The notes under the pieces were generated by a model, which ran no database searches, was not told the DNA's origin, and saw nothing but the letters and a program-made list of their open reading frames with translations. Positions 1 to 64,000 of a DNA stretch of 64,000 nt are shown here, in pieces. How positions within the stretch are numbered: the stretch's first letter is position 1; each line of letters begins with the position of its first letter. Source of the stretch: Candidatus Zixiibacteriota bacterium (GTDB taxonomy: Bacteria; Zixibacteria; MSB-5A5; GN15; FEB-12). The position numbers were made by a program, and so were the translations under genes. The stretch lies in NCBI GenBank assembly GCA_019038695.1, contig JAHOYZ010000007.1, positions 1 to 64,000 on the forward strand, in the 5' to 3' direction.

Positions 1-185
1 CCGAGATGTTCCTGGTGGACAAATAGCCCACTGGACATACAGCCGATGTAAAGTGAATCGAGGTGGTCAACCCCGGATTTGTCTATTGCTTCAAGTGCGG
101 CGTCGACAAAGAGCTGACGAAGAGACTTGCGCCATACTTCGCCCCAGGTGCTCATGCCAACCCCGACAACACAAACTGTTCTCAT
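1..185 (-). CDS. Thiolase (acetyl-CoA acetyltransferase), N-terminal part only
   Basis: Only the first 61 codons lie in the window; the gene runs off the left edge. The ATG at 185 follows a strong GGAGGTGA ribosome site 5 bases upstream. The peptide starts [15 protein letters not shown] and continues with a helix and '[12 protein letters not shown]', the N-terminal layout of archaeal-type thiolases (SCP-x/acetoacetyl-CoA thiolase group). It starts 12 bases after the HMG-CoA synthase stop, so the two are almost certainly one operon. In archaea these two enzymes, with a DUF35 zinc protein, form a channelling complex that makes HMG-CoA for the mevalonate pathway. The active-site cysteine lies outside the window, so function rests on the N-terminus and the neighbour. 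Confidence 0.75.
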
Positions 186-197
186 AGTTGTCACCTC

Positions 198-1247
198 CTA
201 AGCATTCTTCCTGATTTTGCGGCGGAACTTGGCATAGGTCCCGTATTCAACATACATTTTATTTTCATCGAGCAGCTTGGCAGTCTTCACCGTCAAGTCC
301 TGAACTTCCTTGATCCGGTCAGTCACTTTCCAGACAAACGAGTCCGAACCGGCTCCGGAACCGTAGGAACACATCAGGATCAGATCGCCCGGAGCTGCTA
401 CATCCAGGGTCGAGGTCAGACCAATCGGGGACGCCCCGGAATAAGTGTTGCCCAAGCGCGGTGCAAGCCAGCCTGGATCAATCTGTTCCTGGGTGAAACC
501 CAGCTCAAAGGCGACCCGCTGAGGGAACTTGCCGTTGGGTTGGTGGAATATGGCATACTTGAAATCCTGAGGCTTCATACCGGATTTCTTTAGAATCGCG
601 TTAGTGGCTCCTTTGGTGTGGGCAAAATAGGCTTCCTCACCCGTAAACCGACCGGCGTGTTGCGGGTAGAACTCGTGCTCGCGCCGCCAGAAATCGGGCA
701 TGTCAGTCGTGTATGAATGCGTATGAAGACAATCAGCCACCAGATTATCGTCACCCATAATAAACGCTGCGGCTCCAGCGGCCGCTGAAAACTCAAGAGC
801 ATCCGAGGGGGCGCCCTGAGATGTATCGCCACCGATAGCCAGGGCGTATTTCATCTGTCCGGCATCAATATGACTCATGGCCACATACATCGCCTCGGAG
901 CCAGCCTTACAGGCGAACTCGAAATCGGCGCAGTGGATATCGGGACCCGCACCAAGCGCTTCGGCAACGGTAGTACCCGAAGGTTTAACTGCATAGGGAT
1001 GTGATTCGGAGCCGATGTAAATCGCGCCTATATCCTTCGGATCAACATTCTGCGCTCGCACCAGAGCACGTCGCGAAGCCTCTACAGAAAGCGTGATCGT
1101 ATCCAAATCGGGTGGTGGCACCGATTTCTCACGCAACATCAGACCTCTTTTGTAACTGGGCGCATCCGCTCCCCACACCTTGGCAATCTCTTCTACAGTG
1201 ATGCGGTGTCGAGGAATGTGAGCGCCATATCCAACAATACCTGCCAT
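198..1247 (-). CDS. Hydroxymethylglutaryl-CoA synthase, archaeal type
   Basis: Condenses acetyl-CoA with acetoacetyl-CoA to give HMG-CoA, the committed step of the mevalonate pathway. The 349-residue length fits the short archaeal-type family rather than the longer eukaryotic or Gram-positive one. Visible active-site elements are the nucleophile Cys113 in 'FACKAGSEA', Glu81 in 'GSESHP', and His235 in 'IFHQPNGKF', the usual Cys/Glu/His set. The ATG at 1247 has a GAGG site 7 bases upstream, which supports this start. The next gene downstream is the thiolase that would supply acetoacetyl-CoA. A 10-bp direct repeat overlaps the likely promoter. The gene could instead serve a beta-branch or lipid pathway, but the gene pair favours HMG-CoA synthesis. 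Confidence 0.88.
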   Translation of the reverse strand: MAGIVGYGAHIPRHRITVEEIAKVWGADAPSYKRGLMLREKSVPPPDLDTITLSVEASRRALVRAQNVDPKDIGAIYIGSESHPYAVKPSGTTVAEALGAGPDIHCADFEFACKAGSEAMYVAMSHIDAGQMKYALAIGGDTSQGAPSDALEFSAAAGAAAFIMGDDNLVADCLHTHSYTTDMPDFWRREHEFYPQHAGRFTGEEAYFAHTKGATNAILKKSGMKPQDFKYAIFHQPNGKFPQRVAFELGFTQEQIDPGWLAPRLGNTYSGASPIGLTSTLDVAAPGDLILMCSYGSGAGSDSFVWKVTDRIKEVQDLTVKTAKLLDENKMYVEYGTYAKFRRKIRKNA

Positions 1248-1260
1248 AGCTAAACCTCAC

Positions 1261-1295
1261 ACAATAAGTGTCTTGTTACAGTATCTAAGTGTCTT
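1261..1295 (-). promoter_or_regulatory. Putative promoter and direct-repeat operator of the HMG-CoA synthase operon
   Basis: Read on the minus strand, TTAGAT and TATTGT are separated by 16 bases (1288 down to 1261), a plausible sigma-70 promoter just upstream of the GAGG site. A perfect 10-bp direct repeat, TAAGTGTCTT on the plus strand, occurs at 1265-1274 and 1286-1295. The copies are 21 bases apart, close to two helical turns, and each overlaps one promoter element. Such spacing is typical of a same-face repressor operator. The regulator is unknown. Confidence 0.4.
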
Positions 1296-1359
1296 TGCCT
1301 ATTTCCACATAATGTCTGTGGAAAATACAATGTCCGGTGACCAAAGACAAGCGATTCAG

Positions 1360-1378
1360 CCCCCGAAGGGGGTTTTTT
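1360..1378 (+). terminator. Terminator-like hairpin ahead of the 1439 gene
   Basis: Five C (1360-1364), a GAA loop and five G (1368-1372) form a short GC stem followed by six T, the plus-strand signature of an intrinsic terminator. No plus-strand gene is seen upstream, and it lies about 60 bases before the ATG at 1439. It could therefore be an attenuator in that gene's leader, a barrier to read-through from outside, or chance. Confidence 0.4.
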
Positions 1379-1438
1379 CCCTCCTCGCTCCAGCCGTGCA
1401 GCTTAAAGGGGACTAGCACCTTATCCGATAGTGGAGAT

Positions 1439-2020
1439 ATGGTAGTTTTCCTCTTGTTCCTGCTCGCCGGGCTTTCGGGCAACCTGACCGAACTGGTGCC
1501 TTCGGAGTCAACCTTGGACTCCAACACAGCCTTCTATGAGGGCAGGGATACGAACTATATTCTCTCTCCTCCACGAGGCTTCGGTATGGAGGTGGAGACT
1601 GCCCAAGCGGCTGGTTATTCGTTTGCTTTCGTGCCGGACAAACAGAGCTTCGATTCGGCCGACATATTGATCGGCGCAACCATCTACAATCTCGCTTCAA
1701 CTGAGAACAGCGTTACATTCGAGACAGTAATGACTGAGGACACGGCTCGACTAAGAGCACATTATGGAGAGCATCTTCTGATCTGGCCGGTAGATTCGAT
1801 GATGAACTTCAGAGGTGATATTGTCCCAACGTTCTACTTCAATGATCCTCAGCGGTTCATCCCGACAGTCCTGGTTTCATATTACGATGGTGGCACTGAG
1901 GCGATCATACTGGAACTAAACATTTCCGACCGGACAAATCGGGTGGGCGCCGAGCGAGTTTTCGAGACGTGCCTGAATTACTTCAAGGTGCTGAAGCGGA
2001 AAGAAGTTGCGGAGAAATAG
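1439..2020 (+). CDS. Hypothetical secreted or membrane-anchored protein
   Basis: Not recognised. The in-frame ORF is open from 1337, but the ATG at 1439 begins a clear hydrophobic signal segment (MVVFLLFLLAGLSG), so the 193-residue product from there is preferred. A GGAG lies only a few bases upstream, which makes the spacing tight. The mature part (about 175 residues) has no cysteine cluster or known motif; it contains 'FVPDKQSFDSADILIGATIY' and alternates beta-rich stretches with charged turns. Codon use looks like its neighbours. It stands alone between a terminator-like hairpin and the convergent lpxA gene. It may be a small periplasmic protein; no function is assigned. Confidence 0.6.
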   Translation: MVVFLLFLLAGLSGNLTELVPSESTLDSNTAFYEGRDTNYILSPPRGFGMEVETAQAAGYSFAFVPDKQSFDSADILIGATIYNLASTENSVTFETVMTEDTARLRAHYGEHLLIWPVDSMMNFRGDIVPTFYFNDPQRFIPTVLVSYYDGGTEAIILELNISDRTNRVGAERVFETCLNYFKVLKRKEVAEK

Positions 2021-2036
2021 ACAAAACCCTCCTCCC

Positions 2037-2810
2037 CTACTTCACCAATCCGCGTTTGGAATCATTGATGAAATCAAGAATCACCTGGATTTCAGGGATG
2101 ATCTCAAGTTCTTCCTTGATGCGATCCACTGCCTGAGTCGTATTCAGTTCACTGAAGAAAAGCAACTTGAAAACCTCACGAAGAGCCTTGACCGTGTCGA
2201 GTTTGAAACCACGACGCTTCAACCCAACAATGTTAAGCCCGGCAATTTTTAGCGGATATCCCGCCGCCATCGCATAAGGACAAACATCCTGTGGTACGCG
2301 AAAACCACCACCGATCATCGCGTGCGCCCCAATCTTGACGAACTGATGTACCGGCAACACCCCCGACAGAATTGCGTAATCGCCAATTTCAATGTGTCCC
2401 GCCAGCGTACAAGCATTGCCCATGATGACGTTATCGCCCAGTGTACAATCGTGGGCCACATGCGCGTAGGCCATAATAAGGCAGTTCTTGCCAATCTGAG
2501 AACGCCGTTTGTCCGTTGTGCCGCGATTGACAGTAGCATATTCGCGGATAGTAGTCCCGTCGCCAATGATTGCCGTTGTCTCCTCGCCGCCAAATTTCAA
2601 ATCCTGAGGAACAGTAGAGACAACAGCACCGTGTGCAATCGTGACATTCTCACCAATCCGGGCACCGCTTGCGATCAAGGCTGAGGATGCAATCTTTGTC
2701 CCCTCCCCAATCTGAACGTTGTCTTCGACAATCGAGTACGGTCCCACTGTCACGGTCTCGGCCAGTTCAGCTTTCGCGGACACTATTGCTGTCGGATGTA
2801 TATTGCTCAT
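2037..2810 (-). CDS. lpxA: Acyl-ACP--UDP-N-acetylglucosamine O-acyltransferase
   Basis: Catalyses the first step of lipid A synthesis, transfer of a 3-hydroxyacyl chain from ACP to UDP-GlcNAc in the cytoplasm. The 257 residues match the family length. The N-terminal two thirds are left-handed beta-helix hexapeptide repeats (such as IGENVT, IGDGTT, IGKNCL). The 'HVAHDCTLG' stretch carries His117 and His120; the latter aligns with the catalytic base His125 of E. coli LpxA. The start ATG overlaps the stop of the upstream lpxC/fabZ by four bases (ATGA), indicating translational coupling. No lpxD or lpxB is present in the window. Confidence 0.95.
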
Positions 2811-4198
2811 CGTTCAACCACCATTGCCATAAAGTCTGCCTCCGCCACTTTGTCGTCATCGACAAAAGCCTCGCCCGACATTTTGCAGATCTTGCGCCGG
2901 AACGAGTTCATGGTCAGCTCAAACCGCAACTGATCCCCCGGCCTGACCGGCTTGCGAAAACGAGCATTGTCGATTCCCATGAAGTAGACCACATGCTTCT
3001 CCGGTTCGGCAATAGCATTGAGCATAAGTACGCCTCCGGCCTGAGCCATCGCCTCGAGAACAAGTACGCCGGGCATAATCGGATGGCCTGGGAAATGCCC
3101 CTGGAAGAACGGTTCATTGATGGTCACGTTCTTTAACGCCGTTACTCTCTCGCCTGGAACCAGATCGAGGATTCGGTCGATCAACAGGAATGGGTAGCGG
3201 TGAGGCATGATTTTCTGAATGGCATCAATATCGAACAGAATGCCAGTGCCTGCCCGACTATATTTGCCTGCAATTTTCTTCTTCTTGTATAGCTCCTGCA
3301 TCTTTCGAGCCAGCGCCACGTTGGCCTTGTGCCCTGAACGTGCCGCCAGCACATGCCCCTTAAATGGAACCCCGATCAGAAATAGATCTCCCAACAGGTC
3401 CAGTGCCTTATGACGGACCGGCTCATTGGGGAAACGAAGGGGAACATCGTTGATGATGCCTGTCTCACCAACAAAGGCTTCATCCTTTAAATCCAGTACC
3501 CGGCGAATTCGATCGACCTCGACCTGGCCAAGATCGGAGTCATAGATGACTACCGCGCTATCGAGTCCACCACCCTTGATCAACCCGGCGTCTTTCAGCG
3601 CCTCTACTTCGGAAAGGAAACAAAACGTTCTCGCCGGAGCGAAGTCATCAACGAACTCCTTCTCAAGATCAACGAGAGTTGTATATTGCGTCCCCAGGGC
3701 GGGATTCTTGTAATCGATCATAAAAGTGATACGCATGTCATCCGAGGGCGCCACGACCAGGTCCACACCGCGTTCCGGTTCGTGGTAGGCCATAGGGGTA
3801 TCGATCTCAAGGTAGACTTTGTCAGCCTGTTGTCTTTCAATTCCTGCTTCGAGCAGCTTCTCCACATACGGCATGGCTGAACCATCGCAAATGGGTGGTT
3901 CGTTGTTGTCCAATTCGACTATCATGTTGTCGAGCTGGAGACCGGCAAACGCCGCCAGTACGTGCTCGACCGTATGAACCCTAGCTTTCCCGTCCTCAAG
4001 TGTCGTGCCACGGGAAATATCTACGACGTGATCGATATCGGCGATCACTGATGGTTGATCGGGAAGATCAACTCGTACAAAACGGATACCGGTGTCGGGC
4101 GCCGCCGGCTTGAAAGTCATCGTACAGGTGTTGCCGGTGTGCAGTCCCACTCCCGCCATTGAGATTTCAGTCTTGATAGTGCGTTGTTTTTGGTACAT
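2807..4198 (-). CDS. lpxC/fabZ: Bifunctional UDP-3-O-acyl-GlcNAc deacetylase / 3-hydroxyacyl-ACP dehydratase (LpxC-FabZ fusion)
   Basis: A 463-residue fusion of the committed lipid A deacetylase LpxC (about 1-315) and the fatty-acid dehydratase FabZ (about 325-463). LpxC zinc ligands are visible as His79 in 'HTVEHVLAA' and His263/Asp267 in 'HKALDLLGD', with His290 as the likely general acid/base. FabZ shows '[12 protein letters not shown]' and the active-site pair His368 ('QGHFPGHP') and Glu382 ('LEAMAQ'). The fusion is known in Bacteroidetes/Chlorobi-type bacteria and couples the two fates of 3-hydroxyacyl-ACP. A well-formed promoter sits 80-107 bases upstream, and lpxA follows with an overlapping stop/start. 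Confidence 0.95.
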
Positions 4199-4276
4199 AG
4201 CCTCTACTGAGTTAAGCGACCCAACCGCATCAACAGCGTCGGCCGCACTGAATAATCAACTGGCAATCCTGATGCA

Positions 4277-4305
4277 ACTATAGGGACAAGGGACAGTGCT
4301 TTCAA
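4277..4305 (-). promoter_or_regulatory. Sigma-70-type promoter of lpxC/fabZ-lpxA
   Basis: On the minus strand TTGAAA (4305-4300) and TATAGT (4282-4277) are separated by exactly 17 bases, placing transcription start near 4270 and leaving a leader of about 70 bases before the lpxC ATG. A GCCCC/GGGGC hairpin lies just upstream of the -35 element (about 4317-4329) and has no T tract in the transcribed direction. Confidence 0.65.
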
Positions 4306-4425
4306 GTGGTTTTTTGCCCCGAGGGGGCTATTATGGATAGGCTCACATGCTGTAAAGAATAGAACGGTAATAACACCTGGTAAGAACCCCGCGACAAATG
4401 AAAATGCGTTGGTGTCCTACTTCCC

Positions 4426-5589
4426 CTACCTTTTCCCCACCGCCTCACGGAAACGCTTCACCTGCTTCTCGTAGAACTCACTGACCGGTTGTTCCAGTAA
4501 AGCAAGTTCAGCCTGAGCCAGAGCTTCTCCCGGACGGCCCAGAGTAAAAGCCAGCTCGGCCAACAGGTCATGGTGCTTGGCCCTGAAAAAACCCGGCTCA
4601 GTCAGAGCAAGCGCTCGACGCACAAAACTCTCCGCTTCGACCAGATTGATGCGTCGCTGGAAACACCACAGTCCAAATGAATAATACTTGCCCGGTTTGG
4701 TCGACCATCCTTCGCCCAGACTCAACTTGCCAAGTCGAATCGCCGATGTCGTATCAGCAGCCAGATACAGAGCGCTGTCAGCCAGAAAGCTACTGTGGGC
4801 ATTAATCGTCTTGACCTCTTTTGAACCTGTGGTCACTTTGAGACCCGCTCGAATGTACTTCTCAATCCGGTCGGTCTTGTTGAGCTTGCGAGCTATGTTA
4901 CCCATGAGCCGCGCAACTTTTTCGATATTCCGATTGTTTCTTACCTTAGCATTAAGGATGACATTAGCTCTTGATATTGCCGAGTCAAAAGGCAACAAAT
5001 CACCCCAGACAGCGTTGGCGCTGCTCTCGAATATCTGCATAGAGTAGTCACGGCCGGACAGTTTTTCGATTTGTTGGTAGTATTGGATGGCGTTCAGAAA
5101 TTCCCCGATACCCTTGGAATAACTGGCAAGAGAAAGACCATCCCGAGTATTAGGATTAGCGTGAAATCGATCTTTACGTTGCTTAACAGTTGTAAGATCG
5201 GTCAAGGCTTGATTGATCGAGGCAATGAATCGCTTGGCTCCGGTGTAGCCGGTCCAACGAAAAATCACATCTCCGTTGGCGTTGGTCAGGACGAACAACG
5301 GGTAGTAGCTGCCGACATTGTATGTCTTCGCCAGTTGCACTCCCTCGCCTTCACGCGCATTTAATGCCAGATGAACAACGCGCGCCAGAGCTGCTTTGAC
5401 TGCTTCTTCCGATTCCGCTTCACGAGCGGCTAGTTCGCAGTATTCTCATTCGTCTCGGAAAAACTCAAGCAGGAGCGGCTTGTCTTGATTTAATGACTGT
5501 TGCTTCGCTTCGTCAAATGTAGCGGACTCCTGTGCCACAATGGGCACAGCCATAAACAGGATTCCTAACAGTAGACAAATCGATTTCAT
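4426..5589 (-). CDS. Secreted thioredoxin-fold/TPR protein with in-frame TGA at the redox cysteine (candidate selenoprotein)
   Basis: Read through the TGA at 5448-5446, this is one 387-residue protein. The ATG at 5589 follows GAGG with 10-base spacing and begins a signal peptide ending near 'VPIVAQES'. A thioredoxin domain follows: 'KPLLLEFFRDE', TGA at codon 48, then 'EYCELAAREA', and on to 'YPLFVLTNANGDV'. The TGA therefore occupies the first position of the catalytic CxxC, giving U48-x-x-C51. A SECIS-like hairpin begins 16 bases after the TGA. The rest (about residues 140-387) is helical and TPR-like. Frame and codon use are continuous on both sides of the TGA. Without selenocysteine insertion only a 47-residue fragment would be made. 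A nonsense mutation or base-call error (TGC or TGT to TGA) is the main alternative. Confidence 0.75.
5415..5429 (-). promoter_or_regulatory. Candidate bacterial SECIS hairpin
   Basis: On the mRNA strand CCGCT, a CGTGA loop and AGCGG form a perfect 5-bp stem with a 5-base loop. Counting the U of UGA as 1, the stem begins at 20 and the loop spans 25-29, with G26 and U27 in the loop. Bacterial SECIS elements lie just downstream of UGA and need a G (and often U) near the start of the apical loop; E. coli fdhF uses G23 and U24. Position and loop both fit. The hairpin is inside coding sequence, as expected for bacteria. Confidence 0.6.
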
Positions 5590-5656
5590 TCTCACGCGTC
5601 CTCAGTTTATATTGTTCGGTCAGTCTTGACAAGTGGTCGTCATAATACGGCACTGC

Positions 5657-7225
5657 CTACCACCATATCTGTTGCCCACCGTCCCATGTAAATATGCGCT
5701 CTTCGTCTCTCGAATCCGATGACACTAACCGATATAACACTCCGGCCGGAGCAGCGAATTCCAACGGACCTTCCCCGGCTATTCCTTCACCGACCGTTTG
5801 CCATCCGTCCTCCCAATAGAACAGCTCGTAGCTCTTGCCCGGTTCGAGCGCCGATATCACGACTCCGGTAGTTGATTTCTCAATTGTGCGACGAGTTTCC
5901 GACACTAGTGCCAACGCAACTTGCTCATCGGGATGGCCAATTAACATCCCCATCGACCCGTCATCTTCTAATACAAACGGCGACCCAGCTGGGACGAGTT
6001 CTTCATTGAGATAAAACATCGGCAAGTACGCCACGCCGGTGCCCATATCGGTAAACAACGCCATCTGATCTTCGACTTTGCCCCAATGAATCGCTCGCCA
6101 GTCGCCGGAATTGAAAACACACAAATAGGCAAACGGCACCGAGTCCGGCACTGGTTCAGAGAATTTGATAACGACATCAGAAACAGTGGTGTAAGAGCTA
6201 GTGACATCCTTATAGCTCTTCCCCCCTAGCCAACGAGGAACTTTCTGCGCACTGTCCTTAACAAACGCGAGATTGCCCGGTTGCTGTCCGAAAGCCTTAC
6301 GGTACGCCTTGCCCACTTTGGCCGAAAGGCTGTACTCACCCGGATCGGCTTCAGCACCCATCAAAGGCAAAACCGAACCGTCCGGCATAATGAGAGCATT
6401 CCATGCATGGTTACCATCGGAGTTGGCCCAATGCGGCGTATAGTCCGAGGTAACTGCCAGACCGTTGGCTCGCATAGCGTAGATGGCCAGATTGGTCATA
6501 TCCTCGCAACGCCCTAGTCCATTGGATAGCATCTCGCGCAGGCCCTGATCGGTCGGATGAAGATAAAACCGTTCGTCGAATCCAAACCAGGTTCTGATAT
6601 CTTTGTTGATAATCGTCGCAGCTTTGGCGGCATCGGATGGATCGGTCATTTGATCGGCGATATTGGCATACTTGGTCATGAACTCTCGCCGCCATGATTC
6701 AAGCGGCTCGCTGGAACCCCTGTACGGCAAAACACCTTCACAGAAAGTTTCAAACGGCAATCCGGTTGCCCACGGCTTGGTGCGCCAGGCTTCGAAAGCC
6801 AGATCGATATTCTCAATCAGATAGTCGGCCGTGATCGCCTTCACGTCCTCAATCACCGTGTCCTTCTCGTAATCAATCTCCCCGCGCGTATCTTCTATCC
6901 GGTAAATATCAGCCATCAATGAATCGTAGTCCGGATAAGCCAGGGGGTCAATCTCCACCGTTTCACCGGCGGTATCGACAAACTTGAAGATCACATACTT
7001 ATGCCCCTCCATGTTACCGATCAGAAAACAGGCCGCCTGATACTTGAGGGTGTCGCCGGACTTGGTATAATGATCCAACACCTTTTGCAATTCGGGTGCG
7101 TTGTCACCAGCGACCTCAAGCACAGCCGCAACATTTTTCGGGATGGTATTCTCAGCCGCCGCATCCATCGGTGACAGAGCGATTATGACAAGAGCGATCA
7201 AACAGACACAAAGAAAATGTCGCAT
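5657..7225 (-). CDS. Secreted transglutaminase-like (papain-fold) protein
   Basis: The frame is open to 7501, but the ATG at 7225 has a strong GGAGGAAAC site and begins a signal peptide (MRHFLCVCLIALVIIAL, cleavage near 'DAAAEN'), giving 522 residues. A transglutaminase-like core is visible: Cys240 in 'LGRCEDMTNLAI', His273 in 'DGNHAWNAL', and an Asp about nine residues later in 'MPDGS'. The N-terminal region (about 25-150) is helical and acidic; the C-terminal 200 residues look beta-rich, like a carbohydrate- or protein-binding module. Such proteins act as proteases, amidases or cross-linkers outside the cytoplasm. The selenoprotein candidate lies 67 bases downstream on the same strand and may share its transcript. 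Substrate unknown. Confidence 0.75.
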   Translation of the reverse strand: MRHFLCVCLIALVIIALSPMDAAAENTIPKNVAAVLEVAGDNAPELQKVLDHYTKSGDTLKYQAACFLIGNMEGHKYVIFKFVDTAGETVEIDPLAYPDYDSLMADIYRIEDTRGEIDYEKDTVIEDVKAITADYLIENIDLAFEAWRTKPWATGLPFETFCEGVLPYRGSSEPLESWRREFMTKYANIADQMTDPSDAAKAATIINKDIRTWFGFDERFYLHPTDQGLREMLSNGLGRCEDMTNLAIYAMRANGLAVTSDYTPHWANSDGNHAWNALIMPDGSVLPLMGAEADPGEYSLSAKVGKAYRKAFGQQPGNLAFVKDSAQKVPRWLGGKSYKDVTSSYTTVSDVVIKFSEPVPDSVPFAYLCVFNSGDWRAIHWGKVEDQMALFTDMGTGVAYLPMFYLNEELVPAGSPFVLEDDGSMGMLIGHPDEQVALALVSETRRTIEKSTTGVVISALEPGKSYELFYWEDGWQTVGEGIAGEGPLEFAAPAGVLYRLVSSDSRDEERIFTWDGGQQIWW

Positions 7226-7350
7226 ACAGTTTCCTCCGGACGGTGTGTGTTCGTTTCTGAACATACAAACTGCGCGGGGAGTTGTACAGTTAGTTGTAGG
7301 TTGGGATTCCGGCGCGAAGGAAGGTGTGTAGGTCGATACTGTCTTCAGTT

Positions 7351-7390
7351 CCTCGCCGGGTGCCATGCTCAAACTTGTTTGGGCATGATT
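7351..7390. repeat. Dispersed intergenic repeat with hairpin
   Basis: The stretch reading GTGCCATGCTCAAACTTG occurs here and again near 54608, both between genes. Here it folds into an imperfect hairpin, CATGCTCAAA against TTTGGGCATG. The surrounding 7226-7481 gap also holds two copies of CTGTCTTCAGTT (about 7339 and 7422), with a third near 40575. No gene is seen in this gap. Confidence 0.5.
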
Positions 7391-7481
7391 CCGTGGGTGG
7401 TAGTTGAGTAAGTCAAAATCTGTCTTCAGTTTCGACAAGGTCATCCCACCTGACGCCTCCGGCTTTATGAGGGGCACCGAG

Positions 7482-7946
7482 TCAATGTCCCGCATCTTCA
7501 TCCAGCCTCTTTCTGCGGCGCTTGCTCAACCGTACCCATATTTCCCATGCTACACAGAGTACAGGAATTATCATACCAATTTTGATTCCGATCAACACTG
7601 AGAAACGGCCAGTCATGGCAACAGCAAAGATGAGGATCATTATCCAACTGCAAAGGATGAACCTCACGCCGGTCCACAATCCGGTATCCATCGCTGCCCT
7701 TCTCAGGAAACTCCTTCTGGCAAGGTGGTCACCTTTCGGTTCCAGATGTTTGCCATCCTCAGGATCAGCATTGAGGGCTTCGAGACGTTTGATCAGGGCA
7801 AAAAGGGTAGCACCCAGTGGTAACGCAACCAGTAATCCGAGGCGGTTCCCAACGGTGGCTAGTGAGTAGAATGCAGCAACAATCGTCAGAATAGAAACGA
7901 CAGGAATTGCTATTTTCAATATCATCAACTTGCGTTTGGTTAACAT
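7482..7946 (-). CDS. Hypothetical membrane protein
   Basis: Not recognised. The ATG at 7946 follows GAGG with 8-base spacing and gives 154 residues; the ORF could extend to 8033, but no better site is seen there. Two hydrophobic helices near the N-terminus (about 9-29 and 36-52) and two near the C-terminus (about 94-115 and 118-137) flank a charged cytoplasmic-looking loop with 'RSFLRRA'. The C-terminus is strongly basic ('SKRRRKR'), which by the positive-inside rule places it in the cytoplasm. No motif links it to the neighbouring transglutaminase. Confidence 0.6.
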   Translation of the reverse strand: MLTKRKLMILKIAIPVVSILTIVAAFYSLATVGNRLGLLVALPLGATLFALIKRLEALNADPEDGKHLEPKGDHLARRSFLRRAAMDTGLWTGVRFILCSWIMILIFAVAMTGRFSVLIGIKIGMIIPVLCVAWEIWVRLSKRRRKRLDEDAGH

Positions 7947-8070
7947 TGACTCTACCTCACAATGTGTTACCCATATACATTCGATCCCCTTGTTGGTTTT
8001 TCCCAGATCATCGCATCCAGTATACAAGTTCACAAATCCCTTAGCAAGCTATGGGCCATCCAGCCACTTT

Positions 8071-8087
8071 CCACCATTTAATGGTGG
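8071..8087. repeat. Palindrome in a dispersed TGGGCCACC repeat
   Basis: CCACCAT and ATGGTGG flank a TTA centre. The adjoining ATGGTGGGCCACC is echoed at 26435-26453 and 58588-58605, also intergenic. The gap from 7947 to 8135 holds no gene that can be supported. Confidence 0.4.
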
Positions 8088-8135
8088 GCCACCCTGCCTT
8101 GACATTACTTAAAACAATAATTCCCTAAAAAGTAT

Positions 8136-8163
8136 TTGACACCTGCCGATGAAATTATATATT
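8136..8163 (+). promoter_or_regulatory. Sigma-70-type promoter of the leader/ABC exporter operon
   Basis: TTGACA (8136-8141) and TATATT (8158-8163) are separated by 16 bases in an A/T-rich stretch. Transcription would start near 8170, about 69 bases before the leader ORF, and run into the attenuator described below. Confidence 0.7.
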
Positions 8164-8238
8164 TGCTGAAACAATTAGGAAAAGAATTCGTCTGGATATT
8201 GATATGAGAAACTCGCGCTGCTAAGGAGATTGGTTTTA

Positions 8239-8316
8239 ATGATTAGGTTCATGATCAATAGTTTCGGTGTGCTATTAAGCCATTATGCGGCGGGAGGAGT
8301 GCGTCCAATAAGGTAG
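8239..8316 (+). CDS. 25-residue leader peptide
   Basis: ATG at 8239 preceded by AAGGAG with 10-base spacing; 25 codons ending in TAG at 8314. The peptide starts MIRFMINSFGVLLSHY and ends AAGGVRPIR. It is too short for a known domain. Codons 17-19 contain the GGCGGG segment that can pair with the terminator's 5' arm, and a small hairpin (8300-8321) covers the stop codon. It fits a regulatory leader whose translation decides read-through, like BmrB ahead of bmrCD in Bacillus subtilis, rather than a functional protein. It could also be chance within a non-coding leader. Confidence 0.55.
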   Translation: MIRFMINSFGVLLSHYAAGGVRPIR

Positions 8317-8349
8317 ACGTATTTCACAAGGTAAGTTTTCTACCCGCCG
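8288..8349 (+). promoter_or_regulatory. Antiterminator pairing (8288-8294 with 8343-8349)
   Basis: CGGCGGG at 8288-8294, inside the leader ORF, is exactly complementary to CCCGCCG at 8343-8349, the 5' arm of the terminator. The two helices are mutually exclusive. A second hairpin (TGCGTC 8300-8305 with GACGTA 8316-8321, one G-U pair) nests inside the antiterminator loop. This is the expected geometry of a translation-controlled attenuator. Confidence 0.55.
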
Positions 8350-8378
8350 TGACTTAACAAGGTCTGGCGGGTTTTTTT
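8342..8378 (+). terminator. Intrinsic terminator/attenuator ahead of the ABC exporter
   Basis: CCCGCC (8343-8348) and GGCGGG (8366-8371) form a 6-bp GC stem, extended by an outer A-T pair, followed by seven T (8372-8378). It ends 70 bases before the first exporter ATG, inside the leader of the same transcript, so it should act conditionally. Confidence 0.75.
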
Positions 8379-8448
8379 GTGACTCGAAGGATGGGCCTTG
8401 TCACTTTGCGGCACAATGGTGTCGGACAAACACTGAGAGGCAAACAAG

Positions 8449-10272
8449 ATGATTGCAGAGTTCTATGAAGATGAAAAAAATACGCGTGAAGAGCAGGAGA
8501 TAACGCTCGGACGCGCTCTCGGGCGCCTGATGCCTTTCCTCCGCGAGCAACGGAAGCGACTGGCCTACTGTCTTGGGCTCCTCATTGTGGTGACTGTTAT
8601 GTCTCTGGCGTGGCCGTGGCTACTCCAGGGAGCAATTGATGGACCCCTCAACGACCAGGTCACAGGATCCGACCTTGAGGCAGCCTTCATGACGCTACTC
8701 GGTATCGGTCTGATCGTCGTGCTGTTGCAGATCGCAACGATTGTGCTTCAGTATGTACAACGGGTAAAGCTGGAAGTGATTGGTCAGAACATCATGCTGC
8801 AACTGAAGCAGAAGTTGTTCGATCACATTCTTTCGCTGGACGTTCCGTTTTTCGATAAGCACCCGGTTGGCCGACTGATGGCGCGAGTGGAATCCGACAC
8901 CGAATCGCTGCGAATGTTGTTCACCAACACCGTTGTGCTGATCGTGGGGGATGTAATTATGATGATTGGCATCTACTCCATCATGCTCTACGTCCACTGG
9001 AAACTGGCTCTCACCCTGATAGTATTCCTGCCGCTGCTGGCGGTGTTGACCTGGATATTCCACCGGCTGACCACCCATCGTTTCCTGGAGGTTCGCAAGC
9101 GGATGGCCGAAGTTACCGCCACCTTGACTGAGTATCTGCAAGGTATGTCTATTGTTCAGATATTCCATCGCGGCGACTGGGCAAGCGAGCGTGTCTTTCG
9201 GGTCAATGAACGCAAGTTCAGCGAAGACGCCTGGGTCAATATTGCGGTCTGTGTTTTCTTCAACCTGCTGTTCTATTTTGAGTGGGTGAAGATTGGAATA
9301 GTGCTTCTGATGGGAGCAGTGTGGGATGTTTCAGCCGGAACCATAGTGATGTTTATCATTCTCATCTGGAAAGAGTTTGATCCCATCGCACGGACTGCCG
9401 ACCAGCTCGGAACTTTCCAGAAGGGTTTGGCCGGAGCGCGACGGATCTTTGCCATACTGGCGATTGAGCCCAAGGTCGTTGACCCGGTTCAGCCGGTCAG
9501 GTGGGAAAGCCTGAAAGAAGGCATCAGGTTTGAGAATGTCTGGTTTTCTTACAGTGATGATGACAACTGGGTTTTGCGTGACGTCAGCTTTGAGATTCCG
9601 GTCGGTCAGAGAATCGCTCTGGCCGGTGTCACCGGTGGAGGTAAGTCGACAGTCATATCGTTGCTACTGCGATTGTACGATCCCCAGAAGGGACGGATCA
9701 CCGTAGACGGTATAGATATCCGCAACATCACGAAAGCTGATCTGCGGCGACGTTTCGGCCTGGTCTTGCAGGACATAATCCTGTTCCCGGGTAACGTGGC
9801 GTCCAATATCGGTCTCGAATCGGAAACGGTCAGTCATGAACAGATTGTGACCGCCTGTCTGACAGTCGCCGCCGATCCGGTCATCCGGAAACTGCCGGAT
9901 GGCTACCAATCGACGGTTTCGGAGAAAGGCAGCAATTTCAGTCGTGGCGAGCGACAACTGCTCTCTTTCGCTCGTGCCCTGGCGGTCGATCCGGATTTGC
10001 TTATTCTGGATGAGGCTACAAGCTCAGTCGATCCCGAAACGGAACGAACGATTCAGGCCTCGCTCACCAAGCTCATGGCTAATCGTACGTCACTGATTAT
10101 TGCTCATCGCCTGTCGACGATTCTCGATGTTGACCGGATTTTGGTTATCCGGTACGGGAAAATCATCGAACAGGGGACACATATAGAATTGTTGCTGCAG
10201 GACGGCTACTACTCGAAGCTGTTCCACCTGCAGTTCAAGAATAGAAATGGAGTCGCATCAGATGCTGGCTAA
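8449..10272 (+). CDS. Heterodimeric ABC exporter, subunit with canonical Walker B
   Basis: A 607-residue half-transporter: six membrane helices (about 38-310), then an ATPase domain. Walker A is GVTGGGKST (393-401), Walker B ends 'LLILDE' with the catalytic Glu at 522, and the H-loop His is in 'IIAHRLST'. The signature is degenerate ('FSRGERQ' instead of LSGGQ). In type IV heterodimers such as BmrCD or TM287/288 this subunit gives the working Walker A/B of one site and the weak signature of the other. A GAGAGG site precedes the ATG at 8449. The partner gene overlaps its end. Likely role is drug or lipid export across the inner membrane; substrate unknown. Confidence 0.92.
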   Translation: MIAEFYEDEKNTREEQEITLGRALGRLMPFLREQRKRLAYCLGLLIVVTVMSLAWPWLLQGAIDGPLNDQVTGSDLEAAFMTLLGIGLIVVLLQIATIVLQYVQRVKLEVIGQNIMLQLKQKLFDHILSLDVPFFDKHPVGRLMARVESDTESLRMLFTNTVVLIVGDVIMMIGIYSIMLYVHWKLALTLIVFLPLLAVLTWIFHRLTTHRFLEVRKRMAEVTATLTEYLQGMSIVQIFHRGDWASERVFRVNERKFSEDAWVNIAVCVFFNLLFYFEWVKIGIVLLMGAVWDVSAGTIVMFIILIWKEFDPIARTADQLGTFQKGLAGARRIFAILAIEPKVVDPVQPVRWESLKEGIRFENVWFSYSDDDNWVLRDVSFEIPVGQRIALAGVTGGGKSTVISLLLRLYDPQKGRITVDGIDIRNITKADLRRRFGLVLQDIILFPGNVASNIGLESETVSHEQIVTACLTVAADPVIRKLPDGYQSTVSEKGSNFSRGERQLLSFARALAVDPDLLILDEATSSVDPETERTIQASLTKLMANRTSLIIAHRLSTILDVDRILVIRYGKIIEQGTHIELLLQDGYYSKLFHLQFKNRNGVASDAG

Positions 10273-12052
10273 GATAAAATGGTTTTGGAAATACTATCGG
10301 GACTACCCTGGCGTGATTGCGATCCTGCTGCTACTGACTCCTATACAGGTGGCACTGCAGGTGACCATTCCACGCCTGATCGGGTTTACTGTTGATGTCC
10401 TGAAAACCGGTGAGTTACCCGAGCACTGGCTGGCGATCGGTCTGGCTGACTTAGGTTTAAAGTATGATCTGGGTCCGACCGAGTCGTTTGGCTGCGCTTT
10501 CATAATCCTCGGTCTGTTCTCCCACATAATGTATGCCTACTTCCAGTCATGGCGCGCGTGGATGAACCTGAAACTCGAGTGGTTGTTTCGTCAGGATGCT
10601 TTTAACCAGATTGTCACTAAAGGACCGGATTTTTTCAATCGCTTCCGGACCGGTGATCTTATCACCAGGATGACCGACGACGTGGCTGAGAAACTATCGT
10701 GGTTCGCATGTTCAGGGATATTCAGGCTGTATGAGGCCTGTCTGGCAGTGACGTTCATTATTGTTATGATGATTTCAATCGACCCGATCCTGACCCTGTG
10801 GACAACAGGTCCGTTGCCGTTGTTGATCGTGATTTTCTTTATCACTTCGTCGCTCCTGGACAAGCGCTACGATTGGTTGCAGAAGAAGATATCCAATTTC
10901 AACGACACGATGGAAGCCTGCTTCTCCGGTGTGCGAGTAGTCAAAGCTTATGTTCGCGAAACAGCCCAGATGAAGAAATTCAACGAGGCAGCCAGAGATA
11001 GACGGAAGGCCGAGATCGGCGCCGTCAAGGTTACTACCGTCGTTGATTCGCTGTATAACTACATCTGGCAGTTTGGCGTTGTGATTGTACTGGTAGCTGG
11101 TGGCTACAAGGTTTTGTATTCGGATTTGTCGATCGGCGATCTGGCTACATTTATCTACTATGTGACCTGGCTGGTCTTCCCCATGTTTGACATCGGGCAG
11201 TTCCTGGTCAAATCACGGCAATCGGCGGTGTCGATCAACCGTTTGTTGGAACTGGAGAATGTCCCGCCTATGGTAGCCGATAATGGCACGAGCAACGGGG
11301 ATCGTCTGGCAGGAGGTCTCAACCTGCAAAACGTCTCGTTTGCATTTGAAGGATCTGAGCACCGAATACTCTCAGACGTTTCGATAGAGATTGAAGCCGG
11401 TCAGACGGTCGCCATCGTGGGAAAAATCGGCTCCGGCAAGAGCTGGCTGGTGAACATGATTCCGCGACTGGTCGATCCGACCGGGGGAATGATTGATCTG
11501 GATGGTCGTGACCTGCGCCAGTTCACCCTGGAGGACCTGCGCCGCAATGTCGGGTTTGTACCCCAGGAACCGGTGTTATTCAACGACACCATTCGGAACA
11601 ATATCCTCATCGGTCGGGATGGAATATCTCCTGCCCTGATCGACTGGGCCATTGAGGTGTCGCAGTTAGGCCAGGACCTGAAGGACTTTACGGAAGGATT
11701 GGAGACACCTATCGGTACCCGCGGAGTGGCAATCTCCGGTGGTCAGAAACAACGGTTGGGACTGGCTCGGGCGCTGGTTGGCAAACCACAATTGCTGATT
11801 CTGGATGACTGCACATCGGCGCTCGACTCGGACACGGAGGCCGCATTGTGGGATCGTCTCAATGAGGTTATGCCGGAGATAACAGCCATCCTGATAACGC
11901 ACCGACCAGATACGCTGGAGCGCGCGGACAAAATCTTCGTGCTTGATGAAGGACGGTTAGCGGAAGAAGGAACCCATGCGGCGTTGATCGCACGGGAAGG
12001 TCTCTATGCCCGTATTTACAAACGCTATCAATTGGCAGAGGAGGTTGGTTAG
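10262..12052 (+). CDS. Heterodimeric ABC exporter, subunit with degenerate catalytic site
   Basis: The partner half-transporter. The ORF opens at 10247, but the ATG at 10262 has GGAG 9 bases upstream and overlaps the previous stop by 11 bases, so the 596-residue form is preferred. Membrane helices occupy about 20-310. Walker A is GKIGSGKSW (the final S/T is Trp), the signature is the canonical ISGGQ, and Walker B ends 'LLILDD', with Asp in place of the catalytic Glu (about residue 516). Combined with subunit one this gives one consensus site (its ISGGQ plus the partner's Walker B) and one degenerate site. The 'ITHRPDT' H-loop is intact. Confidence 0.92.
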   Translation: MLAKIKWFWKYYRDYPGVIAILLLLTPIQVALQVTIPRLIGFTVDVLKTGELPEHWLAIGLADLGLKYDLGPTESFGCAFIILGLFSHIMYAYFQSWRAWMNLKLEWLFRQDAFNQIVTKGPDFFNRFRTGDLITRMTDDVAEKLSWFACSGIFRLYEACLAVTFIIVMMISIDPILTLWTTGPLPLLIVIFFITSSLLDKRYDWLQKKISNFNDTMEACFSGVRVVKAYVRETAQMKKFNEAARDRRKAEIGAVKVTTVVDSLYNYIWQFGVVIVLVAGGYKVLYSDLSIGDLATFIYYVTWLVFPMFDIGQFLVKSRQSAVSINRLLELENVPPMVADNGTSNGDRLAGGLNLQNVSFAFEGSEHRILSDVSIEIEAGQTVAIVGKIGSGKSWLVNMIPRLVDPTGGMIDLDGRDLRQFTLEDLRRNVGFVPQEPVLFNDTIRNNILIGRDGISPALIDWAIEVSQLGQDLKDFTEGLETPIGTRGVAISGGQKQRLGLARALVGKPQLLILDDCTSALDSDTEAALWDRLNEVMPEITAILITHRPDTLERADKIFVLDEGRLAEEGTHAALIAREGLYARIYKRYQLAEEVG

Positions 12053-12076
12053 GGTTTGAAGGTGTGGAAAACGGAG

Positions 12077-12709
12077 TTAGCGCGGGTCCGTCGATGACGG
12101 ACCTGCGTGCTCCAAACGTCGAAACCGCATATAGTAAATCGATCTTCCATCAGCCCGCCATTTCTGCTCAAAATAAGTAGGGGTGTAGCTGAACAACTCC
12201 GAAGCATCCACATACGGGTTCCCCATATTCTCCAGTTGTGGCAGACTCTCAGCATTGTTCGCCGCCCACTCGGCATACCAGTCGACATCGGTGGCCATAA
12301 ACAGATCACCATCGACGGTGAGAAAACGGGTGAGCAATTCGATAAACTCAGTATTGAGAAGTCGTCTGTAAGCGTGACGTTTCTTGGGCCAGGGATCAGG
12401 GAAAAGAACATAAATTTTATCAAACGCCCCCTGGCTGAAATGGTTGGTTAGAACGATGCGGGCGTCACCACCAATTAATTGGATGTTACTCAGACCCCGT
12501 TTTTCGATCCGGGGAATCAGCCGATAATATCTTCTCTTTCCGATTTCGATGGCCACCAGCCGAGCGGCAGGCATCGCCTCGGCCAGGTCCAGCAGCAGAT
12601 CACCGCGACCGGGTCCGATTTCAAGTACATCTCCCCCCTTCGTTTCTGATCCTTCAGGATAAATCAGGATCGGCTTGCCGGCCTCATATTGGAAGGGAAA
12701 TGTTTTCAT
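12077..12709 (-). CDS. trmB: tRNA (guanine-N7-)-methyltransferase
   Basis: Methylates G46 in the tRNA variable loop using S-adenosylmethionine. The 210-residue protein has the SAM-binding motif EIGPGRGDLL (30-39), an acidic 'AIEIGKRR' second motif, and the diagnostic TrmB motif FPDPWPKKRH (103-112). The length fits the family. It is transcribed toward the exporter genes and ends 25 bases from the exporter stop. The ATG at 12709 has no strong ribosome site, so the start is fairly but not fully certain. Confidence 0.93.
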   Translation of the reverse strand: MKTFPFQYEAGKPILIYPEGSETKGGDVLEIGPGRGDLLLDLAEAMPAARLVAIEIGKRRYYRLIPRIEKRGLSNIQLIGGDARIVLTNHFSQGAFDKIYVLFPDPWPKKRHAYRRLLNTEFIELLTRFLTVDGDLFMATDVDWYAEWAANNAESLPQLENMGNPYVDASELFSYTPTYFEQKWRADGRSIYYMRFRRLEHAGPSSTDPR

Positions 12710-12778
12710 GGCTCACTCTCCGGCTGTCAAATTCCAATACTCCTGGCACAATCTCGCTTACCTAAATAGTTCAGTAGT

Positions 12779-12844
12779 TGTAGGGCAGGAGCCCTTTGTG
12801 CTCCTGCCGAATGCGGCGGAACCACCAAGGGGTTCCGCCCTACT
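12779..12844. repeat. Paired palindromic intergenic repeat
   Basis: Two GC-rich hairpins in tandem: GGCAGGAGC against GCTCCTGCC, then GGCGGAACC against GGTTCCGCC, bracketed by GTAGGGC and GCCCTAC. This is the layout of a mobile REP-type intergenic element. No gene is seen between 12710 and 12905. Confidence 0.5.
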
Positions 12845-12905
12845 GCGGACTAAATAGACGCCGACACTATAATAGGAACGAATCGCAGGCATTGGCAACA
12901 GAATA

Positions 12906-12942
12906 GAACAGGCGTTCCGAGTCTTTCTCGAAACGCCTGTTC
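12906..12942 (-). terminator. Terminator-like hairpin of the propeller lipoprotein gene
   Basis: GAACAGGCGTT (12906-12916) pairs with AACGCCTGTTC (12932-12942), with an inner CGAG/CTCG stem. On the minus strand it is followed by a T-rich stretch (TCTATTCTGTT) 28 bases after the stop at 12970, so it likely ends that transcript. Confidence 0.5.
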
Positions 12943-12969
12943 AGGATAACACCGGAGGAGGTGTCTAAG

Positions 12970-14040
12970 TTATTGACCGATCAGAGCCAGAGGATCCAGC
13001 GGCTGATCCGACGATTTCCCCAGTAGTTCTGCTACTATCGGCCCAGTCTTGCACAGCAGACCGTCGCCTTCGGAACCGACCAGAATACTGCGGCCTTTGA
13101 CCGCCAGACAAACTGGTGTAACCCGGTCCAGCTTCTTAACCGGCGTGAACTTGCCATTGAAATATGAAACGACTCCGTCGGCCGTACCGATGTATACTAC
13201 CCATGCTGACGCATCTATCACTCGAACATCGTTGGACGGCAATCCATCATCAACCGTGAGGGTGCGCCACTTCCCCCCATCGTAGATGTACATACCGTCA
13301 GCGCTGCCTACATAGAGATGGTCGTGGTTGAAATCAAGCGTACTGACATAGTCGAAGATAGTAGTGTCGCGACGAAGAAACCTCCGTCGGAATTCTCTGC
13401 CATCCCATCGGTACAATCCCTGCCCATTCGTACCAACCCAGAGGTCGCTCATCTCCGACGCCAGCGCCGTGACTTCAATATCATCCATGAGCAGTTCATG
13501 ACCAAAGATAGATCGCGCATACAGGGCGCATTCGGTACCGATTACCAACCTGTAACCGCTGGCACACAGTTCCGTAATGACACCCGTCAGTTCCATGTCA
13601 ACCGGCTCAAGGGTGGAACCAATTATCTTGTAGAGACCATCCCCACCGGCGTAGACCTCACCGGCAAAACTGGCCAGAGCATTGATCGGTCCATCAGATG
13701 CAATCTTCTGATACTTCCGTGTTGACAGATTGTAAATCAGTACTCCATCCTTCAGGGCAGAATAAACAGTCGAGTCAACAACGATAACATCAGCAACAGC
13801 GTCAAACTCAGGACCGTCATCAACTCCATCCAAAGTCGATGGAACCAGTGGCTCCGCCTCTTCGGCTGCTGCTAACGGAGGGCCAACTTCAGCGAGATTT
13901 TCAGCCAGAGCAGAAGCAAGACTGTCGATGACCTGGTCCATAACCGAGGCTTCCGGTTCAGCCACTGAATCTCCGGAACAGCCAACTCCAAAAGTAAGCA
14001 GCAATGCTGCCAATCCAATAATCAGATTCCTGTACCACAT
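12970..14040 (-). CDS. Beta-propeller lipoprotein (two-component-regulator-propeller-like)
   Basis: A 356-residue exported lipoprotein. The signal peptide MWYRNLIIGLAALLLTFGVGC ends in a lipobox with lipidated Cys21. After an acidic linker, residues 75-345 contain repeats of about 40 residues with the pattern 'L-W/Y-V-G-T/S-x-G-L/M-Y-x-Y/W-D/N-G' (for example 'LWVGTNGQGLYRWDG' and 'LYVGSADGMYIYDG'). This is the propeller motif of the sensor domains of hybrid two-component regulators. No kinase is attached. It may be an envelope scaffold or binding protein. Function unknown. Confidence 0.75.
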   Translation of the reverse strand: MWYRNLIIGLAALLLTFGVGCSGDSVAEPEASVMDQVIDSLASALAENLAEVGPPLAAAEEAEPLVPSTLDGVDDGPEFDAVADVIVVDSTVYSALKDGVLIYNLSTRKYQKIASDGPINALASFAGEVYAGGDGLYKIIGSTLEPVDMELTGVITELCASGYRLVIGTECALYARSIFGHELLMDDIEVTALASEMSDLWVGTNGQGLYRWDGREFRRRFLRRDTTIFDYVSTLDFNHDHLYVGSADGMYIYDGGKWRTLTVDDGLPSNDVRVIDASAWVVYIGTADGVVSYFNGKFTPVKKLDRVTPVCLAVKGRSILVGSEGDGLLCKTGPIVAELLGKSSDQPLDPLALIGQ

Positions 14041-14177
14041 GTTGTTCTCCTTTCAAGAGAGGTTAGTGTCTTCCCTTGAGATTATATCAAGTCGTGTGCC
14101 AACACGGCTAAGGCATTGTATTGCATTGATATATAAGTTTGCATGACATGACTATACGTGCCTTAGTGTGGCTATTT

Positions 14178-14248
14178 TGACACAATGCTTGCCCCGATTG
14201 AAATCATCCTTTATCTTACAATAGGTTAGCTGTGTCAAGAATGACACA
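14178..14248 (+). promoter_or_regulatory. TGTGTCA/TGACACA operator region
   Basis: A perfect palindrome, TGTGTCA AGAA TGACACA (14231-14248), lies 71 bases before the ATG at 14320. A single TGACACA half-site occurs at 14178-14184. TGACAC-N5-TTGC at 14178-14192 also resembles a sigma-54 promoter but has GA instead of the near-invariant GG. The symmetric site most likely binds a dimeric regulator of the operon that follows, or of the divergent lipoprotein gene. Confidence 0.4.
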
Positions 14249-14319
14249 ATAGCGGTCGAAAGAAAGAGCAGGATCAGCCCTGAATGGAGTCACGGTGTAT
14301 ACAGGGTGAGGGAACGCCT

Positions 14320-15579
14320 ATGCGAAAGAGAATCGCGACAATAATCATTCTTGCGACGGTTGGCCTGGTAATAGGTTTGCCGGGAGCAACAGCCAGCGAG
14401 GAACTTAGGGCGCACGCAATCCAGTGTCGCCATGACCGACTCTATTTCGACCGGGGAGTAGAGGATCGCGTTCTACGCCATTGCCGATTTGTGATCATGC
14501 GAGAGAGTGAACCGGTCTATGAGGGATGCATCGAGACCTCAGCGTTAGGAATATCCTACAGCTATCCGACCTCTGGCTACACCGATTCGCTTGACCTGGA
14601 TTCCATCACAATCATTCTCAATCCGGCCCCGATCGACAGTCTTTCTGCCATAGTGGTTGGCTACTGCGGTCCCATTGACATCTTGACTGGTGGTTTCAAT
14701 CCGACGCGAGCAATTTATAACGAGCTGTCTTTTCGGGAATATGATTCTGAGTTTGAAATGTTACTCGATTTCGAGGCCGGTCGTTTGGATGTTATTATCG
14801 GCTTTCGAGAGATGCGTCCCGCCATCGCCTGCCGGACAATAGCCGGGACAATGGCACCATTCTACGTGGCTCTGGTTCCAAACCTGTCCCGGTTGCAGAA
14901 AGACCGGGCGCTGATCACTACCTCATTGTATTACCGGTTTGACCCGACCCGGATGTCACTCATCTTTGAGGGACAGGCACCTCTACCATATAATTGTTTG
15001 ACGTGGTACGGGCGAACCCGGCTTGAGCAGGCTTGCCTGCGTCCGTATCCGTACGATCCCGAACTGGGACGTTTGTTATTGAGGCAACTCCGCCCCAAGC
15101 CGAGAACTCTCAGTTTGGGGGCAACTCATCCGGTTTTCGACGCTGCTCTTCACTACTATGCCGACATACTTTCGCGAGAGAGAATCCGGATCACGGTAGA
15201 GTCCGACTTAACTGAAGCCGACATCCGACTGATCCCGGTGCCGCTTATGGAGGGTAATGCTACAGCCAGCCTTGAGTACTTGCAATGCCTGCTCTCTAAA
15301 GAGACTCCGCCCGAAAACGACGTCTCGGAGACTCTTCAGATAATCGGAGACTACTTAAGGAGCGCTCGGCGCACCAGCGACAGCACTGTTGCCGACTACT
15401 ACTGCAATCTAGCAGAGCTTAGTCTTCGCGACGACATTGGTATTCTGCCCCTCTATCGACCAACCGTGTATGCCGCCACGACGGAGAGTATCACCGGCTG
15501 GCGATCTGACAACAGTGGGGTCATCTGCATTGAAGATTTGATAAAGATCATCCTTCCGCGTGAAAGTTGCGCGCCATGA
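14320..15579 (+). CDS. Solute-binding-protein-like (family 5-like) secreted protein
   Basis: ATG at 14320 begins a signal peptide (MRKRIATIIILATVGLVIG, cleaved near 'ATASEE'); the ORF could extend upstream to 14284. The 419-residue product resembles peptide/nickel (DppA/OppA-type) binding proteins: 'AFYVALVPNLSR', a region that allows 'DPELGRLLLRQL', and a C-terminal 'ILPLYRPTVYAATTESITGWRSDN', the usual closing segment of that fold. It is shorter than transport receptors (about 500 or more) and has no ABC permease nearby. Its stop overlaps the histidine kinase start (ATGA), so it probably acts as the ligand-sensing partner of that kinase. Assignment to the family is moderate. Confidence 0.65.
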   Translation: MRKRIATIIILATVGLVIGLPGATASEELRAHAIQCRHDRLYFDRGVEDRVLRHCRFVIMRESEPVYEGCIETSALGISYSYPTSGYTDSLDLDSITIILNPAPIDSLSAIVVGYCGPIDILTGGFNPTRAIYNELSFREYDSEFEMLLDFEAGRLDVIIGFREMRPAIACRTIAGTMAPFYVALVPNLSRLQKDRALITTSLYYRFDPTRMSLIFEGQAPLPYNCLTWYGRTRLEQACLRPYPYDPELGRLLLRQLRPKPRTLSLGATHPVFDAALHYYADILSRERIRITVESDLTEADIRLIPVPLMEGNATASLEYLQCLLSKETPPENDVSETLQIIGDYLRSARRTSDSTVADYYCNLAELSLRDDIGILPLYRPTVYAATTESITGWRSDNSGVICIEDLIKIILPRESCAP

Positions 15580-17234
15580 CATTCACCAGCCGCATCCGCG
15601 TTTATCTGCTGTTGGTGGCGGTATTGCCGTCGCTGGCAATTCTGGCTGCCATCTATTTCCAGACCTCCAAACAAATAGAGCAGGCCGATCATCGACGGAT
15701 CCAGGAAAACCTGTTACAGTTCGAACGCATTCAAGTCATCCTCCAGTCCAACTTAGTGCAAAGAGTTCTCTCCCTAAGGGACGCGCCATTTCTCATGCGG
15801 ACCAAAGCGCTAGTGAGATCCGGCCGAGCCGATCAGATCGATCTGGGACACAAACCTGCCGGGCTGGATTTCATGGAAGTGTTGGACATAAACTACCGGG
15901 TGCTGGCCAGTCATCACCGACCCGGACTGATTGGCAATCTCATCAAAGAGGATATCCATCCGCTGCAAAGATCGATGTTCCTTCCGGTGATCGCGACCGT
16001 TGAATACGATGCCGAAGGTGTCCATGCTGCCTGGACTTTGGTGGACCACCTTGGAGATGGCCTACTACTATATACGGGCCAATACGTGGATGAACAATAC
16101 ACGAGCCTGATGTCCGAGATACTTGAGGCTGATATCCGCTGCGTCTTCAACGACTCCGCCCGGGAGTTGCGGAACAGAATGGAGTCTGGACAACTCTACG
16201 CCCTTAATGGCCAATTCCGGGCTCGATTGAGTGGCCCACTCGACGACGAATTCGAGGTAGTGGCCGACTTCCAATCGCAAGATCCTCCACCTATCTTCGG
16301 TACGCTCTTGTTGCTGGTGGGTCTGGTGGCGCTATTGTCCGTCGGTGTGGCTCTGGTCCTGGGGTGGTACATCACCGGTCGCGCCCGGCGAGAAATAACC
16401 AACCTGACCAATGCTACCGCCCGCATCGCTGACGGCGATTTTGATACGGCTGTCATGGCCTACGAGGAGGGCGAATTTTCCCAACTGGCTGATGCCTTCA
16501 CCGATATGACAATCAGGCTCCGTAATATCCGCAGAGAATTATCCACGGCCGAGAAGATTGCCGCCTGGCAAATCATGGGACGCAAGATCGCCCACGAAAT
16601 CAAGAATCCGCTCACCCCAATCGCGATCAGTACGGATGACCTGCGACGATCGTACAATGAAAACCTTGAGGACTTCCCCCGGATTCTGGATGAAACCACT
16701 GGCACAATAAAAACCGAAGTCGCCCGCCTGACCACGCTACTGGACCAGTTTGTTTCTTTTGCTCGCATGAAACCGGCCACACCCATAGACACATCGCTCA
16801 AACGACTTATTGCCGACCTCACCTCATTGTATCGAGCTGAAACGGCCGATGGCCGACTGCGGATTGCCTGTGACGTTACTGGTGATGTTGTACATCTAGA
16901 CCCGGAAGCTATCGGGCAGGTATTGATAAACCTCGTCAAGAACGGTTTGGAAGCAGGATCCCAATCTGGGGTGGTTGTAACCATTGTAGATAGCGGCGAG
17001 ACCCTCAAAGTAATTATCACCGACACAGGACCCGGCTTTGCGAATGAGATCATCCAGGCCGGCATTCAGCCCTATCTGTCCACCAAGAAAGACGGCAGCG
17101 GCCTGGGGTTGGTTATCTGCGAGCGTATAGTTCACGACCACGGCGGCACGTTGGAAATTGGTAACCTTAAAAAAGAAGGAGCGGAAGTAACAATCTTACT
17201 TCCGCAAGATGATGGCAAAGATACTGATCATTGA
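15576..17234 (+). CDS. NtrY-like membrane sensor histidine kinase
   Basis: The ATG at 15576 overlaps the preceding stop; a TTG at 15567 is the only longer option. The 552-residue protein has one membrane helix at about 9-27, an extracytoplasmic domain (about 30-240), a second helix (about 242-264), and a HAMP linker (about 265-318). The dimerization box GRKIAHEIKNPLTP carries phospho-accepting His340. ATP-binding motifs follow: N-box 'LINLVKNGLEA', G1 'DTGPGF', G2 'GSGLGL'. It phosphorylates the regulator encoded next, whose gene overlaps by 26 bases. The upstream binding-protein-like gene suggests the extracytoplasmic domain reads a solute. Closest named group is NtrY/nitrogen sensing, by layout only. 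Confidence 0.85.
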   Translation: MTFTSRIRVYLLLVAVLPSLAILAAIYFQTSKQIEQADHRRIQENLLQFERIQVILQSNLVQRVLSLRDAPFLMRTKALVRSGRADQIDLGHKPAGLDFMEVLDINYRVLASHHRPGLIGNLIKEDIHPLQRSMFLPVIATVEYDAEGVHAAWTLVDHLGDGLLLYTGQYVDEQYTSLMSEILEADIRCVFNDSARELRNRMESGQLYALNGQFRARLSGPLDDEFEVVADFQSQDPPPIFGTLLLLVGLVALLSVGVALVLGWYITGRARREITNLTNATARIADGDFDTAVMAYEEGEFSQLADAFTDMTIRLRNIRRELSTAEKIAAWQIMGRKIAHEIKNPLTPIAISTDDLRRSYNENLEDFPRILDETTGTIKTEVARLTTLLDQFVSFARMKPATPIDTSLKRLIADLTSLYRAETADGRLRIACDVTGDVVHLDPEAIGQVLINLVKNGLEAGSQSGVVVTIVDSGETLKVIITDTGPGFANEIIQAGIQPYLSTKKDGSGLGLVICERIVHDHGGTLEIGNLKKEGAEVTILLPQDDGKDTDH

Positions 17235-18525
17235 TGACGAAAAGAATATTCGCAATTCTTTGAAATCAGCCCTTCAACGCCGCGGTCATGAAATAACGAC
17301 CGCCTGCTCATTCGCTGAGGGAAGCAAGCACCTGGACACCGACTATGATTTGATCCTGCTGGACATCATGCTTGGTGACGGCAACGGATTGGAGTTGCTG
17401 AAACAATTTCTCAAGAAGAATCGTCGTCACATGGTCGTAATGATCTCAGGTCACGCCGATGTTGATATGGCAGTGGGGGCGATTCGAGCAGGAGCGTATG
17501 ATTTCATTGAAAAACCGATTTCGCTCGACCGCGTCCTGGTAACAATTGACAACGCTACCCGAACCAGTCGTCTCAGGGCCGAGACCGGACGGCTAGCCTC
17601 TCTGGTTTACGGTGAGTTCATTGGTCAATCGCCGCCTGTAGTTCAGATGAAGAAGGACATCACTCGCGCCGCAGGCAAAACAAGTCGGTTTCTGATTCTG
17701 GGCGAAAACGGTACCGGCAAGGAATTGGTGGCCCACATGATCCACCGCGCCGGCAACCGGGCCGATGGTCCCTTTGTGGAGGTAAACTGTGCCGCACTGC
17801 CATCCGAATTGGTTGAGTCGGAACTGTTCGGTCATGTCAAAGGGGCTTTTACCGGGGCAAGTACAGCCCGAAAGGGGCGTTTTGTCGAGGCCTCAGGCGG
17901 ATCAATCTTCCTCGATGAAATCAGTGAGATGTCCCTTGATGCTCAAGCCAAAATACTTCGCGCCATCGAATCAAGTCAGATCACACCCGTTGGTAGCGAC
18001 AAGAGCGTCACCGTCGACGCCAACATCATTGCCGCCTCCAATCGCAATCTGGAAGATATGGTCACCGATCAGACTTTCCGGCAAGACCTTCTATATCGTC
18101 TCAACGTAGTTCAGTTTCAGCTCCCTCCCCTGCGGGAACGCAGAGATGATATTCCTCTGTTGGCCTCTCATTTTCTCAAGCGCTTCGCCCATGAAACCGG
18201 CTCAATTACCAGAACTCTTTCGACGGCGGCAATCAATACCCTGACCGCTTATGACTACCCCGGTAATGTTCGTGAACTGAAGAACCTGATGGAGCGGGTC
18301 AATATATACTGCGACTGCCAAAAGATCGGACCATCCGACCTAAAGCCTCTCATGCCTCCTGTGCAGGAAAATACTGTGAGACCGCTCAAAGAAGCCGTTA
18401 CTGAATTTGAACAGAGCTACATCGAGAACATTCTGCAACGCAACAATGGCAACATGACTGAATCCGCCCGCCAACTCGGCTTGGAACGCTCGCACCTGTA
18501 TAAGAAGATCAAGAAATACAAATAG
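17209..18525 (+). CDS. NtrC-family sigma-54-dependent response regulator
   Basis: A 438-residue activator. Receiver domain (1-120) has acidic DDE (9-11) and phospho-accepting Asp52 in 'LILLDIMLGDG'. The AAA+ domain (about 140-365) has Walker A GENGTGKE, the sigma-54-contacting GAFTGA loop, and 'GGSIFLDEI' as Walker B. A Fis-type helix-turn-helix ends the protein ('MTESARQLGLERSHLYKKI'). It opens sigma-54 promoters when phosphorylated by the overlapping kinase gene upstream. Two adjacent ATG codons (17209 and 17212) can serve as start. Confidence 0.92.
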   Translation: MMAKILIIDDEKNIRNSLKSALQRRGHEITTACSFAEGSKHLDTDYDLILLDIMLGDGNGLELLKQFLKKNRRHMVVMISGHADVDMAVGAIRAGAYDFIEKPISLDRVLVTIDNATRTSRLRAETGRLASLVYGEFIGQSPPVVQMKKDITRAAGKTSRFLILGENGTGKELVAHMIHRAGNRADGPFVEVNCAALPSELVESELFGHVKGAFTGASTARKGRFVEASGGSIFLDEISEMSLDAQAKILRAIESSQITPVGSDKSVTVDANIIAASNRNLEDMVTDQTFRQDLLYRLNVVQFQLPPLRERRDDIPLLASHFLKRFAHETGSITRTLSTAAINTLTAYDYPGNVRELKNLMERVNIYCDCQKIGPSDLKPLMPPVQENTVRPLKEAVTEFEQSYIENILQRNNGNMTESARQLGLERSHLYKKIKKYK

Positions 18526-18596
18526 AAGTTATAAGTTATCAGGTTGCAGGCAACAATTACGTGCAAGCCTTCATGGGAGAGGCTATGCCACAGCTA

Positions 18597-19121
18597 TTAT
18601 TCGGAATCGAAGGAGATCAGACAGTTGACATCATAGGCGGACATTTTCTCCCGCCAGGGCAAGAAACTGAGATCAATGACGGCCGAGACACCAACAACTT
18701 CGCCGCCCAATTTCTCGACCAGTGAGCAAGCCGCCTGTAATGTTCCGCCAGTAGCAATCAGGTCATCAACCACCACTACCCGCTCCCCTTTTTGAAGGGC
18801 ATCGGCGTGGAGTTCGAGGCTGTCGGTACCATATTCGAGGGCATACTCAGCACTGACTGTCTTAGAGGGCAGTTTCCCTGGTTTGCGTGCGGTAACAACG
18901 CCAAAATTCATCCTATCAGCAAGCGCCGCACCGAAAATGAACCCTCGAGATTCTATGGCTACCAATGAATCGGGTTTGCACGACCTCACGTACTTTTCCA
19001 TCTCATCAAGCGCGAGTTTGAAACCCTCGGCATTCTGAAGCAGAGTAGTGATGTCATAGAAACATATTCCCGGCTTGGGGAAATCAGGGATGGATCGAAT
19101 GTATTTCTTGATTTGAGACAT
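18597..19121 (-). CDS. apt: Adenine phosphoribosyltransferase
   Basis: Salvages adenine to AMP with PRPP in the cytoplasm. The 174-residue length fits. The PRPP-binding motif VVVVDDLIATGGT (115-127) is intact, as are the N-terminal 'DFPKPGICFYDIT' segment and 'ESRGFIFGAALA' typical of APRT. It is the last gene of a tight minus-strand run after the SLOG-family gene and acylphosphatase (16-base gap). Confidence 0.95.
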   Translation of the reverse strand: MSQIKKYIRSIPDFPKPGICFYDITTLLQNAEGFKLALDEMEKYVRSCKPDSLVAIESRGFIFGAALADRMNFGVVTARKPGKLPSKTVSAEYALEYGTDSLELHADALQKGERVVVVDDLIATGGTLQAACSLVEKLGGEVVGVSAVIDLSFLPWREKMSAYDVNCLISFDSE

Positions 19122-19137
19122 GGCTTGCCTATCAGTA

Positions 19138-19416
19138 TCAGGATTTAACTTTGAAATCGGAGTACTGGCCCGTAAGATCGAGCCACTTGATTGAGATATC
19201 TTTTACCACTGCACTACTCGGGCCAATTTTCAATTCAACAATAAGCGACTCAACCCTACTGCGGTCTCCTTCAACCAACGCCAACACCGACCCGTCGGGG
19301 TTATTTTTCACCCAGCCGGTAAGATCAAGATTACGAGCATGAACGAGGCAAAAATACCGATAGCCAACGCCCTGTACGAATCCCTCGATCCGCAACTCAG
19401 CCCCGACCGAACTCAT
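19138..19416 (-). CDS. acyP: Acylphosphatase
   Basis: Hydrolyses acyl phosphates such as carbamoyl or acetyl phosphate. The 92-residue ferredoxin-like fold carries both catalytic residues in signature motifs: Arg20 in 'GFVQGVGYRYF' and Asn38 in 'GWVKNNPDGSV'. The ATG overlaps the stop of the upstream gene by four bases, so the two are translationally coupled. Confidence 0.93.
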   Translation of the reverse strand: MSSVGAELRIEGFVQGVGYRYFCLVHARNLDLTGWVKNNPDGSVLALVEGDRSRVESLIVELKIGPSSAVVKDISIKWLDLTGQYSDFKVKS

Positions 19417-19886
19417 TGGGCTTCCTCGATCAACTCCATGACCAATTTGGCGGCTTCCTCCGGAGTCTCGACATGGCGGATTTCATCACCGAGTTTCCAG
19501 GCAGATACCGACACCAGAGGTTTTTTCATCTGAAGAGCGAAGGCCATCTCCGAGAGAGTGCCATACTTGCCGGGCAACGCCACGACGCCATCGGCACTCC
19601 GGATAACCATGATATTACGAGCCTCACCAAAACCAGTGGGGATAACATAGTCGATGAACTCGTTGGCGTCATTCTTATCCTGAGTGGGGAGTATCCCGAT
19701 AGTCACACCCCCGGCCTCTTTGGCACCGCGGGCAGCTCCTTCCATAACGCCACCCATACCTCCACAGACAATAACACCGCCCTGTTCAGCGACATACTTG
19801 CCAATAACAGCGGCAATATCTCTGAGTTTCTTGGAACATTTTCCTGCGCCAACTACGGCGACAACTGGTTTCCTGTTTACATCCAC
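19413..19886 (-). CDS. SLOG-superfamily protein (TIGR00725/YvdD-like)
   Basis: Starts at a GTG (19886) with GAGAGG 8 bases upstream. The 157 residues form a Rossmann-like fold with a first-strand motif 'VVGAGKCS', a phosphate loop 'CGGMGGVMEGAARG', and 'LPGKYGTLSEMAFAL', which corresponds to the PGGxGTxxE motif of LOG cytokinin-activating phosphoribohydrolases, with Lys in place of the second Gly. The group binds nucleotides or nucleotide-linked ligands. Clustering with apt hints at nucleotide metabolism, but the reaction is not established. Confidence 0.8.
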   Translation of the reverse strand: MDVNRKPVVAVVGAGKCSKKLRDIAAVIGKYVAEQGGVIVCGGMGGVMEGAARGAKEAGGVTIGILPTQDKNDANEFIDYVIPTGFGEARNIMVIRSADGVVALPGKYGTLSEMAFALQMKKPLVSVSAWKLGDEIRHVETPEEAAKLVMELIEEAQ

Positions 19887-19961
19887 AGGGATTACCTCTC
19901 AAAGACAAAGTGGTTCGAGAATTCAATTGCTGACTACCCCACCCCTGAGTGTCAAAGAAAA

Positions 19962-20035
19962 TCGGGGCGACTGGATTTGAACCAGCGACTCCTTAGTCCC
20001 GAACCAAGTGCGCTACCATACTGCGCCACGCCCCG
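19962..20035 (-). tRNA. tRNA-Pro (CGG)
   Basis: A full cloverleaf on the minus strand, 74 bases with the discriminator A. The 7-bp acceptor stem (CGGGGCG/CGCCCCG) is perfect. The D-arm stem is GCGC/GCGC, the anticodon stem CTTGG/CTAAG with loop TTCGGGA gives anticodon CGG, and the T-arm GCTGG/CCAGT has loop TTCAAAT. G37 next to the anticodon is typical of proline tRNAs. CCA is not encoded; the gene is followed by TTTTCTTT, a plausible end signal. Confidence 0.97.
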
Positions 20036-20121
20036 ATAAATCTCGACGGCCCAAGAAACTGCTAATAGTCGCAGAAGTCAACTGTATTTTGGGATTGCTT
20101 CTCAGGTTCCGAGAGCTACTC

Positions 20122-20886
20122 TCACATACGCAATCTGGCCTGGCGCAGACACTCCAGCGATTCACTGTCAGTGAAGTTGAGTCGCAGAGGAGTAATAGAG
20201 ACCACCCCTCGTTTGACCGCCTCATAGTCCGATCCACGCGTGTTTTCCCACTTGGGATGCCCACCTATCCAATAATACGGTTTGCCACGTGGATCGGTCT
20301 TCTTGATAATGACATCTTTGTAGTGTCGTATTCCCTGGCGCGTAAACTCGAATTTACGATATGGCCGTCCGTTGTCACCGGGCAGATTAACATTAAGAAA
20401 CACTGCCGGGTCCAATTCCATGCGATCATGTAAATCGATCAATTTCACAACGAACGCGGCCGCTCGGTTCATCGGTAATCCGGGTTCCCAGCCAACTACC
20501 GACACTGCGATCGACGGCACACCAATAATGGAACCCTCGATAGCAGCCGCCACTGTCCCGGAATAGGTGACATCATCCCCCATGTTGGCACCGTGATTGA
20601 TCCCGGAGATAATCATATCGGGTTGCTTTTTCTTGAAGAGCAAATGAAGCGCAAGCATAACACAATCAGTCGGAGTTCCATCAGTCGTGTAGCGCTGCCG
20701 GTCGAGTCGATGAACGCGCAGGGGGCGGTTCAGGGTGAGAGAGTGCGAACTAGCCGACTGCTCCCGGTCGGGGGCCACCATAAAAACATCAGCCACCTTG
20801 TCAAGCGCCTTAAATAGCGCTGTGATACCGTCACTATAATATCCGTCATCATTGGTAATGAGAATACGACGGCGCCGCTTAGCCAT
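20122..20886 (-). CDS. surE: 5'/3'-nucleotidase SurE
   Basis: A metal-dependent phosphatase acting on nucleoside monophosphates and short polyphosphates. The N-terminal motif LITNDDGYYSDGI supplies metal ligands Asp13 and Asp14; 'SASSHSLTL' and 'SGINHGANMG' carry the remaining ligands and phosphate contacts. The 254-residue length matches the family. GAAGGAAACC precedes the ATG at 20886. It lies 86 bases upstream of the tRNA gene on the same strand and may share a transcript. Confidence 0.95.
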   Translation of the reverse strand: MAKRRRRILITNDDGYYSDGITALFKALDKVADVFMVAPDREQSASSHSLTLNRPLRVHRLDRQRYTTDGTPTDCVMLALHLLFKKKQPDMIISGINHGANMGDDVTYSGTVAAAIEGSIIGVPSIAVSVVGWEPGLPMNRAAAFVVKLIDLHDRMELDPAVFLNVNLPGDNGRPYRKFEFTRQGIRHYKDVIIKKTDPRGKPYYWIGGHPKWENTRGSDYEAVKRGVVSITPLRLNFTDSESLECLRQARLRM

Positions 20887-20958
20887 TGGTTTCCTTCTTC
20901 ATGGTGCGTATGGTACAGCCTGGGCATCAGGTTGGCAAGCTCTGCATGTCGGCCAGGC

Positions 20959-21954
20959 TCAAATATGAAACTCCACAATGTCAGTATCAGCTAACTGAAA
21001 GTCCGACTGGACCTTTTGGCCATCAAACTTCCCCTCACCCCAGACTTTGGCAAACTTGAGTTTTGCGGCAAAGTCTTTGTGAAGCCCTCTGGCGGCATCT
21101 TCAACCGTTCCACCTTCGGGGAGAATCACCGGATCCTTGAAATCAGCATCCTTGCCAACCGGCTTGGTGTAGATTCTCATGATATTGAAAGCTTTAAAAA
21201 TCGTCCTGCGGAAGGTATCGAGACTGTCGTCATCAATTATCGACGTGGAAACCATCGGGAGTCCGGGGAACTGGCAAGCCAGTCTTTCTCGTTTCGCACC
21301 GCTTTCATCCTCATAACTCTTGTGGGCACATAGGATCGTCTTCTTGCAACACAAACGCGCATCATCAGATTCTTCTGGAATCTCGGGACAGAAAACAATG
21401 CGCTTTTCTTTGAGCAGGGAAACGATAAACTTCAGGTCATCAAGCATGGTGTTCGCTTCGAGATCACACACGAGCACAACCAAGTCGGCATTGCGTATCA
21501 ATCCCGCCAGATAGTTCTCGAACGTCTCAGGTGAGATCGGCGGCGTGTCGATCAACTGGAACTGGACTGTCTCAAAGGTCATCATGCCAGGCAACGGTTC
21601 GCGAGTGGAGTAGGGGTAGTCGGCCACCAGCGGCTTGGCTCCGGTCAATGAATCGACCAGCGAAGATTTGCCACTGTTGGGCGGTCCGATCAGGATAGCC
21701 TGACCCGCTCCTTCTTTTTCGATATAGTCACGGGCAACTGTCTGCCGCGCACCGTGACTACTCCCACCACTTTCAATATCGCGCTTTAGGTTGGCGATCT
21801 TGGTCTTCATGTCGGCCTGAAGATGGGTGGTCCCTTTGTGCTTGGGCATGGTACGCAGGAGTTCCTGAGCGAGGCGCAGCTTTTCGCGGGAGTCGGTCTC
21901 GGCTCGGAACTCGCGTTCGAGCTCGTAGTACTGAGGAGGCAGATTCGCCGGCAT
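20959..21954 (-). CDS. DRG/Obg-like GTPase with C-terminal TGS domain
   Basis: A 331-residue protein with an N-terminal helical region (1-80), a G domain, and a C-terminal TGS domain (about 255-331, with 'LPEGGTVEDAARGLHKDF'). G1 is GPPNSGKSS (90-98), the switch segment 'YPYSTREPLPG' is DRG-like, and G3 is 'LIDTPP'. The usual G4 NKxD is not visible; the expected site reads 'CAHKSY' (209-214), so guanine specificity may be altered, as in YchF. DRG-type proteins bind ribosomes or RNA in eukaryotes and archaea. No good ribosome site precedes the ATG at 21954. Confidence 0.8.
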   Translation of the reverse strand: MPANLPPQYYELEREFRAETDSREKLRLAQELLRTMPKHKGTTHLQADMKTKIANLKRDIESGGSSHGARQTVARDYIEKEGAGQAILIGPPNSGKSSLVDSLTGAKPLVADYPYSTREPLPGMMTFETVQFQLIDTPPISPETFENYLAGLIRNADLVVLVCDLEANTMLDDLKFIVSLLKEKRIVFCPEIPEESDDARLCCKKTILCAHKSYEDESGAKRERLACQFPGLPMVSTSIIDDDSLDTFRRTIFKAFNIMRIYTKPVGKDADFKDPVILPEGGTVEDAARGLHKDFAAKLKFAKVWGEGKFDGQKVQSDFQLADTDIVEFHI

Positions 21955-22013
21955 GGAGACAACTTAAGAAATATCCGTCGCATTGACAAGTCTCGTCAGT
22001 CACCAATTCGGTT

Positions 22014-22042
22014 TTGACAAGATGGGTTTTCAACTATATATT
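22014..22042 (+). promoter_or_regulatory. Strong sigma-70-type promoter of the C25 protease gene
   Basis: TTGACA (22014-22019), 17-base spacer, TATATT (22037-22042). Transcription would start near 22049 and leave a leader of about 127 bases before the ATG at 22176. A second TTGACAAG copy occurs at 21983. Confidence 0.7.
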
Positions 22043-22175
22043 AGATATTAGGACAAATTTTCAAGTGCTGGGAAATCTATCCTGACTGTTACACCGGTTA
22101 CCTCAGCGATCACGACCTACTTTCAGCACAGACAGAATGGCTAATGTTCAGTTAGCACCAGATTATGGAGAAGTC

Positions 22176-25064
22176 ATGACTAATGCACGCTGGTCTTTAT
22201 GGGTAGTCGCCTTATTAGTTACGTTTGATTTAGTCACCGCAATGGCAGCGACTGAGAATGAATCATCCACTTCTATTGTACAAACATACACATTCTCACC
22301 TCCACAAGTTGAAACTGTCAAGATCGACGGCGAGATGTTTGATGCGCTGGAGATGGATGGATGTCCCGTGTCCGGACTGGCAGGCCAACCGGCGTTGCCT
22401 ACGAAAAGGGCCAGGATATTGCTGCCATATGGTCACACGCTCTCGGAGGTAGAGATCACAGCCGGCCAGAAACTCCTGGTCGGAACCGGCCTACGCCTTC
22501 TGCCTATTGAGTACCCCTTTGAGCTGTCTACTCCTCCGGACCAACTTCCTCCTCTGACCATTGATGAAATGGCATACACCCACAGTGAACCCCTTCCGAC
22601 GACAATGTACCAGGTCAGATCCACCCAGTCTTTCCGAGGGTATCAAGTCGTCTTTATTGATCTTATTCCAGTGCAATATACACCAGCCAGTGGCGATCTC
22701 TACTATTACGAAGAGATGAAACTCATAGTAAGAACCGAGGAATCGACTCCCACTGCGACTGTCCGCGGTTTAGCTAACGACGCCCGGGCCGTTTCTGTTC
22801 GCGTAGATAACTTTTCCAAACTCGACAGCTACCCTCCAGCAGGTCTGCGTGCAGCCAGTGCTTACGACCTCCTGATAATAGCGCCCACATTCCTCGCCGA
22901 TGCCTATTTGCCATTGAAGGATTATCACGACGCCCACGGCACTTTGACCGAAATCCACACTCTGGATCAGATCGGGGCCAACGATCCGCATAGCGTTCGT
23001 GATTATATTCGTAATGAGTATTTGTCCAACGGCATCAAAATGGTCCTCATCGGTGGCGATGACAACCTCATACCTGCCCTCGACCTGTTCATTCAATTAC
23101 AACTTAGCTCCAGCAGCCTTACTGAATATGATATGCCGGGTGACATCTATTTTGGCAATCTGGACGGAACCTACAACTATGATGGCGACAGCTACTGGGG
23201 AGAGCCTACTGACGGCGAGGGGGGCGGCGATATCGATCTGCTGCCTGAAGTCGGCGTTGGCCGCATATCTGCAGAGACCACTGAAGAAGCCAACAACATG
23301 GTGACAAAGTCACTCGCCTATCTTGAGAGCGAAGCAGCATACTTGTCAAAAGTCGTACTGGTCGGAGAACAGTTAGGTTTTGGCGGCCTGGGTGAATATG
23401 GTGGTTACGCCATGGAGGAAATGGTGGGCGGTTCGAATGCACATGGTTTCACCACCTGCGGTTTTCCACCTGAAAAATACGAGATCGACAAACTTTACGA
23501 TCTTACTTCTTATCCCTACAATTACTGGCCACCCAGCGAGATCATAAATCGTATCAACTCTGGCGTACATATTGTTGACCATCTGGGACACAGTTTCATT
23601 GGCTACGCCATGCGAACCGATACGACCATGATAAAGAACCAACTCACCAATACCGAGTATTGCTTCTTGTATGCCGAAGGATGCACGGCGGGCATGTTCG
23701 ACCACAATGACTGCTGGGCAGAGTATGTCACTGTGAAACTTGCGACCGGAGGATTTGGGTGTATCGCTAACTCTCGTTCCGGAATCGGGTCTCGCTCAAC
23801 CCAGCATCCGGTACATGTTATTAATCGCGAGTTCTGGGACGCCATATACAGCGCCGACGAAGGATACCCGGAATTGGGCATGGCTATGCTTGATGCTCGA
23901 TTTGATCTGGCCGCTCGCATTAATGACGTCGCCATGCGTTGGACATACTACGAAACCAATCTCTTTGCCGATCCCGCCGTCCGAATCAAAGCTGTGCGCA
24001 GCCTGGCAATCATGTTTCCCAACGGGACTCCTCAGGTCGCGTCGCCTACAGATTCGACGCCTTTCGATGTGACCGTGACCGGCATAGGAGAGGGCGAACC
24101 AGTGCCGGGGAGCGGTCTTCTTCACTATTGCCTCGACGGCACAGATTCGGTGGTGATTCCGTTGGTTGCGGTGAAGAGTGAGCAGTATCAAGCTGTCTTA
24201 CCTCCAACTGAATGCGGACGACAGGCGGAGTACTATGTAAGTTTCGAGGAATCACAGACTGGACCACGCTACGCACCCAACCCGACCGAACCGCTGACGG
24301 CTATCTCCGTTACAGAAGAGATCACTGTTTTCCAGGATGATTTCGAAACCAACAACGGCTGGACAATCTCGGGCGGACTATGGGAGCGAGGTGTACCCCT
24401 GGGAGTAGGCGGAGCAGAATTGCAATACCCCGTCCCCGATCCAACTGAAGGCTGTCTTAGCCCTACCGTGATGGGATACAATCTCGCCGGTGACTACGAG
24501 AATAGCCTTCCCGAACAGCACGTCACTTCACCCGCTATCGACTGCTCGGAAATGTACAATACTCGCCTCCGATTCTGTCGGTGGTTAGGTGTGGAACAAC
24601 CCGATTATGACCAAGCCAGTGTGTCCATAAGTACCGACGGATCAAACTGGACCACTCTCTGGCAGAATCCCGCTGTTATTGTTGATCTGCAATGGAATGA
24701 AATTGAGTACGACATCTCTCAGTACGCCGACAACGATTCCGAGGTCTATTTGCGCTGGACGATGGGTCCCACCGATGGCGGCCTGCGCTATTGCGGTTGG
24801 AATATCGACAATGTCCGCGTAGTCTCTTTGTACTGCGAAAGCTACATCTGTGCCGACGTTGACGATGATGGAGCAGGACCCAACATAGCTGACCTGACTT
24901 ACTTTGTGGCCTACTTATTCAGTGGAGGTCCTCCTCCTGCTATCCTGGCTGCAGCGAACATTGACGGACTGGTGGGACCAGGTGGAGGTGCGATTAATAT
25001 CAGTGACCTAACCTACCTGGTCGCTTATCTGTTCACCGGCGGACCTGTGCCGGTATGTGAATAG
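22176..25064 (+). CDS. Secreted gingipain-like C25 cysteine protease with dockerin-like C-terminus
   Basis: The ATG at 22176 follows GGAGAAG and begins a signal peptide (cleaved near 'TAMAATEN'), giving 962 residues; the ORF opens at 22137. After a propeptide, the peptidase domain (about 220-610) shows His472 in 'HLGHSF' and Cys503 in 'AEGCTAG', the C25 His/Cys pair. A beta-sandwich follows, with an FETNNGW lectin-like start near residue 725. The final 70 residues contain two calcium-loop-like units, 'NIADLTYFVAYLFSGGPPP' and 'NISDLTYLVAYLFTGGP', resembling dockerin repeats. Unlike gingipains it has no recognisable type IX sorting domain. Likely an extracellular, surface-linked protease. Confidence 0.88.
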   Translation: MTNARWSLWVVALLVTFDLVTAMAATENESSTSIVQTYTFSPPQVETVKIDGEMFDALEMDGCPVSGLAGQPALPTKRARILLPYGHTLSEVEITAGQKLLVGTGLRLLPIEYPFELSTPPDQLPPLTIDEMAYTHSEPLPTTMYQVRSTQSFRGYQVVFIDLIPVQYTPASGDLYYYEEMKLIVRTEESTPTATVRGLANDARAVSVRVDNFSKLDSYPPAGLRAASAYDLLIIAPTFLADAYLPLKDYHDAHGTLTEIHTLDQIGANDPHSVRDYIRNEYLSNGIKMVLIGGDDNLIPALDLFIQLQLSSSSLTEYDMPGDIYFGNLDGTYNYDGDSYWGEPTDGEGGGDIDLLPEVGVGRISAETTEEANNMVTKSLAYLESEAAYLSKVVLVGEQLGFGGLGEYGGYAMEEMVGGSNAHGFTTCGFPPEKYEIDKLYDLTSYPYNYWPPSEIINRINSGVHIVDHLGHSFIGYAMRTDTTMIKNQLTNTEYCFLYAEGCTAGMFDHNDCWAEYVTVKLATGGFGCIANSRSGIGSRSTQHPVHVINREFWDAIYSADEGYPELGMAMLDARFDLAARINDVAMRWTYYETNLFADPAVRIKAVRSLAIMFPNGTPQVASPTDSTPFDVTVTGIGEGEPVPGSGLLHYCLDGTDSVVIPLVAVKSEQYQAVLPPTECGRQAEYYVSFEESQTGPRYAPNPTEPLTAISVTEEITVFQDDFETNNGWTISGGLWERGVPLGVGGAELQYPVPDPTEGCLSPTVMGYNLAGDYENSLPEQHVTSPAIDCSEMYNTRLRFCRWLGVEQPDYDQASVSISTDGSNWTTLWQNPAVIVDLQWNEIEYDISQYADNDSEVYLRWTMGPTDGGLRYCGWNIDNVRVVSLYCESYICADVDDDGAGPNIADLTYFVAYLFSGGPPPAILAAANIDGLVGPGGGAINISDLTYLVAYLFTGGPVPVCE

Positions 25065-25260
25065 CAATTCATGAGCTTCATGAGAACCGCTCTATACTAA
25101 CTGTCTCTGACCATGTAGGGGGGGATTGTCGAAACTGCAGACAGTTTCGATCTACTTGGACTGCACTTTGACAAGTCATGCAAATCCGGATCGTTTGCAT
25201 ATACGAGTGCAAATCATCATATTGTCTGTTGTAGATGAACTCGGGAAAGAGGGAGCAGAT

Positions 25261-26184
25261 ATGCGTATACTTGTGATTTTGGCTACAGCGATTTGCGTCC
25301 AGTTGTCATCATGCTGTGATAGTGATACCTCGCCGACGGCAGAATACTGGGAACCATTCGAAGGGCACGGTACAGAACCGGGTCAGTTTGACTCCCCCAT
25401 GGGCGTGCAGTTTCGAGCGTCGCTGGGATCTCTGAGATCTGTACTTCTTGTCGCAGACTACGGGAACGATAGAGTGCAGATGTTTCCGATCGACGACATC
25501 CATGTCTACTGCTTCGGTGAGGCCGGTGATGGGCCGGGTCAATTCAGGGGACCGGTTTCAATTACATCGGCTCAATCAGACTCTGGGGATAGTTTCTTGT
25601 TCGTCACTGACTCAAGGAATCATCGGGTGCAGAAATTTGATGTTGATGGCAATTTCATACTTGCGTGGGGAGAATCCGGATCCGACACGGGCCAATTCAA
25701 CACACCTACCGGGATTGACGCTGACAGAGACGGGAACATCTATGTAGTTGATTCGGGCAACCACCGTATACAGGTGTTCGACGAAAACGGTAACTTTCAG
25801 AGACTCTGGGGGGGGCAAGGAACTCGACCGGGTGAGTTTGAGAGTCCGATCGACATTGCTGAGTACGATGGAGCCTCAGGTTTGGCGCGTCTTGTTGTAT
25901 CTGACTATGGCAACAACCGCATTCAGGTGTTCGATCAAGAGGGAGATTTCATAGCATCTCACGACGCCATCCCCTGTCCGTTAGGATTGGGTACATCTGC
26001 GAAAGGCAACATCTGGATAGTGAGTGAAACTGACCGACGGCTATTTATTGTGAACTTCTGGCGTAGCAGCCGAGAGGTGTATTCGCTCCGAGGTTCTTTG
26101 AAGCCGTACGATATCACAGAACCCTGGGTCTCGGATATGGGAAAACACGCCATTCTCTGGTACTCTCGACGTGATTGCTACTGA
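25261..26184 (+). CDS. NHL-repeat beta-propeller lipoprotein
   Basis: The frame is open from 25126, but the ATG at 25261 has GAGGGAG upstream and begins a lipoprotein signal (MRILVILATAICVQLSSC), giving 307 residues. At least four NHL blades of about 45 residues are seen, each with the pattern 'GQF-x-x-P-x-G-I ... VxDSGNHRIQVFDxxGNF' (e.g. 'YVVDSGNHRIQVFDENG'). NHL propellers bind proteins, RNA or glycans; in exported form a protein- or glycan-binding role is likely. It lies 196 bases after the C25 protease and may be co-transcribed. Confidence 0.85.
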   Translation: MRILVILATAICVQLSSCCDSDTSPTAEYWEPFEGHGTEPGQFDSPMGVQFRASLGSLRSVLLVADYGNDRVQMFPIDDIHVYCFGEAGDGPGQFRGPVSITSAQSDSGDSFLFVTDSRNHRVQKFDVDGNFILAWGESGSDTGQFNTPTGIDADRDGNIYVVDSGNHRIQVFDENGNFQRLWGGQGTRPGEFESPIDIAEYDGASGLARLVVSDYGNNRIQVFDQEGDFIASHDAIPCPLGLGTSAKGNIWIVSETDRRLFIVNFWRSSREVYSLRGSLKPYDITEPWVSDMGKHAILWYSRRDCY

Positions 26185-26307
26185 TGAGAGAAGCTCCCCC
26201 CTGACAGTGAAGACCGAACGGCCAACCATTTATGGCGGGAATAGCCAGGCATACTCTACACGGAGTATCCCATCAGGAAGGTTTTTTTGACAAACCTCGG
26301 AACTTGT

Positions 26308-26410
26308 CATCGCGAGTCCGCCCTGAGCGGACGTGGCGATCTCAACTTATTGTGATATTTAACGCACGAGATTGCCACGCTCTCCGCCTAGGCGGATCGC
26401 TCGCAATGAC
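26308..26410. repeat. Inverted pair of REP-like elements
   Basis: GTCATCGCGAGTCCGCC... and its inverted counterpart ...GGCGGATCGCTCGCAATGAC bracket this stretch. Each half has an internal hairpin (TCCGCC/GGCGGA type), giving the head-to-head layout of a BIME. The whole 26185-26456 gap holds no gene; at its right end CCATTAATGATGGGCCACC (26435-26453) belongs to another dispersed repeat. Confidence 0.6.
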
Positions 26411-26456
26411 TGACTATGTGACTTTATCAACAAGCCATTAATGATGGGCCACCAAA

Positions 26457-26927
26457 TTACGAAGATTCAGTCGAGGCCGTATCCTCTTCCTCGGGGGGAT
26501 TGAGAATCTCGTCGGGGATTTCTACTTTGGGCGTGAACAGACCGAGCCAGCGCTGATACCATTTCCATTTTTTCCGCTCGGTCTTCATAAACTTCTTGAT
26601 GCGTTTCTCACGTTCGTAGCTAACGGCATCAAGTTCTTCAATGTGCTGAATGAGAATCTCCACCGACTCGCGCTTCTCCAGCCCGGTGCGAAAGGCCTCA
26701 TAATCCTTGAAACTGAATACTGTTTGAATGATCGGCTCAAAGAAAACGAGCGTCTGAGAGGCAATGAAGTTTAGCGGTTTGACCGACTCCAGGAAAATAA
26801 TCGCCGGTACCGCCATACGTCGATCCACCACCTGTTTGGCCACCTTCTCCATGACGGCCCGTTCATCTTCAGCCAGAACAGGCTTTCCCGAATCCGGAAA
26901 CTGAGTCGAACCACGAAAGAAACTCAT
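26457..26927 (-). CDS. Hypothetical cytoplasmic protein
   Basis: Not recognised. 156 residues with no signal peptide. A conserved-looking middle ('VPAIIFLESVKPLNFIASQTLVF') is followed by helices, a basic stretch ('KRIKKFMKTERKKWKWYQRW'), and an acidic tail. The layout suggests a small helical membrane-associated or scaffold protein. The ATG overlaps the stop of the upstream PH-like membrane protein by four bases, so the two likely act together. Confidence 0.65.
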   Translation of the reverse strand: MSFFRGSTQFPDSGKPVLAEDERAVMEKVAKQVVDRRMAVPAIIFLESVKPLNFIASQTLVFFEPIIQTVFSFKDYEAFRTGLEKRESVEILIQHIEELDAVSYEREKRIKKFMKTERKKWKWYQRWLGLFTPKVEIPDEILNPPEEEDTASTESS

Positions 26928-27430
26928 ACTTTTGGTTCCTTATCAGAGCTGACGGGATGTTTCGCCGTCGAACTAACGCGTGCCTTCACAAACGAAACAA
27001 CATCGTCGCGGTTCTCGGAAAACATCAAGTACAAACCCCGGAAATTCTCCAGCCGGGTGGGTCTGGTAAATGGCGACAGGAGAATGCCGTTTTTGTCCGG
27101 GTGGCAGGAACGATAAATCGACCATTCCTTAATGAGCGTCTGAGTAGTTGTCTTGACATAAATTTTGTCGTCAGTCAATTTGTATGAAGTCGGAAAATAG
27201 AACTTCGCCAACGAGGCAAACATCACCACCATCGCCAGCGTAGCAAACGCCTGCGAGCGTTCGGTACCGTAATACACCAGGACAACCACCAGTGCCACAA
27301 ACACGGTTACAGCCACCGACACCCACGGTCGCCGCTTCATTGGATGACAACGCCACTGGAGCACAGGCCCATCGTCATGAACCTTCGCTTCGTGACAATC
27401 CTGCCCATTTGTCTCAAGATCGTCGTTCAT
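26924..27430 (-). CDS. Small membrane protein, PH-like domain suspected
   Basis: 168 residues. Two hydrophobic helices (about 37-54 and 60-78) are followed by a beta-rich domain beginning 'SYKLTDDKIYVKTTTQTLIKEWSIYRS', which resembles the bacterial PH domains found behind two membrane spans (YcxB or YdbT type). The N-terminus is hydrophilic. The gene lies 9 bases after the small protein gene upstream and overlaps the next gene downstream; the three form one operon. Family placement is tentative. Confidence 0.65.
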   Translation of the reverse strand: MNDDLETNGQDCHEAKVHDDGPVLQWRCHPMKRRPWVSVAVTVFVALVVVLVYYGTERSQAFATLAMVVMFASLAKFYFPTSYKLTDDKIYVKTTTQTLIKEWSIYRSCHPDKNGILLSPFTRPTRLENFRGLYLMFSENRDDVVSFVKARVSSTAKHPVSSDKEPKV

Positions 27431-27439
27431 AGTCGTGCA

Positions 27440-27646
27440 CTACTTGTCATCGATATGTCGGTAGCGCTCCTTCTTTACCTTCTCCAGCATCTCCATCAAC
27501 TCTTCCGGCTTAAACAAGCCCTTCTCGATTAAGAGTCTCACCAGAGATTCCTGGGCGAGGTTATTCGATAGTGCGAGTTCCTCGAAACTGATGTCTCGCT
27601 CTTTGCCATCGACCACCATCTTGAGGGCTACTTTGTTCTCTCCCAT
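27440..27646 (-). CDS. Small hypothetical protein
   Basis: ATG at 27646 with GGGAG 9 bases upstream gives 68 residues; a GTG at 27652 is possible but has no site. The protein has an N-terminal beta hairpin ('KVALKMVVDGKERDISFEEL') followed by two helices with a winged-helix-like look ('LVRLLIEKGLFKPEELMEMLEKV'). No match recognised. It heads a three-gene minus-strand operon behind a good promoter. Confidence 0.7.
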   Translation of the reverse strand: MGENKVALKMVVDGKERDISFEELALSNNLAQESLVRLLIEKGLFKPEELMEMLEKVKKERYRHIDDK

Positions 27647-27693
27647 AACCACATACTCCCATCACTTACGATCTGATAAAAGTCCTTTAGTGG

Positions 27694-27721
27694 AATATAC
27701 AAAACTTAAGCTCCCGATCAA
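27694..27721 (-). promoter_or_regulatory. Promoter of the three-gene operon ending at 26457
   Basis: On the minus strand TTGATC (27721-27716), 16-base spacer, TATATT (27699-27694), placing the start near 27688, about 40 bases before the ATG at 27646. Confidence 0.55.
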
Positions 27722-27799
27722 GTCTCACTGTAAGTCTAAGAAATATATTGATGAGGCAGAATCGCAACGATACAACCAGTATCTGCGACGTTTTGGAGG

Positions 27800-29632
27800 T
27801 CAATCGGTCGTGTCCGAGACCTGCCCACGGTCTGAAACCATCGGAATCGCTTCGCCACCTACAATGCGATAGAGCGGCATTTCGACATTCTCACGATTGG
27901 AGCCAAAACTGACTTTTCCCGATGCACCGTCGTAATTCCTTACCGTTTTCAAATACTCCGAAACAGTCAACGGATTTTCCGCCCCTGAGTTATGAGCACG
28001 GCCAATCAAAGTCAGGGCATCGTATCCGAGGTTCGCCAGCCGTCGTGGTTGTTCGCCGTAGCGCGCATCGTAGGCAGCCGCAAACTCAAGATACCCTTCT
28101 GTCTGACCTCCGGTGAGAAAAGGGGATGGAAACACTGCCTGCTTGGTGATGTCATCCCCCAAACGATAGATGGATTCTTCCCCCCATTGATCGGAACCGA
28201 GATAGGCACCGGTGAGGTTGTAGAAATGTATCTGAGGTAGTAACAGTCGAATCTGCTTCTGTCCACCGGGAAGGTAAAGACAATCAATATACGCCGGAAG
28301 GCCATCGACATCAATCGTGTCGCCCCGGGCATTGACATAGAAAGCTGAGTCGGGTGTGGCACCGAGGAGGATAGCCTTGATATCCCGAATGTAAGGGCCG
28401 AAATCCTTATCGCGGGAACGATAATACTCAACAGCTACTATAGTGCCACCGAGTTCTTCAAATCGCCGTACAAAGGCGCGACTGGAGTGCAGATGTTCCG
28501 CGGATGTGGATGTAATCAAAGCGGTAGAATCGGCCTCCAATACCGAGACCGCGTATTCTGCCATGCGAATCCCCTCAAGCTCGATATTAGGCGACAATTG
28601 AAAAGATGATTCCGACAGCAGGGTCAGCCCGGCCTGAGTAGCCGCCGGGATCAGAAGCGGGATATCACTCCTCCCCAACCTCGCCGAAGCAACCGCCGCC
28701 GCCTCACTAGTGAGCGGTCCTATGACGGCATCAATCGCTGAGTGAGTGAACTCACCAATGATACGAGCCGCGTCGATTGGATTCCCCTTGGTATCGTATG
28801 GCACTATCCGAATCTCGCTGTCCGATTGATCACGCATTATTTCGGCGGCAATGACGGCTCCATTATATATATCTTCCCCGTAGGATTGAAGGTCTCCTGA
28901 GAGCGGAAGAAGCATAGCAACCTCAAGTGCCTTGTTGCGATTCCGGACTTCAGTGCGATACTGGGTCAGGTCCAACGTCTCATCGCAATGACTGGCAAAA
29001 GTCTTGGCGGTAGCAATCTGATCGTGAGACATGAGGATAGGCAACAATGGCTTCACCAGACGGCATTTCTTGTCGCTTGATAGCTCATCAAATTCCTGCT
29101 CGTCAATCGAGATAGCCCCTGCATTCTGAAAAAGTGCGGTCACCGACCGAATCAACAGTTGATCAAGCTGGCTATCACGGCTCGTTCCATAAGCGGCCAT
29201 GTATTGATCAAGAGCACGGTCGATATCCCCTTTGCGATAGAATGCATTAGCCAGGAAAAAACGAGCGTGAGGCTGTTCTGGTGAATTTGGGAATTTTGTC
29301 AGGAAATGACTGAAACCGGCGATAGCATCGCTCAATTCGCCCAAATAGTACTTGGCTTTGGCCCGGTGAAAAACAAATTGATCGAGATCTGTGGACTGTG
29401 GATACTGCCCGGCTAATCGTTCGAATGTAGAGGCTGCACCCCACCAGTCACCCTCGCGAAGAAGGCGCTTGCCTTTAGCAAACTCACTGGTTGCTTCCGG
29501 CGGATCAATCTGATCCGTAACGGCGTAAGAAGCAGCCATGGCCAGCAACAGTATCGCCACCAGCCAGAGAGTCACTCGTCGCAGGCTAGCGAGCCGCAAC
29601 GTGTTTGAGTACCGAGACTTTAGAGGCAGCAT
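27800..29632 (-). CDS. TPR plus periplasmic-binding (PBP1) fold protein, LpoA-like
   Basis: 610 residues. A hydrophobic N-terminal segment (about 20-40) anchors or exports it. Residues 45-200 contain TPR-like repeats ('LLREGDWWGAASTFERLAGQYP', 'AKYYLGELSDAIAGFSHFL'). From about 240 a type 1 periplasmic-binding fold follows ('VAMLLPLSGDLQSYGEDIYNGAVIAAE', 'AVIGPLTSEAA', 'RRLANLGYDALTLIGRA'), as in branched-chain amino-acid receptors. The same TPR-plus-PBP1 order occurs in LpoA, the outer-membrane activator of PBP1A, though no lipobox is seen here. The start overlaps the upstream nuclease stop (TAATG). Role could be cell-wall synthase control or ligand binding. Confidence 0.8.
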   Translation of the reverse strand: MLPLKSRYSNTLRLASLRRVTLWLVAILLLAMAASYAVTDQIDPPEATSEFAKGKRLLREGDWWGAASTFERLAGQYPQSTDLDQFVFHRAKAKYYLGELSDAIAGFSHFLTKFPNSPEQPHARFFLANAFYRKGDIDRALDQYMAAYGTSRDSQLDQLLIRSVTALFQNAGAISIDEQEFDELSSDKKCRLVKPLLPILMSHDQIATAKTFASHCDETLDLTQYRTEVRNRNKALEVAMLLPLSGDLQSYGEDIYNGAVIAAEIMRDQSDSEIRIVPYDTKGNPIDAARIIGEFTHSAIDAVIGPLTSEAAAVASARLGRSDIPLLIPAATQAGLTLLSESSFQLSPNIELEGIRMAEYAVSVLEADSTALITSTSAEHLHSSRAFVRRFEELGGTIVAVEYYRSRDKDFGPYIRDIKAILLGATPDSAFYVNARGDTIDVDGLPAYIDCLYLPGGQKQIRLLLPQIHFYNLTGAYLGSDQWGEESIYRLGDDITKQAVFPSPFLTGGQTEGYLEFAAAYDARYGEQPRRLANLGYDALTLIGRAHNSGAENPLTVSEYLKTVRNYDGASGKVSFGSNRENVEMPLYRIVGGEAIPMVSDRGQVSDTTD

Positions 29633-30126
29633 TAGAGCGTATACTTGCCAAAATCCTCAGGATTGATTTTTTTGAGTCGCTCCCGCAACGACTCCGGATC
29701 GGTCGGCATCGGAGGTACCTCCGCAGAGCCATCCGGCTCGATGTGAAACAACTCTTCATTTACAAAAATTGAGGCACCCAATTTGAGGGCGATCGCTATC
29801 GAATCCGAAGGCCGCGCATCAATTTCATACTTGCGATCTCCGCACACCAGGTGCAGCCTGGCATAAAACGTCTGTTCCTGAAGGGAAGTAATCTCTACCC
29901 GATCCACTCTGGCCTCAATTGTGGAGATTATATTCGCCAGAAGATCATAGGTCATCGGTCGCCTGGGTTTGACCCCGGACAACTCCATGGCGATTCCCCA
30001 GGCTTCGGCATGACCAATCCAGATTGGCAGCACTTTGTTGATACCCTCGGGCGACAAAATCACTACCGGCGAATTGGTCGTCATGTCCATTGCCAGACCG
30101 TCTACTGCAACCTTCAGAAATTCCAT
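29632..30126 (-). CDS. DUF151 bifunctional nuclease-family protein
   Basis: 164 residues. The family signature is clear: 'VVILSPEGINKVLPIWIGHAEAWGIAMEL', 'RPMTYDLLANII', and 'IDARPSDSIAIALKLGASIFVNEEL'. DUF151 proteins (such as plant BBD1 and the Thermotoga TM0160 fold) bind or degrade nucleic acid. It lies one base after rplI and overlaps the next gene, inside a ribosomal-protein operon, so it is likely expressed with translation genes. Confidence 0.9.
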   Translation of the reverse strand: MEFLKVAVDGLAMDMTTNSPVVILSPEGINKVLPIWIGHAEAWGIAMELSGVKPRRPMTYDLLANIISTIEARVDRVEITSLQEQTFYARLHLVCGDRKYEIDARPSDSIAIALKLGASIFVNEELFHIEPDGSAEVPPMPTDPESLRERLKKINPEDFGKYTL

Positions 30127-30127
30127 C

Positions 30128-30574
30128 TTACGACTTCTTGACCACCCACAATTTAATATTAGCCATCACATCTTTCTCAATTCTGGCGGGAATGGTGTAT
30201 ACTCCCAGAACCTTGATCGGAGCTTCCAACTGAATAGCTCTCTTGTCAATCGTAACACCTTCGGCTGCCAGAAGCTCAGCAATATCGGCATTGGTAACCG
30301 AGCCAAAGAGCTTGTCCTCTTCGCCCACCAGCACCTCGTGGGACAGCTCCAACTTCTCAATGCGATCCCTGACGATTTCGGCCTGACGTCGCGATTTCTT
30401 GTCGCGGGTCTCTTTCAATTTCCGAATCTCGCCAATAGCCTTGAGGTTAGCTCGGGTGGCTACAATAGCCAAATTACGCGGAATGAGGTAATTGCGACCA
30501 TAGCCGCTCTTGACCTCAACAGTTTCACCGGCACCGCCGACACCCTCAACATCATCTCGCAAAATCACTTTCAT
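30128..30574 (-). CDS. rplI: 50S ribosomal protein L9
   Basis: Binds 23S rRNA at the base of the L1 stalk. The ATG at 30574 has AAAGGA upstream; the ORF extends to 30643 but that start overlaps the upstream gene without support. The 148 residues show the L9 signature in 'GRNYLIPRNLAIVAT' after 'MKVILRDDVEGVGGAGE', a long central helix, and a C-terminal domain. Neighbours rpsR and DUF2232 upstream match the usual rpsF-rpsR-rplI operon. Confidence 0.97.
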   Translation of the reverse strand: MKVILRDDVEGVGGAGETVEVKSGYGRNYLIPRNLAIVATRANLKAIGEIRKLKETRDKKSRRQAEIVRDRIEKLELSHEVLVGEEDKLFGSVTNADIAELLAAEGVTIDKRAIQLEAPIKVLGVYTIPARIEKDVMANIKLWVVKKS

Positions 30575-30609
30575 ACTATATCCTTTCGAAATCGTTGGCA
30601 ATAACTTTG

Positions 30610-31641
30610 TTACATCAGCTCCCGCAGGCGAATCTTGCGCCAATCAGCAAAGCTGTCGACGAACCCCCCCAGAGCTATGGCTACTCCCAACACCAGCGAA
30701 CCGGTCAGGCTCACCAATGGCAAAAGAAACAACATGACATAAAACAGCACTCGCATAAATGTCGATAACTGCATCTTCCTCAGATAGTATTCCACCAGAG
30801 CCAGACCAGCTACCGAATATAACACAGCCAACACTGCCAAACCATTGTCGGCCACAATACTCAGCCCGTCTCCGCCCAGTAATCGAAGCACCGCAAACAG
30901 CAACACCGCAGGCATCAACAGAAACGGTATCTTCCAGAACCTAAAAGGCTCGATCTGAGGCGGAGCCAAACGATTTTTTTCAATCCACCGCAGAAACAAT
31001 AAGTAACCAACCGTGAATTGGGCTGCTGTACCGAGAAGCATCTCGGCCGGAACCAGTCTCATAGCTATACTCATCATCAACTCAAAAGACTCCAAACCTT
31101 CGCGGATACGTTCCGGGCTTTCGCCTATGACACTCAACTGCCGCCGAGCTTCCTCGACAAGCGTCGCAATGGTCTCCTGCGAAGTGCCGAGCACTTCCTG
31201 CCACAGCATATAGAACTGCGCTATAGCAAAAACCGACATGACAATCAGCGTTGAAGTGACCACCATTCGTGGTCGGACACCGCGGATAGTCAGTTGACCG
31301 GAGACAACGCCAGCCGATAATATCACGCCCCAACCAGCCAGAATCACCGGCAGTTGGGTTCCATCGGTTAGCACCATGCTCAAACCTACGGCACCCATGG
31401 CACCACCCCAGAGCCACAGGGTCTGACGTTGATATGTCAGACGCGCAATCCCATAAATGAGATACATAGCAAGAACGTATATAACCGGAGCCGCCACCAC
31501 AGCAACCAGCAAGCTGGTTCCCTCGGCCGAACCTCCATAAAGAGTCACCGAGTAGAGCAGCATCGCCGCCACTACGGGCAGAGCGCCGGCACCACGAAGA
31601 TGCTTACCGCCTGTGCTGCTAGCGGAAAGACTCACTTTCAA
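30610..31641 (-). CDS. DUF2232 (YybS-like) multi-pass membrane protein
   Basis: 343 residues with eight or more hydrophobic helices. The pattern and position between rpsR and rplI match DUF2232/YybS proteins, which sit in the S18-L9 operon of many bacteria. '[29 protein letters not shown]' in the middle loop is typical. The start overlaps the rpsR stop by 23 bases. Function is unknown; an S-component-like or envelope role has been suggested for the family. Confidence 0.85.
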
Positions 31642-31837
31642 AAGCCATGATAGCCATCATCCTGGCTCGCTTAATTACCATCGTGAGTTTTCGCTGATGT
31701 CGCGCACAGTTACCAGAAATACGACGGGGGATAATCTTCCCGCGTTCGTTCACAAACCGTCGCAATAAGCGCTCGTCCTTGTAGTCAGGACGCTCTATCT
31801 TGTTCTCGCAAAAATAACAAAACTTCCGTCTTCTCAT
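31619..31837 (-). CDS. rpsR: 30S ribosomal protein S18
   Basis: 72 residues. '[31 protein letters not shown]' is the S18 core that binds S6 and 16S rRNA. Cys7, Cys10, Cys44 and His47 could bind zinc, as in the zinc-containing C+ paralogues of S18. It follows rpsF by 116 bases; no ssb gene lies between them, unlike many bacterial operons. Confidence 0.97.
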
Positions 31838-31953
31838 AATTATTTCACACCATCCTTCTCAGGCCTGGGATTTCCGTTGCAAAGTTCAACTAATCCGACA
31901 CGACGCATAGCATCCCCTGCCGGAATCGATGACCAATCATTTCACCAAACTCC

Positions 31954-32775
31954 CTACAACTCATCTTCCTGCTCCGGGTATTCCTCGTCCAGAGACGAGT
32001 CACCGGCGGTCTTTTCCGTTGGCTTATCGACAGGAGTAGCTTCCTCGGTGGTAGCCGCTTCCGGTGTCGGAGTCGCTTCTTCAACTGGAGGAGCTTCCAC
32101 GACAGGAGGCGTTTCCTCGACTGGTGTCGGAGTCGCTTCTTCAACTGGAGGAGCTTCCACGACAGGAGGCGTTTCCTCGACTGGTGTCGGAGTCGCTTCT
32201 TCAACTGGAGGAGCTTCCACGACAGGAGGCGTTTCCTCGACAGGTGCAGGAGCCACTTCTTCGACCGGTGCCGGAGTCGCTTCCTCGACAGGTGCCGGAG
32301 GTACTTCTTCGACCGGTGTCGGAGCAGCTTCCTCTGGCTTCGTTACGGGCGTCTCGATTACGGGGGTCTTCGCCGTGGCGACTTCGGGAGTTTCTGCCCG
32401 GCGCTGCGCAGGTCCGGCAGGCCGCTCAGGTTTGGCTTCAGCCGACTCGGTCGCGGTTTCTTCGTCCTCGCCGAGCAGTTTTTTGAGGTCGCCTTCGAAA
32501 AGAATAGTCAAATGTCGAAGATACTCTTCGCCCAGGGAAAAATGGCGATCCAGTTTTGGTAGTATCTGAGGGGTACCTTCATAAACGAAGGTAGCATAGT
32601 AGCCCTGGGTTAGTTTCTTGATGGGGTAGGCCAGACGACGAGTACCTATCCGGTTCTCGTGGAGAATCTTTCCACCACTGGCGGAGATAATCTCAGAAAT
32701 GGCTCCCACCTGTTTGTCGATAGCTACATCATCAGTTTGCGGATTGACTACGAAAGTAGTCTCATAGACGCGCAT
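31954..32775 (-). CDS. rpsF: 30S ribosomal protein S6 with long Pro/Val/Glu repeat tail
   Basis: Residues 1-100 are a normal S6 ('MRVYETTFVVNPQ', 'NRIGTRRLAYPIKKLTQGYY'), the S18 partner in the 30S platform. The remaining 170 residues are an unusual low-complexity tail rich in Pro, Val, Glu, Ala and Thr, with tandem 'EETPPVVEAPPVEEATPTPV' units, ending in an acidic patch. Many S6 proteins have short acidic tails (E. coli S6 is glutamylated), but this length and periodicity are exceptional. The DNA shows a 60-bp minisatellite over this part. The frame is intact, so it is likely translated. Confidence 0.95.
   Translation of the reverse strand: MRVYETTFVVNPQTDDVAIDKQVGAISEIISASGGKILHENRIGTRRLAYPIKKLTQGYYATFVYEGTPQILPKLDRHFSLGEEYLRHLTILFEGDLKKLLGEDEETATESAEAKPERPAGPAQRRAETPEVATAKTPVIETPVTKPEEAAPTPVEEVPPAPVEEATPAPVEEVAPAPVEETPPVVEAPPVEEATPTPVEETPPVVEAPPVEEATPTPVEETPPVVEAPPVEEATPTPEAATTEEATPVDKPTEKTAGDSSLDEEYPEQEDEL
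32063..32241. repeat. 60-bp coding minisatellite in rpsF
   Basis: Nearly three copies (179 bp) of a 60-bp unit; 32101-32160 and 32161-32220 are identical base for base. Each unit encodes 20 residues of the S6 tail. Diverged related units continue to about 32330. Perfect identity suggests recent expansion by slippage or unequal exchange. Confidence 0.95.
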
Positions 32776-32838
32776 GCAGTGTCCTCCCTTCGGACGTTGA
32801 ACGTTAACTCAAACGGCTCGGCCGGAAACATATACCGG

Positions 32839-33423
32839 CTAAGCAGGGTTGGTATTAAACTTATTCATCGCTTCTTCGAAGCGATTATTTTTTACATAAA
32901 GCACTGCTTTGGCCGCAAAGTCAAGCATTTCCTGAAGGACTGGAATCTCTTCGGGCTGAAACTTCCCCAGCACAAAGTCAATAGTACTAACAGTATCGGG
33001 CGCCGGACCAATTCCCAAACGTAGTCGGGGGAAATTTCTGCTCCCTGTTTCCTCAATTATCGACTCCAGCCCATTATGTCCGCCATCACCACCGGAAGAC
33101 CGCAGGCGAATTCGACCAATTGAGAGGTTGAAATCATCAACGATTACAAGCATTTCCTCGGGCGATAAGCCCAACTGATCCAACAATATTGCGACCGCCA
33201 ATCCGGATCGATTCATAAGAGTCCGCGGCCAGGCAAATACAAGCTGTCGATCATCAAGTCTGACCTGCATCCAGCTAAAAAAATCTGTCTGCAGAAGAGG
33301 TGTCGATTGCTCGTCGCGGGAAAGCTTATTGACAACCCGGTTGAGCACCTCGAATCCGACATTATGGCGTGTGCCCTCATATTGGGGGCCGACATTACCC
33401 AAACCGAGAAACAGTGAAATCAT
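32839..33423 (-). CDS. pth: Peptidyl-tRNA hydrolase
   Basis: Releases tRNA from drop-off peptidyl-tRNA. 194 residues with the family motifs 'LGLGNVGPQYEGTRHNVGF' (catalytic His20, Asn10), 'LMNRSG', 'VDDFNL', and 'GGHNGL'. The ATG at 33423 has AAGG upstream. It is the first gene of the long minus-strand ribosomal operon, directly behind a good promoter. The L25/ctc gene that often precedes pth is not here. Confidence 0.96.
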   Translation of the reverse strand: MISLFLGLGNVGPQYEGTRHNVGFEVLNRVVNKLSRDEQSTPLLQTDFFSWMQVRLDDRQLVFAWPRTLMNRSGLAVAILLDQLGLSPEEMLVIVDDFNLSIGRIRLRSSGGDGGHNGLESIIEETGSRNFPRLRLGIGPAPDTVSTIDFVLGKFQPEEIPVLQEMLDFAAKAVLYVKNNRFEEAMNKFNTNPA

Positions 33424-33451
33424 TGGCTAACCTTACATAACATAGGGCAGG

Positions 33452-33479
33452 ATAATACGGAATAGACCTGAAAAGTCAA
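33452..33479 (-). promoter_or_regulatory. Promoter of the pth-rpsF-rpsR-rplI operon
   Basis: On the minus strand TTGACT (33479-33474), 16-base spacer, TATTAT (33457-33452). Start near 33446 leaves a leader of about 23 bases before the pth ATG. Confidence 0.65.
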
Positions 33480-33584
33480 GGAGAGCACGAGCAATATGGC
33501 CGCCTTGCGAAGATGCATGCAAGATTCCTGCCCATTACTCCTTCCGAGCGTGCCTGAAATGACAAAATCCCATGCAAACCTATG

Positions 33585-33597
33585 TTGCGCAGCGCAA
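33585..33597. other. Palindrome in the pth/porin intergenic region
   Basis: TTGCGC A GCGCAA is a perfect 13-base palindrome inside the 354-base gap 33424-33777, between the divergent pth and porin genes. It could be an operator or part of an intergenic repeat. Apart from this, the pth promoter, and the AAGGAGG ribosome site of the porin, nothing else could be supported in the gap. Confidence 0.3.
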
Positions 33598-33777
33598 TAA
33601 CCCGATTCGGAGACCTCAATCACACTCCCCCCTATTCTATTCTCACCCAGAATGCTAATGATTTTGGTCTGCCGGTCGAAATATCACATAAATAGGAGTA
33701 GATATTCCAGAACCTAAATAACGGAACAGATACTAACAATAAAGTTGATAGCATTATCTACACTTTAAGGAGGTACT

Positions 33778-34950
33778 ATGTTAATCAAGCGCGGATTGTA
33801 TGGAGCTCTTATCGGAATGCTCCTGGTCTTCGCAGCCAGTGCAATGGCCGGCGACAAGCCGACCTTTGACATTGACTGGTACGGCTACGTCAAGCTTGAC
33901 GCGTCGTATGACCAGAATCCAACCAGCCACGGTAACTTTGCCATGTGGGTGAAGGAGTCGGTTATCAATGATGATGACGCCCAGTTCAACATGACCCACA
34001 AGTCTACACGTCTCGGTTTCAAAGCTAGTGGAAAGAACTTCGAGCAAGTGACTGTGGGCGGTAAGCTGGAGTTTGACATGTATGGTGCAGGCGGCACCGA
34101 GAACAAGGCTCTGCTCTTGCTTCGTCACGCCTACTTCACCGTCCAGTCGGGTAACTTCAAACTGTTGGCCGGACAGTCCTGGGATCTCATCTCACCACTG
34201 AATCCGTCAACCCTCAATTACCCGGTACTCTGGGGTGCGGGCAACATTCAGTACCGCCGTCCTCAGGTCAGTATGTTCTACACGGTCGCCAAGACTGAAC
34301 AGACCAACGCCAATCTGGCGGCCGGACTGTTTCGCACTATCGGCAACGACCTGACCCCTACCTTCTCTCTGGCTCTCGGCGAGACGGCGGACGGTACGGA
34401 TGACGGTACGGATGCAGCCATCCCTTCATTCCAGGGGCGACTCGATGTTACGCATAAGCTCACTTCTGGCGGGTCTATCCGCGGCGGTTTTTCCGGCCTG
34501 TACGGTCAGTTGAAATCGGAGTCCACTCTGGGCAACTCCGAAAAATATGAATCCTGGGTGGCCTGCGGCCACTTTATGCTTTCTTTCCCGTCCGGCGCCG
34601 GATTCTCCGGTGAGGTCTGGAGCGGTTCCAACCTCGGAAGCTACTTCGGTAGCATTCTCAACACGAACCGCATCGACGGCTTGGCCAGCAATGGTGGTTG
34701 GGTCTCCGCCTGGGTTAAGCCCAGTAAGAAAGTAAAATTCACAACCGGTTTTAGTTTTGATGATCCGGATGATGCTGACCTCAGCACCGGCAATCGCTCA
34801 CGCAACCAGGCAATTTTTGGAAACATCAAGTACTCGATCGTACCGGCTGTTACCTTCGGTGTCGAACTAACTCAGTGGGAAACTGAGTACAAAGACTCTG
34901 AAAGCGCAAAGGCGCTTCGTGTCGAGACGTCATTCATCATGAACTTCTAG
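33778..34950 (+). CDS. Outer-membrane porin, DcaP-like
   Basis: 390 residues with a perfect AAGGAGG site and a signal peptide ending 'ASAMAGD'. The mature protein begins 'FDIDWYGYVKLDASYDQN' and shows alternating amphipathic strands throughout, with 'TSRLGFKASG', 'LLLRHAYFTVQSGNFKLLAGQSWDLISPLNPST' and a C-terminal Phe (ending 'TSFIMNF'), the usual end of a barrel inserted by BamA. The layout matches DcaP-like trimeric porins that pass small carboxylates or amides. The binding-protein gene starts 48 bases downstream and probably shares the transcript. Confidence 0.85.
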   Translation: MLIKRGLYGALIGMLLVFAASAMAGDKPTFDIDWYGYVKLDASYDQNPTSHGNFAMWVKESVINDDDAQFNMTHKSTRLGFKASGKNFEQVTVGGKLEFDMYGAGGTENKALLLLRHAYFTVQSGNFKLLAGQSWDLISPLNPSTLNYPVLWGAGNIQYRRPQVSMFYTVAKTEQTNANLAAGLFRTIGNDLTPTFSLALGETADGTDDGTDAAIPSFQGRLDVTHKLTSGGSIRGGFSGLYGQLKSESTLGNSEKYESWVACGHFMLSFPSGAGFSGEVWSGSNLGSYFGSILNTNRIDGLASNGGWVSAWVKPSKKVKFTTGFSFDDPDDADLSTGNRSRNQAIFGNIKYSIVPAVTFGVELTQWETEYKDSESAKALRVETSFIMNF

Positions 34951-34998
34951 CCGTTGTCACACAACAATGGCTATGAATATGGGAAAGGAAAACAAGAA

Positions 34999-36273
34999 AT
35001 GAGACGTTTCACATACTCTCTATTCGTATTGGCAGCTCTGGCTCTGATCGCCGCACCTGTTCTTGGCGGAGACATTGTCAAACTAGGCCTCAACTATCCG
35101 AAGACGGGGCCATACAGTGTCCAGGGTCTGGACCAGTTCCGGGCAGCCGAATTGGCTGTCAATGAAATTAATGCTGCGGGAGGTATTCTCGGAAACCAGG
35201 TTGAACTGGTATGGCGGGATTCTCAGTCCAAGCCCGACATCTCCAAGCAAAATGCCACAGAGTTGATCGACCAGGAAAACTGCAAGATGCTCTTTGGTGG
35301 TTCTTCCAGTGGCGTGGCTTGTGTCGTCGGTGACATCTGCCAGGAGAAGGGTATCCCCTTCTTTGGCACCCTGACCTACTCCACTGCTACGACCGGGACC
35401 AGAGGTCATCGGCACACGTTCCGGGAATGCTATGACGCCTGGATGGGTGCTTCTGCCCTGGGTAATTATCTGAATACCAACTTCGGCGGTAAGAAGTATA
35501 TGTACATTACAGCCGACTATACCTGGGGTTGGACGACCGAGGCTGCCACCAGGAAGTTCAGCAATACTCAGGATAATAACGTTCACAAGGGTGTGTTGAC
35601 GCCGCTGGGAACCAAAGACTTCAGCAAGCAGCTATCGCTGGTTAAGATGGTCAAGCCGGACGTTCTGGTATTGGTTCTCTTTGGCTCCGATATGGTTAAC
35701 GCCGTACGCCAGGCCACAACTATGGGCTTGAAGAGCCAGTGTCAGATCGTGGTCCCGAACTTAACGCTCGGCATGGCTGAGGGCGGTGGTCCGAAGGTCA
35801 TGGAAGGCGTAGTTGGGGCTTTGCCGTGGTGTTGGCAGGTGCCTTACAAGTACAATTATGCCCGCGGCAAGCAGTTTGTGGAGAGCTTCGCATCCACGTA
35901 CAATCGGTATCCCAGCACCTCTGGTGCTTCGGCCTATACCATTGTATACGAGTACAAGAATGCTGTTGAACGCGCTCAGGGGTTCGAGTCGCCGAAAGTG
36001 ATTCAGGCTCTTGAAGGCCACAGCTATACTTTCCTGAAGGATCAGCAAACCTGGCGCGACTTCGACCATCAGTCGGTGCAGACTGTTTTTGCCGTGAAGT
36101 GCAAACCCCAAGCGGAAGTCCTCAAGGACAAGTACCAGCTGGACTACTTTGAAATCATGAGCAGCATCAGCGGGAATGATGCTGCTATAACGAAAAAAGA
36201 GTGGAAAGCGGTGAGAGCGGAGAACAATGTGCCTACCACCCTGGAACCAATAGTGTCTATGGCTTCGGAGTAG
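34999..36273 (+). CDS. Periplasmic solute-binding protein, urea/amide/branched-chain amino acid type
   Basis: The ATG at 34999 follows AAAGGA and begins a signal peptide (cleaved near 'VLGGD'); 424 residues. The peripla-BP-6 pattern is clear: 'VKLGLNYPKTGPYSVQGLDQFRAAELAVNEINAAGGILG', 'LFGGSSSGVACVVGDICQEKGIPFFGTLTYS', and 'YTWGWTTEAATRKF', close to UrtA/FmdD/AmiC-type receptors. No permease or ATPase gene lies nearby. Instead a porin gene precedes it and an MCP gene follows, so it may deliver ligand to the chemoreceptor rather than, or as well as, to a transporter encoded elsewhere. Confidence 0.88.
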   Translation: MRRFTYSLFVLAALALIAAPVLGGDIVKLGLNYPKTGPYSVQGLDQFRAAELAVNEINAAGGILGNQVELVWRDSQSKPDISKQNATELIDQENCKMLFGGSSSGVACVVGDICQEKGIPFFGTLTYSTATTGTRGHRHTFRECYDAWMGASALGNYLNTNFGGKKYMYITADYTWGWTTEAATRKFSNTQDNNVHKGVLTPLGTKDFSKQLSLVKMVKPDVLVLVLFGSDMVNAVRQATTMGLKSQCQIVVPNLTLGMAEGGGPKVMEGVVGALPWCWQVPYKYNYARGKQFVESFASTYNRYPSTSGASAYTIVYEYKNAVERAQGFESPKVIQALEGHSYTFLKDQQTWRDFDHQSVQTVFAVKCKPQAEVLKDKYQLDYFEIMSSISGNDAAITKKEWKAVRAENNVPTTLEPIVSMASE

Positions 36274-36297
36274 GACATACGAATGAATGCAGATGTG

Positions 36298-36324
36298 CGG
36301 GCAGATGGGTCAACCATCTGCCCG
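36298..36324 (+). other. Intercistronic hairpin without T tract
   Basis: CGGGCAGATGG (36298-36308), loop GTCAA, CCATCTGCCCG (36314-36324): 11 perfect pairs between the binding-protein stop and the MCP start. With no T run it is more likely an mRNA-stability or partial-termination element than a full terminator. Confidence 0.6.
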
Positions 36325-36393
36325 TACACGTTCCCGGACTAATGATAGAACTTGATAAGCCACGGGGCACGGTAAGGAGAAGGAGCGACAGCG

Positions 36394-38502
36394 ATGCTGA
36401 AGTGGAACATACGCAATCAGATACTATCTTTGGGGGGAATTAGTCTGCTGGTGCTGGCGGCCGTCGTAGTGTATTTCTACAGCTTTGCAAAGGAAGAATT
36501 CCACACTAACAGCCAAAGATTGATCGAAGTTACCGGCAGACAATATGCAGACGAAATAGACCGCAGTTTTACAGGCTGCGCTGATATTTTCAACGAATGG
36601 ACCCGTGACGATGTGTTCGGCATCGCTTTGGAGTTCAATACGACGACTGAATTAGGGGTAGAGTTTGAGAAATGGTTATCCCATGCTCCCGAGTTCGCAC
36701 TTATCGCATTAGTGAATGAGTCCGGAAGCATAGTAGAGATCGCTTCGTCGAGCAAGCTAAACGGCAATATGCAAGCGATGAAAGGAAGTCGTCTGCCAGA
36801 ACTCCAGGAATTCAAGGGATCTGGCGAACGGCAACTCACCTTTCTGGAGAGTACGACGCTGTCCCAGTTGGGAGCAGATAGATGCTTCACCTATGCCTTT
36901 TACCGTCCTTCATTCCAGTCATCCGGCACACGCAACGGCGGCATCATCGCCCTGACAAATTGGTCACTGATTGAGAACTCGGTTGGTAAATGCAGTGATG
37001 AATTTCGCACTCAAGGGTTCCCTGGTGCCAGGACCGCCATAGTGTATTCGGACCGGACACAGGGCTTCGTTTCATCCATCGGACAGGCGACAGATTTGGA
37101 ACCTGACTCTTATAAGAGTTTGGCGGAGTGGTCCCGTGAGACAGCTCTTGACCACGTGGCGATTACCGAACTCTCAGAAGGCGTGATGTTGGTCGGAAAG
37201 AACACTCTAACGCCACCGTCAAGTGATGAAGATGGACAGTCGGCATCGTCCGCGCCGATCATGTTGACAATCATACCGGAAGAAGAAGTGATGTCCCGAC
37301 TGAACAGCCAGTTAATGATCGTGCTGGCGATGGGCTTTGCCGGTTTACTGTTGATGTCAGTGGCGACGTACTTCATTAGTCGCCGTATTTCGACCAGAGT
37401 ATCCCGAGCTGCCGAATTGGCACGAGTGATGGCGGCCGGCGATACGAGTCAGAAAATTGATATTAGCGGAAATGATGAAATTGGCGTCCTGGGGATGGTC
37501 TTTACCGATCTTTCGAAATACCTTGAAGATATGTCCAAGGTCGCTGAGAGGATCGCAACCAATGACTTGACGGTCGAGGTTGAACCCCGATCCGAGCAGG
37601 ACAAACTCGGCAACTCCTTCCGGTCGATGGTACTCAACCTGAGTCAAGTGATTAGGCAACTAAATGACAATGCCAATCAGTTTGTCTCAGCCGCCAATGA
37701 AATAGCATCGTCATCACAACAGACATTGCGTGGAGCTAAAGACCAAACCGATCAAGTTATCCAGGTCTCGACGGCGGTTGAAGAAATGACTGCCACTATC
37801 GTAGAGTCTGCCAAAAATGCCGGCGACGCCAACGAGGGTGCTAGAGCGGCCTCAGACAATGCCACCAGTGGCGGTCAGATTGTCAACGAGACGATCCAGG
37901 GGATGCAGCGCATCGCTGATGTCGTTCGCGAATCAGCCGAGTCTATCGCCAAACTGGCCACGTCCGCCGATCAGATAGGTGAGATCATCAGCGTGATTGA
38001 CGACATCGCCGACCAGACCAACCTCCTGGCTCTTAATGCCGCTATCGAGGCCGCTCGAGCCGGTGAACAGGGACGCGGTTTCGCAGTAGTAGCTGACGAG
38101 GTACGGAAGTTGGCCGAGCGCACGGGCAAGGCAACCGGCGAGATTACCGGTATGATCAAAGGGATTCAACAGGGAACCGAGGAAGCCGTCAACTCGATGG
38201 AAACAGGTGTTCAGGAAGTTGACAAGGGTCGAGAGCTAGCCGATAAGGCCGGTAACAGCCTGACTGAGATCGTCAACATGTCACAAGAAGTGATGAACCA
38301 AATCCAGCAGATGGCCACCGCCTCTGAAGAGCAATCTTCAGCTGCTGAGCAGATTTCCAAGAACATTGAGAACGTAGCCTCAATCGCCAGAGAGTCGGCC
38401 ACCGGAGCCGAACAGTCAGCGACGGCAGCGGAAGAGCTAAACCGTCAGGCGGAAGGCATGCAGCAAATGGTCGCTCGGTTCAAGGTTGAACAAGAAGCGT
38501 AA
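36394..38502 (+). CDS. Methyl-accepting chemotaxis protein
   Basis: 702 residues. Membrane helix 1 (about 12-29), periplasmic sensor (about 30-305), helix 2 (about 306-328), HAMP ('[23 protein letters not shown]'), then the cytoplasmic signalling coiled coil with the CheA/CheW-binding tip '[43 protein letters not shown]'. GGAGAAGGAG precedes the ATG. No C-terminal CheR-tethering pentapeptide is seen (ends 'KVEQEA'). Downstream of the porin and binding protein, it may sense the bound solute. The last ~160 bases are nearly identical to the second MCP gene. A terminator follows. Confidence 0.95.
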
Positions 38503-38528
38503 ACGAGTGGTATGGATGTTGTAGGTTT

Positions 38529-38598
38529 GTCATGCCGGACTTGATCCGGCATCCAGTTCTGGATTCGAAGACTGGATTCCCGTTTACACGGGAATGAC
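38529..38598. repeat. REP-like intergenic element
   Basis: Begins GTCATGCCGGA, with an inner hairpin GCCGGA/TCCGGC, and ends GGATTCCCGTTTACACGGGAATGACA, a second hairpin. The 'GTCAT...ATGAC' ends and the 'ATCCAG' core recur near 40600, 54500 and 58550. Confidence 0.65.
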
Positions 38599-38632
38599 AC
38601 AATTACAGACTTTGTACAATGACCAATCACGT

Positions 38633-38661
38633 GGGTCGGGATTATTCCCGACCCGCTTTTT
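38633..38661 (+). terminator. Intrinsic terminator after the first MCP gene
   Basis: GGGTCGGGA (38633-38641), loop TTAT, TCCCGACCC (38646-38654), then GC and five T. The stem sequence is the same as that of the terminator after cheW (45797-45828). Confidence 0.85.
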
Positions 38662-38796
38662 GTGGATGGTTGTGACTATTCTTTCCGTAGCTGCGTGCGT
38701 TCAGCTACACCACTCACTGTTCAGAAATTGCGCAGGAATACCGATAATTTACTAAGGCATTAGTCACTGCTAAACATAGTACACTGGAGAGATTTT

Positions 38797-40554
38797 GTGA
38801 AATCAAGAAGTCTGAAGTCGGCCGAACAAGACCGCCAGTCTCAAGAAACCAACGCCGGTGCCTGTACATTTGTCACTGCAAAACCGGAATCTCAGTCAGT
38901 GACTTTGCTTCGAGCCAATGAGTTCGCACCTGATCAGACCGATTATCTTCAGGCAAACCGGTTCAACTCCGCCCAGTGGGAGCGAATCTTCAATTCGACC
39001 GCCAATGGAATGAGAGTCGTTGATACCCAGTACCGCACGGTGCATGTCAACGATGCCTTCTGCCGGATGATCGGAGCATCGGAAGAGGAGATCGTCGGTC
39101 AGCATTGCTATGACTGCTTTCCCGGCACAGGGTGCAGTACAGACAACTGTCCCCTGAAACGAATCACCGGCGGTGAGGACTCGGTCGAGCATGAGGTGCA
39201 AAAGGAACTACCAGACGGCTCCAAGCTGACCTGCATAGTCACGGCCACGGCCCTCAGAGACGAAAACGGAACGCTGATCGGGATCATTGAGAGTTTCAAG
39301 AATATCACCAGACAAAGGGAAGCTGAGCAAGCGCGGCGGACAAGCGAGCACAACTACCGAGATCTCATTGAAGGCACAGATAACCTCGTAACAAAGGTCG
39401 ATGAGCGGGGCGTATTCACCTTCGTCAACGGCTCCTCACGCAAGGTCCTTGGGCTTGAACCGAAGGAGTGCATTGGCCTTTCAGCCATTGACTTTGTCCA
39501 TCCCGACGATCGGGAACGAACCAAGAAGACCTTTGGGGATTGGCTCCAGGAAAAACTACGGACAGCAACCATTGAGAACAGGCAGGTGAGCCGGACCGGC
39601 GACGTGCGGGATATGATCTGGACCTGTAACTTCTCCTATGATGAAGACGGCAAGTTAACCGAGATCAGCAGCATAGCCCGGGACATCACCGAGTACAAGT
39701 TAGCCAAAGGGGCATTGACGAAGAGTGAGGAGGACTACAAACGTCTTTTCAATTCCTCACCTACCATGTTGCTTTCGGTCGATGCCAAGACGGCGGCTAT
39801 CGTCGAAGCTAACGAATCGCTCCTGAACACACTGGGCTATACCAGAGAAGAAATCATAGGACGACCGGTATTTGAATGCTATACCCCTGAAAGCGCGAAG
39901 CACTGTAAAGCGAATGTCTTCCCCACATTTGTGGAAACAGGAGTGATTCGTGATGAAGAACTCCAGTTGCGGCGAAAGGACGGGGGGGTTCTGGACGTAA
40001 TTCTGAATGTGTCGCCAGTTCGTGATTCGGACGGGAACCTTATTCGCAGTCTCTCAAGCTGGCATGACATCACCGAGCGCAGGCAGGCTCAGCAGAAACT
40101 TCAAGAAGCACACGATGCCCTCAAGGTGGAACGCATCAAGCTTGAAAACAAAAACATCGCCCTCAACGAAGTTCTGAACCAGATAGAAACACAGAAGCAA
40201 TTATCAGGAGCACAACTTCAATCCAATATCAACCACATCATCCTGCCCCTGCTTCAGAACATCAAAGAGAAGTTCGGCGACAATGATGGTCATTTAATTA
40301 GCCTTCTGGAGAATGCCCTGAGTAACCTCATGGAGCCAATGATCGGAAAACTAGAGCAGGCCCACACCGATCTCTCCCCGCGTGAACTCGAAATCTGTAA
40401 TATGGTTAAGCAAGGATTCTCATCCAAACAGATTGCTTCGATTCTGAACGTATCCGTCCATACTGTCAACAATCAGCGCTATAGTATCCGGAAGAAATTT
40501 GCGATCAATGGCGATCGAACCAATCTTGAGAACTACCTGAAAACCCTGCAATAG
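38797..40554 (+). CDS. Cytoplasmic multi-PAS regulator with LuxR-type DNA-binding domain
   Basis: GTG start at 38797 with GGAGAG 5 bases upstream; 585 residues, no membrane helix. Three PAS domains are seen at about 50-165 ('ANGMRVVDTQYRTVHVNDAF', with a Cys-rich 'CYDCFPGTGCSTDNCPL' loop), 185-300, and 310-430. A coiled coil follows (about 430-470), then a LuxR/GerE helix-turn-helix at about 520-575 ('LSPRELEICNMVKQGFSSKQIASILNVS'). The Cys-rich PAS loop is a common PAS_4 feature but could bind a metal or respond to redox. It is probably a one-component transcription factor for the nearby porin/chemotaxis genes; the target is inferred only from position. Confidence 0.88.
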   Translation: MKSRSLKSAEQDRQSQETNAGACTFVTAKPESQSVTLLRANEFAPDQTDYLQANRFNSAQWERIFNSTANGMRVVDTQYRTVHVNDAFCRMIGASEEEIVGQHCYDCFPGTGCSTDNCPLKRITGGEDSVEHEVQKELPDGSKLTCIVTATALRDENGTLIGIIESFKNITRQREAEQARRTSEHNYRDLIEGTDNLVTKVDERGVFTFVNGSSRKVLGLEPKECIGLSAIDFVHPDDRERTKKTFGDWLQEKLRTATIENRQVSRTGDVRDMIWTCNFSYDEDGKLTEISSIARDITEYKLAKGALTKSEEDYKRLFNSSPTMLLSVDAKTAAIVEANESLLNTLGYTREEIIGRPVFECYTPESAKHCKANVFPTFVETGVIRDEELQLRRKDGGVLDVILNVSPVRDSDGNLIRSLSSWHDITERRQAQQKLQEAHDALKVERIKLENKNIALNEVLNQIETQKQLSGAQLQSNINHIILPLLQNIKEKFGDNDGHLISLLENALSNLMEPMIGKLEQAHTDLSPRELEICNMVKQGFSSKQIASILNVSVHTVNNQRYSIRKKFAINGDRTNLENYLKTLQ

Positions 40555-40569
40555 CCATACACCTTGGTC

Positions 40570-40640
40570 GACACTGTCTTCAGTCTCGACAACAATCTGT
40601 CATACCGGAATTTATCTTGCATCCAGTTCCGAATTCGTTT
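40570..40640. repeat. Degenerate intergenic repeat remnants
   Basis: CACTGTCTTCAGTCTCGACAA resembles copies near 7335 and 7420, and GTCATACCGGA...GCATCCAGTTCCGAATTCG is a half copy of the element at 38529-38598. No gene is seen in 40555-40776. Confidence 0.45.
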
Positions 40641-40776
40641 TGACGATTACCTATTAGGCATAGGTATTATATCACTATTTATTGGTAATTAACAATCTCG
40701 ACGCTGGGACGATACCTGAACCAAAAGGGAAGACACAGAACCGTATCATCAATTTCGGATGAAAAGGGGAGGGCGA

Positions 40777-42225
40777 ATGTTCGTAAACAAGAAAACCGGC
40801 CATAGGTTCGGAGCAGTGTTCAGCGTTGTGCTGTTGCTGGTCTTTGTCGTCTGCGGTAGCGTGGCGGCGCAGGATCTTGGTCAGATTCTCAAAGCAGTCA
40901 ATCAGGTCGAAGCTGACCTTCAGGCCAAGCTTGATCAGGAAGCTACTGCTCGTACCGAGGCAATTGCCAAGTTGCGGGCCGACATGAACAATCTCGAATC
41001 CGGTCAGCCGGGAACGGTCGACAAGTCCTGGCAGACAGAATGGGAACGGAAACTCGCGGTTTTGCAATCAGGGTTTGAGAAACTCTCTGTCGCCTATGCC
41101 CGGAATTCATCCGAAGGTGTAAGTGATGAACAGTGGCAAACCATAGCCATTGAAATTGCTTCCCTGAAAGCCGAGAACCTTGCTCTCAAAGAGATGGTTG
41201 ATAAGAAAACCGCTCAGTGGGCATCTCTTGATGGTGGTCTCCCCACTCCCAATGAGACGCCTACCTCGACGTCGCCATTCACTGAACCCTGGTCTGGTCT
41301 TTCGTTTAATGGATTTGTGGATGCCAGCAATTATAATGATCACAACGCCGGTGAAGGTTCGTTCGGTTTGGATCAAGTCGAGGTCGACCTGGTGCAGAAA
41401 CTATCCGACCAGGCTTCAGCGAATGCCGACATCGAGTATGTTTCGGACGGCATGGGTGGCTTTGGTATGGATCTGGAGCAGGGTTACCTGCAGTGGAATG
41501 TCGGCTCAGGCCAGACCTGGTCGTTTACGTTTGGTAAGTTTAATGCCCCAATCGGTTTTGAGCTTCTGGACGCACCCGATATGTACCAGTATTCGCATGC
41601 TCTTGTGTTTGACAATGGTATCCCCGGAAACCTCACCGGCCTTATGGTTGCGACTGAGTTTGCGGCGATGGTTGACTGGACTTTCTATCTGGTCAATGGC
41701 TGGGATGTCAACACGGACAACAACAAGGACAAGACTTTTGGTACTCGGGTGGGATTCACACCGGCTGGGAATCTCAATTTTGGTCTGTCAGCGATCACCG
41801 GTCCCGAGCAGGATCAGAACAACTCAAGCCGTCGGACGGTCATAGATTTTGACCTGACCTACAATCCAGCAGCTTTCTGGACCATTGGTGGAGAGTTCAA
41901 CTATGGAACGGAGACTAAAGCTCTGGTAGGCAACAAGAGCGGCAACTGGTCAGGATTCCTGCTGATGAACAACTGGACTTTTGGAGATCGTTTCGGATTG
42001 ACGACGCGGTTTGATCTGTTTAACGATGCCGATGGACTCCGTACCGGTACGGAACAATCGTGGAAAGCCATTTGTATATCTCCGTCCATGAGTATTGTTG
42101 ATGGTCTTTGCGGACTCATCGAACTGCGGTATGATTTCTCAGATGAGGACACCTTTACCGCCAGTGATGGCACTCCCAAGGATAACCAGTTCTCATCCGC
42201 TTTGGAATTTACGTACGGTTTCTAA
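40777..42225 (+). CDS. Outer-membrane porin with N-terminal coiled coil (OmpL/porin-2-like)
   Basis: ATG at 40777 preceded by GGGGAGGG; the ORF opens at 40759. 482 residues: signal peptide ending 'GSVAAQD', a long helical region (about 25-150, 'LQAKLDQEATARTEAIAKLRADM') that likely forms a periplasmic coiled coil, then a barrel from 'PWSGLSFNGFVDASNY'. Strands such as 'YLQWNVGSGQTWSFTFGKFNAPIGFELLDAPDMYQYS' match the beta-barrel porin-2 (BBP2) family. It ends 'ALEFTYGF' with the C-terminal Phe. It sits 31 bases before the second MCP gene. Confidence 0.85.
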   Translation: MFVNKKTGHRFGAVFSVVLLLVFVVCGSVAAQDLGQILKAVNQVEADLQAKLDQEATARTEAIAKLRADMNNLESGQPGTVDKSWQTEWERKLAVLQSGFEKLSVAYARNSSEGVSDEQWQTIAIEIASLKAENLALKEMVDKKTAQWASLDGGLPTPNETPTSTSPFTEPWSGLSFNGFVDASNYNDHNAGEGSFGLDQVEVDLVQKLSDQASANADIEYVSDGMGGFGMDLEQGYLQWNVGSGQTWSFTFGKFNAPIGFELLDAPDMYQYSHALVFDNGIPGNLTGLMVATEFAAMVDWTFYLVNGWDVNTDNNKDKTFGTRVGFTPAGNLNFGLSAITGPEQDQNNSSRRTVIDFDLTYNPAAFWTIGGEFNYGTETKALVGNKSGNWSGFLLMNNWTFGDRFGLTTRFDLFNDADGLRTGTEQSWKAICISPSMSIVDGLCGLIELRYDFSDEDTFTASDGTPKDNQFSSALEFTYGF

Positions 42226-42256
42226 GAGTAGGAAAACACACAAGGAGTAGAAAAAC

Positions 42257-45184
42257 ATGTTTAAGAATCTTAAGATCAACACCAAACTGATCGCAATCTT
42301 CCTGCTGATCGGTTTGATTCCATTGGGATTGGTGGGAATCTCCACTCTCAACACCTCAACTGACGCCCTTGAAGGTGCAGCCTTCAACCAGCTGTCATCG
42401 CTCCGCGATGTCAAGAAGGGCCAGATTGAGAAGTTCTTCGGCGAGCGCGAAGGTGACATGGGCGTGCTGACGGAGACAGTCGGTACCCTGCGCCTGGAGG
42501 CGTTCAACAAACTGATGGCCGTTCAGGCTATCAAGAAGAACCAGATCGAGACTTTCTTTGGCGAACGCCTGGGAGATGCTCAGGTGCTGGCTAACAATCC
42601 GTACACAATTCAGGCCTGCAAAGACCTTGGCAAAGCCAATAATGCAGCCAAGACAAAAGGGTTATCCGGTCTGGGGTTGTTACAGGACGCGAAGTTCAGT
42701 CTCACCTACGAGACTTACAAACCGACTTTTGAAAACTACATGGAAGAGTACGGTTATTATGATGTCTTCCTGGTCGACCCCAATCAGGGCGATGTCTTCT
42801 TCTCAGTTACTCAGGAGCCAGACTTTGGCACCGTGTTGAGCAGAGAAGGGACCAGTCTGACGAGTGCCTGGGAGAAGTGTCTCACTTCGGGTGCACCGGC
42901 TCTGGCCGACATGGCGCAGTATGCTCCATCAAACAACGTCCCGGCCATGTTTGTGGCCTGCCCGGTCTTCGATGGCCGTGAAGCAGTCGGCGCTGTGGCT
43001 CTTCAGATTTCCACCGAGGCCATCAACAACATCATGCAGGAGCGTTCCGGTATGGGTGAATCGGGCGAGTGTTATCTCGTCGGTTCTGACCTGAAAATGC
43101 GTTCCAATTCATATCTTGATCCAACCAACCACTCAATTAGTGCCTCCCTCAATGGTAGTGTCGCCCAAAACGGCGTTGACACCAAAGCGGGCCGCGAGTC
43201 TTCAACCGGCAACTCCGGCATGGAAGTAATCCAGGATTACAACGACAACCCGGTACTGTCAGTCTATTCTCCGGTGGAGATTGGGGACGTCACCTGGGGT
43301 TGTATCGCTGAAATTGATGCTGCTGAAGCGTTCTGTCCCAAGGATGAGAACGGGACATATTTCTTCCAGAAATATCAGGAGATGTACGGCTATTACGACT
43401 TGTTCCTGATCAACCCGGATGGTTACTGTTTCTACACGGTAGCGAAGGAAGCTGATTATCAGACCAACTTCCTTAGTGGCCAGTACTCAAGCTCAAACCT
43501 CGGCGCCCTGGTTCGCAACGTCAGTAGCACGAAGGGCTTCGGCTTCGCCGACTTTGCTCCTTACGCTCCAAGTAACGGTGACCCCTGTGCTTTTGTGGCC
43601 CAGCCATGTACATATAATGGCAAGGTCGAGATGATCGTCGCCCTGCAGTTGCCGCTTGATGCTGTTAATTCGATCATGCAGGAACGAGCGGGTCTGGGTG
43701 AGACCGGTGAGACATATCTCATTGGTTCAGACAAGCTGATGCGTTCCGACTCATATCTTGATCAGACCGGTCACAGTGTATCCGCCTCGTTTGCAGGTAC
43801 CGTGGATCGCAACGGTGTTGATACTGATGCGTCGCGTGATGCTCTGTCCGGCAATACTGATTCGAAGATAATCATTGATTACAATGGTAACCCGGTGCTG
43901 TCATCTTATGCGCCGCTTGATGTCTTCGGCACCCGCTGGGCTATCATTGCTGAGATCGATGAATCGGAAGCGTTTGCTGCCGCCAGTTCAATGCAGACTT
44001 CTACGATTACCATCGCGGTCATCATGATCGCTCTGATCGTAGTTGTAGGTTGGTTCTTTGCCCGCTCGATTTCGAAGCCTATTTCAAATATGGCTGAGAT
44101 CGCTCAGGGTATCTCGACCGGTGATATCAATCATACCGTCAACGTTACGACCAACGATGAAATTGGTGTGTTAGGAAAATCTTTCACCTCTTTGATTGAT
44201 TATATGAAAGAGCTTGCTGGTGCAGCAGAGAAAATCGCCGAGAACGATCTTACAATAGATATTGATCCTAAGTCCGAGCAGGATGTTCTCGGTCACAGCT
44301 TCAAGACCATGACCACCAACCTGACCGGTATGGTACGCCAGATGGGTGACAACTCGACTCAACTCGTCTCGGCCGCCACAGAAGTTGCCTCCGCGTCAGA
44401 ACAGATGTCGCGTGGTGCCAAGGATCAGACCGACCAGGTGACCCAGGTCTCGACGGCGGTTGAAGAGATGACAGCCACCATCGTAGAGTCCGCCAGGAAT
44501 GCTGGTGACGCCACCGAAGGCGCAAACGCCGCCTCCCAAAACGCCACCAATGGTGGCCAGATTGTCAACGAGACAATCCAGGGCATGCAGCGAATCGCTG
44601 ATGTCGTTCGCGAATCAGCTGAGTCTATCGCCAAACTGGCTGCATCGGCTGATCAAATTGGCGAGATTATTGGTGTCATTGATGACATCGCCGACCAGAC
44701 CAACCTCCTGGCTCTCAATGCTGCCATCGAAGCGGCTCGCGCCGGCGAACAGGGACGCGGCTTTGCCGTCGTAGCTGATGAGGTCAGAAAACTGGCCGAG
44801 CGCACGGGCAAGGCGACCGGTGAGATTACCGGCATGATTAAAGGTATCCAGCAGGGGACCGAAGAAGCCGTTGGTTCGATGGAAACCGGTGTTCAGGAAG
44901 TCGATCAAGGTCGGGTACTGGCTGACAAGGCCGGTAACAGTCTGACTGAAATTGTCAATATGTCGCAGAGCGTCATGGACCAGATCCAGCAGATGGCGAC
45001 AGCCTCTGAGGAACAGTCTTCAGCAGCTGAGCAGATTTCCAAGAACATTGAGAACGTAGCTTCAATCGCCAGAGAGTCGGCCACCGGAGCCGAACAGTCA
45101 GCGACGGCAGCGGAAGAGCTAAACCGTCAGGCGGAAGGCATGCAGCAAATGGTCGCTCGGTTCAAGGTCAAACAGGAAGCGTAA
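42257..45184 (+). CDS. Methyl-accepting chemotaxis protein with duplicated sensor
   Basis: 975 residues. Membrane helix 1 (about 11-30) is followed by two tandem 41-residue units ('[22 protein letters not shown]' and '[22 protein letters not shown]') and then two copies of a Cache-like sensor (about 150-355 and 370-585). Each copy contains 'YGYYDxFLxxP', 'APYAPSN', '[13 protein letters not shown]'/'[13 protein letters not shown]' and 'NPVLSxYxP'. Helix 2 (about 592-612), HAMP and a signalling domain almost identical to the first MCP follow. GGAG lies upstream of the ATG. Downstream hairpin and cheW complete the block. Confidence 0.94.
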
Positions 45185-45227
45185 GCTAACTTGCTGTGTT
45201 CGTCTGATTAACGAAGACATGAAATAA

Positions 45228-45259
45228 GACGTGGACCGGGACTGATCCCGGTCCACGTC
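45228..45259 (+). other. 14-bp intercistronic hairpin without T tract
   Basis: GACGTGGACCGGGA (45228-45241), loop CTGA, TCCCGGTCCACGTC (45246-45259): fourteen perfect pairs between the second MCP and cheW, ending 24 bases before the cheW ATG. The core resembles the GGGTCGGGA terminators of this block but lacks a T run. It may set cheW level or protect mRNA ends. Confidence 0.7.
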
Positions 45260-45283
45260 ACACTAATATTGAGGATTCTCACA

Positions 45284-45772
45284 ATGGGCAAAGAGACAGA
45301 CAAGTCCTTCGATGAGCTAATCCAATTGGTTTCATTCAAGCTTGGTCAGGAAGAGTTTGGCGTGGACATTATCAAGGTCCAGGAGATCAACCGGATGGTC
45401 CCGATCACGAAGGTTCCTCAGGCACCGCACTATTGCGAGGGAATAATCAATCTCCGCGGTAAAGTGATTCCGGTCATTGATCTGCGTAAGAAGTTCGAGA
45501 TGAGTGTCGAGGAATGGACCAAGAACACCCGAATCATTGTTGTTGATATCAATAATAGTGTCACCGGCATGATTGTGGATGCGGTCGATGAAGTTCTTCG
45601 GATTCCACGCTCGACTATCGAGCCAGCTCCTCCCGTCATCAGCTCAGTGAACTCTGACTATATCAATGGAGTTGCCAAACTGGAAGAGAGCCTTCTTATC
45701 TTCCTGAACATCGGTCGTATCGCCGGTGAGGCGAGAGAAGAGATTGGTGAAGTGGAAGAATTACTAGCTTAG
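45284..45772 (+). CDS. cheW: Chemotaxis coupling protein CheW
   Basis: Links chemoreceptors to the CheA kinase. The ATG at 45284 has GAGGA upstream; a start at 45269 is in frame but lies in the hairpin tail. 162 residues with the CheW signature: 'LVSFKLGQEEFGVDIIKVQEINRMVPITKVP', 'GIINLRGKVIPVIDLRKKF', and 'GMIVDAVDEVLRIP'. No cheA, cheY, cheR or cheB gene lies in the window. A strong terminator follows. Confidence 0.95.
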   Translation: MGKETDKSFDELIQLVSFKLGQEEFGVDIIKVQEINRMVPITKVPQAPHYCEGIINLRGKVIPVIDLRKKFEMSVEEWTKNTRIIVVDINNSVTGMIVDAVDEVLRIPRSTIEPAPPVISSVNSDYINGVAKLEESLLIFLNIGRIAGEAREEIGEVEELLA

Positions 45773-45796
45773 ACGGCAGACAAGACAAGACGAATG

Positions 45797-45828
45797 CGGG
45801 TCGGGATTACTCCCGACCCGTTTTTTTT
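45797..45828 (+). terminator. Intrinsic terminator after cheW
   Basis: CGGGTCGGGA (45797-45806), loop TTAC, TCCCGACCCG (45811-45820), then eight T. Nearly the same stem as at 38633. Confidence 0.92.
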
Positions 45829-45846
45829 GTGTTCGGAAGAGCAGTC

Positions 45847-46449
45847 CTATCCTGTGTAAGGTTTTTCAAACTGAATGAAGAATGTTAATCCGGTCTCTTC
45901 CGCTCGAACGAACCGAAGACCTGCCGCCGAGACCAGACGCCGATAGTAATTAAGGTCATGTACTTTGTTCGGCCGCCGGCCGCCATAGGCAGGGGTGATG
46001 GTCTCATGGGGAAGGCGGATCAATATCTTGAAGGCAAAGATGTCTTTATTACTGCCTTCTCGAATCGGTGAATGGATATCCCAGAGAAGGAACTGTCCAC
46101 CCTCTCGGAGGGTTCTGAATACTTCGGCCATAACCTGTGGGTGAGTTTTCTCATCCATGAACATAAAGGTGAAGAATGCTGTTGTGGTCGGAAAGGTGTT
46201 GTCAAGAAACGGTAGACTGGCAGCATCAGCGACAACCTTGATCGGACCGTCCGGAGCTTCTTCAAGCTCTTTCCTTCGGTTGTCTATTGCTATTACTTCA
46301 CGACCCTTCAGCCGGCCAATCACGCCTTCTCCCCCGCCACCAATGTCGAGGACGAGGCCGTCACATGCAAAATCCCTGACGATTACTTCCTGATCTTCAA
46401 GGCAGTGTATCCGGTTTTCATCCGGCCATGAATGATGATCGTCGTTCAT
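45847..46449 (-). CDS. Class I SAM-dependent methyltransferase
   Basis: ATG at 46449 has GAGGAG upstream; the ORF opens at 46464. 200 residues with motif I LDIGGGGEG (34-42), acidic end of strand 2 'VIAIDNRR', and 'GGQFLLWDIHSP' after helix C. It resembles small ubiE-like methyltransferases. The substrate is not evident. It is the last of five minus-strand genes with short gaps (78 bases from the kinase gene upstream) that include an acetyltransferase, an APH-like kinase, another methyltransferase and a glycosyltransferase. Confidence 0.85.
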   Translation of the reverse strand: MNDDHHSWPDENRIHCLEDQEVIVRDFACDGLVLDIGGGGEGVIGRLKGREVIAIDNRRKELEEAPDGPIKVVADAASLPFLDNTFPTTTAFFTFMFMDEKTHPQVMAEVFRTLREGGQFLLWDIHSPIREGSNKDIFAFKILIRLPHETITPAYGGRRPNKVHDLNYYRRLVSAAGLRFVRAEETGLTFFIQFEKPYTG

Positions 46450-46527
46450 CGGTCTCCTCAGCATCCGTCAACATGCCCTTCCCACATTCTCAGGTACAGC
46501 CCACAGAAGTGGACGCCTCGAACCAAT

Positions 46528-47514
46528 CTATGAGAATTCCATATCAATAACCGGCACATCATCCTCAATACGCTCTCTACGGTTCTCCATGAACCTATGA
46601 CACCAACCGTTGAGATTGTGGGCATCCTCAGCGTGAATGATGATGTACAGCTCAATTTCGCGCAGCTTCAGGAAATCGGGAATGCACTTCATCCATTTCA
46701 GGTCCAGGTGGTTCTCCCACTCGTATCCGGTCATTATCCCTTCGAGGAATCGACGTGCAAAGGGGACATTCTCCCCGATCGATTCGTCCCGCAGCATATA
46801 GAACAACGTAATGGCAATGTCGTTGGAAAACCAATCATAGTGACAGTCGTCAAAATCGAAGACGGTGATGCCACTTTCTGTCACAAAGAAATTCCCATGA
46901 TGTAGATCACTGTGGATCAGCCCATAAGAATCAACATCGGCGGGTAGAGCATGCAGACGTTGTTCAACTTCATGGCATCGTTGTATCACTAACGGCTGAT
47001 CGGCCGGCAGATATTTGTCTGGATCGCGATACTCATCCTCGTGCCACTCGTGTCGTTTGAGAGCAGAGCTTGGAGGATTGTAGTTCTTCGTCGCGGCGTG
47101 CATCTTCCCGAGAGTCTCCCCCCAGTTTTGAAACAGCTGATCACTCCAGTCATCTTTGCCCGGACAATGACCATCTACCTTTTCGAAAGCGTAGACGAGA
47201 AAATGGGAATCATCAACACCGACAATCTCAACCATCTCGCCGTTGATCGACGAAATGGCTCTCCCGACAGACACGCCGTGATCCGCTAGAAAATTGGTCC
47301 AATCAAGCTCTCCCCTGATTGCATCCGCCGAGCGATGAATGCTATGGGTTATTTTGAGAATATACTGCCTGCTCTGTTGTTCGAACTCGTAGACAAAGCT
47401 CTCGAATGAACCCAGACGAGTGAGCTGGCTTTCCTTAATACCGTATCGACTCGCAACCTCGGACAGAACGAAATCCTTATGCTCCGTAAATATGGTCTGG
47501 CTTCTCTGGTCCAT
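46528..47514 (-). CDS. Aminoglycoside phosphotransferase/RdoA-like kinase
   Basis: 328 residues. The kinase catalytic motif 'GLIHSDLHHGNFF' (Asp203) and the metal motif 'TVFDFDDCHYDW' (about 218-227) are intact; 'YILKITHS' holds the likely ATP-binding Lys54. AGGAGGA precedes the ATG at 47514. The 'FDFDDCHYDWFSNDIAI' segment is common in the SrkA/RdoA and homoserine/choline kinase-like branch (APH superfamily). Substrate could be a small alcohol, an antibiotic or a protein Ser/Thr. It sits 42 bases after the GNAT gene in the five-gene cassette. Confidence 0.88.
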   Translation of the reverse strand: MDQRSQTIFTEHKDFVLSEVASRYGIKESQLTRLGSFESFVYEFEQQSRQYILKITHSIHRSADAIRGELDWTNFLADHGVSVGRAISSINGEMVEIVGVDDSHFLVYAFEKVDGHCPGKDDWSDQLFQNWGETLGKMHAATKNYNPPSSALKRHEWHEDEYRDPDKYLPADQPLVIQRCHEVEQRLHALPADVDSYGLIHSDLHHGNFFVTESGITVFDFDDCHYDWFSNDIAITLFYMLRDESIGENVPFARRFLEGIMTGYEWENHLDLKWMKCIPDFLKLREIELYIIIHAEDAHNLNGWCHRFMENRRERIEDDVPVIDMEFS

Positions 47515-47555
47515 AAAGTAGATTTCCTCCTAATGATCGCCAAGTGATCTGGCTA

Positions 47556-48584
47556 TCATACGGATTTCGATAGATACTGTTCCAAATGCTCACGTCGTAG
47601 GGTAAACTCGAACCCTTCATGGACGAGTTTGTAACCCATTTGTGCGTTTATTCTGCGGATGGGTTCGTTTACGGCACGCATGTTTGTGGTTAGTTTCTCA
47701 AATTTGGGATAGCGTCTTTCCATTTCAGTAAACATCGCCGCCTTGAGCCATTTTGCCAGTCCCCGCCGCCGATAGTCACTACGTACACCGGTCATAGCCT
47801 GGTAGACCTCGCGCGGATTGGTGAGACTCAGAAAGACATTGGATATTCCTACCAGCTTGTTGTCATTGTCAACCAACAGGACCTTTGGGGCTGCCGAGTT
47901 ATTCTCTTTGCGCCATTGGGTCTGCCGTCTGATATCATCCGTGCTTACATGAAACGGCGTCCCGGTATCGTGTTCTTCCGGCATTTCACGTAATGTGTCT
48001 GTCAGTAATTGAGCCAGATTTTCGATGTATCTATCCGGGGGTTCATCGAAGAATTCCAGTTTCAAGTCGGCATTCTGCTGTGGGATAGTGTCAAGCCAGT
48101 CTTCGATAACCGAGCGATTGACGTTATCACGATGTAGCTTAAAAGTGTCGAGTTTGCAGAGTTGCTCCGCTCCAAATTGCCGAAACACGTCACACATATG
48201 TTCCAGCTCGGCCATAGTGTGTGTTTTGCTACAGCCGTACTTGTCCATCAGACGAGCGAGTTCATTGGCCATTGTCGTCACTATTGCCGGAGGAACATCC
48301 GCATCTACCAGTTCAGTAAAAATATGAGCGTTCTCATTGGTGGTGCCACGATGGCTGATGATGAATTGCATCCAACCAACAACGTCATCTCCGTCCAGAA
48401 GAACCATCGAACTACAGCAGTCCTCCTTCTTTATGAACGACAGTTGACGGTCACGAAGTTCTTCCCAAGTCACGGAGGAGAACATTGCTCCATACCTGTT
48501 ACGTAGTTCAACAAACATGTCGTAGTAGCTTCGCCAATACTGGTCAGTGAAATCCGGATGGTTGATATGCATTACGGTGAACAC
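47556..48584 (-). CDS. Tandem GNAT acetyltransferase
   Basis: GTG start at 48584 with GGAAGG 8 bases upstream; 342 residues made of two GNAT folds. The C-terminal one (about 180-335) has a good acetyl-CoA motif A, 'AMTGVRSDYRRRGLAKWLK', and the typical 'NEPIRRINAQMGYKLV' end. The N-terminal one (about 1-170) is weaker and may be a structural half, as in mycothiol synthase-like tandem GNATs. The acceptor is unknown. Confidence 0.85.
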   Translation of the reverse strand: MFTVMHINHPDFTDQYWRSYYDMFVELRNRYGAMFSSVTWEELRDRQLSFIKKEDCCSSMVLLDGDDVVGWMQFIISHRGTTNENAHIFTELVDADVPPAIVTTMANELARLMDKYGCSKTHTMAELEHMCDVFRQFGAEQLCKLDTFKLHRDNVNRSVIEDWLDTIPQQNADLKLEFFDEPPDRYIENLAQLLTDTLREMPEEHDTGTPFHVSTDDIRRQTQWRKENNSAAPKVLLVDNDNKLVGISNVFLSLTNPREVYQAMTGVRSDYRRRGLAKWLKAAMFTEMERRYPKFEKLTTNMRAVNEPIRRINAQMGYKLVHEGFEFTLRREHLEQYLSKSV

Positions 48585-48609
48585 GGTGTATCCTTCCGAT
48601 TTTGTATCT

Positions 48610-49290
48610 TCATCTTTCCGTCAGTCTGATCTCGCAGAAAAGACTTGATCCATCGACAACGTCAAGTGTGTACGATTCGTCAAAGCCGACCATCAATCTC
48701 CTGAAATCATCCCGATTATATGTTGTCGCGTGGAATCCGTCTTTGCAAATGATCACGCCGTTTCCGGTAGCATCCCAATCTATCTCACCCAACTGGCCAG
48801 CTTCCGATTGAATTCGGAACCATTCCAGACGATCATCCCAGAAATCTGAAGCGTAACTGGAGAAGAGTAAACGCCCTCCCGGTTTAGTCACACGTACCGT
48901 TTCTTTGAGCAATTCATACGGATTCACATGGAAGGCAGAAATGCCATTTTGGATGCAGATAATACAGTCGAAGGAGTCATCGGCAAAACCCAGAGCTACT
49001 GCATCCATGCACACGAGTTCGATATTGTCGGAATTGTTGATCGAGTCATCTGCCGCCAGAAGGCTAGCCAGAGAATTGTCTATGCCGACAACATTACCAA
49101 CTTTCTTTGCCAGCCGCTTCAGAACACGTCCATAGCCGCATCCCAACTCCAGCACCGTGTCCGAGGAGTGTAGCCGCGACATAACGTGAACGATTTCAGC
49201 TTCGAGGTACTGGCGTACCCGAGGCGGGGCAACTTCGTACACGCCGCGCAGTCGGTCGGCCGCTAGTTTGGTTTTGTAGTAGTCTGTCAT
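48610..49290 (-). CDS. Class I SAM-dependent methyltransferase
   Basis: 226 residues with motif I VLELGCGYGR (46-55), 'VVGIDNSLASL' (acidic ribose-binding residue), 'CMDAVALGFADDSFDCIICIQNGISAF', and 'TKPGGRLLFSSYASDFW'. The N-terminus 'MTDYYKTKLAADRLRGVYEVAPPRVRQYLEAE' is seen in methyltransferases of the ubiE/small-molecule type. 25 bases separate it from the GNAT gene downstream. Substrate unknown. Confidence 0.86.
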   Translation of the reverse strand: MTDYYKTKLAADRLRGVYEVAPPRVRQYLEAEIVHVMSRLHSSDTVLELGCGYGRVLKRLAKKVGNVVGIDNSLASLLAADDSINNSDNIELVCMDAVALGFADDSFDCIICIQNGISAFHVNPYELLKETVRVTKPGGRLLFSSYASDFWDDRLEWFRIQSEAGQLGEIDWDATGNGVIICKDGFHATTYNRDDFRRLMVGFDESYTLDVVDGSSLFCEIRLTER

Positions 49291-49368
49291 TGTTCAGTTG
49301 GGAAGAAGATAATAAGGCACGTCGTAACAAACAAGTGGCAGGAGTGGAATAAACTCAATCAGGTTGTG

Positions 49369-50475
49369 TCATTTCACTTTCTCAATAGCATCATCTAACC
49401 CTGTCGTTACTTCATCCCATTGAAATCTGCCTACGCTCCGGCGGGCTCGATCGGGCTGGCTTTGCCAGATGTCATTATCCGACGCGGCTCGTTGCGCCAG
49501 GGTAGTCAAGCACTCCGCAAGGGCAGATGGTGATCCGTCGTAGAAAAATTCGTCAGGGTCATCGCAATCAATAAGTTCTGGATATGCCAGACGATTTGGC
49601 AACAACGGATAGGCTCCGGCGGCGATTGCCTCTACAGCACTAATGCCAAAGAACTCATGCTCGGCGGTCGAGACGAAAACATCCGATTCCATCAAGGCCG
49701 CTTCGTAATCTGCACGGTCTTGCTGGTAGCCCCAACGATCAATAACGTCGCTGAAAAGATCCCTGGCCTCCTCAAACACAGGTGGTACCTGCTGGAATTG
49801 TGGACCGATCACACTCAGCCTAAAGTTAGCATCTCGTTTGTCGAGTAATTCAATAGCCCTAAAAAAACTCTCCGGACTTTTGTCGTATTCCCAGCGAGCC
49901 GCCCAGAGAATACGCAGAGGTCCGGGTTTTCTGGGTCCACAGGGATCGAAAGAGTCAACGCCCGGACAATGGACCGATGACTTGGCCTCAATGGTGTCAA
50001 TCAGATTAACCGGTTGGTAATCCGGCATACGGCGCAGGAAGTCACGTATTCCGGTCAGGAACGAGTCCTGATGAAACTTCGAGTTGAACCAAACTTCAGT
50101 CGCTGCCAAAGCGGTGGTGAAATTGGTCAGCGCAAATTGCAAATCGCGCTCCTGCTGATGCCGTGCGGGATAGGTCAATTGGTTCTCGTGGAAATAGGTG
50201 ACCCTTGGCAGCTTCTTCAGGCACGGATCGACGAGCCCAAGGAACTCAGCCAGGTTGAGCATGTCGGAACAAAACAGAACATCCCATTGCTCACCATTGG
50301 ACAACCGCTGGTTGACATCTTCGGCGAAAGTGATCGCGGCATGACGCATGCGCCATTTCCATTTGTACCCGGGCAGACCTAGAACAGTCCACTCGTGGCG
50401 ACTACGCGATTGCCAGCCATCGAGGAAGGCTCGATGGCTTCCATCATAGAATGGTTCAAGAGCCAGGATTCGCAT
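49369..50475 (-). CDS. tRNA-queuosine alpha-mannosyltransferase-like glycosyltransferase (GTDC1/DUF3524 family)
   Basis: 368 residues, GT-B fold. The N-terminus 'MRILALEPFYDGSHRAFLDGW' followed by 'LPGYKWKWRMRHAAI' and 'YFHENQLTYP' is the DUF3524 signature of GTDC1, whose vertebrate member (QTMAN) adds mannose to queuosine in tRNA-Asp. The donor-binding half has 'RILWAARWEYDKSPESFF' and 'FFGISAVEAIAAGAYPLLPNRLAYPEL'. The family match is strong; the bacterial substrate is inferred. The ATG lies right at the predicted transcription start, with no ribosome site, so the message may be leaderless. It is first in the five-gene cassette. Confidence 0.88.
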   Translation of the reverse strand: MRILALEPFYDGSHRAFLDGWQSRSRHEWTVLGLPGYKWKWRMRHAAITFAEDVNQRLSNGEQWDVLFCSDMLNLAEFLGLVDPCLKKLPRVTYFHENQLTYPARHQQERDLQFALTNFTTALAATEVWFNSKFHQDSFLTGIRDFLRRMPDYQPVNLIDTIEAKSSVHCPGVDSFDPCGPRKPGPLRILWAARWEYDKSPESFFRAIELLDKRDANFRLSVIGPQFQQVPPVFEEARDLFSDVIDRWGYQQDRADYEAALMESDVFVSTAEHEFFGISAVEAIAAGAYPLLPNRLAYPELIDCDDPDEFFYDGSPSALAECLTTLAQRAASDNDIWQSQPDRARRSVGRFQWDEVTTGLDDAIEKVK

Positions 50476-50482
50476 TAACGTT

Positions 50483-50511
50483 AGTGTACAATGTTATGCA
50501 CCCTGGTGCAA
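50483..50511 (-). promoter_or_regulatory. Promoter and palindrome ahead of the glycosyltransferase cassette
   Basis: On the minus strand TTGCAC (50511-50506), 17-base spacer, TACACT (50488-50483). The start would fall near 50476, adjacent to the ATG at 50475. TGCAC CCTG GTGCA (50497-50510) overlaps the -35 region and could be an operator. Confidence 0.5.
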
Positions 50512-50525
50512 GTGCATGGACATTA

Positions 50526-52052
50526 TTATGGGCACGCCGGCGGGGCAGGACCACCAGTGAACAAGTACGAAACCAGATAGGTCAGGTCAGCAATATCTAT
50601 TGGACCTCCCTCACCTGTTATGCCATCAACATTTCCTTCTTCCGTACACCACGGAGCGTCTCCACCCAGGAACAGGTAGGACACAAGAAAAGTGAGATCA
50701 GCGATATCCACAGGTCCTCCGGAACCAATGATGTTATCGAGATTGCCACGATTTAGACAGCAGTATCCCGGGTTCAGCACAACATCGACCTGATTATTCT
50801 GTGCCATCATTACAACTGTGTCAACCGTCTCCCATCCCCAACGGCTGATTTCGATCATTTGGCTACCGCCCCCGACAGAATCAATGGTATAGTCGCCAAA
50901 TTCATCGGTGGTTGTGGATTGGCCGTCAGACAAGACAGTGATTAGTGTACTGGACAGATCGTCATCCCCAACTGACATGGTCACAGTGCCTGAGAGGGAG
51001 AAGTAGTTGCTTACAGTTACGATCATTGAATCTTCGGTCGAATTACCGGCTCTATCATGAGCTCGCACGCGCACCATATAGTCGCCGTTGTGGAATGATG
51101 CTGTCGACCAACACTCAGGAACGTCCTCAAGCTCAATCGTCGAGTCGCCATCAGTGTTGGTCATAATAAAATAGTATTGGCGAAGGTCGTAATCGCCATA
51201 CGTTTCGCACACATCATCGTTGCGAAAGATAACATACACATCATCATTAATCTCCGAGTAGCGACCGAGCGAGCCAGTGAAACAAAATGAATTTGTCCAT
51301 GTAATAGATGAATCACCCTCGATAGCATATTCCAGTTGATATGGAATGAGCTTATGGTCATAGTCATTGATGTAGTCGTAGGCTCGGCAGATAATATCGA
51401 CATCGCCGCTGATCGAGTCGTCTCCGGAAAAATAGGTCTTCGACAGATTGTCACTGAAGGCCAGTAATTGATCCGGCCAAACATCGTCGAAAACCGGTGG
51501 ATCGGGATCATAGAGACCGTCAAGTTCATCCAAAAGGTTGCCGGCGAACTCCCAGTAATACCAATCAGTTTCCCATCTCCATTGTTCCCCCCAAAAACGG
51601 ATCAGCGAAAAATGAAGGTGATGAAAGTCATACGGAAACGAAACGATCTCGCCCAGCTTGGTACCTTCTTCGACCCAATCCCCAACTTCCAAACCGGTGA
51701 CAGTAATACTGTATTGGGTGAGGTGGGCATACATGTAAGCCAGGCACGTATCAGTCCCGGCCGAATCTCCGACAACAACTCGCCAGTGCAACTCCGCCGA
51801 GGTGGTGATTATAGCCTTAACCCAGCCCGACTTGATCGCATACACCGGCGTCCCGGGCGGCACCATGATATCAATACCCGAATGCATATATGGGGAGCAA
51901 CTCGACCCTCCATAACACTGGAACTGACCATAGTTATTCCCGAGGCGGTGAACAGTGCTGTCGGGGAATACCGGCCAATCGAGTGCAACGACGTTAGCAG
52001 CACAAAAGAACACTAGACTCAGAACAAGAATCGACCGTGCAAGGTGTTTCAT
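50526..52052 (-). CDS. Secreted M23-family metalloprotease with dockerin-like C-terminus
   Basis: ATG at 52052 has AAAGG upstream and begins a signal peptide (MKHLARSILVLSLVFFCAA); 508 residues. The LytM/M23 domain (about 30-180) has zinc-site motifs HSGID (His57, Asp61), 'AHL' (His110) and HLH (145-147). Ig-like or carboxypeptidase-regulatory-like beta domains follow (about 210-430; 'GTVTMSVGDDDLSSTLITVLSDG'). The last 65 residues hold two dockerin-like units, 'VDIADLTFLVSYLFLGGDAP' and 'IDIADLTYLVSYLFTGGPAP', as in the C25 protease. It probably cleaves peptidoglycan peptides or glycine-rich proteins outside the cell. Confidence 0.88.
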   Translation of the reverse strand: MKHLARSILVLSLVFFCAANVVALDWPVFPDSTVHRLGNNYGQFQCYGGSSCSPYMHSGIDIMVPPGTPVYAIKSGWVKAIITTSAELHWRVVVGDSAGTDTCLAYMYAHLTQYSITVTGLEVGDWVEEGTKLGEIVSFPYDFHHLHFSLIRFWGEQWRWETDWYYWEFAGNLLDELDGLYDPDPPVFDDVWPDQLLAFSDNLSKTYFSGDDSISGDVDIICRAYDYINDYDHKLIPYQLEYAIEGDSSITWTNSFCFTGSLGRYSEINDDVYVIFRNDDVCETYGDYDLRQYYFIMTNTDGDSTIELEDVPECWSTASFHNGDYMVRVRAHDRAGNSTEDSMIVTVSNYFSLSGTVTMSVGDDDLSSTLITVLSDGQSTTTDEFGDYTIDSVGGGSQMIEISRWGWETVDTVVMMAQNNQVDVVLNPGYCCLNRGNLDNIIGSGGPVDIADLTFLVSYLFLGGDAPWCTEEGNVDGITGEGGPIDIADLTYLVSYLFTGGPAPPACP

Positions 52053-52189
52053 AGCAGACCTTTCGTGTGGCGACAACATCTTCATTGTTACCTCTGGACG
52101 AGAGCCGAGGCAAGAACACGTCTGGCAGTTAGTAGGCTTACAATATTATGATAACACAAACGCAGGACATTGTCAAGACTGCGCGACCA

Positions 52190-54331
52190 TTACTCCCCCG
52201 CCCCACTTCGCATCGACAACGCAATCCGTCCGCGCTCGTGGTCAACATTCAGAACAGTCACTTTCACCTTCTGGCCGACCTTGGCAACTTCCGATGGGTC
52301 TTTCACAAACCGATCAGCCATCTCACTGATATGAACCAGACCGTCCTGGTGCACTCCTATATCAACAAAGGCCCCGAAAGCAGTCACGTTGGTAACAACC
52401 CCCGGTAAAATCATATCCGGTTCGAGATCACTCGGGCTTTTGACCGAAGGATCAAAATCAAAAGCCTCGTAATCTCCTCTCGGATCCCTTCCTGGTTTGG
52501 ACAATTCATCACGGATATCAAGCAGCGTCGGCATCCCAACCGTGTCACTCTCATAGTCATGAAGTTTGATCTTCCCTCGTAGCGATTCGTCAGCCACGAG
52601 ATCCGCCACTGTGCAGCCAAGATCGGACGCCATAGAGTATACTACCGGATAGCTTTCGGGATGAACAGCACTGCTATCGAGAGCGTCCACAGCATCGCGA
52701 ATACGAAGAAACCCGGCTGCCTGTTCAAAAGCTTTGGGACCCAGACGGCTGACTTTCTTGAGCACCTTACGCGCTTTGAAAGGGCCATGCTCGTCACGAT
52801 AGGCCACGATGTTCCCGGCCAGTTGGGGACCCAGACCGGAGACGTAAGTTAGTAATTGCTTGCTTGCCGTATTGACCTCTACTCCGACAGCATTGACACA
52901 ACTTCCCACGACGTCATCAAGGCGATTTTTCAGCGATGGTTGATCCACATCATGCTGATACTGTCCGACGCCTATCGACTTGGGATCAATCTTAACGAGT
53001 TCAGCCATAGGGTCCATGAGGCGTCGCCCGATTGAAACTGCACCTCGAACAGTGATGTCGTGCTCGGGGAACTCCTCACGCGCCACATCCGATGCGGAGT
53101 ACACCGAAGCACCCGACTCGTTCACCATCTCAATGACGATATGATCGTGCAGGCCTAATTCGCGAACAAATGCTTCCGTCTCGCGCCCGGCGGTACCGTT
53201 GCCAATAGCGATTATCTGCGTTTTGAATTTCTCAACCAGCGCTTTGATATCCTGCCCGGCATCGTTGCGTTCCTTCTCTGACTTATGCGGAAAGATAGTC
53301 GTGTTAGTCAGGAGTTTCCCCTGGGCATCAAGGCAGACAACTTTGCATCCGGTACGAAACCCGGGATCAATGGCAAGAATCCGTTTCTGTCCCAGCGGAG
53401 CCGCCATCAACAGTTCACGGATGTTGTCGGCGAAAACACGGATCGCTTCTTCGTCAGCCTGTTTCTTCATCTCCATACGGATTTCTGTTTCCATCGCCGG
53501 AGCGAGCAATCTTTTATAGCTGTCTTCAACGGCCAGCTGGACTTGCTCGGAGGCGGCGTTGTCGGCGATGACAAATATGCCCGTGAGAATTCCTACGGCT
53601 GTTTCCACCGGTGGCCCGATCTTCAGCGACAATATTTTTTCATTCTCTCCGCGACGCATGGCCAGCACCCTGTGGGAAGGAGCAGTCGCGACTCTCTCCT
53701 CCCAATCGAAGTAATCCGAAAACTTTGCTCCCACCGCTTCCTTGCCCATCATTACGGTTGTACGAATTGTCCCCTCATCTTGGAAAAGCGCTCTCAATCG
53801 AGCGCGCGCGTCGGCATCTTCGTTGACCCACTCGGCCACAATATCACGCGCTCCCGCCAGAGCATCCTCGATTGTGGCAACATCTTTCTCCTCGTTGATA
53901 AACGCACCTGCTTCGGCCACAGGATCAATAGCGTCCTGCGTGAAAATCAATTCGGCCAGCGGTTCCAGACCACGTTCCCGGGCGATTGTGGCGCGGGTGC
54001 GACGCTTGGGACGAAATGGAAGATAGATATCTTCGAGCGTGGCCATATTTTTTGCGGTTTCGATTTTTGTTTTGAGTTCATCGGTAAGAAGATCACGCTC
54101 GTCGAGCGATTTGAGAATCGCTTCTTTTCTCTTGTCGAGTTCGCGCAATTGGGTGATACGATCACGGATCGTGGTGATGGCTACTTCGTCGAGACTTCCC
54201 GTCGCTTCTTTACGATAGCGGGCGATGAATGGCACCGTGGCATCGTCATCCAGCAGCTTCAAAGCTGCTTCGACCTGTGGTGCCCCAAGGGATAATTCTT
54301 TGGCTATACTTGTGACGTGTAAACTGCTCAT
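52190..54331 (-). CDS. tex: Tex-family RNA-binding transcription accessory protein
   Basis: 713 residues; the ATG at 54331 has GAGG at good spacing (a TTG directly before it is the only longer option). Order of domains: N-terminal helical region with 'VPFIARYRKEATGSLDEV', YqgF/RNase H-like domain ('LAIDPGFRTGCKVVCLD'), helix-hairpin-helix pair ('YVSGLGPQLAGNIVAYRDEHG', 'VSRLGPKAFEQAAGFLRI'), and a C-terminal S1 RNA-binding domain ('GVVTNVTAFGAFVDIGVHQDGLVHISEM'). Conserved, likely cytoplasmic, acting in transcription or RNA metabolism. The closest relatives are E. coli YhgF and Bordetella Tex. Confidence 0.96.
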   Translation of the reverse strand: MSSLHVTSIAKELSLGAPQVEAALKLLDDDATVPFIARYRKEATGSLDEVAITTIRDRITQLRELDKRKEAILKSLDERDLLTDELKTKIETAKNMATLEDIYLPFRPKRRTRATIARERGLEPLAELIFTQDAIDPVAEAGAFINEEKDVATIEDALAGARDIVAEWVNEDADARARLRALFQDEGTIRTTVMMGKEAVGAKFSDYFDWEERVATAPSHRVLAMRRGENEKILSLKIGPPVETAVGILTGIFVIADNAASEQVQLAVEDSYKRLLAPAMETEIRMEMKKQADEEAIRVFADNIRELLMAAPLGQKRILAIDPGFRTGCKVVCLDAQGKLLTNTTIFPHKSEKERNDAGQDIKALVEKFKTQIIAIGNGTAGRETEAFVRELGLHDHIVIEMVNESGASVYSASDVAREEFPEHDITVRGAVSIGRRLMDPMAELVKIDPKSIGVGQYQHDVDQPSLKNRLDDVVGSCVNAVGVEVNTASKQLLTYVSGLGPQLAGNIVAYRDEHGPFKARKVLKKVSRLGPKAFEQAAGFLRIRDAVDALDSSAVHPESYPVVYSMASDLGCTVADLVADESLRGKIKLHDYESDTVGMPTLLDIRDELSKPGRDPRGDYEAFDFDPSVKSPSDLEPDMILPGVVTNVTAFGAFVDIGVHQDGLVHISEMADRFVKDPSEVAKVGQKVKVTVLNVDHERGRIALSMRSGAGE

Positions 54332-54420
54332 CAATTCCTCGCTGACGGGTACTCGGTTGTTGGAAAGATAACCGAATACCGCTGTGAGGGGAACAGAAAA
54401 CTCTCAATTTGTCACGTTCG

Positions 54421-54690
54421 CACTTTGTCACCCTTACGCGACGATGTCGCCACGCGATGATATCGCCACGCGATGATATCGCCGCGCGATGATATCGCCG
54501 CGAAGGCGGGGATCCAGTCTCACCTCTCTGTCACCCCTGTGAAAACAGGGGTCCAGTCTTATTGGTGGCCAACAGCTTGCTGTGGGATCAAAGAGCACAT
54601 CGGCGGGTGCCATGCTCAAACTTGGGCCGGGAGGTATTACTTTATTTGTCACCCTCGCGAAGGCGGGGGTCCAGTACGATGGAGTCACCC
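54421..54690. repeat. REP cluster with 16-bp tandem array
   Basis: The 395-base gap between tex and the KAP gene holds no gene. It has four tandem 16-bp units (54438-54501), each close to GCGATGATATCGCC, itself a palindrome (GCGAT/ATCGC). Three 'GTCACC...GGTCCAG' elements with hairpins of the CGCGAAGGCGGGG type follow at about 54490-54520, 54530-54560 and 54650-54680. The GTGCCATGCTCAAACTTG repeat shared with 7359 lies near 54608. These are dispersed intergenic elements. Confidence 0.7.
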
Positions 54691-54729
54691 AATCGGGCAG
54701 TGCCTGTGAGCGGAGCCGAAAGCTGACCA

Positions 54730-57700
54730 CTACTCCGATTCGCTTGTGTCTTCCTTCTTGTCGTTGGCTGGCTTAACACCAATTGTCTCACCAATCTCTG
54801 ATAGCACAGCTAGGATTTCCTCTTCGAGCTCTCCCTTGGCAAGCAGATTGGCGACCTCGCCCTTGAAGGTCTTCCTATTTTCTCTTCGGGCTTTCTTTAG
54901 GACGTCGGGGCATTCTTTTATAACATTGGAAAACCAGTGCAATTCGTCAATGCGCTCATATTTGATGAAATTTGTGAAGCCCTTCTGAATTATGTTGTCC
55001 TTGGCAATATTAAGTCTCTCGCAATCCAACAATGCAGCCCCGAAAAGCTGGATCGTCTTTGCGTAAGAAGTACTTGCATCAATCATGTTGTCGATAGTCT
55101 CCGAGATAAAGGTCTTTCGGTAGTCTTCATCCAAGCTGCCAAGCATATCTGTCCAGACCCCGCCCAAGTCGGCATTTGGAGGTGAGCCTGCATTTAGCTT
55201 ATCAATGTACGTGCGCAGAGCGTTGCGAAATTGCACTTCAAGTCCGATCTCAACATCCTTGGTGCGCAGAGAGGCAAGAAGATCATAGAGACTGCAATAT
55301 ACAGCATCCAATTCCGAAACCCACCGGTTTTCAGACACTTGTCTGAGTTTGCTCACTAACCAAGCCGAGTACTTTTCGTTAGTTGCGTCTGGGGATAGCA
55401 ACACAGCGCAGTAAAGGCTCGCTAGCCCCGGAACAAACGACTCCTCCACAAGAGAATCGATCAATGAGGCATCTCTTATGTACCCGTTAACAATTGTCTG
55501 ATAGGTGGCGTCCTCACTCCTTAGCGCATTATAGAAGTCTATCTCTTGACTTACAAAATCCTGTACTGGTACGAGATCCAATATATCCTCGCGTTGGGCA
55601 AGTCGTCTCACAAGCTCCAGTCTCAAAGGCTCAACGGATTTGTCCTCAGCTAACGAACCGATGAGTAAACTGGTTTCACCAGCCCCAATTAAAACAGTGA
55701 TCAAATCGTCCAATGCGTAACCACAGATAGACGGTTTAACCTTCATGTCGTTGAATACATGAACTCCGTTAGCAGAATTGCCCCGCGCTGTTGCGACCAA
55801 AGCATTGGCGTTGTACTTCAAAATCAAGTAAAGGCATAAGGCCATGGAGGGCGAGTGCTGCTTCCCGTGCATCGTATGAATATGGTGGAAGATGTGTGCC
55901 TTGGTTGCAAGTGCAGTCAGCCCTGCGGGGGCTTGCTGCGTAAAAGATTCCAGATCTTTCAGTGTTCCGAGTAAGGCCGCCAATTCCTCTGGTTCTAACT
56001 CGTTCGGTGCCTGAGTCCGGGTAAATGCGGCCTTAGTCAAACTTTCCCACGGACAGCCAATCTTCATGGCCGCGAGATTCTCAACAACCTTCCGCATAGT
56101 CGCTGAGTACTTTCCATCGGCAACAACCTTGGTTATCTCTTCAACGATATCGCTTGCGGGGACCTTTGGCCTAAGGTTCCCTATCAGCGAGGGAGAAAAA
56201 CCTCCGTCGATAGCGTGAGACACAATAGCGAGGTACATCTTCGCATCACCCGGACACCGGAAGTGTTGAGAGACAATGTCACTACCAAACCGGTCAAGCA
56301 CCCATTCCTGTACCAAGGCACAGCTCTTCAACCACGGTTCGGCAGCCACACTGCCGCCTGTTTGGTCATCTTCAGCCGGTTCAGGTTCGGTCATAGAGAT
56401 TGCATCAAGCACCTTCGCGGCAAAATCGCTGTCCTCCTTCCAGTGCTTTAGGAGTTGCACCAGTCCCATGCCTATGTGTTCGTCTATGTACTGCCAGGCT
56501 CCTACCTTCTTCGCCGTCCGGCACAGGATATCCCATGTGTTCCTCGCACTTCTGCCCATCTCGCCACCGTCGTCAAGCTGACATGCCAGCCAAGCAATGG
56601 TCGAGCGATCTTCCGTAATCCAGTAGGCGACTCTCTCTTCAACACTTCTCTCAAGCACGCCTTCGAAACCTGTTAGAGCTCGCATTTTCGAAAACTCCTC
56701 GGCCTGGTTGCTCTCAATGATATTTACGAGCTTGGGTCCCAACAATACGTGGTCTGCTTCATCCGGCTGGACATTGTAGTGCACCGCCGCCAACAACCTA
56801 AGATAATCGTCGCCCAGATAAGGCGGCAGAACTTGCCCGGCAATCGATTCGTTCTCAGTTCTAAGTTTCTCAACAAGTCCTTTGTCATTCTCAATCGCAG
56901 CATACAACGCTAGAACTGGAAGCTTGATATCAGAATGCCATTGGCGGTAGAGCGCTCCAACACGGTTGATGAAGACCTTGATTTCCCTAGGAGTGGGTGC
57001 TTCCACGCCTTTTACCTTTTTGTGGCTAAACACTCGTCCCACTAAGTGCAGCCGTTCATCGTCCTTCTCATCTGGAAGCGCCTGGCGCAGCATGGTCATG
57101 AAGTACTCTTCCCAGTTTGACAAAACTGGCGCGGGGACGTGAAAGGAAACTTGGAAAGTCTTTTCAATAAAGGATACAGCCAAACCACCTCTCCCGCTAC
57201 GTTCGGCAGCGTCTCCGTTCTCTTTGCCCTTAGAAGTGTCTCCGTTCCATAGTCGCTCAGCGGCAGTCGGAGCAAACGGTACTATCAACCATACGCGACC
57301 CGACCAAGTCTCAGAGTCAATTGAAGAGTTCTCCAGGAATGTTTTCATGGTGGACCAAACCGCCAGTGCATTGGGGGCATCAAGTCGATCAAGGTTGTCT
57401 ACGACGATTACGAGTCGTCTCTCAGGAATATGTAGGCATTCCGCCAACAATTCTCCGTAATATCTCCGAAACTCAATCGCGGTGGGTTCTGGTGTTCTGT
57501 AGGTATCATTTGTTGTTGTGTCACTTGAATCGGTAGACAGTACGCTTCTCAGACGTTTCTGCTTATCCTCGTCTTTGGTGCAATAACTTAGCCCTAAGCA
57601 CACAAGACCGACTAGTATTGGCAGGATTGACAAGAAAGAGCCCATTTGATGGCAGAGGCTATCCGTCCCGTCCCATTTCAATTGATTTAGTAATACAAGG

Positions 57701-58140
57701 CCAATGGGTGAAAGGAACACTGACAAACCGAAGAACACACCCGCAACAGTTGGCTTGCGGTTGTGGGTTGTCCTCGTGGTTTCCCTCTTTTTCGCTAACA
57801 TTGCTCTCTTTTTGATCCAATTGCGACATGATATCCAATTCGTCTCAGAAAGAAAATCCCCGAGTCTCTCCAGGAACGACCGGTGGAGCGGATCGCGTTC
57901 ATGTGCCCAGGCGTTGTAAAGAAAAAGGCGAGTATCGCCTCCCAATTTCTGTTTCAGCATTTCGACAACTGATGATTTACCACTACCCCATGAACCTGTG
58001 AGCGCGATAGACCGACCATCTTGGTCGGAGGAAATGAGGTCGGCGATGGAATCAGCTATTGATTGATGCGATCCAAGTTCATCCTCATCGGCGACTCTGT
58101 CGCTTAGAATCACTACTCTAGGGCTGTTGTCAGAAGTCAA
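54730..58140 (-). CDS. KAP-family P-loop NTPase with two membrane helices
   Basis: 1136 residues from a TTG start (58140) with a G-rich site just upstream. Walker A GSWGSGKSS (49-57), Walker B 'RLVIVVDNLDRLD' (about 242-253), and a membrane hairpin inserted between them (about 131-150 and 166-185): the layout of KAP NTPases (Kidins220/ARMS, PifA). Residues about 340-1136 are helical with no motif recognised. PifA excludes phage T7 in F-plasmid hosts, and KAP proteins recur in accessory and defence loci. Repeats flank the gene on both sides and it has its own promoter, consistent with an acquired module. Defence function is inferred, not shown. Confidence 0.85.
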   Translation of the reverse strand: MTSDNSPRVVILSDRVADEDELGSHQSIADSIADLISSDQDGRSIALTGSWGSGKSSVVEMLKQKLGGDTRLFLYNAWAHERDPLHRSFLERLGDFLSETNWISCRNWIKKRAMLAKKRETTRTTHNRKPTVAGVFFGLSVFLSPIGLVLLNQLKWDGTDSLCHQMGSFLSILPILVGLVCLGLSYCTKDEDKQKRLRSVLSTDSSDTTTNDTYRTPEPTAIEFRRYYGELLAECLHIPERRLVIVVDNLDRLDAPNALAVWSTMKTFLENSSIDSETWSGRVWLIVPFAPTAAERLWNGDTSKGKENGDAAERSGRGGLAVSFIEKTFQVSFHVPAPVLSNWEEYFMTMLRQALPDEKDDERLHLVGRVFSHKKVKGVEAPTPREIKVFINRVGALYRQWHSDIKLPVLALYAAIENDKGLVEKLRTENESIAGQVLPPYLGDDYLRLLAAVHYNVQPDEADHVLLGPKLVNIIESNQAEEFSKMRALTGFEGVLERSVEERVAYWITEDRSTIAWLACQLDDGGEMGRSARNTWDILCRTAKKVGAWQYIDEHIGMGLVQLLKHWKEDSDFAAKVLDAISMTEPEPAEDDQTGGSVAAEPWLKSCALVQEWVLDRFGSDIVSQHFRCPGDAKMYLAIVSHAIDGGFSPSLIGNLRPKVPASDIVEEITKVVADGKYSATMRKVVENLAAMKIGCPWESLTKAAFTRTQAPNELEPEELAALLGTLKDLESFTQQAPAGLTALATKAHIFHHIHTMHGKQHSPSMALCLYLILKYNANALVATARGNSANGVHVFNDMKVKPSICGYALDDLITVLIGAGETSLLIGSLAEDKSVEPLRLELVRRLAQREDILDLVPVQDFVSQEIDFYNALRSEDATYQTIVNGYIRDASLIDSLVEESFVPGLASLYCAVLLSPDATNEKYSAWLVSKLRQVSENRWVSELDAVYCSLYDLLASLRTKDVEIGLEVQFRNALRTYIDKLNAGSPPNADLGGVWTDMLGSLDEDYRKTFISETIDNMIDASTSYAKTIQLFGAALLDCERLNIAKDNIIQKGFTNFIKYERIDELHWFSNVIKECPDVLKKARRENRKTFKGEVANLLAKGELEEEILAVLSEIGETIGVKPANDKKEDTSESE

Positions 58141-58240
58141 TTCCCCCCCTTGTTCTCGTTATGAATTCCCTCGAGTAGAGCGCAAAACCGAATCGCCAGT
58201 ATCCACGGGAATTCTGTACTCAACTTGAATCATTAGAAGC

Positions 58241-58269
58241 AATATGCGTGTCTGGCAAAGAATTGACAA
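58241..58269 (-). promoter_or_regulatory. Promoter of the KAP NTPase gene
   Basis: On the minus strand TTGTCA (58269-58264), 17-base spacer, CATATT (58246-58241). Start near 58234 leaves a leader of about 95 bases before the TTG start codon. Confidence 0.5.
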
Positions 58270-58545
58270 TCACTTTCTTGTAACAGCCGCGTAGCGAGTG
58301 GCAGGCTTGTCTGACCCCACTTTCCCCACAACTCCACCCCAGTTTCTTCCCCCTGACCCTTGTTTATGAGACAAGCACATAACAGACGAACTGCAATTAT
58401 CATCCAAAAGCAATACGAAAAGTGTTTCAGATTCACTACAATTTCACCGCTTGAAACTATAAGCAATTTCGCCGTACGCGCCTAACAATAAGGAGTTACG
58501 CCAAAAACGCAAAGTGCATATTACCAAACAAAGCCATTTTGGGAA

Positions 58546-58619
58546 GAGATGACTGGACCCCGGTTTTCACCAGGGTGACAAAGGTCAAATGGGCCACCAT
58601 GAACCAGGGTGACAGGATG
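58546..58619. repeat. REP-like intergenic element
   Basis: GACTGGACCCCGGTTTTCACCAGGGTGACAAAGG and a second ACCAGGGTGACAGG copy, related to the GTCACC/GGTCCAG elements at 54490-54680. AATGGGCCACCATGAACC in between belongs to the TGGGCCACC repeat. The 608-base gap 58141-58748 holds this, the KAP promoter and the terminator below, but no supported gene. Confidence 0.55.
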
Positions 58620-58662
58620 GGGGAATGACATTGTTGTTGCGGCACCCACTACGACCATACAC

Positions 58663-58697
58663 AAAAAAAGTACCGCCCAATTTTGAGCGGTACTTTT
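58663..58697 (-). terminator. Intrinsic terminator of the repeat lipoprotein gene
   Basis: AAAAGTACCGC (58666-58676) pairs with GCGGTACTTTT (58687-58697), eleven pairs; on the minus strand seven T follow (58669-58663). It lies 52 bases after the stop at 58749. Confidence 0.85.
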
Positions 58698-58748
58698 GGC
58701 ATTGCCAAGTACAGGCATTGCCATATATCTCAAGCGATGTAGGTCGTT

Positions 58749-59510
58749 TTATTTCAAAGCTGGTACAGCCTCTACCACAGTTCCGCGCAGGCTCACGCCC
58801 GGCTCCATAGGAGCAACTGCGGTCGGCGGCTCCGACATTTGCCAGTTGGTCGGAATCGCGGGATCACCGCTCACATACGATAGGCGCCAGCTGTATTCAA
58901 TCGGATAGTAGGCTGACCAGTCCGGTGTCCAATAGTCAATATAGCCATGGATATCATAAGTCCCTGTGCCTGGCTGAGAGATACCCACCTGCCATTCGGT
59001 CAAGTACAACACCCAGCCATCGGTATAACCGAACTCCTGGTTTATCATCTCCAACACTAGCGGATTGCAGTGATACTCCATCGCCGTAGTTGCAAAGGTC
59101 TCGTTGGGTGAACATTGGGTGTTTGTTACCGTGTCTGTGACCTCTACGGTGTCTACGGTATGGACATATTCATATTGGACGATTGTGTCGTAGATATGAT
59201 CCACCTGCACAATGGTATCGTAGACATAAGTCATCTGGACTACAGTATCATAAACCGTATTCACCTGATAAACGGTATCGGTCACATTCTGAGAAGTGGT
59301 GTCATACAGAATCACGGTGTCTACTTCATAGATAGTGACCGGATCAGAGATCGATACCGTATCATATTGGATAACTGTGTCCGGGGGCAGTTGGACATAT
59401 TCAATATCATGAATGACTTCAGTCGATGTCACTATCCTCTCTTTGTCACACCCTGACATCAACATGGCTACTATAACAAGAACTCCGATTATGGCGAGAA
59501 TCTTTTGCAC
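58749..59510 (-). CDS. Lipoprotein with DTV/YDT repeat stalk
   Basis: A GTG at 59510 with AAGGAG upstream begins a lipoprotein signal ('ILAIIGVLVIVAMLMSGC'); 253 residues. Residues 30-125 are a low-complexity stretch of repeated 'VYDTIVQ', 'DTVxxY' and 'YDTV' units, probably extended beta structure or a stalk, with hardly any Lys or Arg. The C-terminal half (about 130-253) has 'CSPNETFATTAMEYHCNPLVLEMINQEFG' and aromatic-rich strands ('WTPDWSAYYPIEYSWRLSYV'), a likely globular domain with two Cys. No known family. The location suggests an outer-membrane-anchored surface protein. Confidence 0.75.
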   Translation of the reverse strand: MQKILAIIGVLVIVAMLMSGCDKERIVTSTEVIHDIEYVQLPPDTVIQYDTVSISDPVTIYEVDTVILYDTTSQNVTDTVYQVNTVYDTVVQMTYVYDTIVQVDHIYDTIVQYEYVHTVDTVEVTDTVTNTQCSPNETFATTAMEYHCNPLVLEMINQEFGYTDGWVLYLTEWQVGISQPGTGTYDIHGYIDYWTPDWSAYYPIEYSWRLSYVSGDPAIPTNWQMSEPPTAVAPMEPGVSLRGTVVEAVPALK

Positions 59511-59836
59511 CGGTGGCTCCTTTCGATTGTCTGATACTATGTCTGCCCCCTCCACTGCAAAACCTACGCCGACCGCCGGAGAATTAACACCCGCAACCTA
59601 TATTGTTTGTACGCAACATCTTAGATGTCATCTCCTACTACCGGAAGATATGTCGATCAGGGTCCAGAATGGACAATCTGCTGCAGCAAAGCACTTGTCA
59701 CGCACAGTAAATCCGAATTCGCTCCTTGTCGGTGTCGATGTCAATCAATCTCTGGGGAGAGCCTGGATGAGGCTGTCGCTTCCGAACCCATTTTGCCCTT
59801 GATATTCTCCTTTATATACATAGATTAGGCCAGAAT
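59511..59836. other. Intergenic region with possible divergent promoters
   Basis: 326 bases between the divergent lipoprotein and Nudix genes. TTGCCC-N16-TATACA (about 59788-59815) could drive the Nudix gene. No conserved ORF, RNA fold or repeat was seen otherwise. Confidence 0.3.
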
Positions 59837-60352
59837 TTGTTAGACTCGGCAACTCAAAGTGCGAAAGAAACTGGTTTGAAAGAGCGAAGAAACATCGGAA
59901 TCGAATCACCGGGTGTGAGCGTTGCGGTCATCAAGAAAGACCCTGACGGATGGAAGTTTTTGCTCCTCAAGCGGGGTCCGGGTGAATCTTATGGAGGATT
60001 CTGGGGATTTGTTACTGGTGGCAGGAGGGGAAATGAAACGATCGCTCAATGCGTCAAACGTGAGTTGGTGGAAGAAACCAGACTTGCTCCCCTAAGCATG
60101 TGGGCGACCGAGTATGTTATTCAATTCTATGAGCCGGAGAATGACAAGATATGGATCCTGCCTCAAATCGTGGCAATAGTGGATGAAGGCGCCGAAGTTG
60201 TCTTGTCCGAAGAGAATGTCGAACATAGGTGGCTTCTTCCTAATAAGGCTAAACACCTGGTCAGTTGGAAGAACGTGGTCCGTGCCATTGATGATATTTC
60301 CGAAGAACTGGCGATTTTTCCAGCCCGTAACTGGGTTGAGATTCACGCTTGA
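59837..60352 (+). CDS. Nudix hydrolase
   Basis: The Nudix box is intact: GGRRGNE...REL VEE (61-81 of the longest form), the metal-binding helix that cleaves nucleoside diphosphate-X bonds. The 171-residue form starts at TTG 59837, which has no ribosome site. The domain itself begins at 'GVSVAVIKKD' near residue 26, so the true start may be further in. 'GGFWGFVTGG' resembles dATP pyrophosphohydrolase (NudB)-like members. The C-terminus 'ARNWVEIHA' is uncharacterised. Confidence 0.88.
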   Translation: MLDSATQSAKETGLKERRNIGIESPGVSVAVIKKDPDGWKFLLLKRGPGESYGGFWGFVTGGRRGNETIAQCVKRELVEETRLAPLSMWATEYVIQFYEPENDKIWILPQIVAIVDEGAEVVLSEENVEHRWLLPNKAKHLVSWKNVVRAIDDISEELAIFPARNWVEIHA

Positions 60353-60471
60353 GGCTGTTACCCACGATGTCGATTGACTGTCGAAGGCGTGGAACCAATT
60401 GGAAAGCCGGACGTTGAAGATGACAGCGAGGATTGCCGACAGAAGTCAAGGAAAGTCGCCCTTCAAACTGC

Positions 60472-60499
60472 TTGACGATCCGGCATCGAGGCGTATATT
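60472..60499 (+). promoter_or_regulatory. Promoter of panD and the GlmU-like gene
   Basis: TTGACG (60472-60477), 16-base spacer, TATATT (60494-60499); start near 60506, about 32 bases before the panD ATG. Confidence 0.65.
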
Positions 60500-60537
60500 T
60501 TGGTGTTGATACGGAATTTAATTGTGACTGGTGATGA

Positions 60538-60891
60538 ATGCTTATAACTGTTTGTAAATCAAAGATTCATAGAGCCACTGTAACCGAGGCCAATCTCGAT
60601 TATGTTGGTTCAATAACAATCGACTCCGATTTGATCCGCGCCGCTGATCTTATCCCGTATGAGAAAGTCCAGGTGGCCAACATCTCCAATGGTGAACGGT
60701 TCGAGACGTATGTCATTGAGGGCAAGGCAGGCAGTGGAACAATCACTTTAAACGGCGCCGCCGCTCGTAAGGGATCAGTCGGTGACCTGGTTATCATCAT
60801 CGCCTACGGTCACATGGATCGTGCGGAGGCGGCTGATTTCAAACCGGCTATCGTTCATGTTGATGATAAAAATAGACAAGCTCTGTCATAA
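60538..60891 (+). CDS. panD: Aspartate 1-decarboxylase proenzyme
   Basis: Makes beta-alanine for pantothenate and CoA. 117 residues. The self-cleavage site Gly24-Ser25 ('DYVGSITID') is intact; Ser25 becomes the pyruvoyl cofactor. Arg54-equivalent and '[20 protein letters not shown]' are as in the family. It is followed 44 bases later by the GlmU-like gene in the same direction. Confidence 0.96.
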
Positions 60892-60935
60892 AACACTTCT
60901 CTCCGACTTAGATTCACGCAAGCTGGTAGGATCAA

Positions 60936-61676
60936 ATGCCTGACAAAAAAGCGGCTATAATCCTTGCTGCCGGACAGGGCAAGCGAATGAAATCTGACCT
61001 GCCCAAAGTTCTGCACAAAATCGACGGTCGTCCGATGATTACCATCCTTATGGACACCCTGACTTCGATGGACTTCGACCGAATTGTGATCGTGATCGGT
61101 CACAAGGGAGAATTGATCAAGCAGGCGCTTACCGATTATCAGGTTGACTTTGTCTGGCAACGTGAACAGTTGGGGACTGGCCATGCTGTCCAAATGACAT
61201 CTGATCTTATGGCCGATTTTGATGGAACGACTCTTGTCGCAGCCGGTGATGTGCCATTTCTCTCCAGTCAATCAATAAATCAACTGTTTGAATTGCACAG
61301 CCACGTTGGTGCTTCCGCCACTTGTCTTTCAGCTGTACTCGAAGACGCTACCGGCTATGGGCGGATCGTTCGCGAGGGAGATTCAGACACCTTGCTGGAA
61401 ATTATCGAACACAAGGATGCTTCGCCGGAAGTACTGACAATAAATGAGATAAATAGCGGAACATTCTGTTTTGACAACCGGGCACTGTTCGTCGCTTTGA
61501 AGGATGTTGGTTGCTCCAACGCCCAAGGGGAATACTACCTGACCGACACGGTGAAGATTATGCGTAACAATGGCTTACGGGTAGCAGTGATTGCTTGTAA
61601 AAACGCTGATGAAGTACGAGGTGTCAACTCGATCGAGCAACTGGGGGAACTGGAGCGAAAATTCCTATCGAAATAG
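60936..61676 (+). CDS. GlmU-like nucleotidyltransferase (N-terminal domain only)
   Basis: 246 residues matching only the pyrophosphorylase half of GlmU (usually about 450). Nucleotide motif 'AAIILAAGQGKRMKSDLPKVLH' (6-27), 'EQLGTGHAVQM', 'AAGDVPFLS', and 'NSGTFCFD' are all present and intact; 'GEYYLTDTVKIM' ends the domain. The beta-helix acetyltransferase half is absent and a normal stop follows, so it is not a frameshift. It may make UDP-GlcNAc from GlcNAc-1-P, with acetylation done by another enzyme, or act on a different sugar. Ends 144 bases before the next gene. Confidence 0.88.
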   Translation: MPDKKAAIILAAGQGKRMKSDLPKVLHKIDGRPMITILMDTLTSMDFDRIVIVIGHKGELIKQALTDYQVDFVWQREQLGTGHAVQMTSDLMADFDGTTLVAAGDVPFLSSQSINQLFELHSHVGASATCLSAVLEDATGYGRIVREGDSDTLLEIIEHKDASPEVLTINEINSGTFCFDNRALFVALKDVGCSNAQGEYYLTDTVKIMRNNGLRVAVIACKNADEVRGVNSIEQLGELERKFLSK

Positions 61677-61773
61677 GAATCATTTATTAGTCAAATTTGC
61701 TTATTCCGACGTAACAAGAGTGAAGGCCCCCGATAATTGCTTCGATAAGTTCAATAGGGGGAACATTTTGTTA

Positions 61774-61802
61774 TTGACCCGCTTGTCCGGGTAGAATACA
61801 TT
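61774..61802 (+). promoter_or_regulatory. Promoter of the 61821 gene
   Basis: TTGACC (61774-61779), 17-base spacer, TACATT (61797-61802). The start would fall near 61809, immediately before the AAGGA ribosome site, leaving a very short leader. Confidence 0.5.
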
Positions 61803-61820
61803 AGTGGGGAAGGATGTAGT

Positions 61821-62267
61821 TTGAGTGCCCATATGAAAATCTTACTGACAGCAATAATTACTCTGGCTCTTGCAGCCTCAGCTTCAGCACAATCTGTTGA
61901 TCAGGTTACATTGGATAATACTACTCGTGCCAACAGTCTGGGTGTGGCTCCAGTTGCTCGCGCAGCATCATTGATTGATCTATCGAGATTGAACTTATCG
62001 CACAGTTATTCGCTGTCCTATTTCTCCGGTGCACGGAGTGGTTCGGTCGGATTGCTCAATACCACGATGTTCTATGAATTTTCTCCCAAACTTTCGCTTT
62101 TTTTAAATCTTGGTGTTATGCACAATATTGGCGCAATTCGGGGCGACGCCAAAAATAGTGCGACGTTGTTACCAGGTTTTCAGCTTGATTATCATCCGTC
62201 CGATAAATTTAGACTGTCAATAGAAATGCAAACCCGCTACGGAGGGTACCATCCACTAACATATTAA
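61821..62267 (+). CDS. Small exported beta-rich protein
   Basis: TTG start at 61821 has AAGGA at good spacing; an ATG at 61833 is in frame but lacks a site. 148 residues: signal peptide cleaved after 'ASASAQS', then amphipathic strands ('LSHSYSLSYFSGARSGSVGLLNTTMFYEFSPKLSLFLNLGVMHN'). It looks like the N-terminal part of an outer-membrane barrel or a small envelope protein, ending early at 'GGYHPLTY'. A GC-rich stretch without coding support follows, so truncation is possible. Function unknown. Confidence 0.65.
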   Translation: MSAHMKILLTAIITLALAASASAQSVDQVTLDNTTRANSLGVAPVARAASLIDLSRLNLSHSYSLSYFSGARSGSVGLLNTTMFYEFSPKLSLFLNLGVMHNIGAIRGDAKNSATLLPGFQLDYHPSDKFRLSIEMQTRYGGYHPLTY

Positions 62268-62408
62268 TAACCTTTCCCTCGCGGGCTCAGGATGCCCGTT
62301 GCCGCCGGGGAGGCAAGGCACTCACATCGCCGCCGCGCCCCTTCGAGCCATCCTCGCGACCGAGACCCACTCCAACCTTCAAAGGATTCTGCTACAATTG
62401 GCCTCAAC

Positions 62409-62870
62409 ATGAGAAAGTTCCACATCAGAAAAATCGCTTTGGCGACTATGGGGCTAGCTTTAGTGGCTGTAGTAGCTTACATATCACTGATGACAACCAA
62501 AGTTGTGAGCGGAGTATCCCTTACGGTTGACACTCCTGACTATGTGGTTCGGCTGCGAATCCTTGATGCTGGCGGCGGAGATGCCAAGATGGTCGCCAGT
62601 GAGATCCGCCCTTATCTGGGGAGTGATTTCGATTTAATAATTGTGGAAACAGCCGATTTTGAGGGACGCGATTTGCCTCACTCGTTCATAATTGCACATG
62701 GCGAGGATATGAAGGTAGCTCAGGCTCTGGCCAAACGGCTGGGACTTGATCCTGATGAAGTGGCACAAAAAACATTAGAATATAACCAGACACAGGCTTC
62801 GGCTACCCTGGTCGCCGGACTCGATTTTGACACTCTTCTGTCACTGGCACAGAAACCGGAGGAGGACTGA
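62409..62870 (+). CDS. LytR_C domain membrane protein
   Basis: ATG at 62409 gives 153 residues; upstream codons in the same frame are GC-rich and not protein-like. A membrane anchor (about 11-30) is followed by a LytR_C-like domain (about 42-150): 'YVVRLRILDAGGGDAKMVASEIRPYL' and 'DLIIVETADFEG'. The canonical domain has 'VRVLNGSG' at this place. No ribosome site is seen. It lies 8 bases upstream of rsfS, a gene order known from other bacteria. Likely an envelope-associated protein of unclear role. Confidence 0.75.
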   Translation: MRKFHIRKIALATMGLALVAVVAYISLMTTKVVSGVSLTVDTPDYVVRLRILDAGGGDAKMVASEIRPYLGSDFDLIIVETADFEGRDLPHSFIIAHGEDMKVAQALAKRLGLDPDEVAQKTLEYNQTQASATLVAGLDFDTLLSLAQKPEED

Positions 62871-62878
62871 GAACAGAT

Positions 62879-63235
62879 TTGAAACAGCAGCAATCTGCCG
62901 AACTTGCCCACCGCATTGCCCAAATCGCATACGACAAGAAGGGATTTGATGTAAAAATCCTCAACTTGCAGAATCTCTCATCGGTTTGCGACTACTTCGT
63001 CATCGTCTCAGGTGCGGTCGACACTCAGGTCAAAGCAATTGCCGAAGCCATTAATGATGGTCTTCGCGAAGAGGGCATCAGACCCTACCACATTGAAGGG
63101 ATGAACGAGGGAAACTGGATTCTGCTGGACTACATAGACGTCGTGGTGCATGTCTTCCGAGAACCAACCAGGCAATTCTATGCCCTGGAGAAACTTTGGG
63201 GAGATGCGCCAATTGAAGCTTTGACGGAAGAATAG
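62879..63235 (+). CDS. rsfS: Ribosome silencing factor RsfS
   Basis: Binds ribosomal protein L14 and blocks subunit joining in starvation. TTG start at 62879 with GGAGGA at longer spacing; 118 residues with the RsfS signature 'VCDYFVIVSGAVDTQVKAIAEAI', 'GMNEGNWILLDYIDVVVHVF', and 'YALEKLWGDAP'. The usual partners nadD and obgE are not in the window. Confidence 0.95.
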   Translation: MKQQQSAELAHRIAQIAYDKKGFDVKILNLQNLSSVCDYFVIVSGAVDTQVKAIAEAINDGLREEGIRPYHIEGMNEGNWILLDYIDVVVHVFREPTRQFYALEKLWGDAPIEALTEE

Positions 63236-63285
63236 AAACTCTACCGATATGAAAACAATGTTAATAGATTTGAATGGAACCGAAA

Positions 63286-64000
63286 ATGGAATTGAAAGAG
63301 CTTAAAGCAAAAACGATCGCCGACCTTCTCAAGATCGCCGAAGAACTCGACATCCCCGGCGTCTCCGGTCTTCGCAAGTCGGAATTGATCTACAAAATCA
63401 TGGAGTCGACTTCCGCCATCGACAGCATAATCCTGGCCGAGGGAGTCCTTGAAACGCTCGACGAAGGCTATGGCTTCCTTCGTTCACCATCTCATAACTA
63501 TCTCCCCGGACCCGACGACATCTATGTGTCGCCGTCGCAGATCAAACGGTTTGATTTACGCACCGGCGACATCGTCTCCGGTCAGGTGAGACCGCCAAAA
63601 GACAACGAACGTTATTTTGCCCTGCTCAAGATCGAAGTAGTCAACTTCGAGAACCCGGAATTGGCTAAACAGAAAACGTTGTTTGACAATCTTACTCCGC
63701 TCTATCCAGAAGAACCTTTTTTACTGGAAATGGGACCGGATGAAGTCACGACTCGAATCATCGACCTCATGTGTCCCATAGGCAAGGGTCAACGTGCACT
63801 CATAACATCTCCACCTAAGGCCGGTAAGACAATCATCCTTCAGAAAATAGCTCAGGCCATTACGACCAACCATCCCGAGGTTAAGCTGATCGTGCTACTG
63901 ATTGATGAGCGCCCTGAAGAAGTGACTGATATGAAACGATCAGTCAGAGGTGAAGTAGTTTCTTCAACCTTCGACGAACCCGCCGAACGCCATGTCCAGG
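63286..64000 (+). CDS. rho: Transcription termination factor Rho, N-terminal part
   Basis: 238 residues before the right edge. The N-terminal helix bundle ('[34 protein letters not shown]'), cold-shock-like RNA-binding domain ('GYGFLRSP...[21 protein letters not shown]'), and the start of the ATPase domain with Walker A 'PPKAGKT' are all intact. An in-frame ATG at 63274 is possible, but the family begins near 63286. Rho ends transcription at C-rich sites and is essential in many bacteria. Confidence 0.96.

Follow-up and report, generated by a model that had tools for sequence, protein, structure and literature searches.

The locus raises the question of whether a TGA codon inside the gene for a putative secreted thioredoxin-like protein is read as selenocysteine (Sec). 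The window, meaning the whole stretch of DNA that was analysed, comprises 64,000 nucleotides of a Candidatus Zixiibacteriota genome, and the gene lies at 4426-5589 on the minus strand, with an ATG at 5589 and a TAG at 4426. With TGA translated as a residue, the frame from 5589 to 4426 is uninterrupted over 387 codons, and we found a single TGA in it, at codon 48 (5446-5448, minus strand), as the sequence-only reading had claimed. A standard gene caller reports only the 304-aa ORF downstream of the TGA; because standard gene calling truncates the gene, an annotation made in this way would lack the active site.

We then assessed the domains of the translated protein. A signal peptide, MKSICLLLGILFMAVPIVAQ (5530-5589, minus strand), is predicted from the sequence; homologs also have a hydrophobic N-terminus, and the AlphaFold model shows low pLDDT at residues 11-20, inside this putative peptide. 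A thioredoxin-fold domain at about residues 23-130 (5200-5523, minus strand) is indicated by a Pfam Thioredoxin_7 match to residues 23-103 (E 1.9e-9), by invariant columns, by alignment with the structure 2kuc and by the model. The active site is UxxC, reading U-E-Y-C at residues 48-51. Its second residue of the pair, C51, is invariant in 30/30 aligned homologs, as is Pro97 among the aligned homologs at the expected cis-Pro position, and in the model Sec48 immediately precedes a helix at residues 49-60. The TGA column pairs with the first Cys of the CGPC in 2kuc; this alignment and the homolog column bear out the earlier placement of the TGA at the first Cys of a CxxC. The remainder of the protein, about residues 131-387 (4429-5199, minus strand), is predicted to form a TPR-type helical solenoid on the basis of TPR models, AlphaFold and Foldseek. 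TPR_2 was matched by 24 of 30 homologs and TPR_14 by 22 of 30, the mean pLDDT of the whole protein was 92, with most solenoid helix pairs above 90, and Foldseek placed TPR proteins at the top and the thioredoxin-TPR protein YbbN/CnoX lower. The Pfam and TPR matches, the modelled solenoid and the N-terminal signal sequence thus support the proposed secreted thioredoxin-TPR architecture.

To follow the TGA across relatives, 30 homologs were read first and then 50, and the family was counted within 132 genomes of the phylum, 45 of which contained homologs. Full-length alignment gave 66% identity in the congener and mostly 36-47% in the others. At the active-site column, 38 of the 50 sequences had TGA, 12 had TGC or TGT, and none had another codon, so the proposed check for Cys at this position returned TGA or Cys in 50/50. 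These results bear on two alternatives. One is that the gene is dead and cut short by the TGA, or that the TGA is a TGC or TGT misread in sequencing or assembly, for which the short ORF found by the gene caller could be taken as a sign. The identical TGA is, however, carried by 38 separately assembled sequences from many families, including the congener, the frame stays intact for about 340 codons downstream of it, and the hairpin described below is conserved only alongside TGA; we give this explanation practically no credence. The other is that UGA is read as a different residue, through reassignment to Trp or Gly or by leaky near-cognate read-through. We found no evidence in its favour. TGA is a normal stop here, ending 10 of the 37 long ORFs in the window and some homologs of the gene itself, the column alternates with Cys only, and a SECIS and a full sel set are present, which makes such a reading highly improbable. 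We accordingly rejected a pseudogene, a sequencing error and a reassigned code on the basis of the homolog comparison, the hairpin, the Cys alternation and the normal TGA stops.

A third alternative accepts Sec as real and makes the TGA mainly a selenium-dependent switch: at low selenium, translation would stop at codon 48, and a start at the GTG at 5340 would yield a TPR-only product. The open 304-aa ORF beginning past the TGA fits this proposal, but the conservation of UxxC is better explained by active-site chemistry, and we regard a switch as improbable.

On a maximum-likelihood tree, at least 8 Sec/Cys changes were needed, and well-supported branches made 6 of these unavoidable. The selB gene scored above cut-off in Cys-form genomes such as G009, G033, G065, G019, G021, G047 and G084, indicating that the Sec/Cys exchange is not simply a consequence of machinery loss. 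Five loci (L054, L056, L101, L102 and L104) formed a paralogous branch with 100/100 support; they had the more classical active sites WUGTC, WUGSC, WURWC and WUNTC and a modified hairpin beginning UUCGCU. Contig searches with back-translated active-site patterns returned no relatives; these patterns fix Cys where Sec forms have TGA and would therefore miss most of the family.

We next examined the candidate SECIS element. The sequence-only reading had described a 5-bp hairpin with a CGTGA loop beginning 16 bases past the TGA, and this was found at 5415-5429 (minus strand) as CCGCU-CGUGA-AGCGG, with the stem starting 16 nt and the 5-nt loop 21 nt after the TGA. The published bSECIS model specifies a 3-9 nt loop, a 4-16 bp stem, 16-37 nt spacing, a G[G/U] whose G lies in the first two loop positions, and an MFE of at most -7.5 kcal/mol (PMC13188914). 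The window hairpin conforms to these rules, with a 5-nt loop beginning CG, a 5-bp stem and 21-nt spacing; its MFE of -8.6 is within the energy limit, which several of the 38 Sec sequences miss. Of the likeness to the E. coli fdhF loop that had been suggested, the general rule of G followed by U or G held, while the remaining resemblance was loose. Taken by itself the hairpin is weak evidence, because bSECIS-like stems of at least 5 bp occurred in 472 of 1900 random stretches of the same genes and its folding-energy z-score in single-sequence folding was -0.38, which is not unusual.

Support beyond chance for the candidate hairpin comes from comparing homologous sequences. In the exact register, 38/38 Sec sequences and 1/12 Cys sequences had a stem of at least 4 bp (36/36 and 1/12 among the rows used for the tree test). 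Among 33 distinct Sec sequences, 99.4% of the stem pairs were kept, and slid controls dropped to 25-49%. Double-sided, compensatory changes occurred at two of the five pairs (CG to UA at one; UA to CG and AU at the other), the loop of Sec forms was always C-G-[U/G]-G-N, and RNAalifold recovered the same five pairs unprompted. Codon choice was also constrained in Sec forms: the second Ala codon was GCT in 35/38 (background 0.19), the Arg codon CGT in 34/38 (background 0.13) and the third Ala codon GCG in 29/29 (background 0.25). The binomial P ranged from 1e-7 to 1e-26 per codon, not corrected for relatedness. Unlike these nearly frozen hairpin codons, the Tyr+2 and Ala+19 codons were free. In 5 of 6 independent supported tree pairs the hairpin followed Sec, with none against; on its own, this tree-corrected sign test falls short of significance (P = 0.0625). 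Two Cys forms retained remnants, the 5' half and loop in L029 and the whole hairpin in L109, and these look like relicts. Repeated Sec/Cys exchange, SECIS decay and relict hairpins together offer a natural test of why Sec is retained at a thioredoxin active site.

The window contains no selA, selB, selC or selD, as had been stated, and we therefore searched the rest of the host genome (3.28 Mb, 58 contigs, 96% complete), as had been proposed. The full set was present. The selA gene (C29:11071-12408, 496 bits) adjoins selB (C29:12434-14293, 291 bits, above cut-off), and a tRNA-Sec above the Rfam cut-off, with a TCA anticodon by ARAGORN, lies at C39:3057-3149. The selD gene (L047, G000:C10:49792-50715, 378 bits) has an in-frame TGA at the usual Sec position, in CAGUASK, and is therefore probably a selenoprotein gene itself; SelD proteins that contain Sec within a UxxK motif are already known (PMC13188914). 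Three genomes gave incomplete sets in fragmented assemblies: G060, a UGA-form genome that is 93% complete and has an intact hairpin, had no selA, selB or tRNA-Sec above cut-off, G001 had tRNA-Sec and neither selA nor selB above cut-off, and G078 had selA alone above cut-off. The missing genes are plausibly assembly gaps.

The gene, the UGA/Cys column, the SECIS, the machinery and the fold are thus supported by comparative evidence, and from these we infer selenium incorporation in vivo, location, the direction of redox flow, the electron donor and client binding. We consider it very likely that the product is a thiol-disulfide oxidoreductase that is exported, probably to the periplasm, and has Sec as the nucleophilic first residue of its active site. 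In the mechanism we propose, SelB and Sec-tRNA(UCA) would recode the UGA at the hairpin that immediately follows it. In the mature protein, a TPR solenoid would carry a redox domain resembling Thioredoxin_7 and the C-terminal domain of DsbD. The U48 selenol would attack disulfides of the substrate, or else sulfenic or persulfide groups; the resulting mixed selenenylsulfide would be resolved by C51, and the TPR arm may select the client protein or hold it. DsbD/CcdA-type membrane reductases of the genome would donate the electrons; a CcdA-like protein and a DsbD-like protein with a 652-aa frame are encoded there and could act as donors.

A different function on the same Sec reading is that of a secreted chaperedoxin, a CnoX-like holdase with a redox head in place of a plain disulfide reductase. 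Like the window protein, CnoX/YbbN consists of a thioredoxin domain followed by a TPR domain at the C-terminus, so the domain order matches, and E. coli YbbN/CnoX (3qou) and its Salmonella counterpart (3qdn) were among the Foldseek hits. Its active site is SxxC or CxxC, its thioredoxin subfamily differs from that of the window protein, and we know of no signal peptide in CnoX. The overall TM was low (about 0.2-0.3), with the similarity mostly in the TPR part, and the redox domain is nearest to 2kuc and DsbD. CnoX chaperedoxins are characterised by holdase activity and by passing their clients to GroEL. Moreover, E. coli CnoX acts with cytoplasmic chaperones, namely the GroEL system (PMC8129009), whereas the window protein has a signal peptide by sequence. 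We hold the chaperedoxin function to be a tentative second choice, and the disulfide oxidoreductase remains our preferred reading.

Selenoproteins with a thioredoxin fold and a UxxC motif are a well-known kind, and the window protein fits this class, having Sec at the first active-site Cys. We compared it with individual known systems. The selenocysteine thioredoxin (PF00085) shares the UxxC chemistry but is small and stand-alone, and its match to the window protein was weak (17.7 bits against a cut-off of 23.5). The closest redox domains by sequence, the DsbD C-terminal domain and the putative disulphide-isomerase 2kuc, have Cys in place of Sec and lack a TPR part, and DsbD has a membrane domain; against the 330-bit cut-off of the DsbD model NF001419, the window protein scored 20.8 bits, its best NCBIfam hit, in the thioredoxin part only. 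The Trx7/PDZ (seleno)protein NF041199 likewise combines Thioredoxin_7 with Sec, but it has CxxU, with Sec second, and a PDZ domain where the window protein has UxxC and TPR. No member reached its 300-bit cut-off: the window protein gave no hit at E <= 1, and the best member gave E 1.8e-4. In the PF13098 thiol:disulfide interchange selenoprotein, too, Sec takes the place of the first Cys of CxxC in a thioredoxin fold, and by its description, the basis of this comparison, no TPR tail is noted (PMC13188914). PF13098 itself matched 29 of 30 members at E <= 0.01, and the window protein fell narrowly short of the cut-off.

Among the NCBIfam models (June 2026, including many for selenoproteins), none reached its cut-off for any of the 30 members; the best E-values, around 1e-6 to 1e-4, covered the thioredoxin or the TPR part alone. 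The 2026 prokaryotic selenoprotein inventory has no thioredoxin-TPR entry, nor does the word tetratricopeptide occur in it (PMC13188914). The proposal of a new selenoprotein therefore holds against these two sources. We found no thioredoxin-TPR selenoprotein in the literature searched, and literature beyond it could describe one. The proteins appear to form an uncatalogued family within the known UxxC thioredoxin-fold selenoproteins, with a domain combination new among selenoproteins, an exported redox head on a TPR arm.

The gene neighbourhood was compared over 20 homolog loci and the window; nothing was widely conserved around the gene, and no pathway was indicated. A transglutaminase-like gene was nearby in 4 of the 21 loci. 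In the window it encodes a PF01841 protein (5657-7501, minus strand) and adjoins the selenoprotein gene; its relatives lie near homologs in G001, G088 and G095, not generally. On the other side, inspection of the translations by eye suggests an LpxC-FabZ fusion-like ORF (2807-4198, minus strand) followed by an LpxA-like ORF (2037-2810), and both kinds are also next to the gene in the congener.

A second, shorter thioredoxin-TPR selenoprotein family of about 300 aa, with the motif DFYTDWUxWCK, was observed in 120 of the 132 genomes. The 34 loci read (L132-L161 among them, a few being the same genome fetched twice) comprised 25 TGA and 9 Cys forms, and the family hairpin, GACAC-GGTC-GTGTT, kept 93.6% of its pairs over 22 distinct sequences. 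The two families might together constitute a phylum-wide exported redox system of secreted selenium-based chaperedoxins that hold and repair oxidised envelope proteins, with Sec/Cys exchange repeated in genomes that have kept the Sec machinery, although we think this unlikely. The window's own genome carries a Cys-form member of the second family, L133 (G000:C14:33702-34553), which still keeps the hairpin GACACGGTCGTGTTC, likely a fossil SECIS; its counterpart in the congener, L147, has TGA.

Follow-up and report, generated by a model that had tools for sequence, protein, structure and literature searches.

A probable ribosome-mediated attenuator upstream of a putative heterodimeric ABC exporter operon in the Zixibacteria

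A two-gene operon for a putative heterodimeric ABC exporter in a member of the Candidatus Zixiibacteriota is probably controlled by a ribosome-mediated transcription attenuator that would work like the one of bmrBCD in Bacillus subtilis. The operon lies in a window of 64,000 nucleotides (the whole stretch of DNA that was analysed) from a metagenome-assembled genome (MAG) of 3.28 Mb. A sequence-only reading of this window had proposed such an attenuator, and its observation as a whole was confirmed, position by position and far above chance. To the strands that it described, a fourth one (e0) has to be added, which is located directly 5' of the Shine-Dalgarno sequence of a small leader ORF and pairs with the 5' part of e1 (table 1). 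In the mechanism that we propose, RNA polymerase would start about 70 nucleotides upstream of the 25-codon leader ORF, and the nascent RNA could form three competing pairings, i.e. an anti-antiterminator (e0:e1), an antiterminator (e1:e2) and a terminator (e2:e3 followed by a U run). With no ribosome on the leader, e0 would capture e1, e2:e3 would form and transcription would stop. A normally moving ribosome would cover e1 during the synthesis of e2 and e3, with transcription again mostly stopping. A ribosome held in roughly the first 10-12 codons, however, would hinder e0:e1 and leave e1 free to pair with e2, such that transcription would read through into the exporter genes. The strands, their covariation, the ORF, its geometry and the link to the exporter come from sequence comparison. 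We infer the direction of each ribosome effect, and also that ribosome-targeting inhibitors would be the usual cause of stalling and thus induce the exporter. The earlier reading had stalling free a GGCGGG inside the leader ORF; its attenuator is supported by covariation, ORF and likeness of the exporter, but e0 probably captures this GGCGGG on a leader that is free of ribosomes, and the ON state would therefore need a ribosome that has started and is then stopped early.

Table 1. Features of the leader and of the exporter operon, in positions of the window.
Feature	Position	Strand	Detail or basis
sigma-70-type promoter, leader operon	8136-8163	+	TTGACA 8136-8141, 16 nt, TATATT 8158-8163
e0, anti-antiterminator strand CGCUGC (DNA CGCTGC)	8216-8221	+	pairs with 8287-8292; predicted fold, own-versus-swapped test
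Shine-Dalgarno TAAGGAG of leader ORF	8222-8228	+	sequence
leader ORF, 25 codons, peptide MIRFMINSFGVLLSHYAAGGVRPIR	8239-8316	+	ATG 8239, TAG 8314-8316
e1, antiterminator 5' strand UGCGGCGGG, inside leader ORF	8286-8294	+	pairs with 8343-8351
leader stop codon and next bases, stop hairpin	8308-8341	+	fold z scores
e2 ACCCGCCGUG, strand common to antiterminator and terminator	8342-8351	+	pairing, covariation
3' half of intrinsic terminator, e3 UGGCGGGU plus U run	8365-8378	+	pairing, covariation
first half-transporter gene, 607 aa, BmrD/TmrA/TM288-like	8449-10272	+	Walker B Glu canonical (LLILDEATSS), signature divergent FSRGERQ
second half-transporter gene, 601 aa, BmrC/TmrB/TM287-like	10247-12052	+	Walker B LLILDD, Asp for catalytic Glu

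Since the nearest gene-size ORF upstream of the leader (7482-8033, minus strand) is divergent, the leader needs a promoter of its own. The promoter claimed earlier is indeed the top site of the region, with 11 of 12 consensus matches, and a site with at least 9 of 12 occurs in 87% of 67 leaders as compared with 32% of shuffled sequences, at a median distance of about 77 nucleotides upstream of the leader ATG. Many of these 67 leaders also share GAAAC near the likely start site, just 3' of the -10 box (at about 8160-8200 in the window), and keep CGTA 50-60 nucleotides upstream of the leader ATG; the four-strand model accounts for neither motif.

Exporter orthologues are preceded by the same leader in the whole order as well as in further families of the class, and its anatomy recurs in class-level genomes. 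The switch is kept in the larger part of the phylum. A DNA search found the leader in the sister species (74%), with short matches 5' of the exporter in many others. From the upstream regions extracted for 55 exporter orthologues, 41 leaders of two families were aligned (mean column identity 46%). The 25-codon ORF with its ribosome site stands as first described, and frame 0 is open through e1 in 41 of the 41 aligned leaders, with the other two frames (2/41 and 9/41) as the fairer comparison for this count because the aligned start was picked partly by ORF criteria. The leader stop lies 25-33 nucleotides upstream of e2 in all 41. Thus, an ORF that is predicted to be translated overlaps the switch. 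With other families included, the distance from the end of e1 to the stop is 15, 18 or 19 nucleotides in 59 of 71 leaders. The frame in which e1 is read varies (AAGG in the genus of the window, RGG or CGG elsewhere), which argues for conservation of the RNA and not of the peptide.

The terminator claimed in the sequence-only reading is formed by ACCCGCCG at 8342-8349 pairing with TGGCGGGT at 8365-8372, is followed by a T run (8372-8378) and ends 70 nucleotides upstream of the exporter ATG at 8449; a generic terminator scan missed it because of a loop limit of 8 nucleotides. Over 67 leaders its mean z is -4.35. The alternative pairing of 8288-8294 with 8343-8349 was exact as well and extends to nine pairs, two of them G-U (8286-8294 with 8343-8351), and as both structures use e2, they exclude each other. 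Over the 41 aligned leaders, e1:e2 is 92.9% paired (slid-register controls, 36-55%), six of its nine pairs have changed on both sides, and double-change cells number 34 against 10.1 in shuffles that keep shared ancestry (0/500). For e2:e3 the corresponding values are 96.3% paired (35-51% in slid registers) and 25 double-change cells against 6.6 in shuffles of the same kind, which likewise keep shared ancestry (0/500). The e1/e2 variants include GCGACGGG/CCCGTCGC, GTGGCGGG/CCCGCCAC, TAAGCGGG/CCCGCTTA and TCAGCGGG/CCCGCTGA. On this comparative evidence, terminator and antiterminator are mutually exclusive and kept by compensatory change, and the relatives, to which the earlier reading had pointed as a check, have both the leader ORF and the alternative pairing.

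In most leaders a CCGC- or CCGU-like segment complementary to e1, i.e. e0, is located 12-25 nucleotides upstream of the start codon. Tested over 67 leaders, e0 matches the e1 of its own genome with a score of 15.68, as against 13.95 (sd 0.28) when partners are swapped, a procedure that keeps shared ancestry (0/5000 permutations), and no such own-genome match to e1 was found in two control regions, i.e. a more distal region and the 5' part of the ORF. Good cases are ACTCGTCGCG/CGCGACGGGT (L046), ATCCGCCGCGA/TCGCGGCGGGT (L055) and CCATTGCGA/TCGCAGTGG (L038). Column-wise counts per pair are weaker (70.5% paired). Sequence matching of this kind points to an anti-antiterminator strand and therewith to a trp-type four-strand switch.

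The span from 8170 to 8380, suggested earlier for fold prediction, folds better than dinucleotide shuffles (z -2.45), and the predicted energies are graded (e0:e1 -11.9, e1:e2 -17.7, terminator -19.5 kcal/mol). When folding is constrained by a ribosome and the RNA is cut before e3, e1:e2 forms with a probability of 0.75-0.83 as long as the ribosome sits at codons 1-10, and of 0.00 once it sits on e1; with no ribosome and before e2 is made, the probability of e0:e1 is 0.71. These graded stabilities and ribosome-dependent folds are consistent with a switch that would be set by the position of the ribosome during transcription. At equilibrium and without a ribosome, e1:e2 (0.77) wins over e0:e1 (0.10) in RNA truncated before e3, so the OFF state in the absence of a ribosome must rest on the order and speed of folding. 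In the full-length RNA, equilibrium favours the terminator whatever the position of the ribosome, and hence the ON state must likewise be kinetic.

A ribosome that has reached the stop codon frees e1 again in these folds and brings e1:e2 back to 0.61, and ordinary translation may therefore lead to leaky read-through. Taken further, this could mean that the same four strands are switched ON by ordinary translation, i.e. that a ribosome at the stop uncovers e1 and the operon responds to how fast the leader is initiated, or to slow termination, and not to early stalling. At 18 nucleotides, a ribosome of usual footprint size whose A site holds the stop codon would just clear e1, which ends exactly at this distance in 42 of 71 leaders, and a hairpin often covers the leader stop codon. 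In the same lineage, however, e1 of the trpE-like leader adjoins the stop, such that the spacing gives no general rule, and read-through of bmrB is lowered by blocked translation and raised by inhibitors (PMC4191407). We therefore regard control by ordinary translation as improbable and keep early stalling as the preferred reading. The hairpin that the sequence-only reading had placed over the leader stop scores poorly in the window (z -0.3), whereas many relatives have it clearly, in the form TTGTGA-N6-TCACAA (set mean z -0.96 versus 0.06 for an upstream control). In L039, L048, L063, L164 and L196, for instance, this sequence has the form of a CRP/FNR-type site and also of an RNA hairpin. 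That the divergent leaders L145, L146 and L169 keep the hairpin with other sequences favours RNA over a CRP-type DNA site (TGTGA-N6-TCACA); a second control at the level of DNA, i.e. a protein site at the leader stop codon, is possible.

If a riboswitch or a protein-controlled antiterminator were at work, the small ORF would be incidental. The conservation of e1 as RNA in different reading frames would suit such a device, as would the unexplained GAAAC and CGTA. Incidental ORFs are not kept, however, in the way that this one is, with its frame open in 41 of 41 leaders, against 2 and 9 for the other frames, and its stop at a fixed place. Moreover, in two genomes of one genus (G027, leader L064, and G038, L189) the ORF does not reach e1, and the terminator is degraded too. 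Among the Rfam 15 families, none matched the leader above the gathering cut-off and nothing credible appeared at permissive thresholds. The literature that we searched contained no paper on riboswitches in Zixibacteria. Of the alternatives weighed here, this is the one we believe least.

The two exporter genes overlap by 26 nucleotides. Compared with bacterial half-transporters of solved structure, the first protein comes closest to TmrA, YheH (BmrD) and TM288, the second to YheI (BmrC), TmrB and TM287. A Walker B Asp in place of Glu together with a divergent signature, both seen in the translations, typically marks heterodimeric exporters in which one of the ATP sites is degenerate. As the earlier reading had it, the pair is likely a heterodimer and, by resemblance to BmrCD, TmrAB and TM287-288, drug-pump-like. 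Its best NCBIfam matches are MsbA-type and far below cut-off; its relatives are Zixibacterial records at 65-84% identity, with one more close record labelled Eisenbacteria.

A covariance model of the leader (R1), run on 132 genomes of the phylum with E <= 1e-5, gave 71 matches in 69 genomes, of which 63 lie 38-94 nucleotides (median 59) upstream of the exporter on the same strand. Three others are at contig ends, two are upstream of exporter copies that are incomplete or split (G028, G041) and another three precede amino-acid genes, which are trpE-like in G057 and G070 and pheA-like in G131; a weaker match in G044 is upstream of an aroH-like gene with a Tyr-rich leader. These gene names were read from translations. 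The leader upstream of the trpE-like gene contains WWWW (L149 and L150, translated for G057), that of the aroH-like chorismate mutase gene YYYRYYYAF (L152) and that of the pheA-like gene YYYQYFGLF (L191); judging from these sequences, they are amino-acid attenuators in Zixibacteria. Further weak matches (L153-L155, L157, L158) look like chance terminators and were rejected.

Since R1 also recognizes these leaders, which share their architecture with the exporter leaders of the same lineages, the latter might be classical attenuators that sense shortage of one amino acid. Pro is found at -5 relative to e1 in 28 of 67 leaders (background 5.8%), and Asn and Cys are about 4-fold and 5-fold higher than in the composition of the exporter. 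No run of three or more identical residues precedes e1 in any of the 67 exporter leaders, however, with WWWW and YYYQYF elsewhere as a positive control, which makes amino-acid sensing unlikely. In addition, Pro within -7 to -3 occurs in just 42 of 67, and the controlled genes are exporters. We thus give this alternative very little credence and retain stalling by ribosome inhibitors as the preferred cause. The enrichment of Pro(-5) and also Gly(-3) upstream of e1 may reflect a small RNA hairpin at this place (mean z -0.6). The rare codons AGA, CTA, GCA and GTA are 3-4 fold commoner in the leaders than in the exporter gene, which may partly be an effect of leader A+T content. A specific arrest peptide was rejected: in close pairs, changes upstream of e1 show little codon-position bias (30/39/44), with 19 synonymous and 26 non-synonymous single changes, and the N-terminal peptide is thus not under strong conservation.

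In B. subtilis, translation of bmrB is needed for induction of bmrCD by lincomycin, a start-codon mutant of bmrB has lowered expression and no induction, which is a precedent for an OFF state without translation, and rare codons in bmrB slow its translation (Reilman et al. 2014, PMC4191407). Both systems have a leader ORF before an ABC exporter, heterodimeric in B. subtilis and likely so here, with terminator, antiterminator and a predicted anti-antiterminator, and translation-dependent induction by ribosome-targeting drugs, shown for bmrB-bmrCD (PMC4191407), would be expected here. The layout differs. The bmrB terminator is inside the coding region (bmrB construct 162 nt; PMC4191407), whereas in the Zixibacterial leaders examined it is 3' of the leader stop; the anti-antiterminator strand is 5' of the Shine-Dalgarno sequence, unlike in bmrB; the BmrD-like gene comes first; and the phylum is another one. 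That the Zixibacterial leader works like the bmrBCD attenuator in a different layout is well supported, with drug induction as its conjectural part. Like trp- and phe-type attenuators, it has a leader peptide as well as a terminator and an antiterminator that exclude each other, and similar e1, e2 and e3 strands occur in the trpE-, aroH- and pheA-like leaders, which have the Trp or Tyr/Phe runs that the exporter leaders (ORFs of 22-30 codons, ending 5' of the terminator) are without. The sections of a study of patAB in Streptococcus pneumoniae on which we draw (PMC4319486) describe an expression-suppressing terminator upstream of the PatAB ABC exporter, together with a predicted antiterminator and a predicted anti-antiterminator; the inducers reported there are fluoroquinolones and DNA damage, and a leader-peptide mechanism is not described in these sections.

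What makes the Zixibacterial leader interesting is how widely it occurs in an uncultured phylum, and its complete, testable anatomy. Attenuators of the drug type have, to our knowledge, been described mostly for single genes of Gram-positive bacteria. In the present case, a probable attenuator goes with one and the same exporter in many families of a phylum that is represented in this analysis by MAGs only, and in Zixibacteria the control of efflux by sensing of translation therefore looks ancient and chromosomal. We tentatively consider, with more doubt than confidence, that the leader represents a new RNA family, inherited vertically, which responds to translational distress in general (any ribosome halted ahead of e1, or termination that is slow) instead of to one drug; its geometry looks adjusted to mask e1 only while a ribosome travels from the frequent Pro codon (-5) to the stop. 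If true, this would be the main intrinsic stress control of the exporter across the phylum. The leader is also a testable handle on the purpose of the exporter, with R1 as an RNA model for finding others.

Exporter orthologues are present in 97 genomes, and some of those without a strong R1 match carry divergent versions of the leader, seen by eye in families f2, f3 and f8; family f7 has none. In L182 and L183 (f8) and in L075-L080 and L085 (f2), the strands are wholly different in sequence in a seemingly identical arrangement, again by eye. In G027 and G038, the leader ORF ends 5' of e1, the terminator is degraded and the exporter gene is intact, such that these leaders look like natural decayed copies of the switch. 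Together with the variants of f2, f3 and f8, they represent ready-made natural mutants. Finally, the 5' part of a second or split exporter has a leader of its own in two cases (L142, G028:C1:818226, and L014, G041:C1), with a masked stretch in G041 at L014; these may be misassemblies.
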